Positions 1-45,570 of a stretch of DNA of 45,570 nucleotides are shown piece by piece. The notes under the pieces are model-generated. The model did no database searches and had not been told where the DNA came from. It saw only the letters and a program-made list of their open reading frames with translations. Source of the DNA: Chloroflexota bacterium. GTDB taxonomy: Bacteria > Chloroflexota > Anaerolineae > Aggregatilineales > Phototrophicaceae. The stretch covers positions 1-45,570 of the forward strand of contig JAPOYS010000153.1 in the NCBI GenBank assembly GCA_026706455.1, written 5' to 3'. Numbering within the stretch: position 1 is the first letter of the stretch; each line of letters begins with the position of its first letter. The position numbers and the translations under genes were made by a program.

Positions 1-56
1 GGGGCGACAGGCGGGCTGTGTCTACGCGCCCTACCATGTCGCCCAAAACCACAGGA

Positions 57-134
57 CGCAGCGGCAGCGGGCGACCAGATTGGTCGTCCCTACGAGGCTC
101 GCTTTTTTCGCATGACTAACTGGAACTACTTCTG
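57..134 (+). repeat. Left copy of a 79-bp long-range inverted repeat
   Basis: This 78-bp stretch matches the reverse complement of 45488-45566 with about five differences, one of them a single-base gap. It has two parts. An outer palindrome (69-93, GGGCGACC...GGTCGTCCCTAC) belongs to the short GGGCGA hairpin family scattered through the window. An inner part (about 105-134, CGCATGACTAAC...GAACTACTTCTG) recurs as both arms of the fold-back element at 5567-5686. No transposase gene is linked to it, so it looks like a non-autonomous dispersed intergenic repeat. The identity is directly visible; its mobility is inferred. Confidence 0.85.
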
Positions 135-183
135 TGCCCTGTGTGATAAATGAACCCTAGGGCGCGCGCCGAAAGAAGACCGC

Positions 184-588
184 ATGACCGACACGAAACT
201 CAATCATCTCGCCATCATCGTCGACGACATGGAAGCCGCGCTGCGCTTCTGGCGCGATGGCCTAGGCTTGGCGCAGGCGGGCGCCCCGCAGTCCGTCAGT
301 GCCGAAGCGGTTGACATCGCCAATCTGACCGTCGGCGACGCCCATATTGAGTTGATTCAGCCGACAACTGAAGACAGCGGCGTCGCCAAATTCCTCGCGA
401 CGCGCGGACCCGGCCTGCACCATCTCTGCCTTGAAGTGCCCGACCTAGACGCCAAGCTGGCTGAGCTGCGCGAGCATGGCTATGAAGTGATCAACGACAG
501 TCCGCGCGAGCGCGCTGGCCGCCGCTACGCCTTCATCCATCCCAAGAGCGCCGGCGGCGTTCTGCTCGAGCTCTATGAAGCAATCTGA
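184..588 (+). CDS. mce: Methylmalonyl-CoA epimerase (VOC family)
   Basis: A 134-residue protein of the vicinal-oxygen-chelate fold. Methylmalonyl-CoA epimerase interconverts the 2R and 2S forms of methylmalonyl-CoA in the cytosol, linking propionyl-CoA carboxylation to methylmalonyl-CoA mutase. The length is typical. The two babb modules are visible: LNHLAIIVDD at the N-terminus with metal ligand His8, then the family motif GLHHLCLEVPDLD near residues 77-89 and VLLELYE (Glu129) at the end. The ATG follows a purine-rich AAAGAAGA ribosome site. The downstream reductase gene starts 28 bp later, so the two may be cotranscribed. No mutase or carboxylase gene lies in the window. A generic glyoxalase-like VOC protein is the alternative, but the HHLCLEV motif favours the epimerase. 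Confidence 0.88.
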   Translation: MTDTKLNHLAIIVDDMEAALRFWRDGLGLAQAGAPQSVSAEAVDIANLTVGDAHIELIQPTTEDSGVAKFLATRGPGLHHLCLEVPDLDAKLAELREHGYEVINDSPRERAGRRYAFIHPKSAGGVLLELYEAI

Positions 589-616
589 CACGACTTGAAT
601 TGGAAGGCAAATCCAA

Positions 617-1183
617 ATGAGCCGACTCATCGTATACAATCGCATTTCGCTCGATGGCTACTTCGCGGGACCCAATGGCGAGATCGACTGGTTCGTGCAC
701 GATCCCGAAGTTGACGCCGTCGCGCATGAGGTCTACAAAGCCGATGCGCTGCTCTTCGGCCGCGTGACCTACCAGCTATTTGAAGCCTTTTGGAGCCACA
801 TCGCCGAGGATGAGTCGGCCGACCCGACTTGGCGCGCGACCTCCCGCGAACTCAACAACCTGCCTAAACTCGTCGCATCGCGCAGCTTGAGCGAAACGAC
901 CTGGATCAATTCCAGCCTGCTCGCTGGCGACCTGATCGAGGAAGCGCGCCGGCTGAAGGCAGAGAACGACGGCACGCTCGCTATTTTCGGCAGCGGCTCT
1001 ATCGTCAAGCAACTGGCGGCTGCGGATCTGATCGATGAATACCTCATCATCGTGACGCCCTTCATTTGCGGCTCGGGTTTGAAAATGTTCGAGGGCGACA
1101 TCGGCGCGCGCTTGCGACTGCTGAAATGCTGGGACTTCGCAAGTGGAAACGTGCTGCTGCATTACGCGAGCGCGGCGCGTTAG
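617..1183 (+). CDS. Dihydrofolate reductase-like (RibD C-terminal domain) protein
   Basis: A 188-residue protein starting MSRLIVYNRISLDGYFAG, which matches the RibD C-terminal/DHFR-like family (YyaP/YwjB type) found as stand-alone NADPH-dependent reductases of uncertain substrate. Family hallmarks are the SLDGY segment, LLFGRVTYQLF (about residues 46-56), and the dinucleotide-contact motif IFGSGSIVKQL followed by DLIDEYLIIVTP near residues 123-148. It is not classical FolA, whose active-site organisation is absent. GGAAGG lies 7 nt before the ATG. It follows mce by 28 bp on the same strand. The specific reaction cannot be told from sequence. Confidence 0.82.
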   Translation: MSRLIVYNRISLDGYFAGPNGEIDWFVHDPEVDAVAHEVYKADALLFGRVTYQLFEAFWSHIAEDESADPTWRATSRELNNLPKLVASRSLSETTWINSSLLAGDLIEEARRLKAENDGTLAIFGSGSIVKQLAAADLIDEYLIIVTPFICGSGLKMFEGDIGARLRLLKCWDFASGNVLLHYASAAR

Positions 1184-1247
1184 TTTGGCGCGTGGACGGC
1201 TTGCAGTGGTTTGCCCACTTCGCTGGTGGGCAATATCGAGAAGCTTC

Positions 1248-2597
1248 ATGCTGTCTTGGCTGCTTGCTCTGAACTTTCTTCTATTCTCCACGTCGACGCT
1301 GGCGCAAGACCAAGCCTGCCCGGAATTGCAAATGCGCGCGTTGGCGAATATCGTCGAAGCCTGCGCCGAGCAAGAAGCGGGCACGCTTTGCCTGGGCCAG
1401 GCCACCGTGACGCCGGTCCTGCGGCCCGCCGCCGCAAGCATCTCCCGGCTTGTCGCGCCCGGCGACACGCTCGCCATCGACGCAATCGACTGGCTGAGCG
1501 TCAGCGACGAAGACAAAACCTGGGGGGCGGCGCGCGCTCTTTTCCCGGCTTTTGCGGGGGATGGACTCGAGGCGCGAACGGCGGCTTTGCTGGCTAGCGG
1601 CAATGTGGCGCTCTTCCTGCCCGACAGTGTGGAACCGCCCGCAACGCTGGCCGATGTCAACGTGACAGCTGCGCAAGGCGCGAATCTGCGAGCGCTGCCC
1701 GACATAGACGCGCCCGTCATCGCCACGCTGGCGGTCAGCCGCGCTTTGAAAGCCATCGGTCGCAGCCCTGGCGGCGCTTGGCTGCTGGTCTACGCGACGC
1801 CGGACCTGCGTGGCTGGATAAGCGACTCAGTGGTTTCGGCCTCGCTTGAAGCGTTGCCAGCGCTAGCACCGGACGAGGAAACAGTCCCCTGGTGGCTGCC
1901 CGGGCAGCGTTTCGACTTTCGCAGCGGTTTAGACGACGCGCCTTGCGCCGGCGCGCCAGGCAGCGGCATCCTCTTGCAGACGCCGAAATTTATCCCGCCG
2001 CGCGCCTTCCAGATCAACGGCACTCGAATCTCCCTCTCTGGCGCCGCCTGGCTGCAGGCGCAGGTCAGCAGCGGCATGTTCATTAACGTGATAGACGGGG
2101 GGGCTCGCGTCGTGACGGCTGAGGGCTCGGTCAGCGTCCGCAGCGGCAAATACACGACTGTCGCCTTGTACAGCAATGACGACGGCGGGCTCCTGCCAGC
2201 CAGCGCGCCCGCGACGCCACAGCCCTACGCCTATCACGAACTGGTCAACCTGCCCATCGACGCGCTGCCGTATCGCGCCAAGGTGGGTCTGGACGTGTAC
2301 ACGATCGCCGAGCCGGCGCCTGCCGACGGCGGCAGCCCATTGGACGCGCTTTCCAGCGACGCGCCCTGCAAGTTTGCCGCCCTGTTAGCTGGCGCGAATA
2401 TCCGCTCGCGCCCGGATCCGGATGCTTCAATCATCGCGGTGTTGGCGCATCGTGAAAGCGCCGCGCCCGTTGCCCGCGCAATCGGCGCTGACAGCCTGCC
2501 TTGGTGGAAGCTCGCTGACAGCATCTGGGTCCGCGTTGACGCCACTGTATCAGCCGGCAATTGCAATGCCATTCCGCTGATTCGCGCCAGCGCTTGA
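1248..2597 (+). CDS. Secreted SH3b-domain protein
   Basis: A 449-residue protein. The ATG at 1248 was chosen because it begins a good signal peptide (MLSWLLALNFLLF, likely cleavage near LAQ-DQ at residue 20); an upstream extension in the same frame would overlap the preceding gene. Two bacterial SH3-like segments are visible. One is at about residues 135-200, with ANLRALPD and a Gly-Trp-Ile end (RGWISDSVV). The other is at about 373-445, with ANIRSRPDPDASIIAVL and WWKL. Between them is a Ser/Gly-rich beta region without a recognised domain. SH3b domains usually bind cell-wall or other extracellular ligands, so an envelope-surface role is likely. It shares this architecture style with the protein at 40239-42833. 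Function beyond that is unknown. Confidence 0.75.
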   Translation: MLSWLLALNFLLFSTSTLAQDQACPELQMRALANIVEACAEQEAGTLCLGQATVTPVLRPAAASISRLVAPGDTLAIDAIDWLSVSDEDKTWGAARALFPAFAGDGLEARTAALLASGNVALFLPDSVEPPATLADVNVTAAQGANLRALPDIDAPVIATLAVSRALKAIGRSPGGAWLLVYATPDLRGWISDSVVSASLEALPALAPDEETVPWWLPGQRFDFRSGLDDAPCAGAPGSGILLQTPKFIPPRAFQINGTRISLSGAAWLQAQVSSGMFINVIDGGARVVTAEGSVSVRSGKYTTVALYSNDDGGLLPASAPATPQPYAYHELVNLPIDALPYRAKVGLDVYTIAEPAPADGGSPLDALSSDAPCKFAALLAGANIRSRPDPDASIIAVLAHRESAAPVARAIGADSLPWWKLADSIWVRVDATVSAGNCNAIPLIRASA

Positions 2598-2637
2598 TCG
2601 CGTCCGCCCCCGTCATGCGAGGCCACAATCTCGAACT

Positions 2638-2721
2638 GTAGGGGCGAGACTTGTATCGCCCTCCCGTCCACAACACATTCACCATTTCTGATTTTCGGGC
2701 GAGTCACCGCCTCGCCCCTAC
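2638..2721. repeat. Paired GTAGGGGCGA palindromic repeats in inverted orientation
   Basis: GTAGGGGCGAG (2638-2648) and CTCGCCCCTAC (2711-2721) form a perfect 11-bp inverted repeat. Each is itself the outer half of a small GGGCGA...TCGCCC hairpin. The pair lies between the SH3b gene and the copper regulator. It could act as a transcription barrier for the upstream gene, but there is no T-run for a canonical terminator. Confidence 0.7.
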
Positions 2722-2738
2722 GGCAGTCGCGCTGCCCA

Positions 2739-2768
2739 TTGACTTCCATGCGCCAGTGGTGTCATACT
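2739..2768 (+). promoter_or_regulatory. Probable sigma-70-type promoter of the copper operon
   Basis: TTGACT at 2739-2744, an 18-nt spacer, and CATACT at 2763-2768. The operator-like palindrome begins six bases downstream, over the expected transcription start. Such an arrangement suits repression by a CsoR-type protein. Prediction by eye only. Confidence 0.5.
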
Positions 2769-2773
2769 ATACA

Positions 2774-2791
2774 TATACCCGTATAGGTATA
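2774..2791 (+). promoter_or_regulatory. Candidate CsoR operator palindrome
   Basis: TATACC-CGTATA-GGTATA is a perfect 6-6-6 inverted repeat ending 12 bp before the GTG start of the DUF156 regulator. CsoR-family operators are pseudo-palindromes of the TACC...GGTA kind placed over the promoter of the gene they control, and this site fits that description. Palindrome and position are seen; binding is inferred. Confidence 0.6.
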
Positions 2792-2803
2792 GGACATCTA
2801 CCA

Positions 2804-3103
2804 GTGGCAACCGACTTCACGACCCACGAACACAGCCAGCGCGACAAGTACAATCGCAAGACGATCAATCGCATCCGGCGAATCCAGGGGCAGTTAGCCG
2901 CCCTCGAAGCGATGATCGACGCCGACGAAGGCAGCTGTGAGGAGCGTGTGCTGCGCGCCCGCACCATCGAAAAAGGCATGTCGAGCTTGATCAATCATCT
3001 ATTCGACTGTTACATCGAAAATACGCTGGCGCATGATTTTGGCGCCGACCCGCAGCGCGCCCTCAACGACATGCAGAAAATACTCAAGCTGATAAACAGC
3101 TGA
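2804..3103 (+). CDS. CsoR/RcnR-type (DUF156) metal-responsive repressor
   Basis: A 99-residue all-helical regulator. The GTG at 2804 was preferred over an upstream in-frame ATG because it gives the usual family length, has AGGA 9 nt upstream, and leaves the promoter and operator outside the gene. The DUF156 signature [16 protein letters not shown] lies at residues 16-31. CsoR binds Cu(I) through Cys-His-Cys ligands, with 25 and then 4 residues between them. Here the candidates are Cys45, His65 and Cys69, so the first gap is only 20, and the usual His/Cys positions hold Tyr70 and Thr74. The gene ends 13 bp before copA, so the regulator probably controls its own operon in response to copper. 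The exact metal or ligand is uncertain. Confidence 0.83.
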
Positions 3104-3116
3104 GGGGAACGAAACC

Positions 3117-5564
3117 ATGACGACAAAGGAAATCACCCTGCCGGTCACCGGCATGACCTGCGCCATGTGCCAGAAAAACGTTGAGCGCAGTCTCAATCGC
3201 GTTGACGGCGTCGCCGATGTCAGCGTCAACCTGGCGACCGAACAAGCGACGGTGCAATATGATGCCAGCGCCGTGAAGGCGGGCGACTTGGTCGCGCGAT
3301 TGGAGCAATCTGGTTACGGCGTGGCCGCGGCCGCCATCGACCTGCCCATCACCGGCATGACCTGCGCCATGTGCCAGAAAAATGTGGCGCGCGCGCTGAA
3401 CCGCAGCGACGGCGTCATCAGCGCGTCCGTCAACCTGGCCAGCGAAAAGGCGAGCGTGAGCTACCTGCCCGGCGTGACGCGCCGCCGCGATCTGATCGCC
3501 GCCGTCGAGCGCGCCGGCTACGGCGTCATCGACACATCCGCCCCCGACCTGCTCGAAGACGCGGAAGCTGCCGCCCGCCAAGCTGAGATCGATCGTCAAA
3601 CGCGTCTCGTCAAGATCGGCGCGCTCTTCACGGTACCGCTGACCATCCTCAGCATGACGCGCCACTTCCTGCGCCAGGTCCCTTTCCTGATGGACAATTT
3701 CGCCTTCCTGGCTGACGACATCTGGCTCTTCGTCTTCGGCGCCCTGGCGACGCCGGTGGTGATTCTGCTGGGCAAGCAGTACCTCGATGGCGCAGCCAAG
3801 TCCCTGCGAAACGGCAGCGCCAATATGGATGTGCTGGTGGCGATGGGCTCAAGCGCCGCCTACGTTTACGGCATCATCGTGCTGCTGGGCATCGTTCTCG
3901 GTTTCTCCGATGTCGTCGGCAAGTCCGACTATTTCGAGTCAGCCGCCGTCATCCTCAGCCTGATCACGCTGGGCAAGCTGCTGGAAGCGCGCGCCAAGGG
4001 CCGCACCAGCGCCGCCATCAAAAAGCTGATGGGGCTGGCGCCGAAAACCGCCACGCTCCTCAGCGACGGCAAAGAGAAGTCGATCCCCATCGACGAGGTT
4101 GCGCCGGGCGATCTGCTGCTGGTCAAGCCGGGCGAAGGCATTCCGGTCGACGCCATCGTAACCGACGGGCGCTCAGCCGTCGATGAATCCACGCTCACCG
4201 GCGAAAGCCTGCCGGTGGACAAAACCGTGGCGGACGAGGTCTACGGCGGCACGATCAATCAGCAGGGCCGGCTCGTCATCGAAGCGCAGCGCGTGGGCCG
4301 CGACACCGTCCTGGCGCAGATCATCCGCCTGGTCGAAAACGCCCAAGCCAGCAAAGCGCCGATTCAAGCGATCGCCGACCGCGTCTCCGTGTTTTTCGTG
4401 CCGCTCGTTATCATCCTGGCGATCATCACCCTGGTCGGCTGGCTCACTGTCGGCGGCGCGGACCTGCCAACCGCCATCCTCAACATGATCGCCGTGCTGG
4501 TAATCGCCTGCCCCTGCGCCTTGGGCTTGGCGACGCCGACCGCCATCATGGTCGGTTCCGGACGCGGCGCTGAAGCCGGCATCCTCTTCCGCAGCAGCGA
4601 AGCGCTTGAGCGCGCCGGCGCGACCACGGCCATCCTGCTCGATAAAACCGGCACGGTCACCAGCGGCAAACCGGCCGTCTCTGAGATCATCCCCGCGCCG
4701 CACAACGACGCCGAAACCGTGCTCCGCTACAGCGCCTCGGCCGAAGCCGCCAGCGAGCATCCGCTGGCGCTGGCCGTGCTGGCGGCAGCCAAAGCGCAGG
4801 GCATCAGTCCGCTGCCGCTGGAAACCTTCGAAGCTATCCCGGGCCGCGGCATCGTTGCGGCCATAGATGGCGCGGAGATCCTGGTCGGCAGCCCGCGCTT
4901 CATCCGCGAGCGCGCGATCGACATCAGTCCGCTCGAAGCCGACATCAGGCGCAGCCAAAATCAAGGCAGAACTGTCGTCCTGCTCGCCGTTAATGGGGCG
5001 CTCGCCGGCGCCATCGCCATCGGCGACACGGTCAAGCCGAGCTCCAAAGCCGCCATCAGCGCGTTGCAAGAGCGGGGCTTGGAAGTCGCGCTGATCACTG
5101 GTGACAATCGTCAAACAGCTGAGGCCATCGCCCGCGAAGTCGGCATCGATCGCGTGCTGGCTGAGGTGCTGCCGGGCGATAAGGCGGAAGCGGTCAAGCA
5201 GCTGCAGAGCGAGGGCGCGCTGGTCGCCATGGTTGGCGATGGCATCAACGACGCGCCGGCGCTGGCGCAGGCGGATATCGGCTTCGCCATCGGCGGCGGG
5301 ACCGATATCGCCATCGAAGCGGGCGATATTACCTTGGTCGGCGGCGACTTGCAGGCGCTGGCAGAGGCGCTGGACCTCAGCAAAGCGACCCTGCGCGCGA
5401 TCCGCCAGAACCTGTTCTGGGCTTTCATCTACAATATCGTGCTGATTCCGGTGGCGATGCTGGGCGGGCTGCTGCCCATGTTCGCAGCCGGCGCGATGGC
5501 TTTCTCGAGCGTGTTTGTGGTGAGTAATTCGTTGCGGCTGCGGGGGCGGGGGCTAATGAAATGA
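3117..5564 (+). CDS. copA: Cu(I)-exporting P1B-type ATPase CopA
   Basis: An 815-residue membrane ATPase that pumps Cu(I) out of the cytosol. Two N-terminal heavy-metal domains each carry GMTCAMC (Cys15/Cys18 and Cys83/Cys86). Membrane helices follow from about residue 165. The actuator motif TGES is at 361-364. The transmembrane metal site Cys465-Pro-Cys467 identifies the Cu/Ag subgroup. The phosphorylated Asp509 lies in DKTGT, the nucleotide-domain His548-Pro is in SEHPLA, and GDGINDAP starts at Gly707. All catalytic elements are intact and the length is usual. GAGGGGAA lies just before the ATG, 13 bp after the regulator. A separate one-domain HMA protein at 9852-10061 may act as its chaperone. 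Confidence 0.95.
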
Positions 5565-5566
5565 CG

Positions 5567-5686
5567 CAGAAGTAGTTCCAATTGAGTTATGCGAACTTCT
5601 TGCCGTAGTTCCCATCCATGACTCGCCTACCGGCGCCAACACTATCGATCACTTCTTCGCATGACTAACTTGGTACTGCTTAACTG
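5567..5686. repeat. Fold-back (MITE-like) element with ~36-bp imperfect terminal inverted repeats
   Basis: The left arm (5567-5602, CAGAAGTAGTTCCA...ACTTCTTG) and right arm (about 5650-5686, CACTTCTTCGCATGACTAACTTGG...) are imperfect reverse complements separated by about 47 bp. Each arm also matches the inner part of the window-end repeats at 105-134 and 45488-45520. The element begins 2 bp after the copA stop and ends about 15 bp before the TATAAT of the toxin-antitoxin genes, so it may terminate copA transcription. No coding capacity is present. Confidence 0.7.
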
Positions 5687-5700
5687 CAATACAATGACGA

Positions 5701-5706
5701 TATAAT
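5701..5706 (+). promoter_or_regulatory. Consensus -10 box of the toxin-antitoxin operon
   Basis: A perfect TATAAT lies 38 bp before the GTG start of the antitoxin-like gene, directly after the fold-back element. No convincing -35 hexamer is visible at 16-18 bp; upstream sequence there belongs to the repeat arm. Confidence 0.45.
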
Positions 5707-5744
5707 TGGATTTTGATGACTACATTTTAGTGAGGAGGATACGC

Positions 5745-6281
5745 GTGGACTTGAAGTACGTTGACAGTCAGGATGTATTGCTTGCCATAATTGAAGCGGC
5801 GAAAGAAAGAGGCTTAACGCGGGTACACTTGCAGAAGGCCGTTTTTTTGGTCGCGGAGGAATTCAAACACGGATTGCCAAATGACTTCTACAAGTTCACT
5901 AAGTACCATTTTGGCCCGTATTCGCAAGAAATATATCGTGATGCCGAAATACTGAATGAATTGGGCTGTATCAATATCAGGTACGGCGCCGATCGTCGAG
6001 ACGACGTTTTCTCTATTGATGCTGACTGTGGCATTGAGATTATCGAATTGCCCGACAAACTTAGTCGATTTGTCAAGCAGTCAGTAGACTGGATCTTAAG
6101 TATGGACTTTCAAGAGTTGGTGCGGGCGATTTACTACCTCTATCCTGAGTATCAAGAAAACAGTCGCTTTGTGTATGATGAAGAACTAGCCATTATCGAA
6201 AGTTTCGCGCGAGGACTGAAGCAATGTAGAGAGGGGAAAACACACTCAACAGCAGATGTCATTGCACAGTTGCAAGAATAG
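5745..6281 (+). CDS. YwgA/Panacea (SocA)-like putative antitoxin
   Basis: A 178-residue protein. The GTG at 5745 is the likely start because GAGGAGGA precedes it by about 5 nt; an in-frame ATG at 5706 overlaps the TATAAT box. The N-terminal half contains LQKAVFLVAEEF, then YHFGPYSQEIYRDAEIL and a Gly-Cys-Ile segment, resembling the YwgA and SocA/Panacea (DUF4065) families. Panacea proteins act as promiscuous antitoxins paired with many toxin types. The stop codon overlaps the GTG of the RelE-like gene (TAGTG), a typical toxin-antitoxin coupling. The gene is visibly AT-richer than copA and the amidase on either side, suggesting transfer. Family assignment is by motif memory and moderate. Confidence 0.6.
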   Translation: MDLKYVDSQDVLLAIIEAAKERGLTRVHLQKAVFLVAEEFKHGLPNDFYKFTKYHFGPYSQEIYRDAEILNELGCINIRYGADRRDDVFSIDADCGIEIIELPDKLSRFVKQSVDWILSMDFQELVRAIYYLYPEYQENSRFVYDEELAIIESFARGLKQCREGKTHSTADVIAQLQE

Positions 6282-6631
6282 TGGGCAGCGGCATGGAGAG
6301 GGAAATCGTTTGGTCGGACGACAGTTTGCGCCAACTGAAGAAATTCAAGAAGAAGCGACCGAAACTGACCGAGGACGTGATTAATTTTGAGAAAGAATTT
6401 TCTGACAGACGTTTGCCAGGAGACGAGATTACAAAGATCGGTGACACTCTTGCTAAAGAACATAGAATGATGGATAGTTCCTCCGCGACAGGCAAAAGTG
6501 GCGGATTCCGCGTCTATTACAGATATAACGAATTCAGTATTGAAATTCACGGGCTATATTTGCGACGAGAATTAACTCAGCGCGTGCGAAATGAAATTCA
6601 ACAGATGTTGCAACGAGAGGGACCGTTGTAA
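6281..6631 (+). CDS. RelE/ParE-superfamily toxin-like protein
   Basis: A 116-residue protein if it starts at the GTG overlapping the upstream stop, or 112 residues from the ATG at 6293. The order of elements is that of RelE/HigB-type toxins: an N-terminal strand EIVWSDDSLRQLKKF, a Lys-rich helix, LPGDEITKIGDTL, and the core GKSGGFRVYYRY (about residues 75-86), then a final strand and helix. RelE-fold toxins usually cleave mRNA at the ribosome or poison gyrase; which applies here cannot be told. The C-terminal strand reads IHGLYLRRELTQ instead of the common Tyr-Lys-Ser end, so activity is not assured. It forms a two-gene operon with the preceding antitoxin-like gene. Confidence 0.68.
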   Translation: MGSGMEREIVWSDDSLRQLKKFKKKRPKLTEDVINFEKEFSDRRLPGDEITKIGDTLAKEHRMMDSSSATGKSGGFRVYYRYNEFSIEIHGLYLRRELTQRVRNEIQQMLQREGPL

Positions 6632-6739
6632 AGACTGGTCGTAGCGCGCTTTCTGGCAGATTTACCTGATCGGTATGCGCTCGCAGTTTCAGGGAATCGT
6701 TCAGTATTTGACGGGGGCAAGCCCGCGCTTATTTTCGTC

Positions 6740-6850
6740 GCCATCTTCGTGCCCTTCGTGTCTTTGTGGTCAATGCCCCTCTGTGCCCTCTTTTTCCTCG
6801 GTGGTAAGAAAAAATCCTCGGCGCCCTCGGTGTCCTCGGTGGTGAAAAAT
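6740..6850. repeat. Dispersed 'TTCGTGTCTTTGTGGT / CCTCGGTGTCCTCGGTGG' intergenic repeat
   Basis: The stretch holds CCTTCGTGTCTTTGTGGTCA, then CCTCGGTGGTAAGAAAAAAT and CCCTCGGTGTCCTCGGTGGTGAAAAAT. The second and third are internal near-repeats of each other. This low-complexity sequence resembles short dispersed intergenic repeats I recall from several bacterial phyla. It makes an apparent N-terminal extension of the amidase frame that should not be annotated as protein. Confidence 0.55.
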
Positions 6851-6895
6851 CCTGTGCTACACTCTCCCGAAAACACCAGGCCAAAGGAAACCGCC

Positions 6896-8545
6896 ATGAC
6901 CCAAGCCGACCCCGCCATCACCCCCGAGCAAGTCGCCGCTGCCGAAGCCCTGCTCGACCTCGAATTCAGCCCCGCCCAGCGCCAGCAGATGCTCGAGATC
7001 CTCAACGGACGCCGCGGGCAATACCAAGGCATCCGCGCCGCCGACCTCGACAACAGCCTCCCGCTCGCGCTCAACTTCAATGTGGACGCCGCCGATCGCG
7101 CGCCGGCCGCCGTCCCGCGCAGCTACGCCATGAGTCCGCAGCCGCCGGTGATGCGCCCGGCTGATCTCGAAGAGGCCGCCTTCCTGCCCGTCACGCAGCT
7201 CGCCGAGCTCATCCGCACGCGCCAGGTCACAGCGCGCGAATTGACCGAGATGTATCTGTGCCGGCTCAAGCGCTACGATCCGGCGCTGGAGTGCGTGGCC
7301 GCCTACACCGAGGAACTCGCTTACGAGCAGGCGAAGCGCGCCGATGACGAGATCGCCCGCGGGCTCTATCGCGGACCGCTGCACGGCATCCCCTGGGGCG
7401 CCAAGGACCTGCTGGCGACGCGCGGCTATCCGACGCAGTGGGGCGCAGCGCCCTACGAGGGGCAAGTGCTTGATGTTGAGGCGACGGTCGTGCAGCGGCT
7501 GGAAGCGGCCGGCGCCGTACTCATCGCCAAGCTGACTTTGGGCGCGCTCGCCAATGGCGATGTCTGGTACGGCGGCACGACCAAGAATCCCTGGGATACC
7601 AGTGAGGGCAGCAGCGGCTCATCGGCTGGACCGGGCGCCGCCACCGCCGCCGGCTTGGTCGGCTTCTCCATCGGCAGCGAGACGATGGGCTCGATCGTCT
7701 CGCCATCGACCCGCTGCGGCGTCTCCGGCTTGCGGCCCACCTACGGGGGCGTCAGCCGCTACGGCGCGATGGCGCTCAGTTGGAGCATGGACAAGCTGGG
7801 TCCCATGTGCCGCTCGGTGGAGGACTGCGCGCTGGTTTTCAGCGCCATCTATGGTCCCGATGGCAGGGACATGACGATCAGCCCCGCGCCCTTCACCTGG
7901 GATCCGGCGCTCGATCCGCATGGTCTGCGCATCGGCTACGTCGCCAGCGCCTTTGAAGCGGCCCACGCCGGCGAAACGGACGCCCATCACCGGCCCGAGG
8001 GCGAAGAGCTGGAGCGCGTCAACCAGGTCAACAGCGCCGCCGTCCTCAATGTGATGCGCGCGCAGGGCTTCGAGTTGAAATCGATCGAGCTGCCGGCGAC
8101 TGAAATCAGCGGGCTCTGGATGATACTGGCGGCTGAAGCCGCGGCTGCCTTCGACCAAATCACGCGCGATGGCTCGGTCGATAGTATGAAGCGCCAGGAT
8201 GACAGCGCTTGGCCCAACGTTTTCCGCGCCGCCCGCTTCATCCCGGCGGTCGAGTACATCAACGCCAATCGCGTCCGCGCCCAGCTGATGCGCGATATGG
8301 CGCAGCTGATGGCGGATGTCGATGTCTTCATCTCTCCGAGCTATGGCGGCACTACGCTGCAGATCACCAATTTCACTGGGCACCCGACTGTAGTCGTCCC
8401 CAATGGCTTCACGGACAGAGGCACGCCCACCAGCATCACTTTCGTCGGCGGCTTGTACAAGGAGGCCGAGACCCTCGCCGTCGCCAAAGCCTACCAGGAC
8501 GGGGCAGACTGGCACTTGCGCTATCCCCACTTGGATGCCGAATGA
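6896..8545 (+). CDS. Amidase-signature family hydrolase
   Basis: A 549-residue enzyme. The ATG at 6896 follows AAAGGAA; the longer open frame upstream runs through a non-coding repeat. Members of the family hydrolyse amide bonds with a Ser-cisSer-Lys triad. The candidates here are Lys170 in PWGAKDLLA, cis-Ser242 in EGSSGSSAGPG, and nucleophile Ser266 in GSETMGSIV, 24 residues after the cis-Ser as in GatA. An N-terminal region of about 130 residues precedes the catalytic core, longer than in GatA, and no GatB or GatC lies nearby. It is therefore more likely a stand-alone amidase than a tRNA amidotransferase subunit. The substrate is unknown. A TGTGCTACACT element at 6853-6863 may be its -10 region. 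Confidence 0.85.
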   Translation: MTQADPAITPEQVAAAEALLDLEFSPAQRQQMLEILNGRRGQYQGIRAADLDNSLPLALNFNVDAADRAPAAVPRSYAMSPQPPVMRPADLEEAAFLPVTQLAELIRTRQVTARELTEMYLCRLKRYDPALECVAAYTEELAYEQAKRADDEIARGLYRGPLHGIPWGAKDLLATRGYPTQWGAAPYEGQVLDVEATVVQRLEAAGAVLIAKLTLGALANGDVWYGGTTKNPWDTSEGSSGSSAGPGAATAAGLVGFSIGSETMGSIVSPSTRCGVSGLRPTYGGVSRYGAMALSWSMDKLGPMCRSVEDCALVFSAIYGPDGRDMTISPAPFTWDPALDPHGLRIGYVASAFEAAHAGETDAHHRPEGEELERVNQVNSAAVLNVMRAQGFELKSIELPATEISGLWMILAAEAAAAFDQITRDGSVDSMKRQDDSAWPNVFRAARFIPAVEYINANRVRAQLMRDMAQLMADVDVFISPSYGGTTLQITNFTGHPTVVVPNGFTDRGTPTSITFVGGLYKEAETLAVAKAYQDGADWHLRYPHLDAE

Positions 8546-8546
8546 C

Positions 8547-8650
8547 GGGCGACTTGGCGCGTCGCCCGCGCTATCATATAGCGGATGTAGGGGCGACACT
8601 CGTGTCGCTCGCGAAATTACATACTGTGTGTACGGGGGAGCCGCCGGCTC
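8547..8650. repeat. Array of four short hairpins between convergent genes
   Basis: Four palindromes sit in 104 bp between the amidase stop and the queG stop. They are GGGCGAC/GTCGCCC (8547-8567), CGCTAT-CAT-ATAGCG (8569-8583), GCGACAC-TC-GTGTCGC (8593-8608, inside a GTAGGGGCGA unit), and GAGCC-GCC-GGCTC (8638-8650). The grouping resembles REP/BIME-type arrays and probably blocks or processes transcripts from both sides. None has a U-tract. Confidence 0.6.
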
Positions 8651-8673
8651 ACCCACAGAAAGGGAATATCTGA

Positions 8674-9807
8674 TTACCCCAACAGCGCCTCCACCTCACC
8701 ACGCACCCGGGCGTCCTCCTCGCGCCGATGCAGGTCACTTAAGAGCTTGCTGCTATCGAGCTCCATCGTGCGCCAGAGCGCCCAAGCGGCGTGCCCGCGC
8801 ACCAGCGCGCTCGCGTCATAGAGCAGCTGAATCAGATGTGGGATAGCGCGTTCGTCCTGCCAGTTGCCGGCGGCGATGCAAGCGTTGCGCACCATCTGCT
8901 CGCGCTTGACCCGCTCCAGCGGCGTCCGCCGGAACTGCGCGCGATAGCTGTCTTCGGTCGACATCAGGATCTCGGTCAGCTTCGGCGCGACGCGCTCGAC
9001 ATCGAAGGGCAGGAAGGCGACCTCGTCGGTCTCTTCGGCGAAACGCTGAAAAGGGCAGACGTCCATGCAGATATCGCAGCCGAAGATCCAGTTGCCGAAG
9101 CTGCTGCGTAGTTCGCGGTCGATAAAGCCCTTGTTCTCGATGGTGTGGTAGCTGATGCAGCGGCGCGCGTCCAGGACGTAGGGTTCGGGAAAGGCGTCGG
9201 TCGGGCAGGCGGCCAGGCAGCGCGCGCAAGTTCCGCACATCGTCTCGCGATGCGGCTCGTCATGATCGTCGAACTCAAGCGATGTGATGATTTCGCCGAT
9301 GAAGAAGGAGCTGCCGCGCCGCGGATGGATCAGCATGGTGTTCTTGCCGATGAAGCCCAAGCCGGCTTGCTGCGCGTGGCTGCGCTCCAGCAGCGCGCCC
9401 GTATCGACATAGACCTTGTTCTGAATCGCGCGTCGCGCCTGATCCCCCAGCCACTCGGCGAATTGCTCCAGGCGCAGCGCCAGCACATTGTGATAGTCAA
9501 GACCCCAGGCGTAGGAAGCGATGCGCCCGCGTGCGGGATCGCTCAGCGTCTCTTCATCGGCGAAGCGCGCGAAGTAATCCAGGCCCACCACGATCAGCGA
9601 CTTGGCGCTCGGCAGGATCGTGCGCAGATCTCGCCGGCGGCGCACGCGGTCTCCCCGCGCCATATAGCCCATTTCTCCGTGCAGGCCGCGCTCGATCCAG
9701 CGCAGATAGGCTTTCAGCGTGGGGGAAGGACGCGCCGGCGTGACCCCGCAAAGATTGAAGCCCAAGCCGCGCGCTGCCGACTTGACGCTTGCTGCCGTCA
9801 GTGGCAT
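8674..9807 (-). CDS. queG: Epoxyqueuosine reductase QueG
   Basis: A 377-residue cytosolic enzyme for the last step of queuosine synthesis, the cobalamin-dependent reduction of epoxyqueuosine to queuosine in tRNA. The probable catalytic Asp135 lies in YVDTGALLERSHA, followed by GLGFIGKNTMLI. Eight Cys for two [4Fe-4S] clusters are present: Cys191, 194, 197 and 201 in CGTCARCLAACPTDAF, and Cys217, 244, 247 and 251 around CDICMDVCPFQ. The C-terminal HEAT-like repeats (about residues 300-377) are retained, as in the long form of the family. It lies 44 bp after the small HMA gene on the same strand. No other queuosine genes are in the window. Confidence 0.95.
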   Translation of the reverse strand: MPLTAASVKSAARGLGFNLCGVTPARPSPTLKAYLRWIERGLHGEMGYMARGDRVRRRRDLRTILPSAKSLIVVGLDYFARFADEETLSDPARGRIASYAWGLDYHNVLALRLEQFAEWLGDQARRAIQNKVYVDTGALLERSHAQQAGLGFIGKNTMLIHPRRGSSFFIGEIITSLEFDDHDEPHRETMCGTCARCLAACPTDAFPEPYVLDARRCISYHTIENKGFIDRELRSSFGNWIFGCDICMDVCPFQRFAEETDEVAFLPFDVERVAPKLTEILMSTEDSYRAQFRRTPLERVKREQMVRNACIAAGNWQDERAIPHLIQLLYDASALVRGHAAWALWRTMELDSSKLLSDLHRREEDARVRGEVEALLG

Positions 9808-9851
9808 CCGGCGCTCGGTTTCATCTCAACACGCATGGATCGTGGGCGGAC

Positions 9852-10061
9852 TTAATTGGCAGCCGGCGGATACTCGATCTCGGTAAGCGCGGCGACGATG
9901 CCTTCCCAGGTGGCGGGCGCTTCATACTGCACTTCAATCGTCCGTGAGCGCGCGTCGCCATTGACGACAGCGACGCCGTCCAACTCGCGAAGCTCGTTCT
10001 TTATCGCCTGCACGCAGCCCATGCAGTGGATGTTGGGGACTTCAAATGTCTTGCTGGTCAT
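9852..10061 (-). CDS. HMA-domain copper chaperone (CopZ-like)
   Basis: A 69-residue single heavy-metal-associated domain. The ATG at 10061 (MTSKTFEVPNIHC) was chosen because ACGAGGCG lies directly upstream; an 11-residue longer frame lacks such a site. The metal motif is HCMGC, with Cys13 and Cys16, which binds Cu(I) in the ferredoxin-like fold. CopZ-type proteins hand copper to CopA, whose gene lies about 4.3 kb away and has two HMA domains of the same kind (MTCAMC). The downstream neighbour is queG. Substrate is inferred from family; mercury or other thiophilic metals are possible. Confidence 0.85.
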   Translation of the reverse strand: MTSKTFEVPNIHCMGCVQAIKNELRELDGVAVVNGDARSRTIEVQYEAPATWEGIVAALTEIEYPPAAN

Positions 10062-10099
10062 GGTATCGCCTCGTTGAGACAGATTCCTGTCCATTCCTG

Positions 10100-11194
10100 T
10101 TATTTCGATGATTTCTCCCTATTGCATTTGCGGCAGAGCACCTGGCAGTTTTCTTCAATTGTCTTGCCGCCTTCCGACCAAGGCCTGATGTGGTCGGCTT
10201 CCATGTCGGAAATGTCAAATGAATTATCGCAAATCGCGCATTTGCCCGCTTGCATTTCATAGACCTTCTGCTTCATTCCCGCCTTGAATGCGCGTATATT
10301 CAATTGTCTTTCATCGCCAGTGAGAATGTATGAGTAAATCCCTCTCTTATTTTCTACGTCATCGTCAAGAATAAGCCGCGCGGTTTCCGCCTCTATCGCC
10401 ATAGGGTCAATCGCGGTGTCTTTGTAGGCGTTGTAGAGAAAGCCCCAATCCACGCCTTTCATTATGTGCTTGCGCTTTTTCGTGAAGGTCGATTCTACCC
10501 AATCGATTACCTCCCGGAAATACTCCCACAGCGGCGCGGCGCTTGTATCGTGCTGATGTATTGCCATATAGTCTTCAATGTCTGTGTCGTCGGCGTCGCT
10601 TCGCCACTTGACGACTGTTTGCAAATAATCCTGGCGGATGGGCGAGCCACTCATATAATCGCCGCCCAATCCGGCCGCCGGGCAGCCCGACTTGCTGAAA
10701 TACCGCTTGGCGTCCGATACCCATGACCCGGAGTAAACGGCGTTGCGGAGTTCCTGATCATACAGTTTCTCGCCAGCGATATTAACCGTCCTGAACCAGT
10801 CTAACTTGTCTCTGTGACTGCCAGTACAGACATAGACCATCAATTTGTAATTGAGTATAGATTCTTGTTCTTCGAGCGGCAGATTGTGGAAGTAGCGCCC
10901 ATCTACCGAGAAATCGCTTTTGAGATACTGCGCGATAGAGATCGTGCGCTGCTGGCCGTCGATGATTTCGTAAGCGCCGACGTCTCGGACTGACCAGTAC
11001 ATGACATTCAGCGGGAAGCGCTTGATAATGGAAGTAATAACAGCCTCGCGTTGCTTGCCTTTGTAGATGAACTCGCGCTGAAACGGCGGGCGGATGTCGA
11101 GCTTGCCGCCATAGCCGACCACGCCGCCTTCGCCATCATCGCAGTAGCCAGCGACCAGGTCGCGAACGGTGAGGTCCAGCAGTTGGATTTTCAT
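10100..11194 (-). CDS. DUF262-HNH endonuclease (putative restriction subunit)
   Basis: A 364-residue protein with two domains. The N-terminal DUF262 (ParB-like fold, GmrS/DndB-related) shows RPPFQREFIYKGKQREAV near residues 36-53 and IIDGQQRTISIAQYL near 98-112, the family's nucleotide-binding and nicking motif. The C-terminal HNH domain (about 315-360) has CAICDNSF, DHIRPWSEGG and CRKCNREK, so the paired Cys and the catalytic His of an HNH/McrA fold are present. Its ATG overlaps the stop of the M.EcoRI-like methylase by 4 nt (ATGA). It is probably the cleaving partner of that methylase. DUF262-HNH proteins are better known as stand-alone type IV enzymes acting on modified DNA. Moderately AT-richer than its neighbours. 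Confidence 0.8.
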   Translation of the reverse strand: MKIQLLDLTVRDLVAGYCDDGEGGVVGYGGKLDIRPPFQREFIYKGKQREAVITSIIKRFPLNVMYWSVRDVGAYEIIDGQQRTISIAQYLKSDFSVDGRYFHNLPLEEQESILNYKLMVYVCTGSHRDKLDWFRTVNIAGEKLYDQELRNAVYSGSWVSDAKRYFSKSGCPAAGLGGDYMSGSPIRQDYLQTVVKWRSDADDTDIEDYMAIHQHDTSAAPLWEYFREVIDWVESTFTKKRKHIMKGVDWGFLYNAYKDTAIDPMAIEAETARLILDDDVENKRGIYSYILTGDERQLNIRAFKAGMKQKVYEMQAGKCAICDNSFDISDMEADHIRPWSEGGKTIEENCQVLCRKCNREKSSK

Positions 11195-12159
11195 TGTGGG
11201 CTCATGTTGCGGATGACAATTCGCGCATACATCTCTTTACCGTTCAGCCAAAATCGACTCACCCTGCCGGTCAACTCGGTCATCAATGGTCTATCCATTC
11301 CAACTATCTCAAACTGATCGGGGTTATGCTTATCGAGGAAGCTGATCGGCACGCCCATTGCGCCAGCGTAATCGTAGGGAATCTCCTTGGTCTTCGATAC
11401 CTCTATCGCGTCGTAATTATCGTAATGGGGATATTCCTCTGGCGTATATTTCTTGTACAAAATCAGTTCTTCATTACGTCTTTTGTGCCACAAATTCGTA
11501 TACCACATGGCGCGAGCAAACATCTTTAGCGTACCGTCGAAAATCTTGTAACTCCCTTTGCCATAATTTGCTTTTATTTCTTCAACATAATGGTCAGGAA
11601 CATCCATATACAAGCCACCGCTCATTGTTTTGTAGCCCACCCACAGTTTGCCGGCTTTGATTAACGGGAATATCTCTTTGTAAGTGATTGCGTTCTTGTC
11701 TCCGATAATGATGAACTTCTTGTCGTACTCAACCAACTGCGGGACATATTCTCGGAAGAGCGAGAAGGGCGGATTGGTAACAACAATATCGGCTTGCTTT
11801 AGCAATTCGATACATTCCGAGCTGCGAAAATCGCCATCGCCTTTGAGCTGAAACACTTGCGGCTCGCCTCCAGCATATTCAACGCCGATCGCTTGTTCAG
11901 TGTCATGCTGGCTGAACATATCCGCCTGCTTGCTTTTGTAGCAGGTTGTAATCAGTCTCTTGAGCCCGAGAAACTCGAAGTTGAGTTGGAAGTAGCGATA
12001 GAAGTTGCTGACTGTCGGGTCATCACAATTGCAATAGACGACTTTGCCCTGAAAGTGATCGCGGTAATGACGAAGCTCATTTTCTATATCGGACAGCTGG
12101 GTGTAGAACTCGTCTTTTTTGTTGGACTTCGCTTTGTGCAGATTGCGATTTTGCGACAT
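11191..12159 (-). CDS. M.EcoRI-family adenine-specific DNA methyltransferase
   Basis: A 322-residue N6-adenine methyltransferase very close in length and N-terminal sequence to M.EcoRI, which methylates the second A of GAATTC. Shared features by recollection are HKAK...DEFYTQ, VVYCNCDDPTVSNFYRYF (residues 40-57) and GLKRLITTCYKSK. The catalytic motif IV is NPPF in DIVVTNPPFSLFREYV near residue 130. Its stop overlaps the start of the DUF262-HNH gene, and an Xre regulator gene is divergent upstream. The role is presumably host protection in a restriction-modification cassette. Recognition of GAATTC is inferred and unproven. No strong ribosome site directly precedes the ATG, which may reflect low or regulated translation. 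Confidence 0.88.
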   Translation of the reverse strand: MSQNRNLHKAKSNKKDEFYTQLSDIENELRHYRDHFQGKVVYCNCDDPTVSNFYRYFQLNFEFLGLKRLITTCYKSKQADMFSQHDTEQAIGVEYAGGEPQVFQLKGDGDFRSSECIELLKQADIVVTNPPFSLFREYVPQLVEYDKKFIIIGDKNAITYKEIFPLIKAGKLWVGYKTMSGGLYMDVPDHYVEEIKANYGKGSYKIFDGTLKMFARAMWYTNLWHKRRNEELILYKKYTPEEYPHYDNYDAIEVSKTKEIPYDYAGAMGVPISFLDKHNPDQFEIVGMDRPLMTELTGRVSRFWLNGKEMYARIVIRNMSPQ

Positions 12160-12450
12160 GCGCCCATGGTTTTCTCAGAGCCTCCCGCTTGAACGAAATA
12201 AAGCTGGCTGGTATAAAGCAATGAGAGCGCGGCGCCGACCCAAACGGGAAAGAGCCGTTCTCGAAGCGACAATTTCTTGGGGCGGGCGGGAGCCTCCAAC
12301 TCAAGACCCGCCCCAAGAAACCACTTGCGCAAACCTTTAGGTGTCGCGGATTTTAACTATATCCCAGTTGCAAAATTCATACAATAGTAGGCGGACAAAA
12401 GCCCGCAGACAGCCGACAATTCCCGCACTTCACGGTAGCGGAATCGGTAA
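12160..12450. promoter_or_regulatory. Divergent control region of the restriction-modification cassette
   Basis: This 291-bp stretch separates the methylase (minus) from the Xre gene (plus). It holds a perfect 14-bp inverted repeat, TTTCTTGGGGCGGG (12273-12286) with CCCGCCCCAAGAAA (12307-12320), separated by 20 nt. A smaller AACGG/CCGTT hairpin lies near 12243-12260. TCCCGCA (12421-12427) pairs with TGCGGGA (12452-12458), the latter covering the start codon of the regulator. These are candidate operators or RNA structures. No convincing separate gene was found here. Confidence 0.5.
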
Positions 12451-12705
12451 ATGCGGGACCTCGACAAATCTTTTGGAGATACGATTAGGCTGCGCCGAAA
12501 GGAATTAGGTCTTTCTCAAGAAGCCCTGAGTTTCAGAGCGGGGCTGCACCGGAATTACATCAGCGATATTGAAAGAGGCTTGAAGTCTCCGTCATTGCGC
12601 GTCATTGTCAAGCTGGCCGACGCGCTAGGCTTAGCAGTATCTGCCATGATGCGAATGGCGGAAGAAAACGCATGCGAGCCGGCGCCTTCCGTGAAAACAG
12701 AATAG
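12451..12705 (+). CDS. Xre-family HTH regulator (controller-protein-like)
   Basis: An 84-residue DNA-binding protein. The helix-turn-helix spans about residues 8-62: IRLRRKELGLSQEALSFRAG, then HRNYISDIERGLKSPS as recognition helix and turn, and the usual LADALGL end. Size and HTH type match controller (C) proteins that delay restriction expression, and it is transcribed divergently from the methylase-nuclease pair. C proteins usually sit beside or within the restriction operon and autoregulate through palindromic boxes. The TCCCGCA/TGCGGGA repeat over its start codon is a candidate site. Family is clear; a role controlling the cassette is inferred from context. Confidence 0.82.
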   Translation: MRDLDKSFGDTIRLRRKELGLSQEALSFRAGLHRNYISDIERGLKSPSLRVIVKLADALGLAVSAMMRMAEENACEPAPSVKTE

Positions 12706-12746
12706 CTGCCTTACCCTTAACGAGCGTCATCGCTTGACGATTCAAC

Positions 12747-13937
12747 TCACACAAATGCCTGGATGCCGGTCTGCGCGCGTCCCAGGATGAGGGCGTGGAT
12801 ATCGCTGGTGCCTTCGTAGGTGTTGACGGCTTCCAGGTTCATCACGTGACGGATCACGTGGAACTCGTCGGCGATGCCGTTGCCGCCGTGCATATCGCGC
12901 GACATGCGAGCGATATCCAGCGCCGCCGCGCAGGAATTGCGCTTGACCAGGGAGATCATCTCTGGCGTTGCCCGGCCCTGATCAAACAAGCGGCCCACGC
13001 GCAAGGCGCCCTGCAAGCCGAAAGCGATATCATTCATCATGTTGGCCAGCTTAAACTGAATGAGCTGGTTGGCGGCCAAGGGACGGCCGAACTGATGGCG
13101 GTCGAGCGTGTAACGGCGGGCGGCGTGCCAACAGAATTCGGCTGCGCCAAGCGCGCCCCAGGCGATGCCGTAGCGCGCCCGATTGAGGCAGCCGAAGGGA
13201 CCGCGCAAGCCGCGCGCCTGCGGCAGCAGGTTCTCAGCCGGCGCGAAGACTTCGTCCATGACGATTTCGCCGGTGCTGCTGGCGCGCAGGCTGAACTTGC
13301 CTTCAATCGGCGGCGTCGACAAGCCGTCCAGGCTCCGTTCAAGTATGAAGCCGCGGATCGTCCCGTCGCCGTCATCCGCGCCATAAGCCTTCGCCCAAAC
13401 GATGAAGACGTCGGCAATCGGCGCGTTTGTGATCCACATCTTCGACCCATGCAGAATCCAGCCGCCATCGACTTTTGTCGCCCGCGTTTCCATCCCGCCG
13501 GGGTCGCTGCCGTGATTGGGTTCCGTCAAGCCGAAGCAGCCAATCCACTCGCCGCTCGCGAGCTTGGGCAAATATCGAAGACGCTGCTCTTCGCTTCCGT
13601 AGGCATAAATGGGGTACATGGTGAGGGCGCTTTGCACGCTCATGGCGCTGCGGTAACCGCTGTCGACGCGCTCGACCTCGCGGGCGATCAAGCCGTAGCT
13701 GACATAGTTCAAGCCGGCGCCGCCGTATTCCTCCGGCAGAGTGGCGCCGAGCATGCCCAGCTCAGCCATTTCGTAGTAGATCTCGCGATCGAAGGTCTCG
13801 TGCCGGTTCGCCTCGAGGATGCGCGGCATGAGCTTGCCCTGACAGTATTCGCGGGCGACATCGCGCACCATGCGCTCTTCGTCGTCAAGCTGCTCTTCCA
13901 GCAGGAAGGGATCATCCCATTGAAAACTACTCGCCAT
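12747..13937 (-). CDS. gcdH: Glutaryl-CoA dehydrogenase-like acyl-CoA dehydrogenase
   Basis: A 396-residue FAD flavoprotein. The closest subgroup is glutaryl-CoA dehydrogenase, which oxidatively decarboxylates glutaryl-CoA to crotonyl-CoA in lysine/tryptophan and aromatic breakdown. Visible motifs are [29 protein letters not shown] near residues 70-98 (split: [10 protein letters not shown] and [12 protein letters not shown]), the FAD motif [16 protein letters not shown] (about 133-148), and MHGGNGI. The catalytic Glu375 lies in [20 protein letters not shown], the subgroup-specific C-terminal signature. The ATG follows GAGGCG. It has no partner ETF genes nearby and is divergent from uvrA. Another short-chain acyl-CoA dehydrogenase is possible, but the [14 protein letters not shown] end argues for GcdH. 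Confidence 0.88.
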
Positions 13938-14071
13938 TAGCGCCTCGCTGCGATTTCAATTGTCGCCTGACTTAATCTTACCGATTTCGAGTCACAATTA
14001 GAACAATCAATCAGGGGGCGCCGGGGCCTCGCGGCTCTGTTTTATCCGTTCTCGCCGGGGCGACAACGGGT

Positions 14072-14077
14072 TATAAT
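14072..14077 (+). promoter_or_regulatory. -10 box upstream of uvrA
   Basis: TATAAT lies in the 242-bp divergent gap between gcdH and uvrA, giving a leader of about 100 nt. No matching -35 hexamer and no obvious SOS (LexA) box was recognised, although LexA sites vary between phyla. Confidence 0.45.
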
Positions 14078-14179
14078 GCGAGATCGGATTATACCTGGTG
14101 GGTAACAGCGGAGTCGCTTGAAGCGCTTCTCGCTGCTGACCGTCTTTGCGAGCCTGGATCGCCATTCGAGCGCTCCTGT

Positions 14180-17089
14180 ATGACTGGCATGAACCAAGAC
14201 AGTATCATCGTGCGCGGCGCGCGCGAACATAACCTCAAGAACATTGATGTCGAGATTCCGCGCAATCGGCTGGTGGTCATCACCGGCTTGTCCGGTTCCG
14301 GCAAATCGTCGCTCGCCTTTGATACGATTTTTGCCGAAGGGCAGCGGCGCTACGTCGAGAGCTTGAGCAGCTACGCCCGCCAATTCCTGGGCTTGATGGA
14401 AAAGCCGGATGTCGATCAGATTGAGGGTTTGAGCCCGGCGGTTTCCATCGATCAGAAGAGCGTCAGCCACAATCCACGCTCGACGGTCGGCACCGTCACC
14501 GAAATTTATGATTATCTGCGCTTGCTGTACGCGCGGGTGGGCATCCCGCACTGCCCCAAGTGCGGTGCCGAAGTATCAGCGCAAAGCGCGCAGCAGATCG
14601 TAGACCAGATTCAGAACATGCCCGTCGACAGCCGCATCCAGATTCTGGCGCCGGTGATCCACCGCCAAAAGGGCAACCACATCAAAGTGCTGGAAGATAT
14701 CGGCAAGCAGGGTTTCGCGCGCGTCCGCGTCGATGGCCTTGTGCGCGACCTCGATGAAGAGATTGAGCTCGACCGCTACGTCATTCACGATATCGAGATC
14801 GTAGTGGATCGCTTGGTGATTCGCCGTTACAGCGATGAACAAAGCGACGATGCCACCGCCTTTGAAACGCGGTTGACCGATGCGGTAGAGACGGCGCTGG
14901 AGTTGGGCGACGGTCGGATGATCGTGCAGGATGTGACCGACCGCGAGAACTCGCTCGACCATCTGTTCAGCGAAGATTTGGCTTGCCCCGAGGGGCATGG
15001 CAGCGTCCCGCAACCGGAACCGCGCCTCTTCAGTTTCAACACGCCCAGCGGCGCCTGCCCGACCTGCCAAGGCTTGGGTTTCAGCCTGGAAATTGATCCG
15101 GACATGGTGGTGCCGGACAAGAGCAAGTCGATCGCCGACGGGGCGATCAGCGCCAACGGGCATAGCGTGGAAGACAAGCGCGGCTGGAACTGGAACGTCT
15201 ATTGCAGTTTGTCGCGCGCCTACCGCTTCCGCCTGGACGCGCCCTGGCGAAAACTGAAGCAGGAGCATCAAGACTTGATACTCTATGGCTCGGGCGACCG
15301 GCGCTTTGACGTGACCTATTACCATTCCAGCGGCGCCGAACGCACCTGGTCGACGCGCTTCGAAGGCGTGATACCCAATCTGGAGCGGCGTTACCAGCAG
15401 ACCGAGTCGGATTTCATTCGCAGCAAGATCCGCGAGTATATGCGTGAAATTCCATGCCGCGCCTGCGGAGGAAAACGGCTGCGCCCGGAGGCGCTGTCGG
15501 TGACCATCGGCGGCTCTACGATCCATGACGTGACCCATTTGCCGATCGATGATCTGGAGGTTTGGGTCGATTCGCTGCGAGGCGAAGGCGCCATCCTGTC
15601 GCGCCGAGAACAGCAGATCGCGCATCAGATTCTGCGCGAGTTGAATTCGCGCGTCGGTTTCCTTAGCAATGTCGGGCTGAATTATTTGTCCCTCTCGCGC
15701 AGCGCGGCGACGCTCAGCGGCGGCGAATCCCAGCGGATACGGCTGGCGACGCAGGTCGGCAGTCAACTCACGGGGGTACTCTACGTCTTGGACGAGCCGT
15801 CGATCGGGCTGCATCAGCGCGACAACAAGCGGCTGATTCGTACGCTGACTGGTCTGCGCGATATCGGCAATACCGTGCTGGTCGTCGAGCACGATGAGGA
15901 TACGATGCGCTCATCGGATTGGCTGATTGACCTGGGACGCGGCGCCGGCGAAAATGGGGGCGAGGTCGTCGCCGCTGGCACGCCGGAGCAGGTGACGCAT
16001 GTCAAAGACAGTTATACAGGCGCGTTCCTTTCCGGGCGCTTTCAGATCCCGCTGCCGGAGAGCCGGCGTCCCGGCTCGGGCGAGTACCTGTCCCTGCGTG
16101 GGGCGCGCGCGAACAACTTGAAGCATATTGATATTGATTTCCCGTTGTGCCAACTGATCTGCGTCACCGGCGTCAGCGGCAGCGGCAAATCGTCGCTGGT
16201 GGTGGAAACACTCTACAAGCGGCTGGCGCAACTGATCAACCGCAGTCGCGAGCGGGCCGGCGACCACGATGAGATCATCGGCGCTGAGAAGATTGACAAG
16301 ATCATCAACATCGATCAGAGCCCGATTGGGCGGACGCCACGCAGCAATCCAGGCACCTACACCAAGATGTTTGACGATATTCGCAGCCTCTTCGCCGAGT
16401 TGCCGGAGAGCAAAATCCGCGGCTACCGCGCCGGGCGCTTCAGCTTCAATGTCAAAGGCGGTCGCTGCGAGAACTGCGAGGGCCAGGGGTTGATCAAGAT
16501 TGAGATGCAATTCTTGCCCGATGTTTATGTGCAATGCGAGGTCTGCCGCGGCACACGCTACAACCGCGAGACGCTGCAAGTGCACTACAAGAACAAGTCC
16601 ATCGCCGATGTGCTGAACATGACCGTCAGCGAGGGGCTGGCATTTTTCGAGAGTCTGCCGCGCATCCGGCGCAAGCTCGATACGCTGGACGCCGTCGGCT
16701 TGGGTTATATCCGAATCGGGCAGCCGGCGACGACATTAAGCGGCGGCGAGGCGCAGCGCATCAAACTGAGTCGCGAGCTCTCCAAACGCGCGACGGGCCA
16801 GACGCTCTATATTCTCGACGAACCCTCGACCGGCTTGCACGCGGTCGATGTCGAGAAGCTGATCAATGTCTTGCAGCAGCTGGCGGATGCTGGTAATACG
16901 ATCATCGTCATAGAACATAATCTGGACATCATCAAAGTGGCCGATCATATCATCGACCTGGGGCCGGAAGGCGGCGGCGGCGGCGGCGAAGTCATCGCGC
17001 AAGGCACGCCGGAAGAAGTGGCGGCGACGCCGCGCAGCTACACCGGGCGATATCTGCAACCTTATCTGCAAATGCCGCAGCCGGTCTGA
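14180..17089 (+). CDS. uvrA: UvrABC excinuclease subunit A
   Basis: A 969-residue damage-recognition ATPase of nucleotide excision repair that loads UvrB at DNA lesions. Two ABC modules are intact. The first Walker A is GLSGSGKSS at residues 36-44, with its split signature [16 protein letters not shown] and Walker [10 protein letters not shown]. The second has [24 protein letters not shown] and [13 protein letters not shown]. Zinc ligands are visible in [25 protein letters not shown], and the C-terminal CENCEGQG...[10 protein letters not shown]. The length is typical. The start could be ATG 14180 or ATG 14189; neither has a strong ribosome site. The final Gly-rich stretch [13 protein letters not shown] is a mild variant of the usual EGGDGGGE. 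A glycosyltransferase gene follows after 24 bp. Confidence 0.97.
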
Positions 17090-17113
17090 CGCGGAAGAGT
17101 TGGACGTCTACTT

Positions 17114-18352
17114 GTGGCGATATTCTGGTTTGTTTCGGCGCCCCTTTACAGCCATACAGACTGGGGCGGCTTTCTCAAAACGGCGCAAGCGCTGAACGCG
17201 CGCGGACACGATATCCTCTGGCTAAGCGAAAGTCCGCTGGAGCGAGCAGTGACGCGCAGCGGACTCCGATTCCGCGCAATTCGACAGACGGGTTGGCTTT
17301 GGCCGCCGCCGCCACAACCGGACCTGAGCCAGATCGCGCCGCAGGATGCGGTTGCGCTGCGCTACAAACGTGCGCTGGACACCTGGCTCAGCGAGGATCT
17401 GGTCGCGGACGCGGTCGAGGCTATGCTGGACCTGGAAGACGAGATTGGCGCGCCGGACGCCCTCGTGTCGGATCCCTTTCTGAGCGCGTCGGCCATCGCC
17501 GCCGATATTCTCGACGTCCCGTTGGTCATCTGCGGCTGGCCCGCGCAGGCGACTCTCGATGAGCAGCAGCTCTTCCCGGTGCAGCGCGATCTCAGCAGCG
17601 ACAGCCAGCAGCGGATTCAGCGTCTATGTGAGCGCTTCGGCATCGAAGGCAGAAACTTCTCTAAGGGGACAGCGCCCTCGATCAGAAGCGAATCGCCGCA
17701 CATTGTCTATTTCACGCCGGGTTGGCACCAGTCGGAACTATCGACCATCCTGCCGCAGACGCAGTTTGTCGGCGGCATGCCGGCGGCGCCGACGGATCCC
17801 CCGCCGCGGTGGCTTCTCGATATCCCGCCGGACAGGCCGCTGGGGCTGGTCACGCTGGGCACCAGCTTCACAGGCGATCTGGGATTCTACAGTTGGGCGG
17901 CACAGGCGGTCGCGAGCGCGGGCTTGATCCCGCTGGTGACGCTCGGCTGGAATCCGATTGAAGCCGACAAGAAAGCCGAGTTGAAGCGGGCGCTGCCGGC
18001 CGGCACGCGCCTGTTGAATTGGGCGCCCTACGAGCATGTCTTGCCGCGCTGCGAGATTATGATTCATCATGGAGGCATCGGCACGACGCATGCCGCGGTC
18101 GCGCATGGCTTGCCGCAAATCGTCGTGCCGCACGCGGCCGACCAGCGGATACAAGGACGGCGCGCCGCCGAAGCGAAGGTGGGTTTGCATTTGACGGCGC
18201 ATGATGTGCGGCAGGGTCAGCTGCGCGAGGGCGTGCAGGCGCTGATGGAGGCGGATTGGGTGCGCGAGAACGCGCGGCGGCTGGCGCGGGAGATGGCCGC
18301 GCTGGGCGGCGCTGAACGAGCCGGGGAGTTAGTTGCGGGGGTTGTGGGTTAG
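17114..18352 (+). CDS. UGT/MGT-type glycosyltransferase (GT1, GT-B fold)
   Basis: A 412-residue protein with a GTG start 24 bp after uvrA. The N-terminal acceptor domain starts FWFVSAPLYSHTDWGGFLKTAQ. The C-terminal donor domain has LGTSFTGDL, then LLNWAPYEHVLPRCEIMIHHGGIGTTHAAVAHGLPQIV (HHGGIGTT near residues 318-325) and PHAADQRIQG. This is the nucleotide-sugar binding block of the macrolide/UDP-glucuronosyl transferase family. Such enzymes glycosylate small lipophilic molecules, sterols or carotenoids; the acceptor here is not predictable. Its stop codon overlaps by three bases the stop of the convergent rloB-like gene, which suggests the defence pair was inserted tightly against it. Confidence 0.85.
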   Translation: MAIFWFVSAPLYSHTDWGGFLKTAQALNARGHDILWLSESPLERAVTRSGLRFRAIRQTGWLWPPPPQPDLSQIAPQDAVALRYKRALDTWLSEDLVADAVEAMLDLEDEIGAPDALVSDPFLSASAIAADILDVPLVICGWPAQATLDEQQLFPVQRDLSSDSQQRIQRLCERFGIEGRNFSKGTAPSIRSESPHIVYFTPGWHQSELSTILPQTQFVGGMPAAPTDPPPRWLLDIPPDRPLGLVTLGTSFTGDLGFYSWAAQAVASAGLIPLVTLGWNPIEADKKAELKRALPAGTRLLNWAPYEHVLPRCEIMIHHGGIGTTHAAVAHGLPQIVVPHAADQRIQGRRAAEAKVGLHLTAHDVRQGQLREGVQALMEADWVRENARRLAREMAALGGAERAGELVAGVVG

Positions 18353-18966
18353 GTGGAGGAGTTGCGGATAGACTCAATAAGTTTGTAAACACGAGTGCCG
18401 ACAGCGGAGTCAGAGACTTCACGTTGAGCTTCGTTGGCCTTGGCGTTGGAAATGGCTTGCTCAATCCGTGAAATGTACTTTGCGACGTCGTAGCGGGACT
18501 TGCTGAATGAATCGTCATATTGTCGCAGCGTGGTCTCAACCGACCCGCAGCCAATCGCTTCGGCTCTGCCTGTGAGCCCGCTTATCTTGTTTAATGCATT
18601 GAAGTGCAGGATTAGCCAAAGTTCAAAGCAGGGATTGCTATCGGCAATGAAGTAGCCTTTTGACCTTGCGCGCTTTGCGAATGCCCCAAGTTCCTCTATT
18701 GGTCTTCTGTCGTGATCGACTACTGCCCAATATTCGCTTTTACCACTCCTTGGTTTTCTTTCCTTGTCGAGTCGATTCAATACCGACATTAGAGCCGACT
18801 TTGTACCTTTTCGTAAAACTCGAACATTACCATCTCGATACTTTTGTCGTAAGGCGTCGAAATACTTCGGCTCTGTTTGACTTCCTTCAGTTGCTATGAC
18901 AGTAAGCCTGCGGCTGTCTATGAGATTACTTTTGTTCTGCCGATTTCGCGCCTTCCGTTTCCCCAC
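18349..18966 (-). CDS. RloB/AbiLii-family protein
   Basis: A 205-residue protein with GTG start, 2 bp after the ATPase stop, so translation is probably coupled. RloB-family hallmarks are IATEGSQTEPKYFDAL (residues 24-39), VVDHD near 81-85, and the signature DSNPCFELWLILHF near 109-122. The early Glu plus a later DxD recalls a Toprim-like catalytic layout, which would make it the effector nuclease; this is inference. RloB occurs with RloA within type I restriction loci, and the homologous AbiLi/AbiLii pair causes abortive infection in lactococci. The C-terminus is Lys/Arg/Ser-rich. AT-richer than the flanking glycosyltransferase gene, consistent with transfer. Confidence 0.83.
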   Translation of the reverse strand: MGKRKARNRQNKSNLIDSRRLTVIATEGSQTEPKYFDALRQKYRDGNVRVLRKGTKSALMSVLNRLDKERKPRSGKSEYWAVVDHDRRPIEELGAFAKRARSKGYFIADSNPCFELWLILHFNALNKISGLTGRAEAIGCGSVETTLRQYDDSFSKSRYDVAKYISRIEQAISNAKANEAQREVSDSAVGTRVYKLIESIRNSST

Positions 18967-18968
18967 GT

Positions 18969-20351
18969 CTACTTCGCCCAGTCCAAAATGTTATAGCTAG
19001 GCAGAATCGGAATCGCGCCGAAACGTCCGTGCAAGTATCCTGAGCGAATATCCGAGTGATACTGCGGCTTGAATTCCTCAAGTGAATACAATGCTGAAGC
19101 CCCATGTCCATCTTTCTCAATAAACCAGATTTCGTCAGGTCGAAGTAAGTCGAGATCCAAAATACCCGATTCATGTGTGGTAACGATGAATTGGCTTGGT
19201 CTGTATGCAGTATTCTCCAAGAATAGCTCCAACAACCCGTAAGTTTGGTGAGCATGCAAACTTCGATCGATTTCGTCGATAACCAGCACTTGCTGGTTTC
19301 CATGTTCAAACAGGTCGATTAATCCGGGCACGATGTCAAAAAGCCTCCTAGTTCCATCTGATTCCTGGGTCATATCGAATCCAACAGTACGCGCTCCTTG
19401 ATCGGCTTGATGATGGGTTACAAAAAACAATGAACGAACATCCTTATTTTCAGTCACAGTGAAAGGTACAGATGTTGTGTAGTAAGGAACCGGTTCTTGC
19501 GAAACAGTCAAAAGACCTACCACGCTACCCTCGGGTTGTTGCTCAAGTATCATGCGTTTCAGGTCGGCTTTTGCCTGCCTCGGGATTCGCGGGTCGCTAT
19601 CAAAATCGATTTCATGGAGATCAATATCATGTATGTGTAGGTCAAACAGGTTTATCAGGTCTCGGAAGCGCGCCTTGAAATCCGGTTCATTGAAGAACCT
19701 AATCTCTTTGTTGTAAGCAGTCCAGCCAGGGAACATAATCTTTAGATGGTTTCGAAACCAACTCTCCACGACATCAAAATCCGATACATTGCTTTCAATA
19801 CACTCATTAATAAACAGTTGCTCGGGACGAGTGGACCGGGCCACATGAGCGAGGAATAATTCATCGAATGACGCAGGTCCAGCATTATTCGAAAACGATA
19901 CCTTTGCTAGTCCTTCCTTACTCGTTGTCCGCTCGAAGAGCTTAATTTCATCATTGTGTTTAATTTTACACAATTGTTCGTGATGCACTCGATGCTTATC
20001 AAGTTCAAAACTATAGATATAGTCATGTTGACCGACTCTGAACTCAAACTCAAACTTCGAAGGATTTTTCTCCAAGGCGCTGTCAAGAAGGAATGGTTGG
20101 ACGGGGATGTTGCCCCCAGCTGGAACGCCGCCTAACACCATGTCTTTGGCGAAAGCCATTGAAGAAATTATATTAGATTTGCCAGAGGCATTGGCTCCAT
20201 AAAGGACGCCAGTTTTTAGCAGCCGCAAATCGCTCTTGCGTTCTCGCTTTACGATGTGGCTGGGATGTCGCGTTTTCCTGCTTGAGACCATCGAAAATTC
20301 GATCTCGTCCTTAAAGGACAGGAAGTTCTCCACAGTGAAACGAATTAACAT
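18969..20351 (-). CDS. RloA/AbiLi-like AAA ATPase (AAA15/21, SMC-type)
   Basis: A 460-residue ATPase. It begins MLIRFTVENFLSFKDEIEF, the usual start of AAA15/OLD-like ABC ATPases. Walker A is GANASGKSN at residues 52-60. ESDGTRRLFDIVPGLIDLF (about 332-350) fills the signature position. Walker B is VLVIDEIDRSLHA, followed by QFIVTTHESGILD (H-loop). No Toprim domain is fused, so the nuclease function, if any, must come from the RloB partner encoded 2 bp downstream. AAGGAGAGGGG precedes the ATG, and a TACAAT -10 box lies at 20403-20408. The pair matches the AbiL/RloAB abortive-infection arrangement. AT-richer than its neighbours. Confidence 0.85.
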   Translation of the reverse strand: MLIRFTVENFLSFKDEIEFSMVSSRKTRHPSHIVKRERKSDLRLLKTGVLYGANASGKSNIISSMAFAKDMVLGGVPAGGNIPVQPFLLDSALEKNPSKFEFEFRVGQHDYIYSFELDKHRVHHEQLCKIKHNDEIKLFERTTSKEGLAKVSFSNNAGPASFDELFLAHVARSTRPEQLFINECIESNVSDFDVVESWFRNHLKIMFPGWTAYNKEIRFFNEPDFKARFRDLINLFDLHIHDIDLHEIDFDSDPRIPRQAKADLKRMILEQQPEGSVVGLLTVSQEPVPYYTTSVPFTVTENKDVRSLFFVTHHQADQGARTVGFDMTQESDGTRRLFDIVPGLIDLFEHGNQQVLVIDEIDRSLHAHQTYGLLELFLENTAYRPSQFIVTTHESGILDLDLLRPDEIWFIEKDGHGASALYSLEEFKPQYHSDIRSGYLHGRFGAIPILPSYNILDWAK

Positions 20352-20402
20352 GGCAGCCCCTCTCCTTTAGCTGACGGACGGGACGCGATCGTTGCTGCCA
20401 GC

Positions 20403-20408
20403 ATTGTA
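20403..20408 (-). promoter_or_regulatory. -10 box of the RloA-RloB operon
   Basis: On the minus strand CACTACAATGC gives TACAAT about 50 nt before the ATG of the ATPase gene. The gap to the opposite-strand BNR gene is short, so the two promoters lie back to back. No clear -35 was seen. Confidence 0.4.
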
Positions 20409-20461
20409 GTGTACGCCACCGCGCTAAAGCAATGGAGATGTGGCATGTGCTCATTCCGCGC

Positions 20462-20467
20462 TACAAT
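20462..20467 (+). promoter_or_regulatory. -10 box of the BNR-repeat gene
   Basis: GCTACAAT ends at 20467, 42 bp before the ATG at 20510. It supports that start over an in-frame ATG at 20432 lying upstream of the box. The same GCTACAAT/GCTACACT form recurs before the amidase and S-adenosylhomocysteinase genes. Confidence 0.4.
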
Positions 20468-20509
20468 AACCGCCATCATCCGACCACTTCACAAGAAAGC
20501 CCAAAGCCC

Positions 20510-23500
20510 ATGACCCTTCCCATCGACAACATCGGACGCTGGCGCTGCATCGGACCCTTCCGCGGCGGACGCGTCGTTACCGTCGCCGGCGACCCCCGCG
20601 ACATCGGCACATTTTACTTCGGCGCTTGCGCAGGCGGCGTCTGGAAGACGGACGATGCCGGGCAGTATTGGCGCAACATCTCGGACGGCTACTTCAATAC
20701 CGCCTCGGTCGGCGCGCTGGCGGTGTCGGAAGCCGACCCCAATGTCATCTACGCCGGCACAGGCGAGGCGACCATCCGTATCGATGTTTCGCATGGCGAT
20801 GGCGTCTACAAATCCACCGACGCGGGCCGCAGTTGGAAGCATATTGGCTTGGGCGACACGCGCCACATCGGCAAGATCCGCATTCATCCGCGTGATCCGG
20901 ACACGGTCTTGGTGGCGGCGCTGGGGCACGCCTTTGGGCGGAATCAGCAGCGCGGCGTTTTCCGCTCCACCGATGGCGGCGAGAGTTGGGAGCAAGTACT
21001 TTTCGTCAGCGACAAGGCGGGCGCGGTCGATCTCAGCATAGACGTCAACAATCCGCGCATCATCTATGCGACGATATGGCAGGCTTATCGCAACTTTCAC
21101 ATGATCAGCAGCGGCGGCGAAGACAGCGGCATCTGGCGCTCGCTGGATGGGGGCGACACTTGGCAGAACATCTCCGATAACAAGGGTTTGCCGAGCGGCA
21201 TCATGGGCAAGATCGGTATTGCCGCGTCGCCGGCGCAAGCGGGCCGCGTCTACGCCTTGCTCGAGCATGAAGAGGGCGGCATGTACCGCTCGGAAGACTA
21301 CGGCGACAATTGGCGCTTTGTCGCGCGCAATAATGACATCATCTCGCGCGCCTGGTATTACATGCATTTGACGCCCGATCCGCAAGATCCGGATACGGTC
21401 TATGTCAATAACCTGCGTTTCTGGAAGTCGGTCGATGGCGGCAAAACCTATTCCATGATTGGCACACCGCATGGAGACAATCACGATCTCTGGATTGACC
21501 CGCAGAATCCGAAGCGCATGGTGCAGGGAAACGATGGCGGCGCTTGCGTCTCGCTGAATGGCGGCGCCACCTGGTCAAGCATCTTTAATCAGCCGACCGC
21601 GCAGTTTTATCACGTTGCCGCCGACAATCGCGATCCTTATTTCGTGTACGGAACGCAGCAGGACAACAGCAGCATCGCCGTGCCCAGCCGCAACGAAAAG
21701 TCGTCGCTGATGTGGATGGATGGCTTCATCGCCGGCTCGGGCGAGAGCGGCTACATCGCTGTCAAGCCCGATGACGACAACATCATATTTGTCGGCGCCA
21801 TCGGCAGTTCGCCCGGCGGCGGCAACTGCCTGCAGCGATATGATCACGGCAGCAAGCAGCTGCGACTGGTGACGACCTGGCCCGAGATGACAGCGGGCGA
21901 GGCGGCCGCTGATCTCAAGTATCGCTTCGCCTGGACCTATCCCATCGTCTTCTCGCCGCATGACGCGGACACGCTCTACATCGGCGGCAACCAGATCATG
22001 AAGTCTACCGACGAAGGGCATAGCTGGCGGGCGATCAGCCCGGATTTGACGCGCGCCGACCCAGCCACGCTCCAGATCACCGGCGGACCAATCAATCGTG
22101 ACGGCGCCGGCGCCGAAGTCTACGCCACGGTCTTCGCGCTGGCGGAATCCCCGCATCAGCCCGGCCTGCTGTGGGCCGGCTCGGACGACGGTCTCGCGCA
22201 CATCAGCCAAGACAACGGCGAGACCTGGGAGGACATCACGCCGGCCGAATTGCCCGAATGGTCGATGATTAGCATGTTGGAGCTTTCGCCGCATGATCCG
22301 GCGACTTGCTATTTGGCGGCGATCCGCTACAAGCTGGATGATTATGCGCCCTACCTGTTCAAGACCTCGGATTACGGGCAGACCTGGGCGCGCATCAACG
22401 ACGGCATACGCGATGACGATTTCACGCGCGTGATTCGCTGCGATCCCGAGCGCCGCGGTCTCTTGTACGCCGGCACGGAAACGGGCCTATACATTTCTTT
22501 TGATGACGGCGCTAATTGGCAACGCTTTCAATTGAATTTGCCGGTGACGCCCATACACGATCTTCTGGTTAAGAACGGCGACTTGATCGCGGCTACACAC
22601 GGACGCTCCTTCTGGATTCTGGACGATCTGTCGCGTTTGCATCAGTTGTCCAAGGACCTGCAAGGGCAGAGCGCGCTGCTGCTCAAGCCGCGTGATACGC
22701 CGCGCATATTGGAGAGCATAGACGCGCGGCGCCTGGTCGACCAGCCCGGGAAGACCTATCAAAGTTCGACTGGCATCATGGCAGCGTATACGCATACGTA
22801 CACGCCCGAGAATGTCATTCAGCGGGAGTTTCTTGATTCGGGCGAGAATCTGCCTCGTGGCCTCCACATCAGCTACTATCTTGAGGCTAAGCCCGCCGGC
22901 AAGATCACCCTGCGCATCGCCGACGCTGAGGGCGATCTGCTGCGCGAATTTACTAGCATGGACGAAGCGGATCGCCGAAAGCAAAAAGCCAAGCCCGATA
23001 GATCGATCGTATACCTGACGGCGCAGGCCGGCTGGAATCGCTTCGTCTGGGACCTGCGTCTGCCGATGTCGCCTGATCTCAATGGCAAGGACCCGCAATT
23101 TGAGCGGATGCCGGGCCCAACGGTGACGCCGAGCGCTTATCAGCTCAGCCTGCATGTAGACGGCCAGGCGTCTTCCCAGACATTCAACTTGGTCAAGGAC
23201 CCGAGCTCGCGCGCCAGCGACGCCGAATTGCAGCGGCAATTTGACCTGCTTGTGGAGATCTACCGCCTGTATTCCGAAGCGACCGAGACCGTCAACGCAA
23301 TGCGCCGCCAGCGGGATCAGTTGAAGCGCCTGGCGGAACGTCTGGCCGCCGCCGACGAGCATAAGGACCTGGCCGCCAAGGCATCCGCGCTTCGAGACCA
23401 GATACTCGAAATCGAGACGGGCATCTTGATTCCTGACTTGCCGGAAGGCTGGGCGGGGCGCTTGAACCAGGGGACGGATCCGCTGCGGCGCTTGAGCGCG

Positions 23501-23677
23501 CTGCCATCGGTGGTTGCCTTGGGCGAGTTCCCGCCGACGGAGCAAGCCTACGCTGTTTACGAGAAACTGGCGGGTGTGATAAACAGCCGAATGCGCGAAT
23601 TTGAAGAATTGCGAAGCGCAGCCGTGGCGGAATTCAATCGCATCCTCGCGGAGCGTGGGATACGCCACGTCGGCTAG
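20510..23677 (+). CDS. Large Asp-box (BNR/sortilin-like) repeat protein
   Basis: A 1055-residue protein annotated in relatives as glycosyl hydrolase or VPS10/sortilin-like beta-propeller protein. It begins IGRWRCIGPFRGGRVVTVAGDP after a short N-terminus. At least ten Asp-box motifs (S/T-x-D-x-G-x-x-W) recur up to about residue 680, for example KTDDAGQYW, RSTDGGESW, RSLDGGDTW, RSEDYGDNW, KSTDEGHSW and KTSDYGQTW. These build one or two beta-propellers. A C-terminal region has a beta-sandwich-like part (KPAGKITLRIADAEGD), then AGWNRFVWDLRLPM, and a helical end. No signal peptide or membrane helix is visible, which is odd because many Asp-box proteins are secreted. Asp-boxes are structural and do not prove hydrolase activity. 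Real function is unknown. Confidence 0.82.
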   Translation: MTLPIDNIGRWRCIGPFRGGRVVTVAGDPRDIGTFYFGACAGGVWKTDDAGQYWRNISDGYFNTASVGALAVSEADPNVIYAGTGEATIRIDVSHGDGVYKSTDAGRSWKHIGLGDTRHIGKIRIHPRDPDTVLVAALGHAFGRNQQRGVFRSTDGGESWEQVLFVSDKAGAVDLSIDVNNPRIIYATIWQAYRNFHMISSGGEDSGIWRSLDGGDTWQNISDNKGLPSGIMGKIGIAASPAQAGRVYALLEHEEGGMYRSEDYGDNWRFVARNNDIISRAWYYMHLTPDPQDPDTVYVNNLRFWKSVDGGKTYSMIGTPHGDNHDLWIDPQNPKRMVQGNDGGACVSLNGGATWSSIFNQPTAQFYHVAADNRDPYFVYGTQQDNSSIAVPSRNEKSSLMWMDGFIAGSGESGYIAVKPDDDNIIFVGAIGSSPGGGNCLQRYDHGSKQLRLVTTWPEMTAGEAAADLKYRFAWTYPIVFSPHDADTLYIGGNQIMKSTDEGHSWRAISPDLTRADPATLQITGGPINRDGAGAEVYATVFALAESPHQPGLLWAGSDDGLAHISQDNGETWEDITPAELPEWSMISMLELSPHDPATCYLAAIRYKLDDYAPYLFKTSDYGQTWARINDGIRDDDFTRVIRCDPERRGLLYAGTETGLYISFDDGANWQRFQLNLPVTPIHDLLVKNGDLIAATHGRSFWILDDLSRLHQLSKDLQGQSALLLKPRDTPRILESIDARRLVDQPGKTYQSSTGIMAAYTHTYTPENVIQREFLDSGENLPRGLHISYYLEAKPAGKITLRIADAEGDLLREFTSMDEADRRKQKAKPDRSIVYLTAQAGWNRFVWDLRLPMSPDLNGKDPQFERMPGPTVTPSAYQLSLHVDGQASSQTFNLVKDPSSRASDAELQRQFDLLVEIYRLYSEATETVNAMRRQRDQLKRLAERLAAADEHKDLAAKASALRDQILEIETGILIPDLPEGWAGRLNQGTDPLRRLSALPSVVALGEFPPTEQAYAVYEKLAGVINSRMREFEELRSAAVAEFNRILAERGIRHVG

Positions 23678-23739
23678 CGTATGGTATACTCTAGTCGATG
23701 CGCGCCGATAAAGGCGAGAACGGCGCAAAGGGACGCATT

Positions 23740-24321
23740 ATGGCGGCTGCATTAAAGACAAGGACAATGGTGGCAGAATACCTCGAATTTGATCGTCGGA
23801 GCGACTACAAGAACGAGTACTTTGATGGACAAATCTTCATGATGGCGGGGGCGTCCCCCGATCACAACCTGATACAGACAAGTCTCGTGTCCGCACTTTA
23901 TGCGCGGATACGTGGAAAAGGCTGCACGGTGTATGGTAGCGATATGCGGGTGAAAGTACGAGCGACAGAATCATACGCCTATCCTGACCTTAGCCTTGTT
24001 TGCGGGAGGGCGGTTTATGAATTCAGCCAGCCGGCGACCCTATTGAATCTAAAGATCATTTTTGAAATCCTGTCTCCTTCCTCAGAGCGCAAGGACCGCG
24101 TGACAAAGCTGCGGCATTATCGCGAAATCGAGTCGCTGACGGACTACGTTGTGATTTCGCAATCCGGCTATCATATCCAGCATTATTCCAAAGACGCGGA
24201 CGCTGACTGGCTTGGCATGGAGCTAGTCGGTCCTGGCGCATCTCTGACAATTCGGGACTTGGACTGTCGCATCGGTCTCGTAGAGATTTACGAACAATGC
24301 GAATGGTCAAACGAAACCTAG
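23740..24321 (+). CDS. Uma2 (DUF820) family putative endonuclease
   Basis: A 193-residue protein if it begins at ATG 23740, which has AAAGGGA at proper spacing. A 14-residue longer form from ATG 23698 would be leaderless, since TATACT (23685-23690) ends 7 nt before it. The restriction-endonuclease-like core shows EYLEFDRRSDYKNEYFDGQI, HNLIQTSLVSAL, then YPDLSLVCG and IIFEILSPSSERKDRVTKLRHY, which supply the Asp...Glu-x-x...Lys pattern of PD-(D/E)xK enzymes. Uma2 proteins are very numerous in cyanobacteria and Chloroflexota, and their role is unsettled. The stop codon overlaps the stop of the convergent SEDS-PBP gene within CTAG. Confidence 0.85.
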   Translation: MAAALKTRTMVAEYLEFDRRSDYKNEYFDGQIFMMAGASPDHNLIQTSLVSALYARIRGKGCTVYGSDMRVKVRATESYAYPDLSLVCGRAVYEFSQPATLLNLKIIFEILSPSSERKDRVTKLRHYREIESLTDYVVISQSGYHIQHYSKDADADWLGMELVGPGASLTIRDLDCRIGLVEIYEQCEWSNET

Positions 24322-27050
24322 CGCGGTGAAACCATAGGCGCCTGAATCAGCGCCTGCCCAATCGCAATTAACCTCGGAATATCGTCGCTGTTTTCCAAGA
24401 GGAGGACGAACGCGAAGGAAGTGTCGTTCGGACGGGTCATGAAACCGGTCAGCCAAAGCTGTAATTCGTCTCCCGACCGAGACCTGGCGATTTGCGCGCC
24501 GACATCGCCGGCCGCGGAAACGGGTCCCTCTTGGCGGATGGTCCAGGCCTCCCGCATGATGGTTCGCAGTTTCCGCGCCACATCCGGGCTCAATATCGGC
24601 ACGGCTGTTGTCGCTTCCGTTGCCGACCGCCAGCGCTCGGCGTCCGGCGGTCGATAGCCTGACCAGATGGTAGGGCTTGCCACGCGGCCGTCGCTTGCGA
24701 TAGCCGCCATGATTGACGCCAGATGCAAGGGTGTGGTGGTGATATCGCCTTGGCCGTGCAAGGTCCGCAGCTCGCGTAATTCGAAATCTAGCTCATCGGC
24801 TGCGGGCGCATGCGGGATCTCGATCGGCTCAGCTTGGGGAAAACCGGCCAGCGTGAATGGCTCATCAAATCTGTATGGCGCCAGCGTTGTGTCCAGGCCT
24901 CCGCGCTGATGGGCGAGCCAGTAGGCTTGAAAGGGGGCCGGGCAGCCGTTGCGATAGGCCTCGACAAGCGTGAGTTCGGACGCGTCCGGCTGAGCTAGGC
25001 AAGCTACGGTCATGCCGTCTTCCAGGTCAATGGGCGCGTCAGCATTCGGGAAAGACAGGTCAGGATCGAAGCTTGAGCCCAGCGCCTGCGCCAGCAAAAG
25101 CGTATACATCGCGCCGCCCAACTGGTAATTTCCCTGCAAGGCGCGGTTGAAAAATGGCTGCCCGGCCGCTTTAATCAGCTCGTCCCACTCGGCATCCAAT
25201 GTATTGGGATCGTAGCTGGGCAGACTGACTAAAGCCAAGACTTCGCTCGATTGCGCATCCAAGACGACGGCCGCGCCCGAGGCGTCTTCCATTGCTGAAA
25301 CCAATGCGTCCTGCAAATCCGCGTCGATCGTCAAACGGATATCAGAACCGATTTGGGGCAATTTTAGCACCCGCCGGTTGATGAAGTCGCCTAGCGTCTT
25401 CAACTCGCTGGCGCCCGACAAGAGCTCCTCATAAGCGGACTCAGCGCCGCCTACGCCAAAACGCAAGCTGTAATAGCCGACGATGCCATTTGTGGATGGC
25501 CTCAGATAGCGCCGCTCGGGGCTGGCGCCGCCTATCGTCGTTAGCGCAAGCGGCTGATGGCGTCGGTCATAAATGCCGCCGCGCCGGATGGCAGCCAGGG
25601 CTTCGATCCGTCTCGGATTGTCATCCCGGAGCAGAATCGAATCCCAGCCTGTGATCGCCCAGTATGCCGCCGACAATCCGATCGTCAGCAGGCCCGCGAG
25701 GGCGCCGAGAAACAGCCAATGGACGCCGCGCGCGAATCGCGCCTCGTACGTTCTCGTCAAGCGCGCGGATGCTGAATTGGCGGACAGGCGCAGCAGAATG
25801 CCGGTCATGGTGAAGCAGACGAGCAAGGAGCTGCCGCCGTAACTGATGAAGGGCAGGGTAACGCCGGTCAGGGGCAAGAGCTTGAGGACGCCGCCCATTA
25901 TCTGCAAGGCTTGCGCGACTATCATCATAGTTAATCCGACAGCCAGCATTCTGTGAAAGCCGCGGCCGGATTGGCACAGACCGATCGAAAGCCCGCGATA
26001 GGCAATTAGAGCAAAGCAGCTCAATACGCAGACAACGCCTAGCAGACCCCATTCTTCCGCCAGCGCCGCGAATACAAAGTCGGAATGCGCCAGTGGAATA
26101 TAGGCTGCGGAGCCAAGGCCGACGCCCGCGCCAAATATGCCGCCCGCGCCAAATGCCATGAGGCTTTGCACGATCTGATAGGCGCGCCCGGCGGCTTCGG
26201 GCCAGGGATTCAGCCATATATCCACGCGCAGCTTAACGACGTCAAAAAGGTGATAGGCGACCAAAGCCGCGATCAATACCAGCAGCGCGCCGCCAATCGG
26301 GATTCGCCCGTCGCCGCTGCTCAAATACATGAGCAGGAAGAAGACCACAAAGAAGAGCATGGCTGCGCCAAGATCGCGCTGCCAGACGAGAATCAATAGA
26401 GACAGGAGCCACATGAGCAACATGGGACCCAAGAGTCGTGGCGAAAAACGAAGCCGAAGTCCGGTCTCATTGGCACGGGAGCGGGGCGCCGCGCTGCCTT
26501 CGCTCAGGTAACTGGCCATGAAAGCGACCAAGAGAATCTTCATTATTTCAGAGGGTTGGAAATAGAGGGCGCCAAGGCTGAGCCAAAGGCGCGGCGCATT
26601 GGCGAAACCGGAGGGATTGCTGCCGAAGGCGATGGTGGCCAGCAGAAGCAGCAGCGCGAGCAGCAGGGCGACATAACGATAAACGCGAAGCCAGCGCAGC
26701 GCATACGGGGTAGCAGCCGCGAATAGCAGGGCGGCGACGCTGATTATCAACCACAGGGTTTGACGCTCGGCAAAGGGCGGCGCCAGGCGTTGGATCGCTA
26801 CCAGCCCCCAGCCGCTAAGGAAGATAACCAGCGGGAAGAGCAGCGGATCGCGCGCTGGCAGGCAACGCTTCAAGACAGCTGTGCCAATTAGCGCGCAGGC
26901 CATCCAGGCTGCAAGCGCTATCCACGGGGCGCGCTGCGCTGGGCTAGCCAATTCGATAGCAGCCATTCCAGCGAAGATCGGGGCGGCGGCCAAGATGAGA
27001 AGCAGGTAATGGCGGCGCCCGATTGCGGGCAATGCCGAGTCCAGCCTCAT
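24318..27050 (-). CDS. SEDS glycosyltransferase (RodA/FtsW) fused to a catalytically dead PBP transpeptidase domain
   Basis: A 910-residue fusion. Residues 1 to about 440 are a polytopic SEDS domain, the peptidoglycan polymerase of elongation or division. Its conserved parts are intact: YFQPSEIMKILLVAF, QSLMAFGAGGIFGAG, and AHSDFVFAALAEEWG with Asp324, equivalent to the invariant essential Asp. A linker helix (about 450-475) leads to a class B PBP domain with GGIYDRRHQPLAL and DLQDALVSAMEDASGAAVVLD. The active-site motifs are replaced. SxxK becomes G646-A-M-Y649, SxN becomes Gly-Cys-Pro in YRNGCPAPF, and KTG becomes D849-V-G. The conserved GQGDITTTPLHLA segment remains. Polymerisation is thus likely but crosslinking is not. 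Neighbours are mtnP, fhaB-like and fhaA-like genes. GGCGGCGCGATG at the motif reads cleanly, with no frameshift. Confidence 0.88.
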   Translation of the reverse strand: MRLDSALPAIGRRHYLLLILAAAPIFAGMAAIELASPAQRAPWIALAAWMACALIGTAVLKRCLPARDPLLFPLVIFLSGWGLVAIQRLAPPFAERQTLWLIISVAALLFAAATPYALRWLRVYRYVALLLALLLLLATIAFGSNPSGFANAPRLWLSLGALYFQPSEIMKILLVAFMASYLSEGSAAPRSRANETGLRLRFSPRLLGPMLLMWLLSLLILVWQRDLGAAMLFFVVFFLLMYLSSGDGRIPIGGALLVLIAALVAYHLFDVVKLRVDIWLNPWPEAAGRAYQIVQSLMAFGAGGIFGAGVGLGSAAYIPLAHSDFVFAALAEEWGLLGVVCVLSCFALIAYRGLSIGLCQSGRGFHRMLAVGLTMMIVAQALQIMGGVLKLLPLTGVTLPFISYGGSSLLVCFTMTGILLRLSANSASARLTRTYEARFARGVHWLFLGALAGLLTIGLSAAYWAITGWDSILLRDDNPRRIEALAAIRRGGIYDRRHQPLALTTIGGASPERRYLRPSTNGIVGYYSLRFGVGGAESAYEELLSGASELKTLGDFINRRVLKLPQIGSDIRLTIDADLQDALVSAMEDASGAAVVLDAQSSEVLALVSLPSYDPNTLDAEWDELIKAAGQPFFNRALQGNYQLGGAMYTLLLAQALGSSFDPDLSFPNADAPIDLEDGMTVACLAQPDASELTLVEAYRNGCPAPFQAYWLAHQRGGLDTTLAPYRFDEPFTLAGFPQAEPIEIPHAPAADELDFELRELRTLHGQGDITTTPLHLASIMAAIASDGRVASPTIWSGYRPPDAERWRSATEATTAVPILSPDVARKLRTIMREAWTIRQEGPVSAAGDVGAQIARSRSGDELQLWLTGFMTRPNDTSFAFVLLLENSDDIPRLIAIGQALIQAPMVSPR

Positions 27051-27062
27051 CGTCCGACCGCT

Positions 27063-27941
27063 TTAATTGACATCAAGAGCCAGCGCGCGCGCCAGGATTG
27101 GGCGCAGCTTTTCGATCATGCGCGGGTCCATAGCGGCGCGCTCGGTCGCCAGGGCTGCATCGAGCGCGGTATGCGCTGGCGCAACGTGGTCTTCATCAAG
27201 CTGCGCAATCGCCTCGACCAAAGCCTCTTCCACGATCGCGATATTCTTCTGCAGCGTCTCAATCACCATGTCCGACGTGACGGCTTCTTCCTCTTCATGC
27301 CAGCTGTCGTAATCCGTCACGTGGGCGAGGGACGCGTATTCCATTTCGGCTTCTCGCGCTAGGAAGGCTTCGGGCGCGGCGGTCATGCCGATGAGGTCGC
27401 AGCCCCAGGCGCGGAACAGGACACTCTCGGCGCGCGTGGCGAAGCGCGGCCCGTCTTCAATCAAGAAGATACCGCGGCGATGGACGCGGCCGCCGACCGA
27501 CTCGACGGCAGCGGCAATGATGCCGCGCAGATATTCGCTCATCGGGTCGGCAACGGAGACATGCGCCACGATGCCATCCTCAAAGAATGAGCGCGGGCGT
27601 GTGTATATGGTGTAATCGATGATCTGGTCGGGCGTGACGATATGGCCTGGCGCAATCTGTTCACGCAAGGAGCCAACCGCGTTCACGGCGATGACGAAGC
27701 GGACGCCCAGGGTTTTCAGCGCGTAGATGTTTGCGCGATAAGGCAAGGTAGATGGCGAAAGGACATGCCCCTCGCCGTGCCGCGGCAAGAAGGCGACTCT
27801 TTTCCCGCGCAGGCTGCCGATGCGGATGGCGCCGCTCGGCTTGCCAAAGGGCGTATCGGTGTCGATGGTCTCGACATCGGATATCGCCTCCATATTGTAT
27901 AAGCCCGAGCCGCCAATCACGCCGATTTTTGTCGTTTCCAT
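27063..27941 (-). CDS. mtnP: S-methyl-5'-thioadenosine phosphorylase
   Basis: A 292-residue purine nucleoside phosphorylase-fold enzyme that cleaves methylthioadenosine with phosphate to adenine and methylthioribose-1-phosphate in methionine salvage. The ATG at 27941 follows AAGGAGA by about 7 nt; a longer frame lacks this. Motifs are GVIGGSGLYNMEAI at the N-terminus (phosphate site), FLPRHGEGHVLSPSTLPYRANIYALK (split as FLPRHGEGH and LPYRANIYAL), AVNAVGSLRE, and DLIGMTAAPEAFLAREAEM, which carries the Asn/Met-type base-binding region. The residues GMTAAPEA favour MTA phosphorylase over inosine/guanosine phosphorylase. It lies inside the cell-wall operon between fhaB and the SEDS-PBP fusion gene. 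Its substrate supply may link to the S-adenosylhomocysteinase at 42934-44196. Confidence 0.9.
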   Translation of the reverse strand: METTKIGVIGGSGLYNMEAISDVETIDTDTPFGKPSGAIRIGSLRGKRVAFLPRHGEGHVLSPSTLPYRANIYALKTLGVRFVIAVNAVGSLREQIAPGHIVTPDQIIDYTIYTRPRSFFEDGIVAHVSVADPMSEYLRGIIAAAVESVGGRVHRRGIFLIEDGPRFATRAESVLFRAWGCDLIGMTAAPEAFLAREAEMEYASLAHVTDYDSWHEEEEAVTSDMVIETLQKNIAIVEEALVEAIAQLDEDHVAPAHTALDAALATERAAMDPRMIEKLRPILARALALDVN

Positions 27942-28002
27942 CGTTCGTCTCCTTGTGCTCGCTGAAGTCTTGCTTCCGGGCTTCATCTATTTAGAGGCGG
28001 AT

Positions 28003-28467
28003 TTAGCGCGCTAGCTCGGTCGCTTCCCGCTCCAGCGCCAGGCGGAAGCTGATTGCGCCAATTCCGATGACATCGCCGTCCGCGAGAATCGAGCGCCCCT
28101 CAATCGCCGCCTCATTGAGACGGGTTCCGTTGCGGCTGCGCCGATCTTCCAGCCACCACGTCCCTTGCTCCAGCGTTATGCGCGCATGCTCGGCGCTAGC
28201 GAAGTCGTCGCTGACGACAATCGTGTTGCTGGCCGATCGGCCCAAGGTCGTAATCGGTCGCAATGGATGGTGAGCGACTTCGCCTCCCGGCTCGTCATAG
28301 CCCCCCGACACGCGCGTCAGCCAGCCGTAGGTCTCTGGCGGCGCTTGCAGTTGACGGTCGACCTGGCGCAGCCCGCGCCACACAATCAAGAAGAGCGCCA
28401 GCATAAAAGCTAGCAAGCTCAAGGCCGCCAGTACACGCAGGCTGAAGATGATTAACTCGGCGCTCAC
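28003..28467 (-). CDS. Membrane-anchored FHA protein (FhaB/FipA-like)
   Basis: A 154-residue protein with one N-terminal membrane helix (about residues 8-30, LAALSLLAFMLALFLIVW) and a cytosolic forkhead-associated domain (about 70-145). FHA hallmarks are LGRSASNTIV, then AEHARI and RRSRNGTRLNE, which contain the Gly-Arg, Ser, His and Asn-Gly residues that contact phosphothreonine. Length and layout match mycobacterial FhaB (FipA), which lies beside rodA-pbpA and helps divisome function. It follows the FhaA-like gene by 9 bp. The phosphorylating Ser/Thr kinase is not encoded in this window. Confidence 0.85.
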   Translation of the reverse strand: MSAELIIFSLRVLAALSLLAFMLALFLIVWRGLRQVDRQLQAPPETYGWLTRVSGGYDEPGGEVAHHPLRPITTLGRSASNTIVVSDDFASAEHARITLEQGTWWLEDRRSRNGTRLNEAAIEGRSILADGDVIGIGAISFRLALEREATELAR

Positions 28468-28476
28468 GCTGTCGAC

Positions 28477-28953
28477 CTAGTGCGGCGGCAAGGGCTGAGT
28501 GTCTCCGTCGAGACCGGGCGGCGCCCCTTCTACTGAAATGGCGACCATTCTCTTGGTCGGGTCGCCCGCTGAAGGGCTGTGTTCGGCGCATATTCTGACT
28601 TGTCGCGCAGCCAGAGAATCGTTTGGCAACACATGGATTTCGGGCGCGGAATAAAGTTGCAAGCCCGCTGCCTGACAGAGCTCGGTGACGAGAGATGCCA
28701 GCCGCGCGCTAAGATCTGGCATTTGCTCCCGAAGCTGGCGCTCATTTTGCGGATGCACGTAGATGCGATACCGATCGGGGGCGACGCGAACGGCGCTTGT
28801 TTCGCCAGCCGGATGCGCTCGGTCGTCCAGAGCGCGCAGCAGCAATATGGCGATGTCGCGCGCGCTTGGCTTGCCGCTGAATAACCGGGCGATAGCGCCT
28901 TCTACCAGCGCCTCCAGCCGACCTTCGAGCTTATGTATTGTGTTTGCGCTCAT
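28477..28953 (-). CDS. DUF3662 protein (FhaA N-terminal domain without FHA)
   Basis: A 158-residue protein equivalent to the N-terminal DUF3662 domain of actinobacterial FhaA. Visible features are IHKLEGRLEALVEGAIARLF, SARDIAILLLRALDD, and YRIYVHPQNERQL followed by LASLVTELCQAAGL and VRICAE. Mycobacterial FhaA carries an additional linker and FHA domain; both are missing here, and the frame closes after a short Pro/Gly-rich tail. It is thus a minimal form whose FHA part is supplied by the next gene. The ATG lies only 6 nt after a TATAAT box, so the mRNA is probably leaderless. It is first in the fha-mtnP-SEDS operon. Confidence 0.78.
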   Translation of the reverse strand: MSANTIHKLEGRLEALVEGAIARLFSGKPSARDIAILLLRALDDRAHPAGETSAVRVAPDRYRIYVHPQNERQLREQMPDLSARLASLVTELCQAAGLQLYSAPEIHVLPNDSLAARQVRICAEHSPSAGDPTKRMVAISVEGAPPGLDGDTQPLPPH

Positions 28954-28959
28954 GCCCGC

Positions 28960-28987
28960 ATTATAGACGAGAGGCCAAACAGGGCAA
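28960..28987 (-). promoter_or_regulatory. Promoter of the fha operon, probably giving leaderless mRNA
   Basis: On the minus strand TTGCCC (28982-28987), a 16-nt spacer and TATAAT (28960-28965) precede the FhaA-like ATG by 6 nt, so transcription would start at or next to the start codon. No ribosome site is present between them. The upstream terminator supports an independent promoter here. Confidence 0.6.
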
Positions 28988-29022
28988 ACAGGAAAGCGGC
29001 GGCTTTGCGCAAGCGGCGAAAC

Positions 29023-29050
29023 AAAAAAGCGACGGCGCTGGACCGTCGCT
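29023..29050 (-). terminator. Rho-independent terminator after the PpiC gene
   Basis: On the minus strand GCGACGG-TCCAGCG-CCGTCGC is followed by six T. The stem is 29029-29035 paired with 29043-29049, extended by an A-T pair. It lies 39 bp beyond the PpiC stop. Confidence 0.85.
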
Positions 29051-29088
29051 CTTGTTTTGCCCTGATGGCGGCGCTGGGGTTTTTGCGC

Positions 29089-30420
29089 TCAACCGCGCGG
29101 TATATAGTCCAACCAGGAGTCAAAGATTTCGAAGCTGTCGCTCTGCTGGTCGCGCAGGGACTGCGTCAATAGGTCAAGCTCCTGTCGCTTTGCCCGCTCC
29201 AACTGAAATTCGATGTCGGCGCCGCTGCGCGCTTCTTTGCTGCGGACCTGCAAGATGTGATAGCCGAATTCGCTTTCAATGGGTCCCACCAGTGTGCTGA
29301 GCTCCGCTTCTTCGATCGCCTGGCGGAACTCGGGCACGTAGTTGCCGACGTAAGCCAGGCCCAACTCGCCGCCGCGCGATCCGCTGCCGCTGTCCGTCGA
29401 TAGGGCGCGCGCCAGGGCGGCGAATGATTCGCCTTGCTCCAGCGCCTGCAGCGCTTGCTGGGCGGTTTCTTCGTCTTCTACTAGGATGTGACGCACATCG
29501 GCGTATAGCAGACTGCCGTCGTCGGGAACGAGCTCGTCGGCGAGCAAGCCTTCCAGCGCGAGGCGCTGAAAGAATCCGTCCAGCGTTTCGGCAGCGACGC
29601 CGACGCGATCGAAGTAGGCGCGGTAATCTTCTTCATTCTGTTGGAAGTTTTGGCGTACTTCTTCGGCGCTGAGCGTGGGCTCGACGACGGTCGGCTGCGG
29701 CGTCACCGTCGGTTCTGACGCGGTCGCTTCCATGGTCGCGGCCGGGTCAAGCGTCGGCGTCGGTTCGGGCGTGTTGGACGGCGTCGGCGACACAACGGGC
29801 GTGGGCGTGATTGTCGGCTCGGTCGTGGCTGTCGGCTCGACGCCGATCAGCGCGACTTCCGTCGGGTCAAAGCCGAAGTATTCTTCTACGGATCGGCGCA
29901 AAGCCGCTTCATCGATGCTGATGTTGCGCGCGGCCGCCTCTTGCGCCAGCAGCCGATCATCAACCATATCGTTGATCACGCGCAGTCCGAGCTGGTCGGG
30001 TACGTTGACTTCGCTGATCCAGGTCTTGTATGGCTCCTGCTGCGCGAGCTGCTGCGTATCGAAGCCGGACGATTGCAGCTGGTTGAGCTGAAGCAGCAGC
30101 CGATTGCGTTCCAGTTGGTATTGCTGGCGGAATTCCCGCACGGAAACCTCATCGCCGTTGACTACAGCCACCGCCTGATTCGGCACGATGAGCTGTTCAA
30201 TGGCGAAGGTGATGGCGACAAGCGAAGCCAGCACAGCGACAACAGCAATGACGCCGCGAATCACCCACTTCTGCAGCTGTTCTTCTTTATCGGCGCGGCT
30301 GACGTAGGAGGTGTCGCTCTGGCCTGGCGGCAGGGCATCGCCGCCGGGTCCCGCATCGGCCGCCTGCGATCTGCGCCGCCTGCGTTTGGGCGCGCCGGTC
30401 GTTAAAGCCTTCTTCGACAT
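29089..30420 (-). CDS. Membrane-anchored PpiC/SurA-type peptidyl-prolyl isomerase
   Basis: A 443-residue exported foldase. A basic cytosolic N-terminus (KRRRRR) is followed by one membrane anchor at about residues 52-74, then a SurA-N-type helical region starting VVNGDEVSVREFRQQYQLERN. A Thr/Pro-rich spacer follows at about 195-250 (ITPTPVVSPTPSNTPEP), and then more helices. The parvulin domain is at about 305-415: DVRHILVEDEETAQQAL, FAALARALSTDSGS, RGGELGLAYVGNYVPEF and VGPIESEFGYHILQV. PpiC proteins isomerise prolyl bonds and aid folding of secreted proteins outside the membrane. The Pro/Thr spacer interrupting the chaperone half is unusual. GAGGAG precedes the ATG. It follows rpsR by 96 bp, an uncommon neighbour. 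Confidence 0.88.
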   Translation of the reverse strand: MSKKALTTGAPKRRRRRSQAADAGPGGDALPPGQSDTSYVSRADKEEQLQKWVIRGVIAVVAVLASLVAITFAIEQLIVPNQAVAVVNGDEVSVREFRQQYQLERNRLLLQLNQLQSSGFDTQQLAQQEPYKTWISEVNVPDQLGLRVINDMVDDRLLAQEAAARNISIDEAALRRSVEEYFGFDPTEVALIGVEPTATTEPTITPTPVVSPTPSNTPEPTPTLDPAATMEATASEPTVTPQPTVVEPTLSAEEVRQNFQQNEEDYRAYFDRVGVAAETLDGFFQRLALEGLLADELVPDDGSLLYADVRHILVEDEETAQQALQALEQGESFAALARALSTDSGSGSRGGELGLAYVGNYVPEFRQAIEEAELSTLVGPIESEFGYHILQVRSKEARSGADIEFQLERAKRQELDLLTQSLRDQQSDSFEIFDSWLDYIPRG

Positions 30421-30516
30421 AACTGCGTTAGCTCCTCGGGTGGCACTCTGCTGGCGACAGCGGCGCGAGTTTCCACGTTGCCCGCTGTGACGACCGGATT
30501 CGCGGCAATGATTGCG

Positions 30517-30828
30517 CTAGTCGGCAACGACATAGGGCAGCAAGGCGAGATGGCGGGCGCGCTTGATTTCACGCGAAAGCTGGCGCTGGCAGCGCGAGCA
30601 ATTGCCGGTTTGTCGCCGCGGCTTGATCTTGCCGCTCTCATTGAGGTAACGCGAGAGCATGTCAATATCTTTGTAGTCGAAGCATCTGCCCTTGGGGCAA
30701 TAGGTGGTTCTGCCGCGGCGGCGCCGTCCCCGGCGTCGGCCATGCGGCCCGCCGCGTCGACCAGCCGAGCGCTCGGGCGCGGGCCTGGCTTTTCTCTGCG
30801 TCTGTCCGCCTGTGGGGTTGTCACTCAC
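30517..30828 (-). CDS. rpsR: 30S ribosomal protein S18
   Basis: A 103-residue S18 that binds the 30S platform together with S6. The start is GTG. A 40-residue Gly/Arg-rich N-terminal extension ([17 protein letters not shown]) precedes the core. The core shows [37 protein letters not shown] and [14 protein letters not shown]. Four Cys in the CxxxxC...CxxC pattern suggest the zinc-binding form. It follows rpsF by 87 bp. The ssb gene usually found between rpsF and rpsR and the rplI gene usually after them are absent. Confidence 0.96.
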
Positions 30829-30915
30829 GATTGGTTTTCTCCCTACCTGCTCTTAGGACATGGCCTGCTGGCGCTGGCTGCGCTGAAACGCTTTCCGACT
30901 GCTTGCCGGCCGCAA

Positions 30916-31230
30916 TCAGGCGCTCAGCTTTACTTCGCCTTCATCTCGAACCAGGAGGTAGCGAAGCACGGGTTCAAATAGCTTCAGTTCGGTCTCCAGC
31001 TCGTTGATATGGTCGGGCTGAATTGCAGCGCGGATCAGCACGTAATGGCCCTCGCGCTGTCCCCCGATTTGATAAGCCAGGCGGCGCCGGCCGAATATTT
31101 TGCGGTCGACGCTTTTGACGGCGCCATTGTCGCCGAGTTCGATGTAACTAATCACCTGGTCGATTGCTTGGTTGACTTCTTCATCTGAGGGCAAAATGCG
31201 GACGATGAAGGTGAGTTCGTAATCTCTCAT
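30916..31230 (-). CDS. rpsF: 30S ribosomal protein S6
   Basis: A 104-residue S6 with the ferredoxin-like fold. It starts MRDYELTFIVRILPSDEEV, contains KIFGRRRLAYQIGGQREGHYVLIRA and ends LFEPVLRYLLVRDE, all standard. It pairs with S18, encoded next. GAGGAAAGG lies directly upstream of the ATG. The leader of about 80 nt contains GCCTC...GAGGC and could hold the S6:S18 autoregulatory structure, but the motif was not confirmed. Confidence 0.96.
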   Translation of the reverse strand: MRDYELTFIVRILPSDEEVNQAIDQVISYIELGDNGAVKSVDRKIFGRRRLAYQIGGQREGHYVLIRAAIQPDHINELETELKLFEPVLRYLLVRDEGEVKLSA

Positions 31231-31311
31231 GAATCTGCCTTTCCTCGGATCAAAGCCTCGCGCATAGAGGCGGCGCGAAGCGGAAAGCTGTCTTTCAATT
31301 GTAGAAGCGCC

Positions 31312-31340
31312 ATGCTAGCGGAGGCGGACGCGTTTTGCAA
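31312..31340 (-). promoter_or_regulatory. Probable promoter of rpsF-rpsR
   Basis: On the minus strand TTGCAA (31335-31340), a 17-nt spacer and TAGCAT (31312-31317) lie about 80 nt before the rpsF start and just after the stop of the O-antigen ligase gene. Both hexamers match the consensus at four of six positions. Confidence 0.4.
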
Positions 31341-31347
31341 TGGTGGT

Positions 31348-32805
31348 TTAGGCGGCGGTCTTGCGAGCCGCTTCCAGCGCCAGTCTTGAGCTGGCGACGC
31401 AGAGCGCGACGATCAGCCAGAACCAGGTAATCGACGACTGGAAATCGAGGCGAAAGAAATAGAGATCGGCGATCTGATTGACCAAGCCCGTGAAGAGCGC
31501 CGCATGGAATCCCAGGTGAATGGCGGCGACATCCGGATTTGTTTGGGCGTAGCGCCAGGCTCGCCGGCCGTAGGCGAAGACGCCGCCCATCGCCAGCAAG
31601 AAGATGACGACGCCGGTCAAGCCGATTTGGTTGGCCATCATCAAATACATATTGGCGACATCGGTATAGATATCGATGTCGGGCGTGCCCGTGAAGCCAA
31701 CGCCCACCAGCGGATAGCGGCCGATTAGCTCAAGCGAGTCCGTCCATTCGTCGATGCGCATTTTCGTCGCCAGGTCGGCGCCTTGAAACGCTTGCGACAG
31801 CCGGTCCAAATAGGCTTGCGTCTGCGGCAAGAGAAGAAAGAGCAGGCTCCCAGCGATCAACACCGGGATCAGACGGCGGTAGCGAACGAGAGCGATCATG
31901 AACATGCCGGCGCCCCAGGCGAGGAATGAGGCGCGCGACGCGGTCAAATACAGGGCGATGGCGACCGCCCCGAAGATAGCCAGCGTCAGCCAGCGCCAGC
32001 GGAGCGCTGGTTTGCGAGCGACTATTTGCGGCGCGATCAAGATGGCGGCTGTCGCCAAGGCGCCGCCCAGCGCGTTGGGGTCGACCCAGGTGCCGATCGC
32101 GCGCTCAGCCAGAGCCGGATTGTCTTCAATGTAGCGAATGACGCCGCCAGCCGGATATCCGATCCGCGACAGCCGGACGAGCAGCGCCTCAGCCAATGAA
32201 TCCGGCGCGAGATACAAGCCGATCGCCAGCAGCGCCTGACAGCCGATCGCCAACAAGATAACCAGGACCAGCCGGCGCAGCACTAGCGGATCACGCAAAA
32301 GATCGGTGAGGATGAAGACCATGCCAATGCTCAGCAGCGTTTCGGCGAATTGACGGATCTTGGCCGGGGTCGGGCTGGCGTGGCGCAATCCGAGGGCAAA
32401 TGCGAAGACGAGCCACATCACGTAGACGATGATCAAGGCGTGGACGGGCGCCAGCTGCAAGTCGCCGCGCCGACCGGTCATCCACTGAAACAGGTAAACC
32501 AGCAGGAATGCGGCCAGCGCCAAATCGAGCAGGGTGGGCGTGATGGCGATCTTGACCGGGAAGACGCCAAAGGGAACGAGAAGTACGATGCCGATAATGG
32601 CGTAGAGCGCCATGCTGATGTTGGTGATGACGTAGAGCCCGGCCAGCAATCCCACGATGCCGGCGATCGCCAGCCAGGGACCAAGGAGCGCGATCAGCAA
32701 GCCCGTGCCGGCGCCGAGAACGCCAATGCCAAAGCCCACGGCGAGCGCGTATTGACGGCGGTCCAGTTGACTGATCCAGATTTGCAAGCCGTTAGCCGCG
32801 CGCAT
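31348..32805 (-). CDS. O-antigen ligase/polymerase (Wzy/WaaL family) membrane protein
   Basis: A 485-residue integral membrane protein with about 11-12 helices. The Wzy_C-type region includes LYLTASRASFLAWGAGMF near residues 286-303, and the large loop carries RIDEWTDSLELIGRYPLVGVGF near 345-366, the conserved pattern of O-antigen ligases and polymerases. These enzymes transfer or polymerise lipid-linked glycans outside the inner membrane. It is the last gene of the polysaccharide operon, 3 bp after the YfhO-like gene. Whether it polymerises or ligates, and to what acceptor in a presumably monoderm organism, cannot be told. Confidence 0.83.
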   Translation of the reverse strand: MRAANGLQIWISQLDRRQYALAVGFGIGVLGAGTGLLIALLGPWLAIAGIVGLLAGLYVITNISMALYAIIGIVLLVPFGVFPVKIAITPTLLDLALAAFLLVYLFQWMTGRRGDLQLAPVHALIIVYVMWLVFAFALGLRHASPTPAKIRQFAETLLSIGMVFILTDLLRDPLVLRRLVLVILLAIGCQALLAIGLYLAPDSLAEALLVRLSRIGYPAGGVIRYIEDNPALAERAIGTWVDPNALGGALATAAILIAPQIVARKPALRWRWLTLAIFGAVAIALYLTASRASFLAWGAGMFMIALVRYRRLIPVLIAGSLLFLLLPQTQAYLDRLSQAFQGADLATKMRIDEWTDSLELIGRYPLVGVGFTGTPDIDIYTDVANMYLMMANQIGLTGVVIFLLAMGGVFAYGRRAWRYAQTNPDVAAIHLGFHAALFTGLVNQIADLYFFRLDFQSSITWFWLIVALCVASSRLALEAARKTAA

Positions 32806-32808
32806 GTT

Positions 32809-35043
32809 TCATCTCCGCCAGAACGCGAGCAGGCTGAGTAGCGTCAGTCCGAGCCAGACGCCAAGACTAAGGCTCAAGCCGAGTGTGTATGTCGCTGGCG
32901 CGAACTTCAGGCTGAGCGTGTGGCGCCCGGCGGGAATCTCCACCGCGCTCAGCCCAGCGTAGGCGCGGATGATCTCGACGGCTTCGCCATTCAAGCTCGC
33001 AGCCCAGCCCGGATAGTGCGGCAGTGAAATCGATAGAATGGCGTTCTGCGGCGTATTGACCTGTAGCACGATTTCCTCGGGTTTGAATGTCGTTATGTCG
33101 ACGCTTCCCCTAGTTGGTCCGCCGGATAAGGCGAGCGAAACAGGCCGCTGCGCCACGATCTTGTCTCGCGCATGATAGCGAGGGTCAGCTATTAATTCTA
33201 GCGCCCAGGCGTCGCTGTCAACCACGTCTGCGTCATGGTAGAGTAGCGCGAAGGGCCTGGGATCGGCCAACCTGTGCAGGTAGACCGGGCCATCCCGATC
33301 CGTTCCGCGTCCGACCAGTTCAGTTGGCGCGGCAAGCGATTTGGCGCCGCTGAAGACGTACTTCACGGCGAATAGCTCCCAAGCCAGCGGATTGTTGACA
33401 TAGTCGCGATAGATGATGGCGGCGGGACCTTTCAGAAACAGCGGGCTGATGCCGCGCATATCCATGAGGCCGTAGAGGCTGCCGAGATTGTCGCGCAGAC
33501 CGCGGAAGCCATCGACGCGAAACGGCTGCCCCTCTTGATCGTCCAGGACGGCTTGGACCAGCGGCGGCGGCGTCATGGCAAGCTGTTCGCTGGCTGGCAC
33601 GGAATCAAAGTTGGCCGGATGATCAATGTTGACGGTTAGCAGCTCGAAGGCGATCAACAGGATCAAAGCAAGTTGCAAGACGGTTCGCTGCGGCTGGCGT
33701 AGAAAGGCGCGTAAAATGGCGTATAAGACGGCGGCGATGAGGGCGCTGCGCGCGGCGATTTCGAATAGCTCGCTCCATTTGTCTGCATCAGCGTGCCAGG
33801 CGAGGAAGAGCCCGAAGGCGGCAATGACCAAAAGCGCTGTGATTCGGAACCAATATCGTAGCGCCCGCTTCCGATGGGCCTGATTCGACCAGTTGCTTAT
33901 TGCGGCGATGCCCAGAGCGGCCAGGACAGCCAGACTGATGGCGACCAGCAGAGCGGCGCGTTCCTGTCCGCGGAAAAATCGCAGACCCGGAATCAGATTG
34001 TAGCTGGCGTAGTACAAGGCGCTGTTGGCGCCCAGGCTGTGCAGCAGGGCAACGAAGGCCACGACTAGCCAGAATCGGCTTTCTCGCGCGCGGCTGACGA
34101 CGGCGACCGCCGCGAAGAATAGCGCCGGAAGCCCAACGTAAAGCGGCGACCATTGGCTCACCGAGCCGGGCAAGATCAACTGGGCAATATCGCGAAATGG
34201 GAAGCCGTTGCCTTTGGCGGCAAAATCCAGACCTTCGCGCGTCGTATGCAGCAGGTACTCGATGCCAGGCAATAGCGTCACGGCTGATGCGCCGAAAGCG
34301 ATCAGGCCCAAGAGCGCGAGTCTCAGGACGAACGCGCGCCAGCCAACACGGTGACTGTAGCAGCGATAAGCCAAGTAGGCGGCCGCCAGATAGGATGCGA
34401 ACCAACTGGTCTGCGGATGCCCGGCCAGCCAGGACAAACCCAGAGCGCAGCCAGCCAGCGCCAGGAAGCGCGGCGCAACCCGCCGGCCGCGAGTCGCTTC
34501 AAGGATGCCCAGCAGCGTCAAGGGCAGCCAGGCGGCCGCCTCCAAGACAGCCAGTTGCAGGGGCGGATAACCGGCCGTGTAGCCGCCATAGCCGATAATC
34601 AGCGCCGCGGCCAGCGCAGCCGGGCGGCTCAATTCATTGCCCAAGGTTAAGCGGCGCGCGAAGCCATACATCAGCAGGGTGAAGAGCAGGACGTGCGCGG
34701 TCATCTCCAGCTGGAGCGCGTTGTATCTCCAGCCGCCGGCCAGAGCGCTAAGCCCGATCGTGATCCAGCGCGGGGGATAAAAGACGGCTGCTTGCGTGTC
34801 GGCGATGAAGGGCAAGCCGCCGTTATTGTAGGGATTCCATAGCGGGAGCTCGCCTCGCGACAGCCGTTCATACTGATAAGCGCCAAAGGCTACGAACTGG
34901 CCCGAAAAGTCGCCTTGCTTCAGCGACGCTTGATCGGCCGCGACCGGTGTGAAGAGACGCCAGAAAAAGAGCAGCCACACCAGGATCAGGGCGGCGACGG
35001 CTTGAAAGTCGTCATTCTTCGCCAGTCGATGGAGGCGCGTCAT
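32809..35043 (-). CDS. YfhO-family membrane protein
   Basis: A 744-residue protein with about 12-13 membrane helices and a C-terminal extracellular beta domain before a last helix. YfhO-type landmarks are GDFSGQFVAFGAYQYERLSRGELPLWNPYNNGG (split: LSRGELPLWNPYNNGG, residues 58-73), FFRGQERAALL, and SISLPHYPGWAASLNGE near 675-691. The family has the GT-C membrane-glycosyltransferase layout and is linked to lipid-carried sugar transfer, for example to teichoic acids in Firmicutes. It lies between a GT4 gene and the O-antigen ligase in a tightly packed operon (gaps 12 and 3 bp), so a role in decorating this polysaccharide is likely. Confidence 0.82.
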   Translation of the reverse strand: MTRLHRLAKNDDFQAVAALILVWLLFFWRLFTPVAADQASLKQGDFSGQFVAFGAYQYERLSRGELPLWNPYNNGGLPFIADTQAAVFYPPRWITIGLSALAGGWRYNALQLEMTAHVLLFTLLMYGFARRLTLGNELSRPAALAAALIIGYGGYTAGYPPLQLAVLEAAAWLPLTLLGILEATRGRRVAPRFLALAGCALGLSWLAGHPQTSWFASYLAAAYLAYRCYSHRVGWRAFVLRLALLGLIAFGASAVTLLPGIEYLLHTTREGLDFAAKGNGFPFRDIAQLILPGSVSQWSPLYVGLPALFFAAVAVVSRARESRFWLVVAFVALLHSLGANSALYYASYNLIPGLRFFRGQERAALLVAISLAVLAALGIAAISNWSNQAHRKRALRYWFRITALLVIAAFGLFLAWHADADKWSELFEIAARSALIAAVLYAILRAFLRQPQRTVLQLALILLIAFELLTVNIDHPANFDSVPASEQLAMTPPPLVQAVLDDQEGQPFRVDGFRGLRDNLGSLYGLMDMRGISPLFLKGPAAIIYRDYVNNPLAWELFAVKYVFSGAKSLAAPTELVGRGTDRDGPVYLHRLADPRPFALLYHDADVVDSDAWALELIADPRYHARDKIVAQRPVSLALSGGPTRGSVDITTFKPEEIVLQVNTPQNAILSISLPHYPGWAASLNGEAVEIIRAYAGLSAVEIPAGRHTLSLKFAPATYTLGLSLSLGVWLGLTLLSLLAFWRR

Positions 35044-35055
35044 AGAGTCGTTCCG

Positions 35056-36180
35056 TCAATTGAAGGACTGGAAGAAGTCGACCGTTTCATGCGCGATCGC
35101 GTCCCAGTCGAAATGCGCGCTAAGCTGCGCCGCGCCCTGACGCAGGCGCTTCAATTGGTCGCTTTCACGCATCAAGCGGGCGATCGCGTTTTCGATGGCC
35201 TCAGGCGAATTCGCCGGAACGAGCCATAGATTGGACGCGTGCTGGAAGACTTCGACCTTCACAGCAGGTTCGGTGGTAAGGATCGCGCAGCCATTGTGAA
35301 TTGCCGCGATCAAACTGCTGCGCCGGAAGGAGGCGCCGTCGGTAAATGGCAGCGCCATCAAGTCGACGGCTTGGAAGCAGGCAGCCGCTTCCTGCTCGGT
35401 CAGGTATCCGGTCCACGTGACCAAATCAGTCAGTCCCTGCTGTCGGATGCGTTGTTTCAGCCGCTGGAGGTAGGCGGCGTCCTCGTCATTATCGACTGTG
35501 TTTTTCCCGCCGCCGAATAAAATCAGCCGCCAATCGCAGCCGCGCGCGCGCAGTCTCGCCAGCGCTTTGATCAGATAATCCAGCCCTTTGACCGCCTTGA
35601 TAAAGCCGAAATATCCTAGGACAAAGGTATCAGCTTCCGCGCCTGCGCGCTGACGCCAGGCGGCGGCTTCGCGCTCTTGTCCGGGCGCGCTAGGCACGCT
35701 GCTGCCCAGCGGAATGAGGCGCCGACGCGGCAGGGCTTGCAGCCGCAAATTGTCTTCCTGATTGGTCACGATGACGCCGGCCGATGAACGCGCCAGTCGC
35801 ATGACGATCCAGTCGCGCAGGGGTCCTGCTTTGGGAAAAAGGTAGGGATGGCGCAGATCATGAAAGGTCGTGACGACCGGCGCCTGCAGAAAAGCCGGCA
35901 GAAAATGAACGAAGGGCGACATGTCATAGGCGGCCGTCTGAAACTGTAGATTGACGATGGTGATGCCGCAACGGCGCACCCAGGCTCTGATCGCGGGGAT
36001 GCAAGCCGGTCCCCAGCTGCTGATAACGCTCAGCTCCAGCCCCCCGCTCTTGGGACCCGCTCGGCTGAGAACGTAGACATCGTCGCCCAGATCGACGAGT
36101 CGCTCCCCCAGAATACGCGTAAAATCGCCGACGCCCCCGGGCATGGGGGGGAACTCGCCGCTGATCAGTCCAATCCTCAT
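35056..36180 (-). CDS. GT4-family glycosyltransferase
   Basis: A 374-residue GT-B enzyme. The ATG at 36180 begins MRIGLISGEFPPMPGGVGDF, the canonical GT4 start with its Gly-rich acceptor loop, and overlaps the stop of the upstream GT2 gene (ATGA). A longer open frame upstream is only GT2 sequence in another phase. Donor-domain features are LGYFGFIKAVKGLDYLIKAL, LILFGGGK, and LPFTDGASFRRSSLIAAIHNGCAILTT near residues 275-300 in place of the usual E-x7-E block. It transfers a nucleotide-activated sugar in assembly of the operon's polysaccharide. Specificity is unknown, though GDP-D-rhamnose is made by the same operon. Confidence 0.86.
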   Translation of the reverse strand: MRIGLISGEFPPMPGGVGDFTRILGERLVDLGDDVYVLSRAGPKSGGLELSVISSWGPACIPAIRAWVRRCGITIVNLQFQTAAYDMSPFVHFLPAFLQAPVVTTFHDLRHPYLFPKAGPLRDWIVMRLARSSAGVIVTNQEDNLRLQALPRRRLIPLGSSVPSAPGQEREAAAWRQRAGAEADTFVLGYFGFIKAVKGLDYLIKALARLRARGCDWRLILFGGGKNTVDNDEDAAYLQRLKQRIRQQGLTDLVTWTGYLTEQEAAACFQAVDLMALPFTDGASFRRSSLIAAIHNGCAILTTEPAVKVEVFQHASNLWLVPANSPEAIENAIARLMRESDQLKRLRQGAAQLSAHFDWDAIAHETVDFFQSFN

Positions 36181-37130
36181 AGCCTCGCCTTCAAGCCGCT
36201 GCGCAGCACCTGCCAATAAACGCGCAGGCGTTGGGCGCGCAGCCGTCGCTTGTGCCCCAGCGCGCCTTTGACCGCCTCCAGGCAAAACTGCCAGGCGAAT
36301 TGCAGAAGCAATGCGCCGCGCAGAATGAGGTAATGCCCCTCCCCATGATACTTGCGAAAATATCGGAGTTTGCTGGTATGGAAGTGGAGCTGCTTGCGGG
36401 CGGCCGCTTGCTCGCTGCTTTTGCCGCCGTGATGCGTGATACGGGCGCCGCCGTGGTAATAGACGCGCCAGCCGGCCGACTTTGCGCGGCGACAATAATC
36501 GAGTTCTTCCGAGTACATGACGTAACCCTCGTCGAGCCCGCCAATAGATTCGTAGACGGCGCGGCGCAGCATCAGCGCGGAGCCTTGCGCCCAATCCACT
36601 TCAAGCACATCATCGTCTCGCTCGTCGAGCAGCCGATACTGCCGCTCCACAGATGCGGGCGCCCACGCCGATAGCCAGGTGCTTTCGAAGATGCCGGTCG
36701 CCAGCGTGGGGAAGCGGCGCCGCGTTGATTGATGGCTGCCGTCGCTGTTAAGCGTGTGCGGACCCAGGATGCCGATCTCGGGGCGCCTGATCATAAACGC
36801 GATCATTTTGCCGAGGGCGTCCGCGCAAACTTCCGTGTCCGGATTGAGCAGGAGCAGATAATCGCCGCGCGCGCGCTGTAGCCCAAGATTGTTCCCGCGC
36901 GTGAAGCCGATATTCTCGCCTTGAGCCAGCAAAGTTGCAGCGGGATACTTGTCGCGCACCAGCTCGGCGCTGCCGTCATCGCTGGCCGAATCCACCACGA
37001 TGACTTCGAGGCTGAACTCGTCTTTATCGCTGAGAGGGATCCTGCGCTCCGCGAGATTTAGACTCGCCAGGCATTTGTCCAGCAGCTCGCGCACATTCCA
37101 ACTGACGATGATAACTGAGAGCTCAATCAA
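36177..37130 (-). CDS. GT2-family glycosyltransferase (rhamnosyltransferase-like)
   Basis: A 317-residue GT-A enzyme. The start is probably TTG at 37130, with AGGGAG 6 nt upstream; another TTG 15 nt earlier is possible. Motifs in order are LSVIIVSWNVRELL, EVIVVDSASDDGS, GENIGFTRGNNLG, LLLLNPDTEV (metal-binding region near residue 100), and GSALMLRRAVYESIGGLDEGYVMYSEELDYC (split: GSALMLRRA and MYSEELDYCRR). This order is typical of rhamnosyl- and related transferases. The C-terminus is basic and amphipathic, suggesting membrane association. It is followed by the GT4 gene with a 4-nt overlap. Confidence 0.86.
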   Translation of the reverse strand: MIELSVIIVSWNVRELLDKCLASLNLAERRIPLSDKDEFSLEVIVVDSASDDGSAELVRDKYPAATLLAQGENIGFTRGNNLGLQRARGDYLLLLNPDTEVCADALGKMIAFMIRRPEIGILGPHTLNSDGSHQSTRRRFPTLATGIFESTWLSAWAPASVERQYRLLDERDDDVLEVDWAQGSALMLRRAVYESIGGLDEGYVMYSEELDYCRRAKSAGWRVYYHGGARITHHGGKSSEQAAARKQLHFHTSKLRYFRKYHGEGHYLILRGALLLQFAWQFCLEAVKGALGHKRRLRAQRLRVYWQVLRSGLKARL

Positions 37131-37211
37131 AGCGCGCTCCCTCAAGCGGTCCTACACTGGGCAGTTTAACAGCCTTTCGCCGAATTCAAGAGCGCCCGCC
37201 GGCGGAAACGA

Positions 37212-38005
37212 TCAGTCGATGGGCAGGGCAAACAGCCGTTCCGCATTTCGCGTCGTCTGGCGAGCCATTTCTTCCGCTGATACGCCATGCAATTCAGCCA
37301 CTTTGTCGTTGATATAGCGTACGTATGCTGGTTCGTTGCGTTTGCCGCGGCGTGGCTGTGGCGCCAGGAAGGGAGCGTCCGTCTCGATCAGGAGGCGATC
37401 GACGGGGACGCGCCGCGCAACCGACCGCAGTTCCTCCGCGTTCTTGAACGTAATCGGACCCGTGAAGCCAAGATACAAGCCCAGCGCGAGCGCGCGTTCT
37501 GCGATATCAAGGGCGGCGGAAAACGAATGCAAGACGCCGAGCCGTCCGCGCAATTTCGCCGGCGCCCCGGGCGCCCAGTCTGCCAGAATCTTCATCAGGT
37601 CAGCGCTTGCATCGCGGTTGTGGATGATCACCGGCAGTTCTAGCTCGATCGCCAGCTCCAGCTGCGATTCGAAGGCGCGCCACTGCTGGGCTTGCGGGCT
37701 CTTCTCCCAATAATAGTCGAGCCCGATTTCGCCGAGCGCCACCACCTTGGAAGCGCCCGCAAAACGACGCAGCGCGTCCAAGACCGAGTCGTCAAATTCA
37801 GCGCTGCTGTTGGGATGGATGCCGACGGCGGCGAAGACGCCATCAAATGACGTGGCCAGCTCAAGCGCCTGGCGACAGCTCTCCAAGTCTATGGCTGGGA
37901 CGATGACGCGATTGACGCCGGCGCCTCGCGCGCGCCGCAGCACCTCGTCGCGGTCGGCGTCGTAGCGGTGGAAATAGAGATGGCAGTGGGTATCGACCAG
38001 GTCCA

Positions 38006-38006
<1 letters not shown>
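37212..38006 (-). CDS. tatD: TatD-family metal-dependent deoxyribonuclease
   Basis: A 264-residue TIM-barrel hydrolase. Metal-site residues are visible: His7 and His9 in DTHCH, Glu in ALGEIGLDYYW (about residue 93), His in PVIIHNRDA, and Asp in LLIETDAPFLAP. TatD proteins are 3'-exonucleases implicated in DNA repair. The ATG overlaps the gmd stop (TGATG), so it is translationally coupled into the sugar operon, although its job is unrelated. A 123-bp gap separates its stop from the GT2 start. Confidence 0.92.
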
Positions 38007-38998
<992 letters not shown>

Positions 38999-39952
38999 TC
39001 AGCTTGCGCTTTGTCGCGCGCGGCAATCTTCTAGGACATCGCGCAAAGTCTCTTCAAAAGTCAGCTCGGGCTTCCAGCCGGTATCGCGCCTTAGCTTGCC
39101 CGCGTCGCCACGAATCTCCGGCACATCGACTGGGCGCAGGCGGGCCGGATCCTCGCGAATTTCGATTTCAATCTCCGTCAAGCCAAGCAAGGTGTTGAGC
39201 AGGCGCCCGATGCTACGGGCGACGCCGGAGGCGATATTATAAGCTTCGCCGGGCTGGCCCCGGTCGACAATCAATTGATAGGCGCGGACGATATCGCGGA
39301 CATCGGTGAAGTCTCGCTTGGCGGCCAGGTTGCCAACGTATATAACCGCATCCTGCTGGCCGTCCTCAATAGCGGCAATCTGGCGGGCGAAGGCGGGCGC
39401 GACAAAGCGGTCATTCTGGCCGGGACCAATATGATTGAATGGACGCGCGCGCATAATGGGCAGGTCATGGCTCAGGTAATATTGCAGCGCCAACATGTCC
39501 TGGGCGACTTTGCTGACGCTGTAGGGATTGGTCGGGCGGATCGCCGTCTCTTCGTTCAGCGGCAATTGACTGGACTCAACGGCGCCATAGATTTCGGCCG
39601 AACTAACGACGAGTATGCGCGGGCGGATTTCCAGCTCCAGGCAGGCTCTTATGATGTTGAGTTGGGCGCGGATATTGTTCTCAAGCGTTTCCCACGGGTC
39701 TTCAAAGGAGCGCGGCACAAAGGCTTGCGCGGCCAGATGATAGATGGCGCTCGGGCGACAGCTGGCCAGCAGGCTGCGCGTTTGTTCAAAGCATTTCAGA
39801 TCGACCAGTCGCTGATCGGCAACCGCCTCGTGGACAGATTCGCTCGGGAAGAGCGTCGTACCTGTCAGGCTTGCGCCCGGCTGCGCCCGGCCGATTTGCG
39901 CCGACAGATGGCGGCCCACAAATCCGCCCGCTCCCGTGATTAGAACGCGCAA
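38999..39952 (-). CDS. rmd: GDP-6-deoxy-D-mannose (4-keto) reductase
   Basis: A 317-residue epimerase/dehydratase-family enzyme. No ATG begins the protein. TTG at 39952 (LRVLITGAGGFVGRH) fits the family start and has GAGG about 10 nt upstream; a 35-residue longer form from TTG 40057 is less likely. Motifs are YHLAAQAFVPRSFEDPWETL, VVSSAEIYG, NPYSVSKVAQDML (Tyr-x3-Lys), then RPFNHIGPGQ and GNLAAKRDFTDVRDIVRAY. The last two favour Rmd over GDP-fucose synthase. It reduces the Gmd product to GDP-D-rhamnose. It is the first gene of the polysaccharide operon; a TATAAT box lies upstream at 40066-40071. Confidence 0.87.
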   Translation of the reverse strand: MRVLITGAGGFVGRHLSAQIGRAQPGASLTGTTLFPSESVHEAVADQRLVDLKCFEQTRSLLASCRPSAIYHLAAQAFVPRSFEDPWETLENNIRAQLNIIRACLELEIRPRILVVSSAEIYGAVESSQLPLNEETAIRPTNPYSVSKVAQDMLALQYYLSHDLPIMRARPFNHIGPGQNDRFVAPAFARQIAAIEDGQQDAVIYVGNLAAKRDFTDVRDIVRAYQLIVDRGQPGEAYNIASGVARSIGRLLNTLLGLTEIEIEIREDPARLRPVDVPEIRGDAGKLRRDTGWKPELTFEETLRDVLEDCRARQSAS

Positions 39953-40065
39953 TGCCGGCAGCCTCGCGCTGGGAAATGCCCGGACGCCGCCGCGATCAGA
40001 AGGCTCCGATCGGTCGTCATATTGCTGCAACTTTCTCGCGCTGATTGTAAGACGCAACTTGCGCC

Positions 40066-40071
40066 ATTATA
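40066..40071 (-). promoter_or_regulatory. -10 box of the polysaccharide operon
   Basis: TATAAT on the minus strand lies in the 286-bp gap between the DUF4397-SH3b gene and rmd, about 115 nt before the chosen rmd start. No good -35 was seen. The rest of the gap (40072-40238) shows no gene or strong hairpin. Confidence 0.4.
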
Positions 40072-40238
40072 ATCCATTGACCATCGTCCGCCAGAGCAAA
40101 GCGGTTCAGCCGCCCCGACAGTAGGTCCATATCGGTCGCAAGCGTGCGTCAGCGGCGCCGGGAACCGGGCAGATATCGCCACGCCCCGAGAGGATTGCGC
40201 GGTGGCGGATGACCGCAATATCGAATCGCCGGCGAGCG

Positions 40239-42833
40239 CTACCCCGTTGGGTTGCCGACGTTGTCGTGCAGCGGCAACGAGCCTTCGATGTAGCTGCGAT
40301 GGTAGAAACGGCCCCGCAGCAGAAGCGTCACGTAGCGGGCGGCGATCCAGCCATCCTGATCTTCGTAGCTGGTTTTGAGCCATTCCCCGCTCTGCGTGAT
40401 GCCGCTGATCGGGACTTTCGCGCCGGCTGGAATTCCAGCGAGCGATTCGGCATTTATGCTCGGTTGGCGGCGCAGGTGAAGCATGGCGCCGGGATCAAGC
40501 CGGACTTCGCCAACGATGCCCTTCATCATGTCGTCTGTGGGCGGGATCGGCGTGGGGCCCGCGCCTTCAGCGCTGCGTTTGCTGCCGCGCATTAGGTCGC
40601 TAACGGTCGGCGCGACGGTTTCGTCGAGCGCGCGCAAGGTTCCCAGCTGAACCGGTTCCTCATTGAGCAGCAACTGCACGTAGGCAGCGCTCACCCAACC
40701 GCGGATAATCTGGTCCACGTTGTTATGATAGTCCGCGTACACCCAGTCCTCGTTCGCGTCCAGCCCAATCAATCGCAGCTCGGCCTCGGGCGGCAGCAGC
40801 GTTATCGCCTCGCTGCCGAGGTCGTTGGCCATGCGCATATTCAGCATCGCGCCCGGATTGAGGCCCCACACGCGCGCCGAAACCGAATCCGCCAGCGAAG
40901 GCGGCTGCATATCGGAATTGCTGTTGGCGCCAGCGCGGTTCTGGCGCACCATCGGCAGGCTGGCCAGCCGCTGTTCAGCGCCCGTTTCATCGTACACTTG
41001 CAGATAATGCGCGTTGACCCAGCCCGTGTGCGCCCCGCCATCCGCTCCGTAGTAGACAACAAAAAGCCAGGTATCAGCCGGCGCCAGGTCTTGCGCCGGG
41101 TAAAGCGCGGCCGCGGGATCTGTCCTGTATTCGCTGAGGTCTAGCGGCAGTTCGGGCGCGTCGTCGGGGTAGAATTCGGACGGACCGCGCCGTCCGAGCA
41201 CAATCAAATTGCTCGCCCCGGGCAGCAGGCCCAGCGAGAGCGCGTCGCTCGATGGATATTCGCGCAAGTGCAACCGCGCGCTCGGAGCCAGATCGACGAC
41301 GGCGTAGGGGCTGATGGCGACGATCGGCAGACCGATTTCCGCAGGCGCCTCCGGCTTGTCAGGCGGATCTTCGTCAGCAGGAGCAGTTTGTTCAGGGGGA
41401 TCCTCGGCGCCAAGCGCATCCGGTTCAACTTCGGCGGCGCTATCGGCCGGAGCTTCCACAGCTGCTGCCTTGATGGATTGCGCCGCAGCGTCCGTCTCTT
41501 CAGGAGCGCTCGGCTGTTCCTCAATAGTTGGTTCGTCCTTATCGGCGACCGCGCTTTCCATCGAGGGCGATGCCGCGCCGACGCCGCGCAGCAAGCTGGT
41601 CTCAACGATCAAGAGGCTGGGCGCGGAAAACGCGCTGCCAGCTAGGGCGATCAGGTTGTAGTAGGCGCCGGCGTAAAAGTGGGTGGGCGGCACGTCGACC
41701 GTTCCGCGGTCTTCGCCAATTTGAAGGATCATCGACAGAGCCTGTTTGCCGGGCGCGATGCGGGCGGGTCCCCCAGTCTCGCCGTAGCGTACATCGGCCG
41801 CAACGATGGCGCCGCTGTCCAAGCGCAAGCGGCTAACCACACTTTGCGGCACGGCGTTAATGAGGTTGACGACGGCTGCTGACGCGTTCAGGTCTCGTAG
41901 CGAGTCTTTGTAGCTGAAGACATTCAGGTTGGCGGGCGAACCCATTACCGCGACCGTCTGCAATTGCTCCGCGCCGACGACCAAAGGCAGCGACGAAATC
42001 ACGGTTCCCGCGAGGCTCAGGGTCAGCTGATGGGCGCCGCTGGGCAGGGCAATGTGCTCTGAGGGCGAGGCGAAAGCGAGCGCCGGTATGATCATCGTGC
42101 CGTTTATCTTGAGATCGACGGACGCCGCTCCCTGGACGGCGTGCGCGAAGCGTACGCGCCCACTCCGCGCCTCACCGTCGACAGCGGCGGCCGCGCTATG
42201 CATCTGCGGATCGCGAATGGTCCCGTGAATCACGAGAAGGCCGCTCGTGCCGGCGGCCGCGCTCACACTGAAGTCGCGCTGCACAGCGCCAGCATCGTTG
42301 TCAGACGAACGTACGCTGAACTCGATGGCAGCGGCGGGCAATTCAATGGGTCCGTGGGCTGAACCCGGCGCAAGGTTTTCAACCGCAAGCCCCTCGTTTT
42401 GGACCGCGCTGATATCGACTGCTGATCCCTCTCGGAGCGCGTTCACAATCAGGAGGCGCGACAGGCCGAATTCCAGCGGGCTCAAGTCTTCAGCGAGGAC
42501 ATCCACCTGTAAATCAGCGGTGGATGATAAGACCAGCGTGGTGGCTTCGGTCTCTAAACTGATGCTTTGCTCAAGCAGCTGCGCGGTCGTCCCCGCCACA
42601 GTTGCCCTAAGCAGGGCTTGCCCCCCCGGCAAACTGAAGTAGGCGGAGTCCTCGCCGTAGGACAGGTCGGCGACAGCCAGCTCTCCATTGAGGTAAATAT
42701 CCATTGCCGGGCTTCCCGACGCGACATGGATGACGCGCGCGCGCGACATGGTCTGCCCGAGGGAGACGCCCGAGAACATCGCTGCGCTAAGAAATAGGAT
42801 TAGCAGCGATGCGATTTTTCTTGTAACGGTCAT
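40239..42833 (-). CDS. Secreted DUF4397-SH3b multidomain protein
   Basis: An 864-residue exported protein. The signal peptide is about residues 1-27 (ASLLILFLSAAMFSGVSLG). The N-terminal half holds three to four DUF4397-type beta repeats: ARVIHVASGSPAMDIYLNG, SRLLIVNALREGSAVDIS, GRVRFAHAVQGAASVDLKING and AAVVNLINAVPQS. An acidic Pro/Glu/Ala-rich linker follows at about 430-500. Three SH3b domains come next: LHLREYPSSDALSLG near 521, MLNMRMANDLGSEA near 662 with RGWVSAAYVQL, and MLHLRRQPSINAES near 784 with DGWIAARYVTL. DUF4397 is thought to be a surface binding or adhesion module. No anchor is visible. GGAG precedes the ATG. Confidence 0.82.
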   Translation of the reverse strand: MTVTRKIASLLILFLSAAMFSGVSLGQTMSRARVIHVASGSPAMDIYLNGELAVADLSYGEDSAYFSLPGGQALLRATVAGTTAQLLEQSISLETEATTLVLSSTADLQVDVLAEDLSPLEFGLSRLLIVNALREGSAVDISAVQNEGLAVENLAPGSAHGPIELPAAAIEFSVRSSDNDAGAVQRDFSVSAAAGTSGLLVIHGTIRDPQMHSAAAAVDGEARSGRVRFAHAVQGAASVDLKINGTMIIPALAFASPSEHIALPSGAHQLTLSLAGTVISSLPLVVGAEQLQTVAVMGSPANLNVFSYKDSLRDLNASAAVVNLINAVPQSVVSRLRLDSGAIVAADVRYGETGGPARIAPGKQALSMILQIGEDRGTVDVPPTHFYAGAYYNLIALAGSAFSAPSLLIVETSLLRGVGAASPSMESAVADKDEPTIEEQPSAPEETDAAAQSIKAAAVEAPADSAAEVEPDALGAEDPPEQTAPADEDPPDKPEAPAEIGLPIVAISPYAVVDLAPSARLHLREYPSSDALSLGLLPGASNLIVLGRRGPSEFYPDDAPELPLDLSEYRTDPAAALYPAQDLAPADTWLFVVYYGADGGAHTGWVNAHYLQVYDETGAEQRLASLPMVRQNRAGANSNSDMQPPSLADSVSARVWGLNPGAMLNMRMANDLGSEAITLLPPEAELRLIGLDANEDWVYADYHNNVDQIIRGWVSAAYVQLLLNEEPVQLGTLRALDETVAPTVSDLMRGSKRSAEGAGPTPIPPTDDMMKGIVGEVRLDPGAMLHLRRQPSINAESLAGIPAGAKVPISGITQSGEWLKTSYEDQDGWIAARYVTLLLRGRFYHRSYIEGSLPLHDNVGNPTG

Positions 42834-42933
42834 AGGCTCTAACTCCGATCCCTGTGATTCGCCAGGCGGGCTATCCTCGTCGGCGCAAGAGGACGGAGTT
42901 AATGTCGTAGCGCGCCTTGATTCGGCTCGTGAA

Positions 42934-45247
<2,314 letters not shown>

Positions 45248-45285
45248 CACGGATGTCCATTGCCAGGCTCAAGTTGCAAAGGCGC

Positions 45286-45291
45286 AGTATA
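45286..45291 (-). promoter_or_regulatory. -10 box of the PfkB gene
   Basis: TATACT on the minus strand lies about 38 nt before the start. No clear -35 was identified. Confidence 0.4.
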
Positions 45292-45379
45292 GCGCAGATA
45301 GCGCCGGCGCGGTACGGAAGATTCTATGCGGCGCCATAATGGTCATGCAGAAATTGTATGGAATTGAGCGGCCCATCGT

Positions 45380-45400
45380 GGGCGAACCACCGGCTCGCCC
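45380..45400. repeat. GGGCGA hairpin repeat
   Basis: GGGCGA (45380-45385) pairs with TCGCCC (45395-45400), another member of the intergenic palindrome family. The 320-bp stretch 45251-45570 holds this, the PfkB promoter and the right window-end repeat, and no gene. Confidence 0.6.
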
Positions 45401-45487
45401 GTACAGCGTTTCGATTGTTTAGTCAGGTTCCTTCTAGCGGCAAACTTTCTTGTCGCCATCCTGGATTTGATTGTGCTTGTGATGTCG

Positions 45488-45566
45488 CAGAAGTAGTTCC
45501 AAGTTAGTCATGCGGAAGAAGCGAGCCTCGTAGGGGCGACCAATCTGGTCGTCCGCTGCCGCTGCG
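45488..45566 (-). repeat. Right copy of the 79-bp long-range inverted repeat
   Basis: The reverse complement of this stretch matches 57-134 almost base for base: the CGCAGCGGCAGCGG edge, the GACCAGATTGGTCG palindrome, ACGAGGCTCGCTT and CGCATGACTAACTTGG...CTACTTCTG. About five differences are visible. It is therefore an inverted copy 45.4 kb from the left one. Confidence 0.85.
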
Positions 45567-45570
45567 ACTT

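Follow-up and report, generated by a model that had tools for sequence, protein, structure and literature searches.

A SEDS polymerase partner without its transpeptidase motifs is conserved across much of the Chloroflexota class Anaerolineae

The window analyzed here, a 45,570-nucleotide stretch of Chloroflexota DNA, carries a gene in which a SEDS polymerase is fused to a class B penicillin-binding protein (PBP) that has lost all three transpeptidase motifs, and the loss is shared by relatives across much of its class, which is Anaerolineae by the names of the public relatives. The most economical account is that the SEDS partner has become a dedicated non-catalytic subunit and that crosslinking is done in trans. 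We give a probability of about 0.7 to this reading, in which the dead PBP switches the polymerase on or links it to regulators, and the PBP would then probably be a switch rather than a crosslinker. The features of the locus are as follows.

24318 to 27050, minus strand: whole gene, SEDS polymerase and a class B PBP predicted to be catalytically dead, 910 aa (open reading frame, Pfam)
25773 to 26777, minus strand: SEDS (RodA/FtsW) domain, residues 92-426 (Pfam PF01098, FTSW_RODA_SPOVE, E 2.2e-73)
26079 to 26081, minus strand: SEDS catalytic Asp324 of HSD, with HSDF at 322-325 (invariant in the 120-row alignment)
25731 to 25772, minus strand: fusion junction, residues 427-440 (stop abuts or overlaps the start codon in 28 genus relatives)
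25650 to 25745, minus strand: membrane helix of the PBP half, residues 436-467 (helix prediction)
25371 to 25649, minus strand: anchor and pedestal, residues 468-560, boundaries chosen in this analysis (conservation compared between dead and intact proteins)
24384 to 25277, minus strand: transpeptidase-fold domain, residues 592-889, motifs gone (Pfam PF00905, Transpeptidase, E 3e-14; fold match to PbpA)
25104 to 25115, minus strand: former SxxK, GAMY at 646-649 (alignment)
24939 to 24947, minus strand: former SxN, GCP at 702-704 (alignment)
24486 to 24494, minus strand: former KTG, QIA at 853-855 in most alignments, DVG at 849-851 in one (alignment)
24999 to 25001, minus strand: Cys684, co-occurring with Cys703 (invariant in 120 rows)
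24942 to 24944, minus strand: Cys703, inside the former SxN site (invariant in 120 rows)
27063 to 27986, minus strand: phosphorylase-superfamily gene, a frequent upstream neighbour (Pfam PF01048)
28003 to 28467, minus strand: FHA-domain protein (Pfam PF00498)
28477 to 28953, minus strand: FhaA N-terminal domain protein (Pfam PF12401)

The uninterrupted 910-residue frame proposed in the initial annotation is real and lies on the minus strand, the plus strand being stop-rich there, and its intact RodA/FtsW domain with Asp324 was borne out by a PF01098 match of 247.8 bits against a cut-off of 26.4. The PBP half has the pedestal and the transpeptidase fold of a class B PBP of the PbpA type; the SxxK, SxN and KTG motifs that such an enzyme requires are missing. 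GAMY and GCP were verified at the positions first reported for them. For KTG the loss stands, as neither candidate column has a Lys or a Thr/Ser, while the exact column, originally placed at DVG, varies with the alignment: alignment to M. tuberculosis PbpA and several others give Q853-I-A and a single alignment gives DVG. The PBP segments around the motifs are kept, as had been noted (GGIYDRRHQPL from residue 491 and GQGDITTTPLHLA from 766). Judged by its motifs, the PBP half should have no transpeptidase activity.

Two artefacts were considered and rejected. Misalignment does not account for the loss, since a search for alternatives found no second set of motifs in the active site of this protein, and in 93 of the 94 dead loci described below no S..K occurs around the expected position (the one that has it, L270, looks like a chance match). 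In the window PBP half the sole S..K (548) and the sole S.N (519) are both N-terminal to the transpeptidase domain, and the only match to [KHR][TS]G is RSG at 858. Frame and motif loss are also unlikely to be an assembly accident, because four database relatives at 52-88% identity are likewise fused and dead.

A protein database search, from which 120 of 1526 matches were listed (the window protein among them), showed the three motifs to be absent from every one of these 120, with xxLQ or xxLE, xCP and H(L/W)G as the commonest replacements among them. The PBP encoded next to the corresponding SEDS gene was then read at increasing taxonomic distance, from the genus through family, order and class to the phylum. 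Within the class, SEDS-gene matches down to about E 1e-67 were sampled together with three loci from a wider listing; outside it 46 loci were read, a part of those found. The final set of 138 loci was reached after removal of one duplicate (L021, the same as L222) and of 26 loci, namely 18 without a PBP match in the fetched stretch (5 of the class, 13 of other classes), five weak matches (L122, L131, L141, L151, L155), two with a gap at the SxxK column (L127, L157) and one frameshifted (L123). Set aside earlier were the duplicates L119, L221 and L249, two stretches with the SEDS gene and without a PBP (L060, L064), and PBPs not adjoining the SEDS gene, of which L076, L077, L078 and L159 are dead and L160 and L161 intact.

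All three motifs were lost in 94 of the 138 loci and kept in 43; the remaining locus (L153) keeps two and its sequence ends before the third, and no mixed case was seen. Homologues with intact motifs, which would have spoken against the original proposal, are found neither among the 120 listed matches nor in the genus, where 29/29 loci are dead, and the same is true of 8/8 loci in other genera of the family and 19/19 in other families of the order. The rest of the class divides into 37 dead loci in 10 family groups and, in six other family groups, 11 intact loci plus the truncated one, and in other classes 32/33 are intact (a count that includes L020, which is on the same contig as G305). The catalytic Asp of the SEDS protein is kept in 93/94 dead and 43/44 other loci.

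To place the loss we used a quick IQ-TREE tree of the SEDS protein with 158 rows, in which the outgroup rows are long-branched, so that only unrooted change counts were taken from it. Every dead locus except L236 falls into one clade of 95 rows (SH-aLRT 99), which also holds some rows of undetermined state and the intact L134 of family f14, whose basal place the tree leaves unresolved. Motif state changes twice over the 128 scored rows, the second change being L236 in a genome of another class (G265). An AU test on 70 rows did not reject grouping L236 with the other dead rows (p 0.3), and the number of losses is therefore one or two; for L236, one loss plus transfer or contamination is possible instead of an independent second loss. 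Clade-wide absence of the motifs, which the initial annotation had proposed to check, is thus confirmed, and by these sequences a single loss, or two at the most in the loci read, took place early in the class, after which the pseudoenzyme was kept.

Fusion of the two genes is more labile than motif state, with at least 12 changes on the SEDS tree. It is found in 33 of the 94 dead loci and in one of the 44 others, and with 61 of the 94 dead loci split and fusion recurrent, the earlier emphasis on a 'built-in' activator is not supported. Nor is fusion the cause of the inactivation, given these split loci and a fusion with intact motifs. The latter, L258 in G383 from another class of the phylum, naturally joins SEDS and class B PBP in one chain of 967 aa, keeps all three motifs and can serve as a control for the dead fusions. 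Among 28 relatives in the genus with two genes, the SEDS stop is followed immediately by an in-frame PBP start in 22, and in the other six stop and start overlap in another frame. At the 22 abutting junctions (L024-L045; TAG, TAA or TGA) a single substitution would fuse the genes, and read-through may occur. The window fusion is common to its nearest database relatives among the matches listed, P0002 and P0003, and is best explained by loss of the stop that separates the SEDS and PBP genes; P0004 and P0005, also fused, branch in other parts of the genus tree, and their fusions may have arisen independently.

In actinobacteria, the RodA-PbpA pair sits at an FHA locus. The window pair is likewise adjoined by FHA genes, and M. 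tuberculosis PbpA (PDB 3un7/3upn) is the best solved relative of its PBP half by structure. By sequence PbpA is also the best solved relative of P0002, which is 88% identical to the window protein, while with the window protein as query PbpA and B. subtilis PBP3 (7bn9) rank about level. The Chloroflexota relatives differ from actinobacterial RodA-PbpA in being often fused, and in chemistry: PDB entry titles describe PbpA acylated by imipenem, penicillin G and ceftriaxone, whereas the window protein is without the three motifs.

We computed dN/dS with our own Nei-Gojobori script on pairs with dS under 1.5, and in the genus the median was 0.31 for the dead PBP half (range 0.21-0.44; 141 non-independent pairs) and 0.19 for SEDS (243 non-independent pairs). 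The predicted structure of the PBP half is confident and keeps the transpeptidase fold, and W464, R475, R480, R490, R513, E537 and other residues are invariant in the 120 listed fusions (of 1526 matches). Dead and intact proteins were then compared region by region at equal SEDS identity, using one protein per genus (48 dead, 38 intact) and excluding the motif columns; the region boundaries were chosen in this analysis and the pairs are not independent. At a SEDS identity of 0.42-0.48, dead and intact pairs were alike in helix plus anchor (31% vs. 30% identical) and in the pedestal (38% each). Dead pairs were less conserved in the SxN region (22% vs. 35%), the GQG region (34% vs. 48%) and the KTG strands (27% vs. 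48%), and the remaining two SEDS-identity bins agreed. Such region identities suggest that much of the cleft has been released and that the activating part has been kept by selection, in line with the available text on RodA-PBP2 and FtsW-FtsI, where the anchor/pedestal part is held to activate the polymerase (PMC8078798, PMC10449877). The region of the former SxxK, at 46% vs. 48%, is not clearly relaxed once the motif columns are excluded, and the pattern is therefore not simply one of a free active site and a held anchor.

Taken together, the absence of mixed states among the loci, the kept fold and the purifying selection strongly support the proposal that the domain is a pseudoenzyme. Its proposed role as activator or scaffold is supported indirectly, by a helix, anchor and pedestal conserved as in intact relatives when most active-site regions are less so, and activation of the polymerase by the dead half is what this pattern would lead us to expect.

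An alternative reading makes the PBP domain a sensor that controls the polymerase upon binding a ligand (stem peptides, muropeptides or beta-lactams) and that may itself answer to Ser/Thr kinase-FHA signalling at the same locus. The FHA and FhaA_N genes, the predicted transpeptidase fold, the still conserved surroundings of the former SxxK and a His at the KTG Lys column in 73 of the 120 listed fusions (of 1526 matches) are what a sensor could have. The cleft-lining SxN and KTG regions are however the least conserved parts, and a Pfam scan of ten neighbouring ORFs found no kinase domain; we rate the sensor as unlikely. An FHA gene was found within 2.5 kb upstream at no fewer than 47/90 dead and at least 28/39 other loci, minima owing to short flanks. 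Among loci with enough flank, 71/90 dead and 12/39 others have a phosphorylase-superfamily gene no more than 500 bp upstream of SEDS.

Somewhat less probable still is that the PBP half is a decaying relic without function and that selection acts only on the polymerase. The relaxed SxN, GQG and KTG regions and a dN/dS above that of SEDS fit decay, as do an SxN segment that can no longer be aligned in families f11 and f34 and the lack of the pair in 5 of 34 genus genomes (G007, G015, G020, G027, G030), a count in which incompleteness of metagenome-assembled genomes can hide genes. The pair is therefore dispensable in some settings, and much of the transpeptidase fold may be unneeded in f11 and f34. 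Against a relic stand its retention after one or two losses, with the frame open and the fold confidently predicted, in 18 family groups of the class, a conservation of helix, anchor and pedestal that equals that of intact relatives, and the invariant residues named above (W464 and others). The proteins with the unalignable SxN segment include fusions of about 760-935 aa (L108, L111, L113, L115, L121, L125, L130, L146 and L149 in f34; L112, L116, L120, L133, L143 and L152 in f11), which may represent a further reduction of the transpeptidase half.

That new chemistry has replaced the serine, for instance through Cys703 (present in 120/120 listed fusions of 1526 matches, with Pro next in 115), is highly improbable, and Cys703 as a new nucleophile was rejected on its distribution: among the 94 dead loci Cys684 and Cys703 are both present in 76, both absent in 17 and single in one, among the 44 kept-motif loci both occur in 14 and just one in 13, and M. 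tuberculosis PbpA has Cys at both aligned positions, so that a structural pair is the simpler reading. Possibly, a Cys684-Cys703 disulphide splints the emptied site.

With the non-catalytic subunit as the preferred reading, crosslinks would have to come from elsewhere, and the earlier statement that another PBP must crosslink is consistent with the gene content. Counting the fusion gene, the window genome encodes seven proteins with a transpeptidase domain, and the motifs are intact in PBP2 (about 3.5 kb from RodA on the same contig), two MecA_N-type class B PBPs and two class A PBPs; names were assigned by similarity and position, and the class A motifs by visual inspection. All 30 PBP2 loci read in the genus have intact motifs (SVWK/SCD/KTG; 34 genomes), as do all 22 MecA_N PBPs read (of 66 matches), the MecA_N domain being present in 34/34 genomes, with two copies in 32. 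In a survey of 199 genomes of the class it was present in 39/42 with a dead pair (the exceptions being G133, G232 and G064), 6/12 with kept motifs and 63/145 with no or an undetermined pair; in other classes it was present in 13/31 intact genomes, and the single dead genome (G265) had no match. The association of MecA_N with a dead pair is confounded by descent, yet it would fit B. subtilis, where cells with inactive PBP2B depend for viability on PBP3, a MecA_N PBP that supplies the activity (available text of Sassine et al. 2017, PMC5656894). Class B PBP catalysis is thus dispensable there as it appears to be here, with the difference that dead PBP2B is an engineered mutant and the dead state in Chloroflexota is a natural one of a lineage, in a different paralogue. 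Counting against MecA_N crosslinking in trans is C. difficile, where PBP3 helps dead SpoVD without needing its own transpeptidase activity, as far as the available text of PMC12713402 goes.

We propose that the window pair is the Chloroflexota relative of actinobacterial RodA-PbpA, a third SEDS-class B PBP pair beside RodA/PBP2 and FtsW/FtsI, whose PbpA half would have lost its three motifs early in the class and been kept as a pseudoenzyme. The SEDS half would polymerise lipid II, and the membrane helix, anchor and pedestal of the dead PBP would still contact the SEDS half, activating it or connecting it with regulators, with the transpeptidase fold staying as a rigid cap, perhaps held by the disulphide. 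The strands would be crosslinked by other PBPs, the best candidates being the MecA_N (PBP2a/PBP3-like) class B or the class A PBPs, and in the window lineage stop-codon loss would later have joined the two genes. That both modules can work in one chain is indicated by an engineered E. coli RodA-PBP2 fusion, which is functional and, unlike what is expected of the motif-less window fusion, binds fluorescent penicillin (available text of PMC10449877, which also mentions natural single-ORF SEDS-PBP fusions). Among the capped listings of titles, opening lines of abstracts and open-licence full text there was no paper on a natural catalytically dead SEDS partner, on these Chloroflexota proteins or on an inactive PbpA.

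A second inactivation was found in septal FtsI. The FtsI of the window genome (L162, C160:18528-20273, on the contig of the second SEDS gene) reads SILQ/SLN/KPG, and among the 34 genus genomes (L162, L192-L220, L271-L274) the SxxK lysine is lost in 33 (31 Gln, 2 Leu) and the same 33 are without the Thr of KTG. The SxxK lysine is the general base, and its loss should abolish acylation. The sole genus genome with an intact FtsI, G033, is the most divergent member by FtsI; it has a single MecA_N PBP instead of two, as only G014 does besides, which as one case is no more than a hint. With a median dN/dS of 0.11 (30 loci, G033 excluded) the genus FtsI is strongly kept. Outside the genus, where 72 of 79 other genomes were read, FtsI is intact in 70 of 71 readable loci (SxD counted as intact), and one further locus is truncated. 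The one exception is the FtsI of G096 in another family of the class (L275), which has lost all three motifs (ATQM/SRI/FSS); G128 of the same family is intact.

So far, the debate on whether the SEDS partner PBP is primarily an activator or a crosslinker has relied on engineered mutants and inhibitors. Over much of a class, evolution would have made the same test, with the motifs gone and the membrane anchor and pedestal kept. Some relatives are named 'cell division protein FtsW/FtsI/penicillin-binding protein' in databases, and by their motifs they should not bind penicillin. A wider reading, to which we hold tentatively and at slightly less than even odds, is that across most of the class SEDS activation has been separated from crosslinking, the partner PBP being a permanent non-catalytic subunit, and that in the window genus septal FtsI followed, leaving two of three SEDS partners dead and septal crosslinking to MecA_N-type or class A PBPs. 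If true, nature would here have repeated what was engineered with PBP2B and PBP3 in B. subtilis, and beta-lactams might find no target in the FtsI of such a divisome. The dead proteins and their intact sister lineages together offer material to map the smallest surface that still activates and to test crosslinking in trans.
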